A stretch of 64,000 bases of DNA from Onchidella celtica (lineage: Eukaryota > Mollusca > Gastropoda > Systellommatophora > Onchidiidae), in contig OZ007579.1 in NCBI GenBank assembly GCA_963931925.1, positions 52,210,257-52,274,256 on the forward strand. The letters run 5' to 3'. Positions 1 through 64,000 of this stretch are shown piece after piece. The stretch's first letter is position 1. Each line of letters opens with the position of its first letter. Made by a program: the position numbers and the translations under genes. The notes under the pieces were generated by a model that was not told where the DNA came from, searched no databases, and saw only the letters and a list, made by a program, of their open reading frames with translations.

Positions 1-150
1 ATCCGAGAAGACTAGGTGCTAGATCCTACCTACCATACGATCAGGCACAGGAAAATTGAGAAAAATCCCAAAATTCCAACCTGCCTGCACCGACCGAGAT
101 TCGAACCTGGTATCTAGGCCACCGTGTCAGCCGCCAGATGTTATATGCCT
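1..150 (-). mobile_element. SINE with tRNA-like head, cut by the window start
   Basis: Reverse strand: a B-box-like GGTTCGAATC (at about 114) and downstream the word AGCACCTAGTCTTCTCGGAT shared with the other SINE copies here. The body continues outside the window. Confidence 0.6.
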
Positions 151-428
151 GATCTGTCTATCTATTGGTCTGTCTATCTATTGGTCTGTCTATCTATTGA
201 TCTGTCTATCTATTGGTCTGTCTACCTATTGATCTGTCTATCTATTGGTCTGTCTATCTATTGATCTGTCTATCTATTGATCTGTCTATCTATTGATCTG
301 TCTATCTATTGATCTGTCTATCTATTGATCGGTCTGTCGATTGGTCTATCTATTGGTCTGTCTATCTATTGGTCTGTCTATCTATTGGTCTGTCTATCTG
401 TTGGTCTGTCTATCTATAGGTCTGTCTA
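148..428 (+). repeat. 16-bp minisatellite CTGTCTATCTATTGRT
   Basis: About 17 units differing mainly at one purine. The open frames here are products of the repeat. Confidence 0.9.
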
Positions 429-1077
429 TGACGTTTGTGATTTGGGAAGGGCCGTCCACAAAATGCGTATGCGGGAAATGGATAGGTGGGTGGGTGGATG
501 CCGCCCGAGTGGGAAAAACTTTCGTGGGAATTCTGAAATTTTAGTTGAGGGGGGGGGGGGGGGGGGGAGAGAGATCTAAATTCTAAAGTTTCCTTTTCTT
601 CTTATGTTTTCTTTCTTTTTTTAAAAACCTTTTTTTCTTCTTCAGCAAATTAGATGGTTTGAATATTTAGAAATCATATTATTTCTAATGAAGCGGTCAA
701 GTTGTAATGTCCACACTAAACGCCGCTTTTCTAACATCTGGGCGTTGGCCTGGACACTCACCGTTCTACTGGCCACAAGCTTGTACAAGGGCGAAAAGTT
801 GGGTTGGGTGGGGATGAGGGATGGAGCTGAGGCCAAATGTATGAAAAACAGACATGGGGGGGGGGGGGGGAGGGGTGAGGAAGGGTGAAAAGTAAAAATA
901 TAAATAGCTGAGATGGAGCGTACCGTAGTTGCTGGCTAGCGGGCCCCAGTTATTCTTTCATTAATAATTGTGTCAGTTTGCGGTTTGTCAACTGTGTAGG
1001 CGATTGTTACGATACAAATCAGACATAGATCCTTGTGTCTTTTTCTGAAAACATAAAAGACAGACAAGAAACAAGAA

Positions 1078-1350
1078 TCTCTGTCAGTCTGTTTGTCCTT
1101 ATGCCACTTTGTCTGTTAGTCCCTCTGTCTGTGCTTGTGTTTGTCTGACCATCTGTCTGTCTATCTGTCCGCCGGCCTGTCTGTCTGTCTCTCCGTCCGT
1201 CCATCCATCTGCCCGTGTGCTTGTCTGTCTGCTTGTCTGTCTGTCCATCCGTCCGTCCGTCTGTACGCTCGTCCACCTGTCTGTCTGTCCGACTGTCCGC
1301 CTGACTGCCTGTCTGTCTGTCTGTCTGTCTGTGTGTCTGCCTGTCTAACC
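1078..1350 (+). repeat. Degenerate (CTGT/CCGT)n microsatellite next to a gene A exon
   Basis: Tetranucleotide pyrimidine-rich array ending about 50 bp before the exon at 1401. It forms an extended pyrimidine-rich stretch before the acceptor. Confidence 0.85.
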
Positions 1351-1400
1351 AAGACGTCATCACTGGACATTCCTGTATGTCACAACTACCCTATGTCCAG

Positions 1401-12671
<11,271 letters not shown>

Positions 12672-13507
12672 AAAGGGAGGGGTGGGGGGGGGGGATTGGG
12701 AAAGGGAAGACAGTGGCGTGCAAGGGCACTGGGAGGGGACGCCACTGAGCATTTTCTCATCAAGTCAGACAACCCGTCCTGGGATTGCACAAAATAATTT
12801 TACCACATAAAAAACGAAGTCCAGTTACAGATTTTATGTAGTGCCTTTATTTGTTAATTAAAAGATTAATGATTTTGACTTGTATGTTTTTGAGCTAATA
12901 TTGTGGTAAAGCTATCTAAAAGTTGGGTATCGGATATTTGGACAGAGGTGCAACTTCAGTGGTTGTTTCAGGCGCTATTTTCGCTAGACACGCCCCTGAC
13001 ACAGTGGCAAACCCAGTCTAAACTTTTGCCTGTTCACGTCTAGATCCAAGCAGACAACAAGGTCTGTCAGGTTTTTTCCAAACCGGCCACAGTGACGTCA
13101 TTTGCCGCCACTGACAAACCTGGAGGGCGTGAAGACAAAAAGTGGAAAAAACAAAGCATTTAGGAATAACATACCAACCCATGGGGATCACCATAAAATG
13201 AAAACAAGAAATGTTTTGTTACCTTTTTTTTCCAGCGAAATAATATACCTGAGAGACCCAACGTTGGCAGTTGAAAGAAGTAAAGACATCCCCCCCCCCC
13301 ACCCCACCCCGCCCTATTGATAAAAGATATTTATGAAATTGTGTCCATATTGGTGTACTTGAAAATGATGTAGCTTACAGTTTCATGTATTTTATTGTAA
13401 GTTTGAACATTTTCTAGACTTATAGAGGTGTTAGATATTCACGTATATCATAGCAGGTATTGCCAAATCTTTGAAAGTTTCACGTTTTTAATATAAATGT
13501 TAATATA

Positions 13508-13859
13508 CGGGGTGTCTAAAAAAACAACAAAACAAACAAACAAAAAAAATGTATAAAGGAACAGCTTAATGTTGTTTTGCAACTGTATTGAACTGCGTTG
13601 TCATCAATGTCTGGCCCAGAACGTCTACAGATTAAACATGGGACAACTCAGATAATGACACACATTCTGTCCTCTTTAATTTGAATAATAAATCCCGGAT
13701 GTAATTTTAATTGACGTTGTATTAATAAATATTCAAAGGGTGTACATCTTTTCGGTTTTTGTTAGGAGAATAGAGTCTTTCACCTGGCTGAACAGCGAAT
13801 CCAGAATGTTCTCTGTTTGCTTTGTAATTAGACCTTTTTTTTTTTTTTTGAGACACTCT
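13508..13859 (+). mobile_element. Possible mariner-like MITE, 352 bp
   Basis: TA then CGGGGTGTCTAAAAAAA at the left and TTTTTTTGAGACACTCT then TA at the right. Short A-rich inverted ends with TA flanks fit Tc1/mariner-derived MITEs. No coding capacity. Confidence 0.35.
13687..13692 (+). promoter_or_regulatory. Candidate polyadenylation signal of gene A
   Basis: AATAAA about 1.0 kb after the gene A stop codon. It is the first canonical hexamer I see downstream of 12671. Another follows near 13722. No further support. Confidence 0.3.
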
Positions 13860-14169
13860 TAAAGTTTTCTAGATTTAACGATTCTTGGCAATGAAAGTGC
13901 CATACAGTTTTGATAAATTATTGCCAGTGCGCACCTGACCAAACTTTTCAGATATTCTAAGCAGTGTTTTATAACCTATCTCCTTGACTAGCAAACAAAG
14001 CATTCACAAGCGTGTTAAAAAATCGGTGAGAACAAAAGGAAATGCGTCGTCATGTTGACGTAAAGTATATAATGAATTGCTGCTGGAGTGATCATAACAT
14101 GATTAGAATTTCAGCGATTTCAGGTGTTTTTTTTTTGGTAACAGACAGACACTCAATAATGTAAGTTTG

Positions 14170-14605
14170 ATCTTTTGTTTATTGAGATATGATTGTACAT
14201 TGAGATATGATTGTATGATTGTACACTGAGATGTGATTGTACACTGAGATATGGTTGTATACTGAGATATGATTGTACACTGACATATGATTGAATCCTG
14301 GGACATGATTGTACATTGAGATATGATTGAATACTGGGATATGATTGTACACTGAGATACGATTGTATACTGGGATATGATTGTACACTGAGATAATGGT
14401 TGTACACCGAGATATGATTGTGAACTGGGATATGATTGTACAATGAGATATGATGGTGCACTGAGATATAAGTGCACACTGAGATATGATTGTGCAGTGA
14501 GATATGATTGTACACTGAGATATAATTGTGCACTGAGATATGATTGTACACTGAGACATGATTGCACACCGAGATATGATTGTACAGTGAAGTAGCAGTG
14601 ATTGT
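14170..14605 (+). repeat. 18-21 bp minisatellite GATATGATTGTACACTGA
   Basis: About 24 units with drift, in the spacer between gene A and gene B. All three reverse frames stay open because the unit length is usually a multiple of three. Confidence 0.88.
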
Positions 14606-14679
14606 ACACAAGACAATCTGTAGATAATGTTTTCAAGAATATTAATTTAGTTGCATCCGTTTGTTTTCAATAATGAGAG

Positions 14680-15265
14680 CAGGGTCGGATTATGATTTTG
14701 CAGGCCCCAGGGCTGTGAGGCCCCCAATAATAATTAATCTGAGCATGAATTTCGGATTCTTGAAATCAGTTTATTCAACTTCTACATCATAATGTCATGT
14801 AAATTATGGATGCCTACCAACATTTTCAGAAAAATGCTATGATTTGTTTTGGAATGTTGTCACAATACGTACGCCCTCTAAGTTTTTTTTTTTTGCGTTA
14901 CGGATTCGTATTTTAAAACCTTTTGTGATTCCAGAGCTAGAGAACTCCTCCAGAAATACTCCTAACAACAGCCTTAATTAATTATTCTTTCAGATTTTCG
15001 TTTTGTTTTCCTTCTGTTCTTTTTTGTTGAAAGGGCAGGGGGGCAGGGTTAGGGATTCAGTAAAATTTCGGGTTGAGGATAAAAACGGGGTTAGGGATCG
15101 GTGCATGGGCTCCTAGCGCAAAACGCCTGAGTGTAAACGTGCAAGTGCGACCTGCAATAAAAATGAAAATAAGGCTTTGATATTGAACAATTTATTTAAT
15201 CTCTGGAGGCCTTCAGCTGGCCGAGGCCCTTGGGTTGTAGCCATAAATGCCCTTATCCGGCACTG
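14680..15265 (+). mobile_element. hAT-type MITE, 586 bp
   Basis: Starts CAGGGTCGGATTATG and ends CTTATCCGGCACTG, which agrees in inverted orientation with the CAGTGCCGGATTA family of hAT ends. The flanks AATGAGAG and AATGAGGT are close to an 8-bp target duplication. A dispersed repeat shared with 29890-30150 and 31297-31700 lies inside. Confidence 0.65.
14870..15110 (+). repeat. Dispersed repeat, copy inside the hAT MITE
   Basis: GAAATACTCCTAACAACAGC, TTAATTATTCTTTCAGATTT and GGGCAGGGTTAGGGATTC recur at 29890-30150 (+) and about 31370-31690 (-). Confidence 0.75.
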
Positions 15266-16019
15266 AATGAGGTTGATAAATATCTTTTTGGTGAGCAAAG
15301 GGTTAAAGAAGAAATGGGTAAGATAATTATATCCTTTCGAAAACTATAAGATAGTGCAAAAAGAACGTTCTCGTGTAATAGAATGTGTAAGTATGTTATC
15401 TCTTAACTTGTACATAAGATTGCATACACACAATATTAACACGAGAGTCGATTCATTACAACATCATAACAACCTATATTGTTATCAGCCGTGGTTGGTT
15501 GTGGCTGGCTGGCAACGCCACTCATAAACCATTCGTGATGCATTTATCCGAACTTATCCAGTTTGCCTTTAGGTAGACATAAAAAAATTTTGTTTTCTGA
15601 CTTAACTACTGTACACATGTTAGTATTTGCCATTCCATATCTGATTTGAAAAACTGAAACTATTATGAAAGGATTTTACCTACTTCCACATAAACCAATT
15701 TTGAAAAATAATATTGTTCTCCTGTTCAGGCAAATAAAAACAACAACAACAACAACAAACAGTGCAGGCAAAGTTTCAGCAATTTTCATCAATCCGTTTT
15801 CAAGAAATTGCCATTTTAGCTGCGCCACGAAGTTTGAGACCCGCTATGGTAATATCCCAACACGCTGTGTAAGATTGAGAATCTTCTTGTATTTATTGTG
15901 TCCTTGTATGAACGTGTCTGTTTTAGTGTCAGTTTTTTATCTCCCATTTTTTGTGTGCTTAAATTTTTTGCTGAATGTCGCAGAGGGAGTAAATCTCAGA
16001 ATGTTATTCTGTTGACTTC

Positions 16020-17315
16020 GTTGTCTATCTGTCTGTCTGTCTGTCTGTCTGTCTTTCTGTCTATCTATCTATTTATCTGTGTTTTGTCTGTCGAACTGCC
16101 TGTCTGTATGTGTTTGTCTGTGTATTTGTCTATCGTACCGTCTTTCTGTCTGTTTGTCTGCATGTCTGCCTATCTTCTCTCTGTCAACCTGGCCACCTGT
16201 CTATCGGCCTACCTGTGTGTCGGTCTTCATGTCTGTTAGTCTGTCTGTCGGCCTACCTGTTTGTCTGTCTACATGTCTGTTAGTCTGTCTGTCGGCCTAC
16301 CTCTGTGTCTATCTACATGTCTGTTAGTCTGTCTGTCGGCCTACCTGTGTGTCTGTCTACATGTCTGGCAGTCTGTCTGTCGGCCTACCAGTGTGTCTGT
16401 CTACATGTCTGTTAGTCTGTCTGTCGGCCTACCAGTGTGTCGGTCTACATGTCTGTCAGTCTGTCTGTCGGCCTACTTGTGTGTCTGTCTACATGTCTGT
16501 CAGTCTGTCTATCGGCCTACCTGTGTGTCGGTCTTCATGTCCCTCAGTCTGTCTGTCGGCCTAGCTGTGTGTCTGTCTACATGTCTGTCAGTCTGTCTGT
16601 CGGCCTACCAGTGTGTCTGTCTACATGTCTGTCAGTCTGTCTGTCGGCCTACCTGTGTCTGTCTACATGTCTGTCAGTCTGTCGGCCTACCAGTGTGTCT
16701 GTCTACATGTCTGTCAGTCTGTCTGTCGGCCTACCTGTGTCTGTCTACATGTCTGTCAGTCTGTCGGCCTACCAGTGTGTCTGTCTACATGTCTGTCTGT
16801 CTGTCTGTCGGCCTACCTGTGCCTGTCTGCATGTCTGTCAGTCTGTCTGTCGGCCTACCTGTGTCTGTCTACATGTCTGTCAGTCTGTCTGTCCGCCTAC
16901 CCGTGTTTGTCTACATGTCTGTCTGTCGGCCTACCTGTGTGTCTGTCTACATGTCTGTCAGTCTGTCTGTCGGCCTACCAGTGTGTCTGTCTACATGTCT
17001 GTCAGTCTGTCTGTCGGCCTACCTGTGTGTCTATCTACATGTCTGTCAGTCTGTCTGTCGGCCTACCTGTGTGTCTGTCTACATGTCCGTCAGTCTGTCT
17101 GTCGGCCTACCTGTGTGTCTGTCTACATGTCCGTCAGTCTGTCTGTCGGCCTACCTGTATGTCTATCTACATGTCTGTCAGTCTGTCTGTCGGCCTACCT
17201 GTGTGTCTGTCTACATGTCTGTCAGTCTGTCTGTCGGCCTACCGGTGTGTCTGTCTACATGTCTGTCAGTCTGTACATTTATCTGCCTGTCTGTTTGTGT
17301 TCCATCTAGCTGTCT
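16020..17315 (+). repeat. Minisatellite of about 40-44 bp, 1.3 kb
   Basis: Units of the form TCTGTCGGCCTACCTGTGTG then TCTGTCTACATGTCTGTCAG, about 30 copies, with occasional short units. The 388-codon frame across it is Cys/Val/Ser low complexity and not a gene. Confidence 0.9.
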
Positions 17316-18324
17316 GCCTGCCTGTCATTCCATATCTTCAATTTCTTTATCTATCCACTCTCTGCCCATCAATTACCGTAAACCAACAGTGTACCCCGTG
17401 TGCCTGTATACACCCACCAGTACTTAACGTCGCCCCCTGGCCTGTGAAGTGAACAAACATTCAATGGCCGCTCTCTGTACACACAAAAGCCGGTTTTTTA
17501 GCCTCTGAATAAACGCCGGCATTTATTTCATGTTTCTGATACAAAAAACCATAATATATCGATCTCCTTGTGTAAACAGATCTTATCTCTCTCCCTCTCT
17601 CTCGCTCTAACTGTGTAATCCAGCTCTCTCCCAGGCCCGTGACGCAAGACACGAACTTTGGTTGACCTGTTTATAGACGGTCTGAACTTTAAAGATCTGT
17701 CAAATTTTTACTTTGATTTGAGCCAACAGCAGGAAAATGTTTAGGTGTGAAATTTTCAGCATTTGTATAGTAAAGAAATTGCGTACAAATCTGCACCCGC
17801 TACTACTATTACAACGACTTCAGCTGCTAATGCTCCTACAACAACAACAGATACAACTACATGTACTGTCATTACTACCGTACATGTACTACAACATATT
17901 TCCTATTCATTTCTGATCCACTGTAGCGTTTATTGTTTATTACGAAAGGGGTTTGTAACATACAGACTTTTCGCTCTCTCTGTTTTTGCTCTGCCATACT
18001 TTAACACGCCCTGCTGTGACATCGCAAATTTTCTAGGTTTTTTTTTCTTTTTTTACCAATACTACACTCTGTGTGCTACGACATCTGCTACTATACAAAT
18101 AATTTGAAAATAACTCTTAAATGACTGGAAAATTCATGCAGTCTTCGGGGTCAAACAAATAATAATAATAATAATAAAAAGAGTTAAAGTTGTCGATTGT
18201 AGTTAAGATCCAGCACACAATCAGTGTGTTTTAGGACTCTATTTTAGGACGTTCGCTGACATTGGCATTTACATCTCACTTTTCTTGTCTTTATATTTCT
18301 TGTTGTGGGAGGGGGGGGGGATTC

Positions 18325-18545
18325 GTTGTTTAGAATTTTGTCCCGAGCAGCGGCCTTGTTCGGCCTGTTCGTCTCGACTTTTAACTGCCAAAGTATCGTT
18401 AACGTGTGCGACGTGCACACTGGCCCTTCCAGTTTCTTCGTCTTTATCCCAGAAGACTAGGTGCTCTATCCTACCCACCATAGGATCCAGCATGCCTGGG
18501 CCGGGGGTCGAACTTAATACCGTCAGCACGAGTGGCGTACAATCA
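18325..18545 (-). mobile_element. SINE, Nin-like core
   Basis: On the - strand, GGATAGAGCACCTAGTCTTC then GTGTGCACGTCGCACACGTT, a diverged copy of the same family. A GTTCGAC element at the tRNA-like end is near 18508. Confidence 0.6.
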
Positions 18546-19204
18546 GCAAACAACAGCAACATATGTATGTGATTGTGTATGGCCTTTTAAATCAAGAAAG
18601 ATTTCGACCTGTCAGAGATAGATAATTCCTGCTTCAATCGACTATGATTTTCAAATTGTGCTGCCTTCTTATCTGCCTACAGTCATAAATTTTTACCTAA
18701 TCAATTTCTACAACACGGACATTGCAGTTAACATTTTTATCTGGCCTATTCAATATGAAAATGAACAACACCAAATCATACGTGTCTGGTCCGTCTGAAG
18801 TAAAACCAAGGAATTCTTCGGAATCAGCAAACGTGTAAGTCATACAACTTATGATTTTCTATCTACACTGTTTCTCAATGGCGTGACCAGTGCATCAAGA
18901 CAAATATAAGGTCACTTTTCTTATTAAATTTCAGCAATTTTTTTTTAATGAGTCCTTATGAAAGAAAAATTGGGGTATGAGAAGATTAGCTTTTTTTTTC
19001 CCTTCATATTTTCGTTCCCCAAAAGTCTAGCTATTAGTGACCTCTGTAGTTCAAGTACTATCCATATGTCTTGGTGTAACTGTCGAGGTTTAATTAAGAG
19101 TATCAAGACATTCTTGCGTATTCTGAAAGGAAATGAATGAAACCAACCAAACTGCCGTCTAAAAGTGACAAAAGGAGACAGCAGTATTGATATTTTGCAA
19201 CTGG

Positions 19205-19402
19205 AATTGTATTTACTTATTTATTTACTTATTTGTTTACTTATTTATTCATTCATTCATTCATTTATTCATTCATTCATTCATTCATTCATTCATTCAT
19301 TCATTCATTCATTCATTCATTCATTCATTAATTCATTCATTCATTCCTTCATTCATTCATTCATTCATACATTCATTTATCATTAATTAATTAATTAATT
19401 TG
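19205..19402 (+). repeat. (ATTC)n microsatellite
   Basis: Mostly TTCATTCATTCA flanked by TTTACTTA and TTAATTAA variants. Confidence 0.9.
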
Positions 19403-19804
19403 CCACATTTCAACTTTATTCGTAATCCGCTGCGATCCTACAGCTTCCTCGTGTTTGTTTGTTGTTGTTTTTTGAAAATTAAAAAATTTACATTCCTGTC
19501 ATGCACGATTTAATAAATAACATAAAAGCCAGCTGAGCATCCAATGAAGGTAGTGGGGAGATATGAAAACGCGAAAGCTTTAGTTGTGTGGGACAGATAC
19601 AGGAAGGGATCAGTTCACGGCTTGGGTTAGCCTGAACATTCATGTCCGCAATGCCGAAGAAAACGATATAAATGTATTTATGTGGCTCCCCTAAATAACG
19701 AACGAAAGAAACAGAGCAATACTTATGTATAGTTTATATGTTGCGTCAATAGCATCAATTTCAAGTCCAAGACATAAAGAACCAATCAACCCACAAAACA
19801 ACAT

Positions 19805-19836
<32 letters not shown>

Positions 19837-20944
19837 ACAAACTCTTGAGACAGCGAGACTATCAGAGGTCTGCAGAGGAGAACTTCCAGTAAACAAGGAT
19901 TTTCATTCGCCAATCAAGGGCTGCGTGATAAACTAAAGTCATTAAAAAAAAAAAAAATCGAAATATTCAGCATGCTTGTGGCTGTAGACTGCCCACAGGT
20001 TATATTATACGCTGGGTGTTTGATTCTGAAAACTGAGGGTTAAATAATGATTTTTAAAAAGATCATAACTGTTAAATCTGATAAAGAAAGTTAATTTTTT
20101 TTTTTTACTTCTCCTGACTAATCTGTAAAACTAGAGTTACGACAGTTTATTTCTGGGTCCTAGAAATACATGACACTACAAACAGAGAGACTGCAGCGTA
20201 CATGTATGAAACATGCCTACAAACACAAAAATAATATATCAGTAAATGCCACTAAAGAGACTCAGATATTAATAGACGATGCTCATGCCTTATAAGTATC
20301 TACAAACAACTGCTTGGTTAAATAAAGAATGTGGCCAGATCCGCGCACCATACTAAATTTTGTCCGCTCGTCCTGCAATTCCCAATTCAGGAATTCGTCA
20401 GTACGTCAAAATAAACGTACAGATAACCCTTTCAATTATGGAGCTCCCCGTGTGATCGTCTCCCCGAATGGAAAGAAAGAAATAAAGAAAAAGTATATTT
20501 TGTCACGGCTTTTGATGTTTTATCGATCCCCATTATCCGCTTGCTCTATGAGAATTCATACCTTGCCAAGCCTTCCATTCATCGCTAGACACACAGTTTT
20601 GCCATAGGATACTCTCTGGCACAGCGCTGAAAAGAAAGGCGTGTTCACATTTTTTGTGGCCTAGAGCGATCACTCTCTGACCCTTTTCTGGACCCTCGTT
20701 TATACACATTTCATCTCTGGGTGGTTTGTGGTGACATGATCAACAAATCCAAACGGTCCCCCTCTTGTACAGTCCCCAACACCGTCAAAGCTCGATCCAC
20801 GAATAGTTTTGGAACATTTTCATTCAACTTCAGAGTGATTGTTTACACCAAGGGGTCAAATTGGGTTTTATTCACGCAGTGAGGTTTTTGGCTAGTTTTG
20901 AGGTTAGAATCAGGGCTAACGTTGTGATTAGGTTTTGTTAACTG

Positions 20945-21105
20945 GCCACAGAAACCGTTTTGTTGACGACATGGTCACAGAAACTGTTTTGTTGACGACA
21001 TGGTCACAGTAACCGTTTTGTTGACGACATGGTCACAGTAACCGTTTTGTTGACGACATGGTCACAGTAACCGTTTTGTTGACGACATGGTCACAGTAAC
21101 TATTC
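20945..21105 (+). repeat. 29-bp tandem repeat
   Basis: Five copies of a unit beginning GACGACATGGTCACAGTAAC and ending CGTTTTGTT. The inner copies are identical. Confidence 0.88.
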
Positions 21106-22875
21106 CTGAAACTGGCCACAAGTTGATCATATAAACTTTCTTGTACGAATACTTTGGCTGCTGGTCCATACATAGCTTCTATCTTAAATGTTTGTTTTGT
21201 TTTTGTCTGTCATAGATAACAACATTTTGCCTTCGCTGCAGTGTATTCCTCGAAGATCAGCTGCCATGCCAGATACTAGGCTAATTCAAATACTACACTG
21301 AGAGAATCAGATGCCTTTCTCATCAGTGATTTACAAGCTAAAGGGACACAATGTAAACAATACAAGTCGTATAAATGTACCCTAGGAAAAGACAATGCGT
21401 AACTCCCTGATTTAACATCAAAATTTGATTGAAGGAATCTTCCCTGAACAGGCGAACATCAAGTTCAAACACAATCATGGTTGATCATTACAAATCCACG
21501 AATGTTACCTTGTTTCTTGATCTCAGAAATAGACACGCTGTCAATCATTATGGTACTCATGCTTTCAGGGTCTTTCCACGAGCCACATGAATACAATCAC
21601 AAAATACAATCTCACAACAACAACAACCATAATACATGTATCAGCAAATAAACAAGTTCATGGTGTTGTACATTTCTAATTGCAATAACAACAGCATCTT
21701 GTAGTGGACGAAATTATTCTGAAAGAGAGATAAAAAAAAACCCAAACCGTCTTGATTCAAAGAGATACCAATGATCACAGGTGGGTGACCACTGAATCAA
21801 CAGATGTCAACAAGGCTTCCCAATGGACAAATTCAACCAAATATTCTTATCAATATTTTTATCGTTTACTATGACTCTGATTGAGGTGTTTGGAATTGAC
21901 TGAGCTTTTTGGGCGTTGAAAAGGTTAAATTAAATATACTCTGAGAAAGTTTACCAAATGCCCTGGTCGTGTTTAAGTTCTGGAAGTGTGCAGATTTTTT
22001 TGATTTTTTTTTCGTTTGGCTAAGATATAAAACGGACCTGATCGGGCGTCTGTGTTTGTGTTACTCTGTGTGTGTGTGTGTGTGTGATGTAAGCACTGGA
22101 ATTACCTTCGAAGGTTCGAGAACAGGGAATATTAACATCATAATATAGAAACAGGTGAGTAGTTGATGAAATAGTTCAGAATAACAGCAAGGCTGTCAAG
22201 CAAAATATGGCTACATTTGAATTAAGTACCGTCTTTTCATAGCCTGAATTCTGTTAAAGCTTGAGCTACCGGTACGTCAGAATGAAGAACGAAATATCTT
22301 AATGTTTGGCGCTCGATGGTGTACTTTCACTGTGAAATGCGGAATGATGACGTACTTAAAGTAAACAACGTAATAAATGATATTTATAAAAGTCTGTCTG
22401 TTGAATATAACTTGAAGAGTGGGGGCTCGACATTATACACCGAGCTATTGACAGCGAGAAGCGACAGTTTAAATAGAGACTACTAGACGTCACGCCCGAA
22501 TAGCTTTTGCTCTACAAGTTATTGAAACTGATCAGCGGTGAGGTCCAATCGAATATCATGTTCTTAAAGGGTTCTTCAAATCGATTACGACACACAGTGA
22601 AACGTTACTGAGAGGGAGAAAGGCTTACATTTTTTAAGTCGTTGAACAGGCCCAGAATACTTAATACTTATTTGAAGAGAAGACTCTGGTCAGTGCGAAA
22701 AGGTGCGTTCAAGACGGAGCATATACGGAGTTAAATATTGAACAGGTTGGTATTTCTCTCAGCTTGAGATAGACCAGAATATTTTAGGTGTGTTTAAATA
22801 GCGAAATTTCGTGTGAAGAACAAGAAATATCAGGAATATGATAATTATTTAATGTCAACAGTGTATAAATGTGAC

Positions 22876-22877
22876 AT

Positions 22878-22952
<75 letters not shown>
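22876..22952 (+). repeat. (GA)n microsatellite
   Basis: An uninterrupted GA run of about 65 bp then AGAAAGAG, upstream of gene B. Confidence 0.95.
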
Positions 22953-22953
<1 letters not shown>

Positions 22954-23785
22954 TTGCCACTCTCACATCGGTCGCCGCCGCCCCAGACAAGTAGATAGAT
23001 AGGACAGTTAATACATTGGATGTACATTCATGATCCTTCACGATCGACGGAGGTCTTACACATTCAATGTCAAGAGTTTGTCCGTTCTTACAGAGCAAAA
23101 TAAATAATTCCATTAGATAAATGCATCAGTTGTGTAAGGATGCAGGATTTTTTACTTGTGACTTCTTCTTTAGTTAGCACTTGTATGACTGTCTCCATTT
23201 CGTTATTTCATTAACTGATTTCTTATTTTTAATACGCGATTTCATTTAATTTCAAAAAGTGGAAACAAAGAGGACAAAATGTAGTGGGTGGAGGGGTGGT
23301 GCAGGGCGTGGACAGTCTCCACAAAAAGGACATATCAGTAATCTGTCGTATGAGGTGTGAAGGTACCAAGAAACTTGATCTAGAACATCTTTATTCTAGC
23401 GACTGCCTGTTCATTCCGGGTATCACCAAGTTACTTTAACCATTCGTTAACATGCTGTAAAACCGCAATTTACGTTAAGTGAAATATACAATCCAATCAT
23501 TATTATTTATTTTTGGTTGTTGTTCTGTTTCTCACTTCACAGCTTCAAAAAAATGATATCTGTTACATTGCACTAGAACTCGACATTCACACCCTTCCGT
23601 CTACGATTTGAAACTATCTTTCACAGAGGGATAAGAAATTACCATTTGACTTGGAGTAAGAAAAGAATACCTCTGCAAGTGGAAGGATACAGCGTGAAAA
23701 CCACAAAAACGGAAATTTGCCCAGGAACTGACAGTCACAGAAGCCAGACAAACATTCTGTCCGAGCCAATGAAAGCCCCAGCGAG

Positions 23786-23848
23786 ATGACCATACGAATA
23801 TTTCACCTTCTGCTGATCGTGGCGTTTGTCCGCTGGTCACAACAATCG
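23786..23848 (+). CDS. Gene B exon 1: start codon and signal peptide
   Basis: ATG in the context gcgagATGA, then [20 protein letters not shown], a short N region with Arg, a hydrophobic core and a polar end. The donor TCG|gtgagt is in phase 0. An earlier start was not chosen because this one gives a textbook signal peptide directly before the ectodomain exon. Confidence 0.8.
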
Positions 23849-24068
23849 GTGAGTCCAAACAAAAAAGTTTTTTTTTTTTTAGAATAAAACTTTTGTGAAT
23901 GAATATCTGACACAAGAGGATATCTGAATCTATCTTAATCTCACTTCCTACACGACATCAAGCAATAAGTTTGAATATTACCCATTTTCTTACTACTACC
24001 TGTTTGCTCTCATTCATCAGCAGGCAATTTGCCTTTTAATTTAATAAAATCCCCCCTCCCCCCACACA

Positions 24069-24115
<47 letters not shown>

Positions 24116-27100
24116 TATATTTAATATCTGCCAAAACCAATCGGCCATCACTGTATCTGCTCACTGTGTTGCAACTAATTTGCTCAGATATTGCTGCAGG
24201 AGGTTTCAGAATGTATGTTAAAAAAAGACCAGTGAATGAAAAACCCATAGCACCCCAGAGACTTTTGTCTTCTCAGAAAGTAGTAGGAAAATTTTTTTGG
24301 GGGGGAGGGGAGGGGGGGGGGCGGATGTCGGAAACAACTCTGTGGGGTGTTTTATACAAAATACTGGAGAAAAAATTGTCTATGACCTTTCTTGGGTAAA
24401 GGAAAGACAGCGTAGAAAGAAACACTGAACACTTTCATTAGATACTTACAATTCAGTAGTTCAGTTATTCACACTGAACATGTGCTAGTACAGTAGTATA
24501 CCAAATTGTACTTTGTAGCAGCATCATCATATTATGAAGGAAGTCAGGACTCCAATGTAATCATGAAAGGTTTTTTTAACCGTCGAGCCTGAACTTCTAG
24601 GAAATAATTTTAATATCATATTCCACAAGAAAGATGTAAAAGTGTAGAGGGGCATATTTTAAAAGGTCTTGAAGTTTGCTATATTTTCGCTACACAGCCT
24701 TCATTGTCGTTTCCATAGGCTACACATGAAAACACGGCTTTCATTGTCGTTTCCATACACATGAAAACACGGCTTTCATTGTCGTTTCCATTTCCTTTTC
24801 TGTATACATGAAATAATAGCTTTCATTGTCGTTTCCGTTTGCGTACACGTGAAAACACGGCTTTAATCTCAGCTTAATACGATAAGTAGTTTAATGAGAT
24901 ACTCTTGCAGGGTTCTTGTTAGTTTGTCAACAAAAGTGCAGCAAAATATTTCCATTTCATATTCCAGACAAATACTCCCCCTCCTCCAGCCTTGGCCTTC
25001 GCCTCCATCGATGTGGAGCTGAGCGAAACGGAAGACCGGCGTACTAACTTGTACCCGGCAGGTCCACTGGTGGAGTGTACAGATGATGACCCGTCCAGGG
25101 CCTATATCCAGTCCGTCTCGCCCAATTCTCCATGTGGCAGGCGGTGCTTTACTCTAGAGCCATGTGCGGGTGGACCGGGTGGCAATGACTCAGGTAAACT
25201 CTCGTGGTGATGATAGCAGGGCTGATGATTAGGAAGATGATGATGGCGATAGTGGTGGAGGTGATGCTGATAGTGTTGATAATATTGCTGATGATGGTGG
25301 AAAATGATGATGATTGGTGACGTTGGTGAAGGTGAGGATGATGTTGGTGGTACTTTATCGCCCCTTCATTTTATGTGATTATGCTTTTCTTTCTCTTTTA
25401 TTCTTTTTTTTTCTTTCTTTGGACCACTACCTCACTCACTCACTTACACACTCATTTACTCACTCATCCCGTCCACTCTCTCGCTCGCTCACTCTCTCAT
25501 CCACCCACCCACTCACTCATTTGTCCACCGACCCATTCACTCATGCACTCACTCCCTCATCTGTCAACTCACTCACTCACTCATTCACTCTGTCCACTCA
25601 CTCGCTCACTCATCTGTCAACTTACTCACTCGCTCAGTCACTCACTCACTCTTTATCTCCTGTCCACAGAATACTGTCTGTTCTTCCTGCCCAGTCAAGG
25701 TTCACTCCGATACGCCTCCACACCCGTGTACACACTAAACATCGGCTGCACAGATGACGTAGAACCGGTCACCACCAAATCCCTCACGGTCACCATCGTG
25801 CCCAACACTCCGCCAAATTTCCTGCCGGCAACTCCCCTCACAGGTAAGGCGTCATAAGATAAGATTCTATCAAATTTTAATTATTCAGAGAAAGGAAAAA
25901 TTGGTTTCATAGTTTCATCATAACTTCACACATAACTAAAAAAATCTGGTTACATAGCTTCAGCATAACTTCACACATAACTAAAAAAATCTGGTTACAT
26001 AGCTTCATCATAACTTCACACATAGCCTAACTAAAAAAAATTTGGTTACATAGCCTCATCATAACTTTACACATAGCTAAAAAAATCTGGTTACATAGCT
26101 TCAGCATAACTTCACACATAACTAAAAAAATCTGGGTACATAGCTTCATCATAACTTCACACATAGCCTAACTAAAAAAAATTTGGTTACATAGCCTCAT
26201 CATAACTTCACACATAGCTAAAAAATTTGGCTACATAGCCTCATTATAACTTCACACATAGCTAAAAAAAATTTGGTTACATAGCTTCAGCATAACTTCA
26301 CACATAGCTAAAAAAATTTGGTTACATAGCCTCATCATAACTTCACACATAACTAAAAAAAATTTGGTTACATAGCTTCATCATAACTTCACACATAACT
26401 AAAAAAAATTTGGTTACATAGCTTCATCATAACTTCACACATAACAAAACAAAATTGGTTACATAGCTTCATCATAACTTCACACATAACAAAAAAAATC
26501 GGTTACATAGCTTCATCATAACTTCACACATTAACAAAAAAAAAGGTTACATAGCTTCATCATAACTTCACACATAGCCTAACTAAAAAAATTTGGTTTC
26601 ATAGCTTCATCATAACTTCACACATAGCCTAACTAAAAAAATTTGGTTTCATAGCTTCGTCATAACTTCACACATAACTAAACAAATCTGGTTACATAGC
26701 TTCATCATAACTTCACACATAACAAAAAAAAATTTGGTTTCATAGCTTCATCATAACTTCACACATAGCTAAAAAAATAAATCTGGTTACATAGCTCCAT
26801 CATAACTTCACACATAACTAAACAAATCTGGTCACATGGCTTCATCATAACTTCACACATAACTAACACACACACGTTCACCTACACGGCCAGCTACATA
26901 AACATTTGCCTGCGCACACACCACAAACAAACACATATTAATTTACTGCACGCACGCACGTACTAAGTAGACCACACACAGGTCCCGCCAACAAACCTTG
27001 ACTGATGGGCTGCGGACCCAGAATCCAAGTCTGGAACTCTCAGACAAGAAATGTTCGCATTTGTTAGATTATTATACGATTTTTCTATCACTATAAATTT

Positions 27101-30100
27101 CTGTCCTGTTACTTTTGTCCTTGTCGAAGATCAAAATACCGAAAGTTTGATTTGTCTTTCCTTTTCCTTGGTGTTTTCTTGTATCGTTTCTGTAGTATTT
27201 CTTACTGGAGGCTTCGATACCTACAACTTTTTCTTTGTGCCATATTCTGCCACCCCTCACAAATATATATGTATATACATATTTTTTTTTTTTTACAGTA
27301 CGTTATTTTGTCTAAATGTACACGAGAGACTGTGGTAGGTACATTCAAAGATCATAGTATAGGTCAGGAGGACACACTTCACTACTGCAAGGGATTGTAG
27401 TTGAACACAAATGATTGACTGTATATTTCTCTATTTGTTTTTGGAATTATTCTCCGCCCACTTCTTTGTGATCTAGTAATTTGATGGAACAGAGGACGCC
27501 AAAAACCATTTAGGATAACTGGACATTTTTTATTTGGCAGCAGAAGTGTGAAGTTTATCTCTAGATATGCACGTCCGCAGACACTTGGAGGGGGGGGGGG
27601 GTGGGGGGGGGGGCTTTCTTTACAAAAGCGTTGTTCATTTGATGTTTATCTTGTCGCTGTACATTTCTGCCCCAATAATCCCTCAGTTTTTTGCCAACCT
27701 TTGGAATTTAGTAACACGTTTTTTATTTTTTTTAATGTTCTGTGATCAGTGACTGCGCCGACAATCAACGGCCTATTTGCCAAGTCAGGAGCAGTGATCC
27801 ATGATGTGGACACAATTGACATCGATGGTGATGCCGTCTTCTACTCCATGTCATTATCACCCGGCAGCGACTTCATTGAAATTGGCGAATGTGAGTAGTT
27901 TACGACTGGCCTGTTGTTAGGGGGGTGGAAGGTAGTTGTTGACATACAAAACTTGATCTGAGCAGGGAACACAACTCTGTATCTTCTCTATTTTGGCCTT
28001 GTAATTAGAGTACGCTCCCCCAAGCAACATCCTTACCTTTCATTGTCCCACTGTTTCTCAAAAGGAAGTGTATATCCGTACAACATGTTGTATGGATATG
28101 GACAGTGCATATCCGTACAACATGTTTACCAAAAACCGCGACTGGTGAAGGTTTGCTGAAACAAAACTTGTATGGTGTTCACGAATTTAAAGTGACAACA
28201 CATGGAATAATCAGATGGACCTGGGGGCGTGAGGGTCTCGTCGGTTTGTATCAATGGGCGGTAGTCAAATTGACTAATCAGGCGAAAAAGGGTTGGGGTA
28301 GCCATTGGTGATCGACGTACACTCAAGTATATTATTAGCGCAGATCACGCAATCTCCGAGCAGAAGTCGGATTGTTTTGCTACTAAGCCAATTCATATTT
28401 TTAAAAACTGCGCAAATTAACAAGGTCAGTGATATAGTATTCCGGTGTGTGTTCTACGTCATCGAATTGTGTGCGTTGTACGGATATGCACTATCCATAA
28501 GCGTACAACATGTTGTACGGATATGCACTTCCTTCTCAAAAGGGGTGTAGAAAGGGAGGGGTGGGGAAGAAAGGGGGGGGGCTTTGTCTTCAAGGGGAAG
28601 AATTTCAAATCCAAAGGGAGGAATTTGAGTCAGAGGAGGATCAGGACCCCCCCCCCTCCCCCCCCCACCCCACCCTGCCAACTGGGAACGAATAGGACAG
28701 GACAGTAAATCAAATGGAAATTTCATGATGGATTGAAGTGAGAATTTGTCTTATTCATTTGATTGCAGTTGATACAGAAATTTAGTGTCATAAATTGTTT
28801 CAATAATGACCACTGTAAAAGTTGAATGGTGAAAAATAATTATTAGATGACAGTTAAAAAAAAACAAATGGGGGGTGGGGGGGGGGGGAGGTGACAAGGG
28901 GAGGCAATGTGGCCTGGGAGGCTTGACAACTGCTGTACTCATACCAGATTTTATTTTATTTAATGTGTTACCCACCCCCACCCCCCACCCCCACCTTCCG
29001 CCTTTCCCACGTGAATAGGAAATTGGGCACTTTATACTTATGAGGCTTAATACGGAGGGCTCGCGTGCACGTTGCGCACGTTAAAGATACCCTGGCAGTT
29101 GGAAATCGTAAAGAGCAGGCCGAACAGGCCGCTGCCCGGGCAAAATTGAAATTAAAATTAATAGATTAAAATTTATCCATATCACCCCCCCATATCACCA
29201 GTTTATAAGACAGAAAATTTGCCTTTAGTTTACATTTTATCGTTTGGGTTTTATTTCTCACGCAGGGCTTCGCAACATAGCCTACAGCGTTTTCTTGTTG
29301 CCCAATTTTGACATTGCTTAAAGCTGCGACCCCACAGTTTTTCTGTGGTTTTTATGATATTTTGTCAATCCCTCACTGGAGAATTGTGGTTTTCCCTTTC
29401 CCCTTTCTGTGATGCCTCCCCCCCCCCCCCCACCCTTATCGCTTGATGCCCTAAGTACGTGCTTGTTTTGCTTAATGATTAAACCAGCCCTGTCTGTCTT
29501 CCTGACCAGCTGATGGGATCATTCGAGCTTCCAATGACTTGAAGTATGTCTGTGGTGTAGGAGGGAAACTCACGGCCTCAGTTACGGCTACAGACAGAAT
29601 CAATCCAGCCATCGGACCTTTGACCGTTGATATCACCATTGATCGTAAGTATTGTCCACACACACTAACAACATTCCCAGACCTACCAATAATACCATGG
29701 CTGTTGTTAGCAGCTCGCGGTATTTTACATTATAGCCATTGCTGGACAGTGAACAAATCTCAGTATTTTCTCTATTTGGCTTTGTAATTAGCCTACGTCC
29801 CCTTAACAACTTTCTAATAAACCATAGTATGATGTCAGAAATTCTGTTTACCCTCGGCCATTTTGTTTGACTGGACGCGTCAGACTTGCTCGAATGTTCT
29901 TACAAGTACGTACATCCCCCCCACGTTTTTTTCTATTTTTGTTTGCTCTAGTGGTATGCAGTTTAAAGTCTCTTGTGACTCCATAGCTAAAGAGCTCTTC
30001 CCGAAATACTCCTAACAACAGCCTGAATTAATTATTCTTTCAGATTTTATTTTGTTTTCCTCCTGTTTTTGGGTGGAAAGGGTAAGGGGGCAGGGTTAGG

Positions 30101-32592
30101 GATTCGATAAGAATTAGGGTTGAGGATAAGGACGGGGTTAGGAATAGACTTGTACATCATATAATAATGGAGCTTGGGCCCAACTTTGTTCCCGCAAAGG
30201 CTTTTTTTACTACGCAACGTAGAGAAATGAAACTTGGCACATGTATGTAAAATTTATTAAGCCTGTACGTGTCGAGCTCATTTTTTCCCGAAACTCTGTA
30301 CTTTTCCCAGAAATTCAGTTATAATTATCAGTTATCAATTTATGATTGCGAATACGACGTGATAATGTACTTCCGTCAATTTCGTCATTTCCGCCTCTTA
30401 CCGGAAATGTAAACTCTCGAACTAGAGTTCACTTGAGATCCAACCACGCCAAGAAAATTTTGATACCAAGTATAATGTTATACAGATGAGGTGAGTGCCA
30501 TTCATTCATACCAAGAAAACTGTGAAGAAACATTTATAGTGTGCTTCAAGCTCGAAATGAAATATTTTTATTATAGATCTCGGAGTGTCAGTCATGCCAA
30601 GAAAACTTTGTCGAAAGGCTAGGCCTCTCACGCCTCGAACTTTAGAGCTAGATCTAATGCTCAAAGAAAGGAAAATGTAATAATAATATAAAAAAAAGAA
30701 TCAGGGGATTTTGAACAAGATCTACTGCCGCTCACACAGCTCGGATTTGCGTGAAATTTTACATGTGCCCGCCCTGCGGCCCGCAAAAGGTTCTTTTTTA
30801 GATTTGGAGTCTTGAAAAGGTGGGGAAGTATTTTTTGAGTTTGCTTTATGCCGCTAATTGTCTACTTTTGATCCTCCATTTTTTACGAACACATGAGCCC
30901 ATGACGTCATCATTTCCTGAAAAATTCTCCTATCTATCTATTAATAGCCAATTTTTTTGTGGATGACCCAAAGTGTCTCGACATCAATGACTGTCTTTGT
31001 GCTGATTCCTTTCGGTCTGGAGTGCTGTGCTTAACCATTCGAAGAATGGGGCAACTACTAGTAATTATAAGTATGCGCCCGTGGCGTAAAATGCTTGGGG
31101 TGCGTACGTACAACAGTCTTCTTCCTTCCATTACATTTAGTAGTGCACTTTCACTCACGTTTTAAAGCGACCAAGTCCAATGTAGACGTAGGTTATTTTT
31201 TGTGATACCAATACTGCAGTGACTGAATTTGGTTCACGATGTAAACACCGCAGACTGTTTTAGTGTGTGCATGTGGTCAACACCTGAGCTTGGGATAAAA
31301 CAAAATGGTGGTCCACAGCTTTGTGGAGGGGCTATTACTTACGCACCCCAAACGTTTTGCGCTGGAGGCGCGTACATACACGGACCTATCCCTGACCCGG
31401 CTTTATCGTCAACCCTAAATCTTATCGAATCCCTAACCCTGTCCCCCCCCCCCCCCCACCCTTTCAACCAAAAAAAACAGGAGGAAAACACCAAGAAAAT
31501 CTGAAAGAATAATTAATTAAGACTGTTGTTAGGAGCATTTCGCGAATAGCTCTCTAACTCTGGAGTCACAAAAGGCTTTAAAATACGTACCCCTAGCACA
31601 AAAAAAAAAAAAACCAAAACAAAACAAACCCTACAACTTGGGGGACCGTACGTACTTGTAACAACACTCTCAAACAAAATGGTGATCCAAAGCTTTATTG
31701 ACGACAGGTAACTTTGAGATACATTCAGTTGCGCTTCAGGTCACATCAAGGGACCACCCCTCCCTCTCCTTCTCCTCTTTAGAACAAGATTAAAAAAGAA
31801 AAAAGTTCCAGAAGTACATCATTGTGTGTAGTTTAAAAATTTTTTTTTTTTTTTGGAAGTGTATATCTGTACAACACGTTGTATGGATCCGTACAACATG
31901 TTGTATGGATATGGGCAGTGCATATCCGTACAACATGTTTACCAAGAAGCGCGACTGGTGAAGGTTTGCTGAAACAAAACTTGGTATGGTGTTCACGAAT
32001 TTAAAGTGACAACACATGGAATAGTCAGATGGACCTGTGGGCGTGAGGGTCTAGTCAGTTTGTATCAATGGGCGGTAGTCAGATTGACTAATCAGGCGAA
32101 AAGGTGCTGGGGTAGCCATTGGTGATCGACGTACACTCAAGTACATGTATATTATTAGCACTGACAGATCACGCAATCTCCGAGCAGAAGTGGGATTGTT
32201 TTGCTACTAAGCCGATTCATATTTTTAAAAACTACGCAAATTAACAAGTTCAGTAATATAGTATTCCGGTGTGTGTTCTACGTCATGGAATTGTGTGCGT
32301 GGTACGGATATGCACTATCCATATCCGTACAACATGTTCGGATACGCGCTTCCTTTTTTGTTGATGTTGCTGAATGCTGCAGGATGATTGACAGTTTTAA
32401 ACAATATAAAATTAATGTTCCTAAGCGTCAACTTATCTAACCCAATTGCTTTTGTTTCAGTCTATTGTGTGTGGTTTCAAGACTCGGGCATTTTTTTTTT
32501 CGCATAAGCTATTAAATTGTCAAATATATTATTTCATCCTTTTAAATTTTTGTGTGTGCTCCCTTTGACTAGCTATTCAAGATGCGTTCAAT

Positions 32593-32628
<36 letters not shown>

Positions 32629-32630
32629 GG

Positions 32631-32664
<34 letters not shown>

Positions 32665-33268
32665 GAGAGAGGGAGAGAGAGAGGGTTGTACAGGGTTATC
32701 CCAGGTAATGCCGTGTACATCTCTAGTTCTAACAAAAAAATCACCACCACTACCACCACCGCCACCACCACCACACCACCAACAACAACAACAACATTTC
32801 CCCACTGTAAATTGCAGCTTTCAACGAGGCCCCTGAGATAACCAACTTAGACACAACCATAGAGATAGACGAGAACATCGGTGTTGGAGCGAAAGTTCTA
32901 GACTTTCTGGTGAATGACCAGGAGGTGTTTGATGGCCTGAACTACAACATGAGGTCAACCTCCGATGCGGGAATAGAGCAGTACGACCTACAATCTGGCA
33001 GAAGAAGTGAGAGTTTTGGACAATGTTTCGTGCCATTATGGGATGGTGTATTGAGGGTTATGTGAATGGTCTATGATGACATTTTCTTCAGAAGATAAGA
33101 TGCGAAATTTCCTCTGACTGTCTGTCTGTCTATCTGTCTGTCTATCTGTCTGTTTGTCTGTCTCCCCTTCCTCTCTGTTTGTCTGTCTCTCTCTCTCTTT
33201 GTCCCTCTTGTGGATTAAATAACTTTCCTTCTCAATATCAACCGCAATTTCTTTTCTTCCTCTTCATG

Positions 33269-33322
<54 letters not shown>

Positions 33323-36300
33323 TCTCTCTACCCCTCTCTAGTTTTAAATGTTTGTTTCTTTTACAGTATTCATTATAACTACATGAAAACTCAGTTTTCC
33401 TCTTCCTCTTTCGGTCTCTCCCTCTCTCCCTTTCTCTCTTTGTCTCTGCCTCCCCCTTCCTCTTCCTTTCTCCCACTCTTTCCATAGATATAAAGGCCCA
33501 GAGGGAAGCAAAGAAAGTATAAGGGGAGAGGAAGAGAGAAATCTTTAAAGTTGACATTTGAACGCTTCCTTGAACATTTCCTCTCTCGAAAAGCTTTCTC
33601 TGTCTTGGAATATATTTCAGATGCCAGACTGGTCACGAGAATTGACCCAGATTATGAGCGGAGTGATACACGCAGTGTACTACTTTATTTCGATGTTGAC
33701 GATGGTTACTGTAACTCACCTACCTATTCGCTGACAGTCAACATCAGGGATGTCAATGAGCCACCTGCCTATTATCCAAAGCCAGTCAATTTCCTAGAAG
33801 TGTTTGAGGGAGATGTAAGCGAAATGAACTATTATTTTCTTTAATATTTGAAGGCAGTGCTAGATTTAAGAGGCCCGTACACAAAACAGAGGACAGGCTT
33901 TGAGATCGCCTCCGGGCTCTCTTACCCACACACAACACATGCCTCACCTCTGCGGTCCTTACACAATGGCATCGACACATGAAATTGCTTTGGCATTGAC
34001 GAAATATTATAAAAACCAAACTGTACAATCGCAGCAAGGCTTAAAGCTAGGCCAGAATATGGCAAAAAGACAACGCTGTGTATAGCAAAGTCTTCGTAAT
34101 GTGTAGCAAAGTCTCCATAATGTGTAGGAGAGTCTCCATAGTGTGTAGGAAAGTCTCTGTAATGTGTAGGATAGTCTCTGTAATGTGTAGGAAAGTCTCT
34201 GTAATGTGTAGCAAAGCCTCCGTAATGTGTAGCAAAGCCTCCGTAATGTGTAGCAAAGCCTCCGTAATGTGTGGCAAAGCCTCCGTAATGTGAAGGAAAG
34301 CCCCCGTAATGTGTAGGAAAGCCTCTGTAATGTGTAGCAAAGCCTCCGTAATGTGTAGCAAAGCCTCCGTAATTGTGTAGCAAAGCCTCCGTAATGTGTA
34401 GCAAAGCCTCCATAATTGTGTAGCAAAGCCTCCGTAATGTCTAGCAAAGCCTCCGTAATGTGTAGCAAAGCCTCCATAATTGTGTAGCAAAGCCTCCGTA
34501 ATGTGTAGCAAAGCCTCCGTAATGTATAGCAAAGCCTCCATAATTGTGTAGCAAAGCCTCCGTAATGTATAGCAAAGCCTCCGTAATGTGTAGCAAAGCC
34601 TCAGTAATGTGTAGCAAAGCCTCTGTAATGTGTAGCAAAGCCTCCGTAATGTGTAGCAAAGCCTCCGTAATGTATAGCAAAGCCTCCGTAATGTGTAGCA
34701 AAGCCTCCGCAATGTGTAGCAAAGCCTCCGTAATGTATAGCAAAGCCTCCGTAATGTGTAGCGAAGCCTACGTAATGTGCAGCAAAGCCTCCGTAAGAAA
34801 GAATACCAAAACGACACAATGAACCACAAAGAAAAGCATACCCGCCAATGTGTGTAGCGCTTCACTCCGGAACCAGAAGTCAGGACTCACGGAGAAGTAC
34901 TGTACTGACTTAATATTCTACAAATATTTAATATTCTACAATTTTCCCATTGTTCAATTGTTTTATCTGTTCAGATTTCCATTTTGATTGTTGTTGTTTT
35001 GTGTTCCTGAATGTTTGTAACCAAAAGCTCGATTTGTCTCCCCTTTTTCTTGGCGATTTATTGATTGATTTCGGTAGTATTTCTGAAGCGAGGCTTTGCT
35101 ACATACAACTTGTTGTTGCTTTTTTTTTTTTTACCATATTTTGACTTGGCATATGTATAACGATGTGGTTGGTATTGAAAAAGAAAAGTAAGAACAAAAG
35201 ATCTGTAAATTGTAAACCTTAAACATACCAAATGCGTGTTTGGTGCCAAACCGTATTAGAATTCCACGCAGTTGAAGATTAGGAAGTTACATCTCAACTG
35301 AATTTTGAGTTTGGCACTCCTTGATTTCGAGGCTATGGCTACTCGGGCATTCGGACCAGTAGATCATTTTTAGCTATGGCTGGAATTTCCACAGGCGGAG
35401 CATATGCCCGATATTTTTTTATTTTTTTTTAACCTGTGCAGTCCAAAGTTCAAGCCATTACATACATGCCATCTGCTCAGACCCTCTTGAATGGGCCGCT
35501 TTCGACTTGGTGAGGCTCTGGACATTGGAAAAAAGAAGTCAAATTATTATTATAATGTTTTTTTTTAAAAAATAGAAACATCCATCTAGGTGTCTAACTC
35601 GCCAAGGTTTGGGGGGGGGGGGCACGAACGCTTCTAAAGTTACGCCCCTGAGGCATGGGGGCCCTAACCCAGGTAAAGCTTGTAGGCCCTTTATTAAATT
35701 TGAAATGTTAGATGAGCCTGGTCGGGCAAAGGTGCATACCAAAAATACGATCGTGGGTGGGCACACGAAAGAAAAAATTTGAAAACCTAATTATAGAAAT
35801 CATGCCTTTTATTCCCTTGGCAGCACTGTGGCGGTGCCCTGGACGTTAGTGAGAGTGCACTATTCGACATACATGTAGCATGGAAGAGTTTAATTATGGA
35901 ACATCAGGGAGTTTAATGTGAAAATTACAAATATTTTTTCAAAAAAAAACAACAACCCAAAAAAAGAAGAGTTCTGAAAATATTGTGAGGCCCTTGCAGA
36001 CAGTGAGGCCCTTGCAGACAGTGAGGCCCTTGCAGACAGTGAGGCCCTTGCAGACAGTGAGGCCCTTGCAGACAGTGAGGCCCTTGCAGACAGTGAGGCC
36101 CTTGCAGACAGTGAGGCCCTTGCAGACAGTGAGGCCCTTGCAGACAGTGAGGCCCTTGCAGACAGTGAGGCCCTTGCAGACAGTGAGGCCCTTGCAGACA
36201 GTGAGGCCCTTGCAGACAGTGAGGCCCTTGCAGACAGTGAGGCCCTTGCAGACAGTGAGGCCCTTGCAGACAGTGAGGCCCTTGCAGACAGTGAGGCCCT

Positions 36301-39300
36301 TGCAGACAGTGAGGCCCTTGCAGACAGTGAGGCCCTTGCAGACAGTGAGGCCCTTGCAGACAGTGAGGCCCTTGCAGACAGTGAGGCCCTTGCAGACAGT
36401 GAGGCCCTTGCAGACAGTGAGGCCCTTGCAGACAGTGAGGCCCTTGCAGACAGTGAGGCCCTTGCAGACAGTGAGGCCCTTGCAGACAGTGAGGCCCTTG
36501 CAGACAGTGAGGCCCTTGCAGACAGTGAGGCCCTTGCAGACAGTGAGGCCCTTGCAGACAGTGAGGCCCTTGCAGACAGTGAGGCCCTTGCAGACAGTGA
36601 GGCCCTTGCAGACAGTGAGGCCCTTGCAGACAGTGAGGCCCTTGCAGACAGTGAGGCCCTTGCAGACAGTGAGGCCCTTGCAGACAGTGAGGCCCTTGCA
36701 GACAGTGAGGCCCTTGCAGACAGTGAGGCCCTTGCAGACAGTGAGGCCCTTGCAGACAGTGAGGCCCTTGCAGACAGTGAGGCCCTTGCAGACAGTGAGG
36801 CCCTTGCAGACAGTGAGGCCCTTGCAGACAGTGAGGCCCTTGCAGACAGTGAGGCCCTTGCAGACAGTGAGGCCCTTGCAGACAGTGAGGCCCTTGCAGA
36901 CAGTGAGGCCCTTGCAGACAGTGAGGCCCTTGCAGACAGTGAGGCCCTTGCAGACAGTGAGGCCCTTGCAGACAGTGAGGCCCTTGCAGACAGTGAGGCC
37001 CTTGCAGACAGTGAGGCCCTTGCAGACAGTGAGGCCCTTGCAGACAGTGAGGCCCTTGCAGACAGTGAGGCCCTTGCAGACAGTGAGGCCCTTGCAGACA
37101 GTGAGGCCCTTGCAGACAGTGAGGCCCTTGCAGACAGTGAGGCCCTTGCAGACAGTGAGGCCCTTGCAGACAGTGAGGCCCTTGCAGACAGTGAGGCCCT
37201 TGCAGACAGTGAGGCCCTTGCAGACAGTGAGGCCCTTGCAGACAGTGAGGCCCTTGCAGACAGTGAGGCCCTTGCAGACAGTGAGGCCCTTGCAGACAGT
37301 GAGGCCCTTGCAGACAGTGAGGCCCTTGCAGACAGTGAGGCCCTTGCAGACAGTGAGGCCCTTGCAGACAGTGAGGCCCTTGCAGACAGTGAGGCCCTTG
37401 CAGACAGTGAGGCCCTTGCAGACAGTGAGGCCCTTGCAGACAGTGAGGCCCTTGCAGACAGTGAGGCCCTTGCAGACAGTGAGGCCTTTGCTGGTTGTAG
37501 AATGTTTAGCTTAGAACTAAATCTGAGATGTCATTTGGAGGTCTTGAATGTGAGGTTATGAAGAATGGGGGGGGGGTGGGGGGTGGGGGGCGGGGATTAT
37601 TTACTGTTCGTTTGGATGAATGACTAAGTGTGTACCAAGAGTGGGTGTGTGTGTCACACTGTTCAAGGAAACGTGATGTGCGAAACAAATGAATGGAAAT
37701 ATGAATGAAATGGTCTGACTGACTGACCGACTGACTGACTGACGGACTGACTGATTGACTGACTGACTGACTGACTGATTGACGGATTGATTGACTGACT
37801 GGCTGACTGATTGACTGACTGACTGAATGATTGACTGACTGATTGGCTGACTGATTGACTGGCTGACTGATTGACTGACTGACTGATTGACTGACTGACT
37901 GACTGTCTGATTGACGGATTGATTGACTGGCTGACTGATTGACTGACTGACTGACTGACTAATTGACTGATTGCCTGACTGAATGATTGACTGGCTGACT
38001 GACTGATTGACTGACTGATTGACTGACTGATTGACCGACTAAATGACTGGCTGACCCATTGACTGACTGACTGATTGACTGACTGATGGGCTGATTTATT
38101 GTCTGATTGACAGCCTGGCTGACTAACTGACTAATTGGCTGACTGACTGACAATGGATGAATGACAGAATGACCAACAGAAATTGCAACAAAGGAATGAT
38201 TGACCTCACTGACTTTCACCCATTGCTTGCAGATAATCTTGCCTACCCAAATGCGAGTGGTAGACGAAGACATTAATGACGTGCATACCCACACGAAAAC
38301 TGGAGGATCGGGTCTGTTTGATATTGACCCAAACTCAGGAGACATTATCTCCAAAAGCACAATTGATATTGATAATGTAAGTACTCACAGTTTTGGTGTG
38401 CAGGTGAGGGGGGGGGGGTAGGGGGGGGGGTGGGAAATACTGATCAAATGGTGGGATAATTTCCATATTATTGTATGCGCATTTTTGCCTCCCACGAGAA
38501 CACGAGAATTGACAGTTTAAAGAGTAGTGTAAAATCTGGGCAAAAACGCCTACAACATTACGCCACAAACAAATGTCTCAAAAAGTTTTTAACCGATTGG
38601 AATGACACTTGTACATAATAAAATTAGAACCATGTTGACGACAAAACCTCGAAATCGGCAAAATGTCGCATACAAATTATGGCAAATATCCCTGGATATT
38701 ATTTGCCTATTTTCATTCCACGAATTCAACACTTGTTTATTGCTCCAATCAACGAAGCCCCGAGGAAGTGGTAACAGGAATTCGTGGGCGGGCGGGCTTA
38801 TCTCTGACAGACAGGGGAAATGCGACCACAGTCGTGTGGGCTTTGTCACTGGGACCCGGGAACGGAGGACCATGAGATCGTGGTCTTATCAGTAGTGGGT
38901 GAAGAAAAATACCGGAATATCATGAGCCAAACACTGCGAGGGTTAAGGAATAATAATAATAATTATCTTAAAGGGCATGTGAACGATAAATATTATGCAT
39001 GCTGGTTTTATTCGCTCAAAACATACTCTGACACCATTTTATCACATCGAGACTGATATTTTCTACCTAGACATACTTTCCCATTTTCTACCTAGACATA
39101 CTTTCCCATTTTCTACCTAGACATACTTTCCCATTTTCTACCTAGACATACTTTCCCATTTTCAGAACCGAGAATTCCGAGACTTCAACATCAGAACCAA
39201 AGTTACAGATAAAGGTGGCCTGGAAGATTCTGCTTTCGTGTTTTTTCGTGTCTATGATGCCAACGACCAGCCTCCGTACTTTCTCCAGAACGCTTACACC

Positions 39301-39821
39301 TTTGCCGCCACAGCTTGCACTGAGCCGGGGACAGTGCTGGGTGAGGACATGTTACCTTGACCCTTAAGTCAGGAAATTTCAACCAAGGGTGGGGAGATTG
39401 TGACTCACTGAAGGGGTGGGGGTGGGGGTGGGGGGGGGGGAGGACAGCATTTTTGACAACTGACCACTATAACATTTTTGAAAGTTGATCACAATGACTA
39501 TCTTGAAAACTGGTCACAGGTCAGGAACAAGAATCATATTAGTGAGGATTTTCCCTGCGAGACTTAACTGCGCCCCCCCCCTTTCCCCCTCCCCTCCTCT
39601 CTCCCCCATTTGGTTTTGTTTATGGACGTTAATTTTCTGTCTGTGTGTCCAGGAATACTTCAAGGGGATGATGATGATTCTGCCTATAATCAGAACGACC
39701 GCATCTATTTTGGTGGTGGGGGCGAAAAGATGGCCGTCATGGCGAATGGACGAGTTGTTCTCACTGAACCTTGCATTGACGGGGAATCTCTCACAGGTCA
39801 GTCATCGTCATCATCATCATC

Positions 39822-39855
<34 letters not shown>

Positions 39856-42314
39856 TCGTCACCATCATCACCATCATCATCTTTTTCATCATCATCATCA
39901 TCATCATCAATATTTTAAACACAAAAATCTCTGATAAAGAGAAATTTTCTTCATGTGTTGAACAATTGTGATAATATTGGAAAGAGAATAACAATGTAAG
40001 AGAGAGAGAGGGAGGGTGAGCAAATGTTGTGAACTTATTTTATTTTCTGGTTCGTTTTTTTTTTTAGTCACTGAGTGTTCACTATCAGTTAGGTGGTGGA
40101 AAGATTGACTGACTGCGAGAATAGTGAGGTCTATCCTATCCCTCTTTCCCATCTGTCTATCCTCTTGTCGTAGGTGGTTGGTGGGTGCCTGTGGTAGGGG
40201 CTCCCTCTGTCCCTCATTCCCTTATTTTCTGTCCATCGTCTTGATTTTTTCCTGGCGCAATTTGTCTGTTACATCGTGTCAATGTGCTTCTCTAAACTCA
40301 AACTCAAACTGACCAATTGATTGATTGTTTTGTTTGACCCAGTTTTGTGATTTGGCAGTGGTCATAATTTATTATACCTTTCGCTATTTATATCTCAATG
40401 TGTTTTCACGTGGACGGAAATAGTAAAGCCAAAAAATCCAGCAAGTTGTAAAAAGAAAAAGTGTTTCCAGGTGTATTGAAATGGCCTTTCCCTACATATG
40501 AACATTTTCTTTCTGTATCACTAAGTGAAGAGTTTTTGACACGTCTGTTTTCGTTTCCATACACCAGCCAACATAGCTAATAGCCACACCAGCAAACATA
40601 GCTAATAGCCACACCAGCAAACATAGCTAATAGCCACACAAGCCAACATAGCTAATAGCCACACCAGCAAACATAGCTAATAGCCACACAAGCAAACATA
40701 GCTAATAGCCACACAAGCAAACATAGCTGCTAGCCACACCAGCAAACATAGCTAATAGCCACACAAGCCAACATAGCTAATAGCCACACCAGCAAACATA
40801 GCTAATAGCCACACCAGCAAACAGCTAATAGTTGCACCAGCAAACATGGCTAATAGCCGCACCAGAAAACATAGCTAATAGCCACACCAGCAAGCATAGC
40901 TTATAGCTGCACCAGATTACACGTAGGTACTGACAATTCTCATTCTTTCCCAATCTGTCCATCCACTGCTCAGGTACTGGAACTATCACTGATCAAGGTA
41001 TTTTCCCCGGCCCACTTAGTGGTATCCCGGCCACTCTGACTACCACTTGTGGGGTAAGTTAGTGCAATGATGCAACCCTTAACTGCAACATTCTGAATAA
41101 TTTTCGTCATTTTTTTTTTAAAAATGTCTTTCTAGATTTTTTTTTTTTTTTTTGCAATATAAATGCATGGACTCTTAATGTGCTGATATAACCAAGTGAA
41201 CATTCGGCCTACGGTACCGACTGACCAAGCAAACAATTAGATACATGTAACCAATCAATCAAGCAACCAACCATCCTTTCGCTTACCCAACCAACCAATC
41301 GACCAATTAAATAACCAACCAACTGACTGACCAACCAACCTATCTATTTCACCAACCAACCAACCAACCAACCAACTGACCAACCAACCAAATGACTGAC
41401 TGACCGATTCACCAACTGACTGACCAACCAACAACCGACTGACTGACCAACCAACCCTTCCATTCAAATAACCAGCCAACACACTAATCGACCAACCAAC
41501 TGATCAACCAACCAACCAATACACTAACCAACCAACCAACCAACCAACTAACCAACCAACCAACCAACCTACCAGCATGCACGCCCACAAACCAATCAAC
41601 CAACCAACCAACCAACCAATCAACCAGAAGCACGCAAACCAACCAAAATATAGCCCCCCCCCCCCAACTTTAACTTTCCCTCCCTACTTATTTACTTACC
41701 CTTTAGATAATTTTTGGTATGTATTTGTCTTGCTGATGTACTTAACCACCCCACCCCCACCCCCCTGCTCCCACAGCCTTGCCCTCCACCCATGCCCCCT
41801 GTGACTGCTGCACCCCCCGTACCTGCTACCACAACGCAAGGCCCCGCCACCACCGTCACTGCTGCCCCCACCTCAGGGGGGTCATCCTCAAGTGGTGACG
41901 ACGACAGCGATTTACTGGGCTGGTTGATTCCCGCCATTTTGGGTGGTCTGATCTGGTTGGCCTTGACCTCCTTCTTGATCTACCGTTTCTGCTGTCCCTG
42001 TAGGAATCCTTTCGCTGGCATGTGCGTGCGCAAGTAAGTGATCTCCCTCTAAATCTAATGCACAGCTGAACAATGGCAACATGTACATGTATCTAGCCAG
42101 TAGAAATACGTAGGTATTGACCTTAAGTCTGCACACAGGAATGACATTGTTCCTACGTAGGTTGGCTGGGGAGGGAGAGAGAGAGAGTGAAAGGGAGCGG
42201 GATAAGGAGAGAGTGAAAAGAGAGAGAGGGGGGGGGGGAGATAGAGAAAGGGCAGAGAGAGATAGAAAAAGAGAGAGAGAAAGAGAAAAGACAGAGAGAG
42301 AGAAAGATAGGAGA

Positions 42315-42393
<79 letters not shown>

Positions 42394-45300
42394 AGGAAAA
42401 GGAGTAATACTTAAAGTCAATTTTCACAGATGATTACACGAGAAGAGATAATGCACTTTGCTCATCTTTAAATTTTCCTTGCGAAGCGCATCTCATTCTT
42501 ACTTTCTTTCTTTCTATCTTTCCTACCTCCTCCCCTCCCCTCCCCTCCCCCGCCTCACCTGTTGTGTTACCTCCCCAGACCCAAGCCCATCAAGGTGAAG
42601 CCAGAGAAACCGCCCAAACCGCCCAAGCCGGAGAAACCAAAGAAAGTGAAGCCACCTCCACCCCCTCCCAAGGCACCACCGCCACCACCACCGCCACCTC
42701 CACCACCTCCGCCACCACCACCTCCCCCGTAAGTAACACAACAAATCTGCAGGTGATGTATGTCTGTGTGCTGGATGGAGGATTTCGAATTATTATGTAC
42801 TTCGAAGTGCATATATCCGTACGACATGTTGTGCACACAATTCGATGACGTGGGCTGGGGTAGCTCTACCTGATTGGTCTAAAATGTAAGCGCTCTTCTA
42901 TGAATGAAGAGGGTCCATTCACATTGTGTGTTCTACGTCATCGAATTGTGTGCACAACATGTTGTACGGACATGCGCGTCCTATGTAATGACTATCTGAG
43001 GTACCAGGCGTTGTCCAGGATAAATCTTTGGATTATGTTCAGCTTTGGGTGATCAGAATGGATCTGTTTCACCCTGCCTGGTTATTGACTTTTGTGTTTC
43101 CTTCTTCATTAGATATAGCTTATTGCACTACTCTTGGGCATTCAGGCTTTTTTGTACGTACCTAGTCAGCATTTGAGGTGGAGAGTGCCATATAACTGAC
43201 CAATAACTTGTATTCTGGACAGTTTATTAGCGAACACATCACATGCAGTCATAATTGTCATGTGTTCGTGAAAAAGAGAGGATGGGGGGGGGGGGCAAAA
43301 TTAGCGACACAAAGCAAACTTAAGAAACCCCCCCCCCCCCGGGACAATTTAGAGCATCCTAAAAAAAAAGAAAAGGGGGAGCTTCTGCATGTCAAATGGA
43401 ATTCGCCTGTATGCAAATCCAAACTGTACGAGTTTTGGTCGGTCTTGTTTCCGCAAGTTTTTTTGCATTACATAGATAAAGCTTTATTGTGTGGAGGTGT
43501 CAAGTTTCATAATTTCCTTTGATTGTTAGCAATTATTTATAGTATCATTTGTGAAGACAAGTGTGCTAGAAGGCATTTTTCCATCTCTCTTTTTGACAAG
43601 ACTTGCACATAAGAGAGTATTCAGGGTTCATACAAGGTCTTGAAAACTAATTTTAAGGACTTTTTAAGGACTTCCTAAGGACTCACGGTAAACAAATTAA
43701 GGACCTGTGTGCCTGTGACCAAGAAATATAACAACTATACAAGTGGTGTGCAGCATTCATCGAAACGGAAAGTTTCTGCATCCAGAGTTCAAACATAGTA
43801 AATTCACCCTGAAAAGTTCAGTTATTTCAAAGTACCAATTATCCTGTGTGCAATTGGAAGATTTCAATCTCAAATGTTTCAACTGAAACACAAATTTTAA
43901 GGACTTTTCAAGGACTTTGGCATCATTTTCAGAATTTAAGGACTTTTTGAGTACTGATTTTTTCTTTTATGAAAATTAAGGACTTAAAGGACTTTTGAGG
44001 ACCTGTGTGAACCCTGCAGTATAGAAGATTCTGATTAGTCTTTTTCTCAAGAATGAAATGTAACATTTATGGGTGCATCTGACGAAAATGGGCTAAAGCT
44101 GAAATCTCTTTAAAAAACCAAACTAAAACTAAAATATTTCTAAGACGACTTCAAGCAAAATGTTTCGCATTAGTACAGAACTATGGCTGATCTTTCAAAT
44201 TATAAAATAATCTCAATTTCCATAGACAAAATTTCCCTCTTGGAGAGATTTTCTCAGGAATTTGATTTTTTACCTTAAGCCCGATTTTGTGAGATTCACT
44301 CAAATTTTTTGCCATCAGTGTGTTGACTAGCGTAATATCTCATTCAGTTCTACTATACAGTAACATTTTCTTTTTTTTAAATTCTGTTTCAGACCAGACC
44401 CTTATCTCTTTGGATTCTGGAAAGAAAGTAAGTACTATCTTCACTGTTCATTGTTCATTCTTAGTTACTTCTGAGTTACTTTGTAAACTTGGACGAGAAA
44501 CTAACTCAAAATATGTCAGATGGATAGTCAAACTTGTAGTTTTATTTTAGCTTTTTCTCCGAATTTTAAGGATGTAACCTCATCTATCCTAAAGTACATT
44601 TACCACAAATAAACATATATATTTGTACGCTTAGGCCCAGCCTAGCCATATAAGCTTATTCATTGCTTGTGTTAATGTCCGTTCATTATAAGCTTGAAGT
44701 AATCCTTGTCTCATGAGCTGTTGCCTGTGGTCTGGGGCTCCGGACCTGACACCCAGGCAAATGTCTACGTGGATTGTCGGCTGCATTTCGTGGTTATATA
44801 TGAAATAAGGGTTTAAGATTAGGGTCAGGTTTAGTGTTAACAACAGCATTCAATCACAGATGATATTTTTCTGGACTGGAACTCTCTTAGTTAGCAGGCC
44901 TACACTTGAGAGGGTGAAATCAAAACAAACAAAACACATAATTATAATAATTTGACCTAATTAGCAATCGGTGGCCTTTCAGAAAGTTGGTTTCGAAAGT
45001 TGGTTACAACCTTCCACTTTGGTGTCGAATACCACTCTCCACTTCAAAACGTTGAAAATCGAAGACGTCCAAGTGTTACAAAAACAGACAGATGAAAGTC
45101 GTTTTAGACTAATTTATCTTCAGTAATTACAGCCCCAAACCTCCAAATTTCTCAAAATTATGAACTTCCCACCTGCAGCAGTGTTTCTCAAGGTGGGACA
45201 CATGCCCTGCCGGTGAGGCGTGAAATGTTTATTTTATAAGTCTTTTATATACATGGTATCCTGTGTATACATGTGCTAGCTTTGCCCGATCATGGTCGGC

Positions 45301-45797
45301 TGCATGTTTTTTTGTGTGTGTGTGTGTGTGTTAAAACTGATGTGGGGCTTGGGGCAAAAAAGCTTGAGAAATACAGTGACAGAAAATGTTTTGATTTTTG
45401 CCTCCATACACAGTCCTGACCAATGAGTGTCCAGCCATTACAAATCCACTGTCATGTTTATGACGTGAAACCCCAAAACAGTTTTATTAAAGATCAAAAT
45501 TCTTGTCTTTTGCCCACAGCATTCCCTGACCAAGACCAAGCCAACAATCTCCATGGTCCCAAGCCGCAGCCTATAGAAAACATGCCTCCACCTGAAGTTG
45601 TGCCACGCGGCAATGCTCTCCCGCCAGAGAACTTGAAACTTGGCAACCCTGGTATAGGACAACACGGCGCCCAACCGCCCAATGCTACCTTCGTAGCAGA
45701 TGGTCCTAAAATAGGACAGTTGCCAAATCCTCCACCCAACGCTCAAGCTCCGGGAGCACCAGCTGCGGCCTCAGGCAAAAAATGTGTCATCCAATAA
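23786..45797 (+). CDS. Gene B: cadherin-like type I membrane protein, 15 coding exons, 794 residues
   Basis: Exons: 23786-23848, 24968-25193, 25670-25843, 27750-27890, 29510-29644, 32818-33006, 33621-33814, 38233-38376, 39166-39340, 39653-39796, 40974-41053, 41777-42033, 42579-42728, 44393-44427, 45520-45797. The lengths sum to 2385 nt, an exact number of codons, and every junction is in phase. Domains: signal peptide 1-21; divergent cadherin-like repeats about 22-530 with linkers FNEAPEI (near 250), RDVNEPP (near 355) and DANDQPP (near 455), plus the VDEDIND and [10 protein letters not shown] motifs; Thr/Pro/Ser stalk 556-600; membrane span about 601-624; FCCPCRNPF; Lys/Pro-rich tail 641-691; C-terminus KKCVIQ. 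Cadherin repeats with DxNxxP linkers bind calcium and mediate cell-cell contact. That role is inferred here. Extra Cys pairs and a missing LDRE motif set it apart from classical cadherins. Confidence 0.88.
24066..24114 (+). repeat. (AAC)n microsatellite in gene B intron 1
   Basis: About 16 AAC units followed by ATATATTTA. Confidence 0.95.
24695..24865 (+). repeat. Imperfect 40-60 bp tandem repeat in gene B intron 1
   Basis: CTTTCATTGTCGTTTCCAT with TACACATGAAAACACGGC, four copies. Confidence 0.8.
24968..25193 (+). CDS. Gene B exon 2: N-terminal ectodomain, Cys-rich
   Basis: Acceptor atattccag and donor CTCAG|gtaaac; 226 nt. It encodes [20 protein letters not shown] and later a cluster of five Cys ([21 protein letters not shown]). 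It is acidic and extracellular in character. It is too short and Cys-rich to be a canonical cadherin repeat by itself. Confidence 0.85.
25430..25660 (+). repeat. (CACT)n-type repeat directly before gene B exon 3
   Basis: CACTCACTCACT with TCATCTGTCAACT interruptions. It ends at the pyrimidine tract of the acceptor at 25669. Confidence 0.85.
25670..25843 (+). CDS. Gene B exon 3: ectodomain
   Basis: Acceptor cctgtccacag and donor CACAG|gtaagg; 174 nt, phase 1 to 1. It encodes [13 protein letters not shown] then [13 protein letters not shown] and [16 protein letters not shown]. The pattern of a strand followed by N-x-P-P at the repeat end is cadherin-like. A (CACT)n repeat directly precedes the acceptor. 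Confidence 0.87.
25885..26868 (+). repeat. 45-bp minisatellite, about 1 kb, directly after gene B exon 3
   Basis: Units TCATAACTTCACACATARCT, A-run, TTTGGTTACATAGCT, about 20 copies with variable A runs and an optional CCTA insertion. Confidence 0.9.
27750..27890 (+). CDS. Gene B exon 4: cadherin-like repeat, first half
   Basis: Acceptor tctgtgatcag and donor GAAT|gtgagt; 141 nt, phase 1 to 1. It encodes [20 protein letters not shown] then [20 protein letters not shown], typical of the first strands of a cadherin fold. Confidence 0.87.
28064..28532 (+). mobile_element. MITE with long palindromic terminal repeats, copy 1 (469 bp)
   Basis: The ends GGAAGTGTATATCCGTACAA and TTGTACGGATATGCACTTCC are part of roughly 60-bp inverted repeats, each containing the internal palindrome ACAACATGTTGT. 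The 9-bp direct repeat TTCTCAAAA flanks it exactly (28055-28063 and 28533-28541). There is no coding frame. Copy 2 is at 31855-32353. Confidence 0.85.
29045..29190 (+). mobile_element. SINE fragment, Nin-like core, in gene B intron 4
   Basis: CACGTTGCGCACGTTAAAGA, GGCAGTTGGAAATCGTAAAG and CAGGCCGCTGCCCGGGCAAA, then an A/T-rich tail. The core resembles the conserved Nin domain of many invertebrate SINEs. The 5' tRNA part is missing. Confidence 0.65.
29510..29644 (+). CDS. Gene B exon 5: cadherin-like repeat, second half
   Basis: Acceptor cttcctgaccag and donor GATC|gtaagt; 135 nt, phase 1 to 1. It encodes [20 protein letters not shown] then [12 protein letters not shown] and LTVDITID, the strand that leads into the next repeat linker. 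Confidence 0.87.
29890..30150 (+). repeat. Dispersed repeat copy in gene B intron 5
   Basis: Same family as 14870-15110, about 85% similar by eye. The left edge includes GTACGTAC. No coding sequence. Confidence 0.75.
31297..31705 (-). repeat. Dispersed repeat copy in gene B intron 5, inverted
   Basis: Reverse-strand copy of the same family, bracketed by two direct copies of ACAAAATGGTGRTCCAMAGC (31299 and 31675). Confidence 0.7.
31855..32353 (+). mobile_element. MITE with long palindromic terminal repeats, copy 2 (499 bp)
   Basis: Over 90% similar to copy 1 along its interior (CGACTGGTGAAGGTTTGCTG, CACGCAATCTCCGAGCAGAA). Its left end has one extra ATCCGTACAACATGTTGT unit and its right end is shortened. 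It is inserted in a T run, so the target duplication cannot be read. Confidence 0.8.
32597..32685 (+). repeat. (GA)n microsatellite in gene B intron 5
   Basis: GAGAGAGA with single C or G interruptions. It lies about 130 bp before exon 6. Confidence 0.95.
32818..33006 (+). CDS. Gene B exon 6: linker and cadherin-like repeat
   Basis: Acceptor aaattgcag and donor AGAA|gtgaga; 189 nt, phase 1 to 1. It begins [20 protein letters not shown], where NEAP matches the end of a cadherin linker and IDEN resembles the P-E-N element at the start of a repeat. Confidence 0.88.
33180..33330 (+). repeat. (TC)n and (CTGT)n repeats in gene B intron 6
   Basis: A CTGTCTGTCTAT block from 33115, then a pure CT run at 33268-33314. 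The introns on either side of exon 6 carry opposite-strand polypurine and polypyrimidine runs. Confidence 0.9.
33621..33814 (+). CDS. Gene B exon 7: cadherin-like repeat end with D-V-N-E-P-P linker
   Basis: Acceptor atatatttcag and donor GAT|gtaagc; 194 nt, phase 1 to 0. It encodes [13 protein letters not shown] then [24 protein letters not shown] is the clearest cadherin calcium-linker motif of the gene. Confidence 0.9.
34078..34797 (+). repeat. 21-bp minisatellite (GTGTAGCAAAGCCTCCGTAAT), 0.72 kb
   Basis: About 34 units. The left third carries GTCTCYRTAAT variants and the right part is more uniform, with occasional 22-23 bp units. In gene B intron 7. Confidence 0.92.
35985..37478 (+). repeat. 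18-bp satellite array, 83 identical units
   Basis: The unit GTGAGGCCCTTGCAGACA is repeated 83 times without a visible mismatch, then a partial unit that decays at CCTTTGC. In gene B intron 7. The 509-codon frame over it (V-R-P-L-Q-T repeated) is a product of the unit length. Confidence 0.97.
37712..38155 (+). repeat. (TGAC/TGAT)n tetranucleotide array before gene B exon 8
   Basis: GACTGACTGATTGACTGACT with drift. It ends about 75 bp before the acceptor at 38232. Confidence 0.9.
38233..38376 (+). CDS. Gene B exon 8: cadherin-like repeat
   Basis: Acceptor cattgcttgcag and donor AAT|gtaagt; 144 nt, phase 0 to 0. It encodes [14 protein letters not shown] then [14 protein letters not shown]; the F-D-I-D-x-x-S-G-D-I pattern is diagnostic of cadherin repeats. 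It follows a 4.4-kb intron holding three tandem arrays. Confidence 0.9.
39062..39165 (+). repeat. 25-bp tandem repeat that ends in the exon 9 splice acceptor
   Basis: Four copies of CCATTTTCTACCTAGACATA plus CTTTC. The last copy reads CCCATTTTCAG and is the acceptor itself. Confidence 0.88.
39166..39340 (+). CDS. Gene B exon 9: cadherin-like repeat end with D-A-N-D-Q-P-P linker
   Basis: Acceptor cccattttcag and donor CTGG|gtgagg; 175 nt, phase 0 to 1. It encodes [20 protein letters not shown] then [13 protein letters not shown]. The acceptor pyrimidine tract is itself the last unit of a 25-bp tandem repeat. Confidence 0.9.
39653..39796 (+). CDS. Gene B exon 10: membrane-proximal ectodomain, first half
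   Basis: Acceptor ctgtgtgtccag and donor CACAG|gtcagt; 144 nt, phase 1 to 1. It encodes [20 protein letters not shown] then [17 protein letters not shown] and [10 protein letters not shown]. It is homologous to gene A exon 1401-1544. Confidence 0.9.
39800..39912 (+). repeat. (CAT/CAC)n trinucleotide repeat just after gene B exon 10
   Basis: ATCATCATCACCACC runs, starting 4 bp inside the intron. Confidence 0.93.
40566..40918 (+). repeat. 25-bp minisatellite before gene B exon 11
   Basis: Units CACACCAGCAAACATAGCTA plus ATAGC, about 14 copies. It ends 55 bp before the acceptor. Confidence 0.92.
40974..41053 (+). CDS. Gene B exon 11: membrane-proximal ectodomain, second half
   Basis: Acceptor cactgctcag and donor GGG|gtaagt; 80 nt, phase 1 to 0. 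It encodes [17 protein letters not shown] and ends TTTCG, homologous to gene A exon 2055-2134. Confidence 0.9.
41222..41640 (+). repeat. (CCAA)n-type tetranucleotide array in gene B intron 11
   Basis: ACCAACCAACCAACTGACTG mixtures with drift. Confidence 0.92.
41777..42033 (+). CDS. Gene B exon 12: stalk, transmembrane helix and juxtamembrane Cys motif
   Basis: Acceptor ctcccacag and donor CGCAA|gtaagt; 257 nt, phase 0 to 2. It encodes [20 protein letters not shown], a Gly/Ser/Asp linker, a hydrophobic span ([20 protein letters not shown]) and [15 protein letters not shown]. The clustered Cys next to the membrane are plausible palmitoylation sites. The donor overlaps an in-frame TAA. Confidence 0.92.
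42174..42395 (+). repeat. (GA)n microsatellite in gene B intron 12
   Basis: An imperfect GA/GGA tract followed by a pure GA run of about 75 bp. Confidence 0.95.
42579..42728 (+). CDS. Gene B exon 13: Lys/Pro-rich tail with polyproline
   Basis: Acceptor tacctccccag and donor CCCCC|gtaagt; 150 nt, phase 2 to 2. It encodes [20 protein letters not shown] and then about 25 residues that are almost all proline. Polyproline tracts of this kind bind SH3, WW, EVH1 domains or profilin, suggesting a link to actin regulators (inference). Confidence 0.85.
42802..42981 (+). mobile_element. MITE, 180-bp foldback relative of the palindromic family
   Basis: Shares CGAAGTGCATATATCCGTAC, ACATGTTGTGCACACAATTC and their inverse at the right end, so nearly half the element is in the arms. 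The flanks TATGTACT and TATGTAAT match 7 of 8. It carries GTGTGTTCTACGTCATCGAA, also found in copies 1 and 2. It lies in the intron after the polyproline exon. Confidence 0.75.
43622..44016 (+). mobile_element. hAT-type MITE, 395 bp, in gene B intron 13
   Basis: Ends CAGGGTTCATACA and TGTGTGAACCCTG (12 of 13 bases inverted), with internal AAGGACTTTT repeats. The flanks AGAGTATT and CAGTATAG are a weak 8-bp duplication. Confidence 0.7.
44080..44300 (+). repeat. Diverged interspersed repeat, copy 1
   Basis: Shares AATATTTCTA, AATCTCAATTTCCAT and TTTTCTCAG in the same order and spacing with 50085-50265. Family unknown. Confidence 0.5.
44393..44427 (+). CDS. Gene B exon 14: 35-nt microexon
   Basis: Acceptor ctgtttcag and donor GAAA|gtaagt. 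It encodes [11 protein letters not shown] and matches the 35-nt gene A microexon at 6369-6403 in length, phase and the aromatic FGFWKE/FRFRKE core. Confidence 0.87.
45179..45378 (+). mobile_element. Possible hAT-type MITE, about 200 bp, in gene B intron 14
   Basis: Ends CAGTGTTTCTCAAG and CTTGAGAAATACAGTG, inverted with a two-base difference. It ends about 140 bp before the last exon. No clear target duplication. Confidence 0.5.
45520..45797 (+). CDS. Gene B exon 15: terminal coding exon with CAAX-like C-terminus
   Basis: Acceptor ttttgcccacag. It encodes [20 protein letters not shown], then a Pro/Asn/Gly-rich region with loosely repeated GxxxxG and PPN elements, ending [11 protein letters not shown] and TAA at 45795-45797. 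The last four residues C-V-I-Q match a CAAX prenylation box with Gln at X. Confidence 0.88.
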
Positions 45798-45798
45798 A
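45793..45798 (+). promoter_or_regulatory. AATAAA overlapping the gene B stop codon
   Basis: The hexamer AATAAA spans the TAA stop (45795-45797). If used, it would give a transcript with almost no 3' UTR. Other AATAAA hexamers lie downstream (near 46983, 47387 and 47472), so this one may be coincidental. Confidence 0.3.
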
Positions 45799-48249
45799 AC
45801 TGAAGATTTCAGTACATACACGCACGTTTCAATAACTGGACAGTTCACCACTCCTTGTTCAGAAAGTGCTGATGTACCTAATAATTTCAGAGACAAAAAA
45901 CAAACAAAACAACAACAACAAAAAACGGAAAGCATGAAATTATATGGAATCGATCTCTTATTGTGTGACTTTGACAAATGGAAGTAATGAGAATCATTAG
46001 TCTTTAACATCAAGTTCAACTTTATCGTAGCTTGACTGGCATTTAACCCTTCAAGCTATCAAAGGATACATGTACTTTGAAATCTTTAATCATTCAACTT
46101 TATGTAAACTGCTCTGTTATGAACTTAGGCTATCTGCTTCATTTGCTGAAAGCACGCCTTTTCTGCAAAGTTTTTTTTTTGGTCTGTTTTGAGAAAATGT
46201 TATTTAATTATTATTTTTGTGAAGCTGGAAAGCTATGAACAACAACAGTATTCCATATTATGACACAAAATCAATGAAAGACAATGCCACATCCAGTGTA
46301 CATTACCACTGTCCAGTGACAAACTTTGCCCTCTGTTTACCGGCCACGGTAAGCAAATGTTGATTCGTAGTGACAAACATTTTTGTAGAAATAAGAAGTT
46401 TTCAACGGCTTAGGGACAAACCTGAGTTGTCTCTGTACTTGCTCTCAGCAGTTTTAATCTCATTCGTCACAAGTGTGTCATGCAATTTATTACTATCAGC
46501 GTTTCTTCCATTCCGTACTTTGATTTTCGAAAAATGTGCATTGTCTCTACACTATAGATGAAGGACAAAGTTGATTCCCAGCAAAATACAAACCGATGCT
46601 ATTAACAAAAGATGTAACGTGATCATGCTGCCCTTATTACTGCATAACGGAAGTTTCTCCAATCTTCTTACCCTTGGGCGAGCTCATCTACCGAAACTTT
46701 ACGTTATAAAAAACACCGGGTGTTAAAGAAGGGCTCCCACAATAAGATGTCAGTTTCTGTGTCTCACGATCTGGTGCTAGCTGTGATAACCACTTAAAGC
46801 CTTTTGAGACTGTGATCACTACTGAAATAACTTTTGCCTATGAATGTACAAAAAAAGTCATGCTAATGTAAATAATTCTCCCACATAATGACAAAACGCC
46901 TTAAACAGTGAAATTAAATGCCCATGGTGGATTGGTATTGCTTGACAGAATGTTAGGTCTATGCTGTTCAGGAATTACGTTTAATAAATGCATCAAATAC
47001 TCTCTTACCACTTCCAAAAAGGTAAAAATTATTGTCTGTTGACAAGCACAGCAGTTCCTTAGTACTTGTTTCTTACATTTTACCCTTTTCTGACATGATG
47101 TAACGATGCATTATGAGAATTCGTCATCAGCTTTGTTCAGTGTTATTACATATTGTATTACTTACAGTTGTAGAAGCTGTAAGATGTTTTATCTTTTGCA
47201 AAGTTTTTTTTATAAGAAACACGAACTGGAGTAAAGATATCTTTTGGGGAAAGGGAAGAAATATGGCTTTTTTTTTTCACTGTCAGGCAAGATGGAATGG
47301 TTGAATTGTGTCTGTAAACATTATTTTCTCAACATTGCACCTGATACCATGTTAATGCAATAATCCTGACATTGCTCTGTTTTCAAAATAAAAAATGTAG
47401 GCTTTACATTTCCTTACGCTGCGTGCAAAATAGGCCTACAATTTTTTTTAGGTATGAACTAAACGAAACCAAATAAAAGTGACTTCTGCATGTCAACCTC
47501 CAGTCTTTTGCTTACAAATACATGTATGTAAATCAAAGTTGTAGAAATACTTATCAAATCATGAATGAAAACTCAAATATCCCAGTGTAACACATAGCAT
47601 GAGCAGCTTTGGACATTTCTGGGATACTTAAGATGCAATGCTCAGCTTTCAGCTTTTACACTTGTTGGTATACCCTGACTTTTGATTTCAGCCGACAACA
47701 CTTCTTTTTGAAAGAAGTTGCTAATTGTAGTTAGAATCAAGGAAAAAATGTCCACGCATGAAGAAAGAACAGTATTTTTTTTTTTATTTTTTAGTTTTTT
47801 TTTTTTTTTTTTAGATTCTAATGGAGCTAAGCGATGGTTTTGCATAATGCCTGTGGATATCTTCCATTACTCTTATGAACAACTACATGTAATTCCATGT
47901 AACATTAAAATTTGATGTAGGCCCACATGTAACATGGTGGCCACACTGTGTAGATTAGTTTATAAAACTAATGAGGCTGTTGCGATGATATAAAAAATGG
48001 CTGTATAGCGTGTACCATGAAATTGAAATTATTTTATGGAGGCTTTTGCTAGGAAGCATGAACTTTGACCTATCTTTTTGGCTAGCGGAAATAAAACAAA
48101 AATCGCATTTTAGAAAATGTTGTCATGTATGAAGGAATGGTTGTGTTGTGGTTGAAAAGTTGTACTTTACCAGTTTGACCACAAAAAAAAAAGAAAATGC
48201 CGGCGTTGTCATCCAGTTGGGCACGGGGCTGTCGATAAGGTATAGACAC

Positions 48250-48294
48250 TCAGTCAGTCAGTCAGTCAGTCAGTCAGTCAGTCAGTCAGTCAAT
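48250..48294 (+). repeat. (AGTC)n microsatellite
   Basis: CAGTCAGTCAGT, about 11 units, in the sequence downstream of gene B. Confidence 0.95.
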
Positions 48295-50084
48295 CAGAAG
48301 GCTATTGGCAAATTTTGACAACCCCCCCCCCCTAAGTTTTTAATGTTCATGACTTCAACCCCCCCCCCCCCCTCCTCCCGTACGAGCACAGGACTAATAG
48401 AATGTTAAATATTCATGACAAGACCCTGCATGGATATTCTAAAATTTAAGAAGCATTTTATATGGGCCAGGGCCATCAGTTGATTGCTCTATGAGATACT
48501 TAGCCGACCTTTGGTTTGTTGAACAAAAAATGTAAATAAAACCAAAGTTTTAATACACAAGCGAAGCATGATTGCAAAACCTACGTCTGCTCTCCCCTCC
48601 CCCTAAATTTTATTTTTTGTACACGGGGGCAACCCCCCCCCCTCCCTTCCCCTTCCAAATGATGTATACTTCGTCAATCAACAGCCCAGATTAGAAAGGA
48701 AATATTTCCTGACTGAGCTATTGTCTCTCCTGGACAAATTAAATTAAATGCTTAAGAAGAATTTTAATAATATACTTTGTACTTTCATAAACTCTCACTT
48801 TGAAGTGTTCTGAAATCACACTTTAGCAGCTATGTATGTGAAGTTTTTTTGTGTTTTTTTTTCAACGAAAATTTTGCTAATGCCGTCCATGAGATTCTGT
48901 TTATAACATAAATGACAATATGTGGAATTTTGAACAACAGTTTTATAAACTGTCATTTTTACATACATGTAGATCTAGATCAAGACAATGATGATGTTTC
49001 TTTCACTCAATAAATTTAGATCTGAATGAATGGTTTTTTTTCTGAACGAGTTTGTTTGTTTTTTCCACTCTGTTGCTCTGGTCTCAACTCTCATGCACAG
49101 TGACATAATTTTCAATCAAGTGCCTAAATGGTTAATTGCTGATTTCTCCTGCCATCACCTTTCTGTTTGATTTTGTCTGGAGAATGATCAACTGACTACA
49201 TTTTTACAGGTTAGCAATAGCATTCAGACCCACTCATGTTCTACAACAACTAGGCACCCTCTGTTTTGTTTGGATCAAAGTGACTGCTCTTGAAATTTCC
49301 CCCCCCTCCTCTCCCCACCCCCCCCCCCCCCCGTCTTTGAATTGTCTCGCTGAACAGTGATTAAGTGCCAGTCCCATGAACGATAATATATTTAATGCTA
49401 GCACAACTTGATACATGTATTTAATTTGTTCTTCAAACTAATGAAAGAAAAAAGAATCTCAATCAAATGACCCAAGAGAGAAGTGCAGAACTTACTAATG
49501 TTACATCTTACTTGAGAGAGGTTCTCTGTCTTGGGATTTATGCCTTTTTTTTTTCTTGTTGTTTCATTTTTGCATTACTTTTTCTGGTCCTCGCCTTCCT
49601 CTGGAGCCTTCAATAGGGCCGTTTTAGCTCTAAAATGGGCTCTTGGCCTAGCCATGATAAGGGCTGATTTGGATTGGCCCCAAAGGGATATCAAGTTCAG
49701 TAGAAAGGACAGGGAGTTCACCATGCATCTCCGTTTATTACAATGTTTTAGTGGAAATTCTCCACTTTTCATTTTCAAGATAATGAAAGTGGACACTTTT
49801 AACTGGATTCGTATTCATGCTGATGAATTAGAAAATTATACAAGTACATGTGCATGTTTGTATTGAATACCAAAGGTTGACATGTCTTTTCTTTGGCATT
49901 TAATCAAACTGCAGACTGAGAAATGAAATACACTGTGTGTAAATCAGAGGAAATAAACCTGATAGTGATAGATTTAAATGTGACTTTCTTTTCCTCCTGC
50001 CACCCGAAGATTACAGACACGTAATCTTTCACACAAAATAATTGGAATGTCTTTACAATATGTGAGTGAATCTAGTGAAATCGG

Positions 50085-50330
50085 GCTCAAGGTGAAATTT
50101 CATACCTCTTAAAAATTCAGAATAAAATATTTCTATGATGATTTCAAGTAAAATATTTTAATCGATTGCAGAAAAATGGCTAATCTTTCATTTTAAAAGC
50201 AAATCTCAATTTCCATGGAAAATTATTTCCGTTTTCTCAGACAGAGATTTGGTCTTTCATCCTGGCAAAATCGTGCCTGACTTAAGGCGAAAGACCAAAT
50301 TTCTGAGAAAACAGGGAGATAATCCACTGA
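50085..50330 (+). repeat. Diverged interspersed repeat, copy 2
   Basis: Partner of 44080-44300. Its right part contains an inverted repeat (GAGAAAACAGGGAGATAAT against TTATTTCCGTTTTCTC), so it may fold back. Confidence 0.5.
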
Positions 50331-50720
50331 CAAAATAATGTAAGAGATTGTCTAGTGTAAGTGAGGTGATGGCACAGAGGCAGCAATACGCCATGTCACA
50401 GCCATTTTAAGTTGACAAAATCCAGCTAAATGATGATTGGGGCTCAAATTAATGAGTTTCCGATTTTTTACCAATTTAGATTATTTTGTCTGCTATTGTT
50501 TGAAAAGATTTTCTCATCTTCGACAGCAGACAGAATACTGCTTCTGTGACGCCATCTCACATATATGGTAATAATAATAATAATAATAGTTCGTCCATCA
50601 GGTATGATGATGACATTAACAACACCAGAGGAATAAAGAACAGAAATTGTTGAGAATTTCAACACATGGACAATAAAGAGAACTAAAGGACACAGGGGAC
50701 AGAATGGAAAAACTGTTCTT

Positions 50721-51990
50721 TCATGACTTATGGCTTCTCATGTGACTGATAAGTCCTATTTTTGCCCTGCAGACCCTTCCGCATAAATGACAAGAGTGCT
50801 CCGTTGGTTCAGTACCACTGGGCCTTTTCTTGCGCCGTTCTCTTTTTTTGATAGCCTGCTGGACTCTGTCAGCTTCCCATGCTTTGCTGCCTCTGGTAAG
50901 GGCCGCCCTCCAATTTGCACGATCAAGCGAGAGCTTTTCCCACTCACTCACATCAATGGCAAAGGCCTTCAGTGATTGCTTGAGAGTGTCTTTGTAACGT
51001 CTCTTTGGGGCCCCAACATTCCTCGTTCCATTGGAGAGCTCAGAGAAGAAGATTTGCTTCGGGAGTCTGGAGTCGGGCATTCTGACAACATGTCCTGCCC
51101 AACGTAGCTGAATTTTTTTCAGGTGGCAGAAGATGCTCAATTCCTTGGCACGATTGAGGACCTCAGTGTCTGGAATTTTATCCTGCCATTTGATCCTTAG
51201 GATCTTTCTAAGGCAGGCCAGATGAAAGTGATTTAGCTTTCTGGCATGCGATTGGTACACTGTCCAGGTTTCAGCCCCATAGAGTAGGGTGGGAAGGACC
51301 ACAGCATTGTACACTTTCAGCTTAGTGTCTGTGCGAATGCCGGCAACATCCCACACTCTCTTTCGAAGCCTGCCAAATGCAGAGCTGGCTTTGCTGATTC
51401 TTGAGAGAATTTCAGTATCAACACGAGCCGCGGAAGACAGTGTACTGCCAAGATAGGTGAAGTTCTCCGACACCTTCAGAAGACTGTCATGGACTTTGAT
51501 ATTTGGGGTCACAGGATACTTGTCGTCTGGAGTAGGCTGATGGAGCACTTCCGTCTTCTTTGTGCTTATTGTGAGGCCAAAGTTGTCACAGGCACTAGAG
51601 AACTTATCAACACAGTTTTGCATGCTATCCTCATAGTGTGCCAGAAGTGCACAATCATCAGCAAATAGTAGGTCACAGACTTGAGTACTTTTGGTTTTGG
51701 TTTTTGCCTGAAGTCTCCTGAGGTTGAATAGACTGCCATCAGTTCGGTACTTGATGCTTACCCCTTGAGGAGGAGAGCTAAAGGCTTCTTGTAGCATTGC
51801 AGAGAACATGATGCTGAACAGAGTTGGGGCTAAGACACAACCCTGTTTTACCCCATTTGTGACAGCAAAGGGCTCTGAAACACTGCCGTTGCTTTTGACT
51901 GCAGCTTGCATGCCATCATGAAACTGGCGCACTATTGTGATGAATTCGGGTGGACACCCAAACTTCGCCGAACATATATGGTACATGTAC
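50721..51990 (-). mobile_element. 5'-truncated non-LTR retrotransposon (LINE) ORF2 with RT and C2H2 finger
   Basis: On the - strand an open frame contains GVKQGCVLAPTLFSIMF and LLFADDCALLA (the FADD catalytic box of reverse transcriptase), then LYGAETWTVYQSHARKLNHF, IQLRWAGHVVRMPDSRLPK and a terminal C2H2 finger C-x2-C-x12-H-x3-H (CHLCGRVC...HMRSH), ending at TGA 50721. The open frame begins at 52055, but homology starts only around 51990 and motif A of the RT and the endonuclease are missing. A (TAA)n run at 50567-50588 may be its 3' tail. The frame is otherwise intact, so insertion is fairly recent. Confidence 0.85.
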
Positions 51991-53475
51991 TGTATATCAC
52001 TATATGTCTCTTTTCCTTGTCTCAGATTCTTTTTTCTTCTTCTGCAAACAACCAAAGAATAAATTATGATTTTTGGGCTGGTCTATGCAATTTTGGGAAT
52101 TGATTTTCTGCTGCCTCACTATGTAACCACATATAGTGCTTCTGACTGGAGAACGTAGGAGAACTCCAAAATATGACAGATAAACAGAACTACAGCAAAA
52201 TGACAGCATTATTTATCAGAGCACGTGTTCAAAACTAAAAAACAACCACCAAAAAAAAATTGATACAAAACTTCAATGTTTATTCAGTATCAAACAGAAT
52301 AAAACAATGGTGGGAATGCTGAATCTGATAATATACATCATCAGTAAATACATATACATGCATAACTGTTTGTTCTGTGCTGCCAAAGATACAAGTGAGA
52401 ACATGGACATACATGTACATGTAATTTGAAACTCTTTCACAGATAAGAAAAATTACTGCTCTGTACATGGAAGTTTAACTGTTATCAAAATCTTCAATTC
52501 AAGTCTAGGCATACCTAGGAAACATGTATTTCTCCTAAAAACATATTTTTCAATACAGGTATTATGACTCTTCTCATGGCATATGAGATGCTATCATTGT
52601 AGCGGCTGATGTTCACATTAGTGGTAAGCTTAATACATGTATTCATCCACTTCACTCCAAGCACCACAGATTTAAGAACTAATAATGTACTACATTTATA
52701 ACAGTACATGTGACCATCAGTGTATTCCAGCGGCCGCTGGTGCTGTTTTACCAATAATATTGATTTAAATTTAAAGATCAAACGAAACATCACAAGAATC
52801 AAGTTTTGATCTTCATAGCATGATTGATCACTTTGGACATGACCATTCACACATACATGACTGTATTTGTTGCATGTATCTCAAATTGCAGTCAAATGTC
52901 ATAGTTACAATACTGACAGAAAGTGGTTTGCAATATCAGAAACAATAAATCATACACTTGGAGAAATAATTTTACGATAATATATGCAGAGAAGAGAACA
53001 ATATATATATAATATTGATTATACAAAAAAAACATCTTGGACTACAATATATTAATATACAAAAAGTGTTGCTAACCCCTGCTAACTCCCTAACTCGACT
53101 ACCCTCATCCCAGGCAAAGCAGTCTACTAACATTTAACAATGCTTTTTGTCTATATGGCCCCCTGCCTATCACAGTAAAGGTAAGTGGTGGTCAATCTTC
53201 TTCACACAAACCGTCCTGACATAACTCACAATACTTTGTGTGTAACAGGTTGTAATTGATAATGCTCGAACACAAGGTCATTAACATTACACATCAAAAT
53301 TGCTGGTGTAACTTACATGGTATTTACACATATCTGTAATACCTACTCTCTGATCCCATTAGCATGAAAACATCATCAGTGACTGCCATACACACATACA
53401 AAATTTAATGAAAGATTTTTGTGTGTGTGTTCAGTGTCAAAGTTTTTACTTCAGCCTCCCACAGAATTCATTCAG
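51991..53475. other. AT-rich region, no plus-strand gene seen
   Basis: Contains many ACATGTA words and A/T runs. It may be the 3' UTR of the minus-strand exon at 53476-53676, with TTTATT near 52280 as the reverse-strand polyadenylation hexamer. Confidence 0.4.
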
Positions 53476-53676
53476 TCATAAAATATACTTCTTGTAAGTG
53501 AGATTTTTGGCTGGGTCATAAGAGACTTTAATTTCCAAGCTGTGCACTATGGCTAAAGCCCGCTGACCAGGTCTGTGACCTAATTCATGGAGAATCTTAT
53601 CTAGGTCAGGCAGCCTTGCCGATGTCCACACTGCTACTCTGTCCAGGTGGTTCATTTTGATACTATACCATAACCC
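53476..53676 (-). CDS. Probable last coding exon of an unidentified minus-strand gene
   Basis: Read on the - strand, a good acceptor (tgcaatgtcag) is followed by 67 in-phase codons to a TGA at 53478-53476. It encodes GLWYSIKMNHLDRVAVW, then ARLPDLDKILHELGH and SLEIKVSYDPAKNLTY, ending KKYIL. The composition is that of a soluble globular protein with no low complexity. I do not recognise the family. The longer open frame up to 53874 runs across the acceptor and is probably intron. If real, the upstream exons lie beyond the transposon nest, which would then sit in a long intron. TTTATT near 52280 (AATAAA on the - strand) could end a 1.2-kb 3' UTR. Confidence 0.45.
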   Translation of the reverse strand, partial: GLWYSIKMNHLDRVAVWTSARLPDLDKILHELGHRPGQRALAIVHSLEIKVSYDPAKNLTYKKYIL

Positions 53677-53688
53677 CTGACATTGCAG

Positions 53689-53828
53689 AGGAAATAAAGC
53701 AGTGCCCCAGTTGCTCGCTGAAGAACACCTTCTTTTCACTGAACATTGATGAGGCAACATACAATGCTGGGCACAAAGTTCTGAATGTCCTCTGCCAGTA
53801 CTATGACATTGAAGAGGAGAGAGTTGTG
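53689..53828 (+). pseudogene. hAT-like transposase fragment, 5' piece
   Basis: Acceptor cattgcag and donor GTTGTG|gtaaat. It encodes EIKQCPSCSLKNTFFSLNID then EATYNAGHKVLNVLCQYY, resembling the catalytic-Asp strand region (xSLxxDEA) of hAT-type transposases. The matching later piece is at 61850-62540. I do not assign a named family. Confidence 0.4.
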
Positions 53829-53991
53829 GTAAATTACATGTATTTGATTCATGTGTGATTGTGTAATGTTGCACACATACTCAAATGCCAGAGTTGACAA
53901 AAAAAAACGGAGGAGAGAAAACAAAGAAGGAAATAAGGAGAGCAAATTCAAATTACTGTTCTTTTCTTAAAGTGCATTTAAATTTCAACAG

Positions 53992-54184
53992 AGACGACGC
54001 TTGAGGCACCTGCAAAGCAGCAAGAATACCTTCGCGTTGTTGAAATTGGAAGAGCAGTTTACAGGGAACAGGTGCAAAGGGTGAAGACTGAGACTGCTAG
54101 CAAAAGTACTGGACTAGGAAGAGCAAATGAGATAGAGTGGGCCCACCACGCTTCTGACTTTGCCAAAAACGTCCACTACTCAAG
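53992..54184 (+). pseudogene. Transposase fragment (SGQN family), 5' piece
   Basis: Acceptor tttcaacag. It encodes EYLRVVEIGRAVYREQVQRV and ASDFAKNVHYSS. The S-D-F-A-x-x-V-H-Y signature precedes a domain with LIDEGMMVGKGSN and CDNRSGQNNN in a widespread uncharacterised invertebrate transposase family, and those motifs are found 5.7 kb downstream. The two parts are separated by the gypsy and PHD-OTU-MULE elements. Confidence 0.5.
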
Positions 54185-54225
54185 CAGCTGAATGCAAACT
54201 GGACCACTCTACTGTGGGTCTCAAC

Positions 54226-54862
54226 CTGAACAAGCTATTAGGGATTGACGCACTTAATACAACCGCCTACCACCCCCAGGCAAATGGCCTTGTGGAACGC
54301 TACTGGCGGCAGCCTATAGCAGCGCTCAAGGCCAGAGCCACAGGCCCTAACTGGTTTGCTGAAATTCCTATAGTGCTGCTGGGAATCCGTTCGTCTTGGC
54401 GTATAGACCCAGGCTGTTCACTGGCAGAGCTCGTTTATGGGTCTTCCAGCAGAATTTTTCGAACCCCAAAATTCTGCAACATTCGAGCCAGACATTCTAT
54501 TTTTGAAGCAACTGCAAAATATCATGAAGAATGCCCAGCCCTCGCCAACTACGCTCCATGGCAAACAACCATCATATGTGCCACAGAATCTGTCTTCCAC
54601 GGGGTATGTTTATGTTCCACATGACTCCAGACGCAACCCTTTACAGTGACCATATAATGGGCCATATAAAATTTTGGAAACCAACGATAAATACTTTGTA
54701 ATTAATGTGAACGGCAGGAGTGATAAAATCTCCATCGATCGCCTTAAACCAGCATATTTATCACAGCCAGATGACAAGGTAGCTGTGCCCCGATTATCAC
54801 CTCGCACCACCGTTATTACTCGGTCCGGACATGTTTCACGCCCTCCGTGTAGATTTGATTAA
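54226..54862 (+). pseudogene. Ty3/gypsy retrotransposon integrase C-terminal part, frameshifted
   Basis: The first frame holds LNKLLGIDALNTTAYHPQAN and GLVERYWRQPIAALKARA, the end of the integrase catalytic core (the N-G-L-V-E-R region with its Glu). A frame change near 54435 continues with EFFEPQNSATFEPD. An in-frame stop at about 54648 precedes NGPYKILETN and SIDRLKPAYL, the GPY/F module that ends gypsy integrases. The reading ends TAA at 54862. The 5' part (gag, protease, RT) is missing, and the unit is a 5'-truncated, decayed copy. Confidence 0.85.
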
Positions 54863-54916
54863 ACACAAACGCTCCGTACATGTCTACCAAACATGTACTT
54901 CACCGGGAGGGGTGAT

Positions 54917-55114
54917 TGTAGGGACAACAGTTGGTCTACACTTCCAGAAAAATCTGGCGAGGGCGTGACAAAATAACACGGACTAGATAGAGTGAGCGAG
55001 ATCGAGGCAGAGAAAAAAAGAACGGCAGACGATCGAGAAGCAATGGAGATCTGTATTCTAGATTGACCTGCCTACGAAGGTAGGAACAACAACATTTAAT
55101 CCTTACATTCTACA
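54917..55114 (+). mobile_element. Candidate LTR of the gypsy element
   Basis: After the integrase, a purine tract (gggaggggtga) is followed by TGTAGGGACAACAG, and 198 bp later the sequence ends TTCTACA. The ends TGTAG...CTACA form the short inverted repeat expected of an LTR. TTTCTGGTACCGCGCGC follows directly, which resembles a primer-binding region. Confidence 0.55.
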
Positions 55115-55212
55115 CTACTTTCTGGTACCGCGCGCAAGTGTCACAGCTTTGGAGTGTGATGCGAGGCATTTCCAAAACGGGTATGTACAGGAGTTTAGCT
55201 GGTGACCATGGC

Positions 55213-55256
55213 TGTATCATAATACCGAAATACCCCGGAATACCCCGAAATCCCCG
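55213..55256 (+). repeat. Left terminal inverted repeat of the PHD-OTU-MULE element
   Basis: Begins TGTATCATAATACCGAAAT and continues as an A/C/G-rich run with repeated CCCCGRAAT units. It is the inverted partner of 59469-59502. Confidence 0.8.
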
Positions 55257-55293
55257 CAACCCCGGATTTCCGCCTAATAGAGGTCTAAAATTT

Positions 55294-55381
55294 CCTGCGA
55301 GTTTTTGTTTACCTTGATCAGAGATCGAAGATTGTTCCTGCGAGTTTTTTGTTTACCTTGATCAGAGATCGGAGATTGTTT
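55294..55381 (+). repeat. 43-bp tandem duplication in the transposon 5' leader
   Basis: Two copies of a 43-bp unit starting CCTGCGAGTTTTTGTTTACC and containing TTGATCAGAGATCGRAGATT sit just before the ATG at 55387. They may be a promoter or leader element of the transposase gene, because TGATCA-centred sequences are duplicated exactly. Confidence 0.7.
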
Positions 55382-55386
55382 TCATC

Positions 55387-55484
55387 ATGCCACGTCCACG
55401 TTATCCTTGTACCTGGTGCACAGCCAACTGTGGCAAGAACACATCTTCCATTGAATGCTCTCTTTGTCGTGGTTGGATTCACAG
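55387..55484 (+). CDS. PHD-OTU-MULE transposase gene, exon 1: first half of PHD finger
   Basis: ATG in context tcatcATGCC, then MPRPRYPCTWCTANCGKN and ECSLCRGWIH; donor CACAG|gttagg. The zinc ligands so far are C8, C11, C24, C27 and H32. The 98 nt end in phase 2 and join exon 2 in frame to complete the finger. Confidence 0.78.
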
Positions 55485-55761
55485 GTTAGGATAATTGTAT
55501 AAATATATGTTGATACCATTAGCCATTTATTTTATTTATTTAGATAAGAATTGATGATTAGATTAAGAAGAGTGTGTGTGTCGCAAACTGCGATATTAAT
55601 TATTAATTATTGATTCATTGGGTTTTTTTACTTATTTCTTTATTCTCGGCTCGGTTGTCTAGGGGATGTATTTACCAGGAGTCTGAGGTCTGGAATCTGT
55701 ATACCCATCAATCATGTAACAATGGCATGAATTTACTCCTTGTTGTAATTGTTTCCACCAG

Positions 55762-55884
55762 GAGATGCGTTCCCATGGACTATGAGCAGTTCGCTGCTTG
55801 GACCTCGGAAGATCTTACATTCATTTGTCGCAGCTGTGTCTTCAGCGATTCCGGAGAGTACAAATATGAAGAAGCTCTGAACAG
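55762..55884 (+). CDS. PHD-OTU-MULE transposase gene, exon 2: second half of PHD finger
   Basis: Acceptor gtttccaccag and donor AACAG|gtaaat; 123 nt, phase 2 to 2. It supplies C35, then FICRSC with C55 and C58. The spacing C-x2-C...C-x2-C-x4-H-x2-C...C-x2-C with an aromatic two residues before the last pair is the PHD (C4HC3) pattern. PHD fingers read histone H3 tails, so a chromatin-targeting role is inferred. Confidence 0.78.
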
Positions 55885-55896
55885 GTAAATGATTAT

Positions 55897-56037
55897 CTGT
55901 CCTGCACCGCTGTAATCCTGCATCTGTCATTTCACTTTGCCGTTTTTTTCCCTGTGTTTATGCTTATGTTTCTGATCAGTTAATACTTGTGCAGCACTGG
56001 TTATACTCTAGTCTATGAGCAGGATTTAATGCAGCTT
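55897..56037 (+). repeat. 141-bp duplicate of the SGQN transposase 3' end, inside transposase-gene intron 2
   Basis: CTGTCCTGCACCGCTGTAAT through AGCAGGATTTAATGCAGCTT, matching 61241-61381 with about two or three differences. In the second copy this sequence contains the final codons and stop of the SGQN transposase. Confidence 0.85.
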
Positions 56038-56210
56038 GTAGGATCGAGTACCTAGTCTTCTCGGATAAGGACGAAAAAATTCGGAGGGCCATGTGCACGT
56101 TGCGCACGTTAAAGATACCTTGGCAGTTGGAAATCGTAAAGAGCAGGCCGAAAGGCCGCTGCCCGGGCAAAATTGAAATTAATAGATTAAAATTTATCCA
56201 TATCATCTCT
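56038..56210 (+). mobile_element. SINE fragment, Nin-like core, inside the PHD-OTU-MULE transposon
   Basis: TACCTAGTCTTCTCGGATAA then TGCACGTTGCGCACGTTAAA and GCCGCTGCCCGGGCAAAATT, about 95% like the copy at 29045 over the shared part. It lies in intron 2 of the transposase gene. Confidence 0.7.
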
Positions 56211-56413
56211 CCCCCCCCCCCCCCCCCCCCCGCCAGAACAAGAAATAATAAAACAAGTAAAGTGAGGTGTAAATGCCAAGGGCAGCGAACCTCCTAAAAT
56301 AAAGACCTCAAATCAACAGGTAAATGATTTTGATATATGTGAAACTGATTCACAACAATAATAATCATCAACACCATCATCATCTTAACAACAACAATAT
56401 CATTCTTTTCCAG

Positions 56414-56570
56414 ATTGTCGTCATCATCAACATCATCATCATCATCGTAACGACAACAATAATAATTATAAGAACAATAATAATCATCCGCACAAACAAC
56501 ATGCCTCATCATCTTAACAACAATATCATTCTTTTCCAGATTGTCGTCATCATCAAAATCAACCACACTC
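56414..56570 (+). repeat. ATC/AAT-rich repeat carrying two decoy copies of the exon 3 splice acceptor
   Basis: The string CATTCTTTTCCAGATTGTCG occurs at 56401 and 56526, and the true boundary (gtccccagATTGTCGTCAT) lies at 56616. Use of either upstream copy leads to an early stop. Confidence 0.75.
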
Positions 56571-56615
56571 TATATTTATAATGCTGTTTTAATAATAATC
56601 TCTTTTTGTCCCCAG

Positions 56616-57096
56616 ATTGTCGTCATTAACTGACAGTTCTTCTGCTGCACAGAGTGAAGACTTATTGCTGTCAACCTACAACAAAACTCTTGCAGTCCAA
56701 GCTGCCCTCCCATTGAATGCTTCCAGTGTGGATATTGTCGCTCGACAAGTGCTTCAACTATACCACCCTATCATGCTGAGCACACATGAGCCACTGTATG
56801 TCATTGGGGATGGTAATTGCATGTTCCGTGCTCTGTCCCTGGGGCTATATGGAACAGAAGCTCATCATCTGCACATTCGGCTTTTGACAGCCCTTGAAAT
56901 GATTAATAACAGAGAACATTATGACATTGACAATGATAACTTCATAGACCATTTTGGAGACGAGAGGTTGACGTTTGACAAGTATCCAACACTGGTACAT
57001 GATGTTTCAAAGGAGGGTGCATATTGCGGTTTAATGATCTTATCTGCAGCAAGTGCAAACATGTTTCCAATCATACTGTCCTCCATTTCAGGGTAG
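56616..57096 (+). CDS. PHD-OTU-MULE transposase gene, exon 3 first frame: OTU domain, N-terminal half
   Basis: Acceptor tttttgtccccag. It encodes a Ser-rich linker, then VIGDGNCMFRALSLGLYGTE, with the catalytic Asp (D139) and Cys (C142) of an OTU cysteine protease, then helices and GAYCGLMILSAASA. The frame closes at TAG 57094-57096, but the homologous sequence continues in the +1 frame from about 57050. OTU proteases cleave ubiquitin or similar modifiers. Close relatives by motif are the vertnin-like and OTU-containing transposon proteins of invertebrates. Confidence 0.8.
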
Positions 57097-59311
57097 TTAC
57101 TTCCTGTCAGATCCACTTACAAAGCAGATCAGAGTAAGAGGCGTACCTCAAAAAGCTTCACCCTTTTTAACACTCATGTGGACCACATCTTATGTGCCAA
57201 AAACCCCTGATGAATTTCGGCCCAATCATTTTGTATTGTTGAGAGACATGCGAAAGTCAGCTTATGTTAATTTGACACTTCCAGAACAGTCCACCCCAAA
57301 AGTGGTTGGAACAACATGCAAACCAAGCTTTTCAGTGAGTTGCATTGATGATAGAAATGTTGATGCTGCTGTGAATGATGATGTTGAGGATGATTGTAAA
57401 AATTGGAAGCATTTGTCAAATGATGATTTCCTTTCTTTGGACATGTTGATTACACATTTATCATCACATGAAACTGTAACCAATTCTGTGCCTCGAGGTA
57501 ACAAGGACAATGTGTATTTTTTGGTAAATAACCAGGAAAATTTGGATAATCGCAAATGTGGTCGGCCGTCAAAGTTTTTGGATGATTGTGGTTCATGGAC
57601 GGAAGGGACGACAAACAAAAGTATTTTTGTAAAACAGGGTGGACGGCTGACCAAGGTTGTACCTAAAAATGACATTTATTGCCTGCAGAGACGTAAAGAC
57701 AAAAAAATTGTATTCATCCCACTTGAACCACAGCCGGAAAAGGGTGATGTTTTGGTTTTGCATCGGTATTATTGCATACTGGTGACAAAACCAGAATACT
57801 CCAAAAGAGTGTCTTGGATTGGGGAAAGTGACAAGAGTAGAGCAGTGGCCTGTGTGGAATACCGAGGGATATTCCCTGGCAACATAGCCCATGGTTTATC
57901 GTCTAAGAGACAAAGGGATTACATTCGAACACAGCCACAGGTGTTAGAAAAAATGAAAGAGGAATTAAGGAGTGGCAAGCGACCAACAGAAGTGTATAAT
58001 GCAGAGGATACACTGGACGCTCCACGCAGCTTAAAGCAAGTTATTTCCACAAAATACCAAATGAACAAAAAGGAACGGCCTCACACAAAGGGTTCCAATT
58101 TTGCTGATCAGATAGCAAGTCTGGAAGAGTTGCAACATGGTTTTCCTTTCATTCAGTGTATAATAAAGCGATATAAAACTGTACGCAGCTGTATACTTTA
58201 CACTGATGAACAAATGCAGGATCTCGTCAGATTTTGTTGCCCTCCTTATTCTGCCAACTCAACAGTTTTAGGTATAGATAAAACTTTCAACCTGGGCGAC
58301 CTCCATGTCACTGTGACAGCTTTCAAAAATCTTGCTCTTATCCGAAACAGAACAAACAGTCATCCTATTTTTTTTGGTCCATTTTTTCTGCATGGCCAGT
58401 CAGATGGAGATACATTTTTTGATTTCTTACATCACCTTGCAGGCAAAATCTCCGGCTCAGCCATACCCACAACAAGTCCTGTCATAGGGAGTGACGAGGA
58501 AGCCGCTCTGAAGCTGGCAATGAAAAGGGCCTTCCCAGAATCAAAGATGTTGTCTTGCACAAGACACCTACAAACCAATTTGACACAGTTTTTACAGGAT
58601 AAGGTGGGGCACAATGTTTCTGAACGAAATGCAGTGGTGCGGCAGCTCTTTGGTGTTGATGGGTTAATCAATACCGCTATAGACGAGCATCAGTTTGAAC
58701 TGTCATTAGAAGCCTTTGCAAATGTTGCCGCAGAGACATCACAAACGCTGGCAAATTACATCAGAAAACAAGTGATGCCGCTGCTCATTGAAAATATGAA
58801 TGCGATGTCAAAACCAGGACTTTTAGTTTCATCCTGCTTGTGGACAAATAATAACACAGAAAGTCTAAATCATGTCTTGAAGTTGGAAACAAATTGGAAA
58901 TCTTTGAAATTGGCAACGTTGGCAGAAACATTGCACAACGTCGTAAAGAAACAAACAAGGGATGTCAGGAGGGCCATTGTTGGAGAGGGTGTCTTTTCAC
59001 TGGATCCACAATTTAAACACTTCAGTGTCACACCAGCAGATTGGGAAACATGGACATCCAATCGCAAACAGAGACATCTTTCCAAATTCCTAAAGACCTG
59101 CGTTGTCCTCAAAGATGTTATCAGGCCGTCAAATGAGGAAGTGTGCCCAGTAGTGTGCCCAGTAGTGGCACCGAAGGGCTGTGGAAAAAAACCATGTCAG
59201 CGTAAGAGAAGGTGCAATGCCAAAACGATGTCAATTTCAAAGAAAAAGCTGAAAAAGCCAACGGATGATGTGAATGATGATGATAATAACAATGCTGGTC
59301 TAGTTGGTTAA
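57053..59311 (+). CDS. PHD-OTU-MULE transposase gene, exon 3 second frame: OTU C-terminal half and MULE transposase
   Basis: A 752-codon open frame ending TAA at 59309-59311. The ATG at 57053 is probably not a real start. Residues from about 6 on (SYCPPFQG, DPLTKQI, FRPNHFVLL) finish the OTU domain, with the likely catalytic His at 59. The transposase core has D409 (GIDKTFNLGD), D481 (IGSDEEAAL), C502-x2-H505 (SCTRHLQ) and E603 (NNTESLNH), the D-D-[CxxH]-E layout of MULE transposases. A Cys-rich basic tail (KKPCQRKRRC) and an acidic end follow. The frame is otherwise intact, suggesting recent activity. Confidence 0.85.
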   Translation: MQTCFQSYCPPFQGSYFLSDPLTKQIRVRGVPQKASPFLTLMWTTSYVPKTPDEFRPNHFVLLRDMRKSAYVNLTLPEQSTPKVVGTTCKPSFSVSCIDDRNVDAAVNDDVEDDCKNWKHLSNDDFLSLDMLITHLSSHETVTNSVPRGNKDNVYFLVNNQENLDNRKCGRPSKFLDDCGSWTEGTTNKSIFVKQGGRLTKVVPKNDIYCLQRRKDKKIVFIPLEPQPEKGDVLVLHRYYCILVTKPEYSKRVSWIGESDKSRAVACVEYRGIFPGNIAHGLSSKRQRDYIRTQPQVLEKMKEELRSGKRPTEVYNAEDTLDAPRSLKQVISTKYQMNKKERPHTKGSNFADQIASLEELQHGFPFIQCIIKRYKTVRSCILYTDEQMQDLVRFCCPPYSANSTVLGIDKTFNLGDLHVTVTAFKNLALIRNRTNSHPIFFGPFFLHGQSDGDTFFDFLHHLAGKISGSAIPTTSPVIGSDEEAALKLAMKRAFPESKMLSCTRHLQTNLTQFLQDKVGHNVSERNAVVRQLFGVDGLINTAIDEHQFELSLEAFANVAAETSQTLANYIRKQVMPLLIENMNAMSKPGLLVSSCLWTNNNTESLNHVLKLETNWKSLKLATLAETLHNVVKKQTRDVRRAIVGEGVFSLDPQFKHFSVTPADWETWTSNRKQRHLSKFLKTCVVLKDVIRPSNEEVCPVVCPVVAPKGCGKKPCQRKRRCNAKTMSISKKKLKKPTDDVNDDDNNNAGLVG

Positions 59312-59468
59312 ATTGATATGAATAATGAAGATAAGTTTGTTCATTGCCATGTTTCTTGCTGATGGGATTGTATGAACATTCAAATCTTAATAAAACAGAT
59401 GGAAATTCCTTTGATTTCAAATTTCCATTTTTCTTTCTTCTTTTGGTAACAGGTCTGGTGATGCTAAT

Positions 59469-59502
59469 GGGGGATTTCGGGGGATTTCGGTATTATGATA
59501 CA
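59469..59502 (-). repeat. Right terminal inverted repeat of the PHD-OTU-MULE element
   Basis: GGGGATTTCGGGGGATTTCGG then TATTATGATACA. Its reverse complement matches the left end for 19 bases without a gap and then approximately. Confidence 0.8.
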
Positions 59503-59832
59503 CCGGGTGATCATGGCTATACAGAAAGACAACACAATGTTATCACCTATTATTGTTATTTTCACATAGTTTTCTCTGCGTGCGTCTTCTTGTTGGCATT
59601 GTATGATCATTATGCTTCATAGAGGAATAATGTTAAGCATTTACACCTACTAGGAATGAAAATTTATTACGGAGAAATGTGTGTATATAATACTCTTCAT
59701 TTTGTTGTGGTATTTTGTGTCTTGGGATCTTTGCCACTGGCTTTTTTTTACGTCACTACAAGAAAATCATGACAATGTCAGTCTTGCACATGAAATAACG
59801 CCATGACTCAGACAGTTCAATATTTTTGACTG

Positions 59833-59982
59833 GTGAACTACCTGATTGATGAAGGGATGATGGTTGGCAAAGGCAGCAATGCTGTAATTTCATACCCGGA
59901 CCATTTTTTTTTCCAAGTACGGCCTTGGAGAGAAGGATGTGTCACTTCACTGTGACAACCGCTCTGGCCAAAATAACAACAG
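59833..59982 (+). pseudogene. Transposase fragment (SGQN family), central piece
   Basis: It encodes NYLIDEGMMVGKGSNAVISY, then after a T-run frameshift LGEKDVSLHCDNRSGQNNN, and meets a donor (CAACAG|gtatca). The D-N-x-S-G-Q-N core includes a probable catalytic Asp of an RNase H-fold transposase. Confidence 0.6.
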
Positions 59983-60377
59983 GTATCATGTTCTTTTGTG
60001 AGAGTTCTGTTGGATAATTAGGATGGGGAGTTACTGAAAAAAAAATAAAAAAATCCATGGTGCTCAAAAGCTGTTGAGTTTATTTCTAGTAGTATCAGAG
60101 GATCATGATTAGTGCTTGGTGCCATAGTAGGTTTGCATTTTGCCTGGTGCAATTTGAAATAGGATTCAACCAGAATTCCTAAAAGTTGCTAAAAATGTGT
60201 TGAAATTGACTGAAAATGATAGTACTTGTTATGTGCCAGGATTAGTGTTGTAGAGCCTTGACAGTAATTGATACTATCATGCTTGATACCATCAGGTTAG
60301 TTGTAAATTATACAATGACTTTCACAAATTTAGTTGTGACTCCACAGTGCTATTACTGCTATCCTTTACTGCCTTAG

Positions 60378-60677
60378 GAAGATCCTGCGAATTCGCTGGC
60401 CTGAAGTCATCAGCAACCAGGACCTGTGGCAGAGAACGAAACAGCAGTCCGTGCATAAAGAAATCCTACAGAGACGCTGGAGATGGATAGATCACACGCT
60501 TCAGAAAAAGAGGCCGGCCGGAAAACACTTGGCTCCGGGACTTGGAGGCAGACACCAAGAAGATCGGTCACACCTGGGGACAGCTGGAACGACTGGTCCA
60601 GGACCGGGATGCCTGGAGAGCTCTTGTTGGCAACCTATGTCCCAGGAGGGATCACAGGCAGAAGTGAAGTGTTTACT
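60378..60677 (+). pseudogene. Non-LTR retrotransposon (LINE) ORF2 3' fragment inside the SGQN transposase intron
   Basis: It encodes LRKILRIRWPEVISNQDLWQ then RRWRWIDHTLQKK. A frame change follows, then WLRDLEADTKKIGHTWGQLE and LVQDRDAWRALVGNLCPRRD, ending at TGA. This is the typical C-terminal region after the RT domain of CR1/RTE-like LINEs. It lies within 59983-60721, bounded by a donor and an acceptor. Confidence 0.7.
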
Positions 60678-60721
60678 TTTTATTTGGCTTTAACTCAACA
60701 TCCATCTACTGTTTTCAACAG

Positions 60722-61259
60722 AGACATGCTTGCCTGTCTGGCTTGGCATACCATGACTGGCAGGCACAACAATATAGAGCTAAATTTTATGGTAGCCGGC
60801 CATACAAAGTTCAGTCCTGACCTGTGTTTTGGCCTGCCCAAGCGCAAGTATCGTCATGCAGAGGTCCACTGCCTGGACGACATGAGAAAGACTGTTGAGG
60901 AAAGATCAGCTGTAAATTTGGCAGAAGTGCTGGGCACAGAGACTGGGACTGTCAGTATTGCAGTTTATGTCTGGCAGAGGTTTTTTTTACTGGTTTTCAG
61001 CCCCTGCCAGGCATTCAGAAGCATCGCAGTTTCAGGTTTTCTAGTGTAACACCTGGTGTTGGACATTACACATTTTTCAGTGACTCTCGATCCCACTTGG
61101 GAGAGTTACAAGATCCTTAAGGATTCCTGGAATGGAGATGATCCCCTAACACTGCCCGCTCCAGGCCTGTCTGCTCAGAGGCAGACTTACCTTTATGTAA
61201 AGATAAGGGAATTTGTTCAGGGGGATGCCAGAGATGTTACCTGTCCTGCACCGCTGTAA
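60722..61259 (+). pseudogene. Transposase fragment (SGQN family), 3' piece
   Basis: Acceptor ttttcaacag. It encodes RDMLACLAWHTMTGRHNNIE, then FMVAGHTKFSPDLCFGLPKR and LAEVLGTETGTVSIAVYVW. A frame change near 60980 leads to a Pro/Gly-rich segment. A further change leads to WESYKILKDSWNGDDP and GLSAQRQTYLYVKIREFV, ending PAPL and TAA at 61257-61259. At least two frameshifts mark it as decayed. Confidence 0.65.
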
Positions 61260-61381
61260 TCCTGCATCTGTCATTTCACTTTGCCGTTTTTTTTCCTGTG
61301 TTTATGCTTATGTTTCTGATCAGTTAATACTTGTGCAGCACTGGTTATACTCTAGTCTATGAGCAGGATTTGATGCAGCTT
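61241..61381 (+). repeat. 141-bp 3' end segment of the SGQN transposase, second copy
   Basis: Partner of 55897-56037. Here it includes the codons for CPAPL and the TAA at 61257. Confidence 0.85.
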
Positions 61382-61849
61382 TTGTATTTTGTTTGGCCAG
61401 ATAATCTCCATCCAACCCCACTCCCTTGTTTATTTTCTCTTGTTCACTCCATTAAACTTTGTTTCATGTTGCCACATAATACACATTTCATATAACAAAA
61501 GTTATCAAGATTTGAGTGCCAAATTTCATTGAAATATCTTAATTTAATTAGAAGATACTGTCGTCAAGGAAAATAATGTAAATTTTCTTCAACATCCACT
61601 TTCTCAGTTATACGTGTGCGGGGGAATCACTGGCTTCGAAAAAGCAGAACTCTGTAGCCATTCATCCTATCAAGATATTTTAAATTTCAAAAGAAAGGGT
61701 ATTGACTGACTTTTCACATGGTACCAATAACACATTTTGTCAAAATCCCTTCATGGGGCTCATTTTGATTTGTTGCGACACAAATCTGCTTGGGTTGGGA
61801 AGTAAACATTGCAATCTCAGAAAATATCGTGTTGGCCCTGAGACGACTT

Positions 61850-62540
61850 TATGAAGGAAAGAAATCTGTCATCGGACACTATCAGTTGCACAAAGGACAG
61901 TTGCAATGTGATGAGGCGAGTGAGAAATGGAGTGGAAACAAAGCTGACAGATAAAAACAGGAATCTACTGGACATTAGCGGAGATACTGTTCATGTGCTC
62001 TCCAGTGCGGCAAAAGCATTCTTTGAGCTAAAAGAACAATTTTTGTGCATTTCAGGGTCTGGCGAGTAATATTTTTGATGACATAGAAGAGTCACCAAAA
62101 GTCAAAAGCATGTTCAGAGAAATTCAACACATAATGTTTGGCAAGAGTTGGACAAGTTTTTGTCCCATTCCAAACAGATTTCTCAATATGTTACATGTCA
62201 GTGATAGGCTGGAAAGACTGAGGGATTCGCTACTGGTTTTTATTTTGGTTTTTTGTCCAATCAAGAATGAAAAAAGCACAAGGATGGACTAAACCAGACG
62301 TGGTCTGTGCTAAGGACATAAAACATATCCAAGGTATTCTTACTAAACAAAAGCAATGTTCAACAAACATTTTCCACTAACAGTGACAGAAAAGAAAACA
62401 TTCTGCTTCGTCTATTCCGCTGAGGCACGCAGACAGAAGCTACTAAACAACTATATAGAAGCATTCTGAGGATGTTTAGTGGCTACATGAAACTTTTCCA
62501 ATCAGAAAAACCACTGTGCTATCGCCTGCACACAGAAATG
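61850..62540 (+). pseudogene. hAT-like transposase fragment, 3' piece
   Basis: Several frames together encode KDSCNVMRRVRNGVETKL, NLLDISGDTVHVLSSAAKAF, FDDIEESPKVKSMFREIQ, RFLNMLHVSDRLERLRDSLL and later VLRMFSGYMKLFQSEKP. D-S-C-N-V-M-R resembles the second catalytic-Asp region of hAT-type transposases. Stops and frame changes show decay. Confidence 0.45.
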
Positions 62541-62599
62541 TTCTTTCTTTAAGAGATGATGTGTTCAAGGTTCTGGATGCTGAGAGTCTTAGTTGAGCT

Positions 62600-63080
62600 G
62601 GTGAGTATGTATCCTGTCATTTCTACAGTCACGGAATGTCCCAGGGGTCAAGTCCAACCAAAAGGACAGTCGGGTATTTGTGTAGACTGTGTGGATGGAT
62701 GGTTTATGCCAGTGGAAGAGAACACATTTATGAAATGTTTCGCACACATTTATGAAATGTTTCAAGTGTCACCACGTTCTTGTCTCACATTTGGAGAGCT
62801 TGAAATCTCCATGCAATAAAACTGACAATGCTGTGATACATTGTATCTTCGTCCTTACTTGGGGTGAGTGTAAGAAAAGCAGAGGATGTCCCTCACCCAT
62901 TAAACTGTGCCAGGCCTTCAGTGATGCTGTGTGTTCTCCGCCCAGTGAACCTGCACTGCCCTGTAGACATGGCGAATTCTTGAATATACCAACAATGAAA
63001 TGTTTTCCCTGTACGCACCACACTTTCACAGACAATGACAAACCTTGTCACATAGTCCAGAAAGTGGATCAAGTAGAGGC
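62600..63080 (+). pseudogene. TNF-receptor-like cysteine-rich fragment
   Basis: It encodes TECPRGQVQPKGQSGICVDC, then VDGWFMPVEENTFMKCF and, past a 22-bp tandem duplication at about 62724-62767 that shifts the frame, KCHHV, SPCNKTDNAVIHC and later CRHGEFLNIPTMKCFPCTHH. C-x-x-G-x-F...C-x-x-C repeats resemble TNFR cysteine-rich domains. It runs in one open frame (62752-63387) into the Mutator-like transposase. The TNFR call is by cysteine pattern only. Confidence 0.4.
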
Positions 63081-63109
63081 ATGGAAATCCGTAATAAATA
63101 GCTGTGACG

Positions 63110-64000
63110 GAAATAAGTCTAGTGTGGACTTGAAAAGGCTTGACAACATATTTCCTTTCTTTTGTCCCCATTGCCAGTCCAAACCACTTTCACTTGTTGA
63201 GGGAAGGTGTGTGGGACTTGCCTTTGAATTGAAAGTTATCTGCACAGTATGTGATGAAGTTGTAGCTACAGGGTGGACCTCAGAAAGAGACGACAGTGGC
63301 CATGGCTTTACCATCAACAGGACAGGCGCATTTTTTTGCCAGTCCACAGGCAGGTTTTGGGTCACACAGTTTCAATCTGTTGTGTGAAAACCTTGGCATA
63401 CCTGGTCTACACAACAAGACCTTTCAAAAACATGCCAAAGCCATATATAAGCACTCTCTTCCTGCGCAGAAAAATCTTTCTTTGGGCAGAGGAAATACAT
63501 GCACATGAGATAGCACATGTCTATCCTCCATGGAGTTTCATACTCACCAGGTGATATTACAGACATCTCAGTAAGCTATGATGCAACCTGGCTTTCACGT
63601 GGCCACACATCTCACATACGGGTCTGCTGTGTCATTGAAATAATGGCTGGGCTTGTTGTGGACTGTCACGTCTTGTCATCCTTCTGCCACAAATGCGAGA
63701 AAAAGAAAGCACTGAAAGGCAAAAGTCCAGCTGCATATGAAACCTGGTATCAAGTGTAAGACCATATTGCAAGCAATTCCAACTTTTTGGAACTTCTGGA
63801 ATGATGGAAGTTCATGGGGCGCGTGTTTTGTGGATGAGAAGTGTTGACTTCGTACGTTTTCAGTACACACCAATGCTGTCACATGGAGACTGCAAGCCCT
63901 TCACTGCACTTCAATAACTGCAGCCATACGGAGATGATGTGAAGCTTCAGAAAGAAGAATGCATCAACCATGTTGGCAAACGCATGGGAACTGCATTGCG
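63110..64000 (+). pseudogene. Mutator-like transposase (PF20700-type), frameshifted and cut by the window end
   Basis: It encodes VDLKRLDNIFPFFCPHCQ, GLAFELKVICTVCDEVVATG and a frame change near 63340. It continues with GFGSHSFNLLCENLGIPGLH, then ISVSYDATWLSRGHTSHIRV, CHKCEKKKAL, and in another frame FGTSGMMEVHGARVLW, LSHGDCKPFTAL and EECINHVGKRMGTALR at the edge. The order C-x2-C, V-S-x-D-x-T-W, H-G-D and N-H-V-x-K-R is that of the Mutator-like domain common in molluscan and cnidarian transposons. At least three frame breaks. Confidence 0.75.

Follow-up and report, generated by a model that had tools for sequence, protein, structure and literature searches.

A 64,000-nucleotide stretch of Onchidella celtica DNA (the window) carries an element with coding exons for a PHD finger, an OTU-like cysteine protease and a MULE-type DDE core, and we asked whether these three modules belong to a single transposon gene, whether this copy can still make the protein and what such a combination might do. 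The first-pass annotation had described a unit bounded by terminal inverted repeats at 55213..59502. Inverted repeats were indeed present at 55213-55246 and 59469-59502, but the true ends lie 3 bp further out, and the element spans 55210-59505. The 5' terminal inverted repeat (TIR; 55210..55246, plus strand) and the 3' TIR (59469..59505, minus strand) are 37 bp long and imperfect, with 32/37 positions complementary, and are common to sister copies. A 19-bp TIR search of the whole window allowing up to 3 mismatches returned 2 matches against 0.02 expected, which are the two arms alone. The element is flanked by a 9-bp target site duplication whose left copy, GGTGACCAT (55201..55209), is identical in 8/9 positions to the right copy, GGTGATCAT (59506..59514). 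At the same offset the duplication is 9/9 in sister copies L009, L010 and L011, and it is 8/9 in the C10 copy, within a G-run. The TIRs, a duplication inside the 8-11 bp typical of MULEs and the DDE core bear out the assignment to MULE-type transposons, and sister copies share the TIR and the duplication.

Three exons were delimited on the plus strand. Exon 1 (55387..55484) contains the start codon and the first half of the PHD finger (C8, C11, C24, C27 and H32, with Y6 and W30), and its sequence is identical in L011 and L013, the two full sister copies compared. Exon 2 (55762..55884) contains the second half (C35, C55 and C58) and a linker and shows 0 differences from the same copies over 118 aligned sites, while exon 3 (56616..59311), which is preceded by an acceptor AG, contains the OTU protease, a beta domain and the DDE transposase. 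The GT-AG joins 55484/55762 and 55884/56616 produce, as proposed, one frame with all eight ligands of a complete C4HC3 PHD finger followed by GDGNC (D139, C142). The proposal that the three exons are in phase throughout had to be abandoned. Alignment with L011 and L013 revealed an 8-bp deletion in the window copy at 57053..57054, found in neither sister copy, where the local translation around this site follows a single frame. The joined frame of exons 1-3 consequently ends at a stop at 57094 after 233 aa, and the shift falls between the OTU cysteine and the OTU histidine with the transposase. The latter occupy another frame, open from 57038-59308 within exon 3, and D409, D481 and E603 are thus not on one chain with D139 and C142; numbered from 57038, these residues and the CxxH become D414, D486, C507, H510 and E608. 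Because its exons are not in phase throughout, the window copy is unable to make a three-module protein; it is, as read from its letters, dead, and its possible products would be limited to a peptide comprising the PHD and part of the OTU and, separately, the transposase frame. L011 and L013 carry other frame-changing indels, and no intact member of the exact subfamily of the window copy was seen. The element is very probably a recently inactivated cut-and-paste MULE copy whose open-frame relatives encode, in this order, a PHD finger, an OTU cysteine protease, a DDCGxW beta domain and the DDE core.

Comparison of the exon 1-3 translation with Pfam, which the first-pass annotation had recommended, gave values that were all under the curated cut-offs (PHD 0.039, OTU 2.5e-4, MULE 2.3e-5), but direct homology was stronger. 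In searches of the 90 homologues retrieved, which form a small database and were searched with composition correction off, the PHD part matched P0007 at 9.6e-14 and P0042 at 1.5e-11 and the OTU part matched P0008 at 1.3e-44. Exon 2 with the start of exon 3 matched P0055 at 1.1e-13 in a 90-protein database. The OTU-like cysteine protease (56785..57250, plus strand, limits approximate), located by Pfam, by tblastn with family proteins and by the P0042 fold, has GDGNC at 56806-56820 and its His codon at 57227. Catalytic Asp, Cys and His and the OTU fold are present at the family level, the residues of the window copy being split over two frames. The MULE DDE core (58160..59100, plus strand, limits approximate), located by Pfam, residues and the P0042 fold, has D at 58277, D at 58493, CxxH at 58556-58567 and E at 58859. 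The P0042 model fold matches the transposase of ISCth4, an IS256 member, and the MULE profile was detected in 41/52 rows of alignment A4 at E<=0.01, an alignment that excludes 39 homologues, among them P0002 and P0003, which have lost their DDE residues. The spacing in the window, D-71-D-121-E with CxxH, fits the 60-76/120-135 range of MULEs (PMC13359780, section 3.2), and Pfam, A4 rows, fold and spacing all place the core in the MULE/IS256 type. The catalytic residues of both OTU and DDE are strongly conserved in the family. The family also yields a conserved beta-rich domain with DDCGxW (57419..57937, plus strand; alignments A5 and A4 and AlphaFold2), which is confidently predicted (pLDDT 90.8) and had no match at E<=5 in the Pfam copy used; its D, D, G and W are invariant in the 41-row A5 and kept in 40-44/46 in A4. 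P0005 and P0042 have precomputed matches to the newer Pfam family PF27108, which may be this domain.

Over 29 residues exon 1 shares 58.6% identity with P0001 from Macrobrachium nipponense, whose PHD part stops at the same residue as exon 1; P0001 is without the PHD second half and the OTU-histidine motif PNHF. The best match of the PHD profile was Pygopus, a reader of H3K4me, and the window finger has both the C4HC3 ligands and the pocket Trp/Tyr of such readers, W30 being kept in 6/6 rows of alignment A6 that cover the position. On balance the PHD would bind the H3 tail methylated at K4; that it would also favour activity or insertion in open chromatin resembling promoters is a possibility that we regard as less than even. 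RAG2 serves as the working analogy: its PHD belongs to the V(D)J recombinase, itself derived from a transposon, and is carried on a separate protein. A structural or protein-binding zinc module that reads no histone methylation is the less probable interpretation and still a serious one, as the case for reading is built from letters and profile similarity, the PHD region of the full-length P0042 model is of low confidence and Pygopus D352 and E360 have no counterpart in the window in a hand alignment. Against it, the Pygopus pocket residues W366 and Y341 align with W30 and Y6, respectively, and W366 is described as essential in PMC2726290.

PHD fingers (Rehavkus) and OTU domains (MuDR-6_HM, Ginger1, Helitrons) are each already known on transposon proteins, and our literature searches found no description of the two combined on one. 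It is rather doubtful that the family has simply been named already, either as Rehavkus of Repbase or as the MuDR-6_HM group. Rehavkus, which is MULE-related and was compared by description only, shares with the window element the PHD finger in the transposase and a 9-bp duplication, and its TIR range of 26-400 bp includes that of the window, but it has no OTU entry, carries a minisatellite near the 3' end and occurs in arthropods and annelids (PMC6446971, Table 1). No minisatellite was found before the 3' TIR of the window element, where only a 12-bp unit of 2.3 copies was detected at 59140-59167, inside exon 3. MuDR-6_HM, a Hydra MULE of group 14 likewise compared by description only, resembles it in having an 'Ovarian Tumour Gene' entry with a MULE transposase but has no Zn finger, TIR or TSD entry (PMC6446971, Table 1). 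Ginger1 elements of animal hosts combine a DDE transposase with OTU or Ulp1, in one case Ulp1 plus PHD; they differ in a Gypsy-integrase-type DDE, C-terminal extra domains and a 4-bp CCGG/CCGT duplication, and OTU and PHD never occur together in Table 1 of PMC2836005. The 9-bp duplication of the window element does not agree with that of Ginger1. Helitrons and Helentrons with OTU or VTD likewise join a deubiquitinase-type domain to a transposon protein, and activity has been reported for some of those with VTD, but they are rolling-circle elements with Rep-helicase and no DDE, and PHD is not mentioned in the passages of PMC9741609 consulted.

The DDE core, perhaps held to the TIRs by the beta domain, would almost certainly cut and insert DNA. 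The OTU domain is probably an active deubiquitinase and, most simply, would protect the transposase, or the repair and licensing factors acting where the DNA is cut, against removal driven by ubiquitin. Histone-mark targeting joined to ubiquitin stripping is a reasonable proposal, given the likeness of the PHD profile to H3K4me readers and the retention of most OTU catalytic residues in the family alignment. A fuller scheme, which we consider rather unlikely as a whole, would be an animal-wide cut-and-paste family in which an H3K4me-reading PHD steers insertion or excision to active chromatin, the OTU protects the transpososome from ubiquitin-based clearance and a new WRKY/NAC-like DNA-binding domain accompanies the DDE, with a protease slot that Ulp1-type enzymes could refill (P0034; compare Ginger1). 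An OTU protease (and perhaps a Ulp1-like one too) that processes a transposase precursor or another substrate and is no deubiquitinase would agree with the low-confidence linker (285-375) between the OTU and beta-DDE parts of the P0042 model and with viral deubiquitinases, which often also process polyproteins according to PMC9741609; it is nevertheless unlikely, the nearest folds to the OTU part of that model being OTU deubiquitinase domains.

Turning to the relatives, a complete PHD was found in 4/90 retrieved homologues, including Styela clava, and half a PHD in 4 more. No PHD was present in the other 82/90 records, many of which appear to start inside exon 3; in P0016 about 100 residues precede the OTU motif, with no PHD among them. 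In the upstream DNA of five divergent host-genome loci (34-44% identity) both PHD halves were detected in 3/5, most of the PHD in 1/5 and none in 1/5, no PHD being seen in the upstream DNA examined at L026+L047. Single predicted proteins with PHD, OTU and MULE are P0005, P0006 (PHD weak, Pfam 0.39) and P0042 of Styela clava, in which PHD and OTU are both above Pfam cut-offs, while P0055 joins half a PHD to OTU and MULE, and a 990-codon frame in L028 contains the PHD second half, the OTU motif and the DDE motifs. The claim that PHD, OTU and DDE form one gene would have fallen had they never been linked, and it is upheld by P0042, P0005, P0006, P0007 and the divergent host loci; judged by these predicted proteins and frames, the three-module architecture is real and recurs in related copies and other animals. 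That the PHD and OTU-DDE parts are neighbouring but distinct genes, or pieces captured from the host, and have been united only by annotation is highly improbable and, by the same sequences, already contradicted, for although introns part the PHD exons from exon 3 in the window and the joining there was deduced, P0005, P0006, P0042, P0055 and the L028 frame are continuous, the PHD first half ends alike, after W-I/V-H-R, in the window, P0001, L028, L044 and L045, and the ends 55210/59505 enclose all exons. In the open frames of the family one chain carries a transposase together with a putative H3K4me reader and a putative deubiquitinase, which makes two questions directly testable: for what reason transposons have taken up ubiquitin proteases, and whether histone marks can be read in cis by a transposase of the cut-and-paste type.

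The window copy also carries a 435-bp insertion (55880..56314), mostly in intron 2 and lacking in both L011 and L013, with a 15-bp direct repeat, AACAGGTAAATGATT (repeat D12), at 55880 and 56315.

Analyses of homologous proteins and of divergent loci in the host genome confirmed the three-module architecture of PHD finger, OTU protease domain and MULE transposase that the first-pass annotation had read in the window element: a PHD accompanied the OTU-transposase in both sets of sequences, and the architecture is common to distant animals, while any function given to the family's modules is inferred. Three protein searches, each of which scored only the candidates with the most words in common, yielded 90 homologues (6, then 4 further, then 80), among which the similarity of P0010 was restricted to the OTU part. 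A profile of the PHD region detected a complete or half PHD in eight of the 90, namely a complete one in P0005, P0006, P0007 and P0042, the first half only in P0001 (Macrobrachium nipponense) and the second half in P0055, P0075 and P0014. Six of these eight went into building the profile; P0075 and P0014 were independent of it. The Styela clava protein P0042 lay above the Pfam curated cut-offs for both PHD (26.8 vs 24) and OTU (27.3 vs 23.3). The absence of a PHD from many other homologue records carries little information because these appear to begin inside exon 3; P0016 showed no PHD despite having about 100 residues ahead of its OTU motif.

At the protein level, a search of the host genome in which 59 of 115 candidates were scored gave 79 matches, and 30 loci were listed with flanks of about 1.5 kb, to which four short upstream stretches were added. 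The PHD profile reached E<0.05 at 10 of the 30 listed loci: L014-L016 of the window subfamily, L018 and L036 of a single deleted copy, L025, L028, L039 and L042, and L037, where the match was on the downstream side. Five divergent loci were examined upstream; both PHD halves were identified in three (L019 with L045, 44% identity; L025 with L044, 43%; L028, 36%), most of the PHD in one (L042, 34% identity, with L046 upstream, profile positions 18-67 lying within one frame) and none in the upstream DNA examined of the fifth (L026 with L047, 43% identity). The sequence W-I/V-H-R closes the first-half PHD reading in the window, P0001, L028, L044 and L045, and the L028 donor CACAG/GT resembles that of the window. 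The frames of L025 and L028 comprise 981 and 990 codons, show no stop within the match and carry the OTU, PNHF-type His, DDCG, second-D, CxxH and E motifs. Pattern matching located the first-D motif in L028 but not in L025 and recovered neither the His nor the second-D motif in L042, such pattern misses being no proof of loss. At L028 and L037 (contig C1) an extra first-half PHD with the same letters follows the transposase match on its downstream side, as though another copy started there.

The tree, constructed by a quick method from 54 of 91 rows with short and odd rows omitted, showed that complete PHDs occupy two of the three main branches, one holding the window element with the half-PHDs of Macrobrachium, Littorina and Elysia and the other Styela with P0005 and P0006; among the 11 rows of the third branch no complete PHD was seen. 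On this tree the PHD label required three changes, equally few being obtained in 46 of 500 shuffles.

Three in-phase exons had been proposed for the window copy. With the splice joins of the first-pass annotation, the PHD and the OTU cysteine indeed lie in a single frame that opens with the ATG at 55387, but this joined frame of 233 aa stops at 57094. A different frame, open over 57038-59308, holds the OTU histidine together with the DDE core, and in tblastn the family proteins that matched the OTU on both sides followed frame 1 until about 57018-57087, with frame 2 taking over from 57053-57074. Both full sister copies contain 8 bp at this switch that are missing from the window copy, and their local translation across the site is one continuous frame, indicating that the window copy is frameshifted; it is dead.

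The sister copies, characterised from DNA fetched around TIR matches, comprise full copies on contigs C4 (L011) and C10 (L013 and L007, interrupted by an insertion), L009 and L010, which are internally deleted and measure about 1.9-2.0 kb, and L012, a 5' fragment. Identity to the window copy was 98.6 and 98.8% for the two full copies, exons 1 and 2 being identical among all three over aligned sites, and both full copies bear other frame-changing indels. Both also lack a 435-bp stretch of the window copy that lies mostly in intron 2 (55880-56314); this insertion has a 15-bp direct repeat at its borders and a C-run, is interspersed-repeat-like and had no match in Rfam. The insertion in the C10 copy (about 30.62-30.63 Mb) is about 8.7 kb long, and 5 bp of element sequence are common to the parts on either side of it, a pattern that would fit an LTR retrotransposon.

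The inverted repeats annotated at 55213 and 59502 are real, but comparison with the sister copies shifted both ends outward by 3 bp and revealed a 9-bp target duplication, so that the element spans 55210-59505. Its TIR arms were the only matches within the 64-kb window (C13:52210257-52274256), and exact pattern matching across the 1.14 Gb and 43 contigs of the host genome gave nine, two of them its own. The target duplication is 9/9 in L009, L010 and L011 and 8/9 in the window and C10 copies, that of the latter being weak because it is located in a G-run; 8/9 identity was reached by 74 of 200000 random 9-mer pairs drawn from the window. In L009 (C1, 31.48 Mb), a non-autonomous derivative, an internal deletion brings exon 1 against exon 3 sequence, as read at L018 and L036. 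A short way upstream of the window element, an open frame at 54650-54862 resembles, on visual inspection, the terminal part of a Ty3/Gypsy pol gene.

PHD and OTU are each already known on transposases. Rehavkus is listed with a PHD finger and MuDR-6_HM with an OTU entry (PMC6446971). Ginger1 transposases bear OTU, Ulp1 and in one case Ulp1 with PHD, Ulp1 is noted on Mutator elements, and PHD is named in the Figure 1e legend of a Ginger1/Mutator alignment (PMC2836005). OTU is mentioned for Helentrons (PMC6431247), and Helitrons are described as encoding deubiquitinases of the VTD class, a class other than OTU, with transposon OTU domains stated to be untested (PMC9741609). In PMC6875170 the term OTU has a different meaning. 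A word search of the main text of a survey of arthropod MULEs (PMC13359780) returned neither PHD nor OTU. The PHD, OTU and MULE combination seems undescribed, no description having been found in the literature searched; unpublished or Repbase-only entries are possible.

Other variants were observed among the homologues. P0002 (1474 aa) and P0003 (1477 aa) carry four tandem DDCG-type beta domains ahead of a MULE-like region in which the DDE residues are lost; no PHD or OTU was seen in either, and both are possibly domesticated. The N-terminus of P0034 (1010 aa) is similar, with weak scores, to an Ulp1/C48 protease at the OTU position of its relatives. P0059 (Chionoecetes opilio, 866 aa) joins the family transposase to an Elongator Iki1 domain (PF10483) in a single gene model, reflecting either gene-model fusion or capture.
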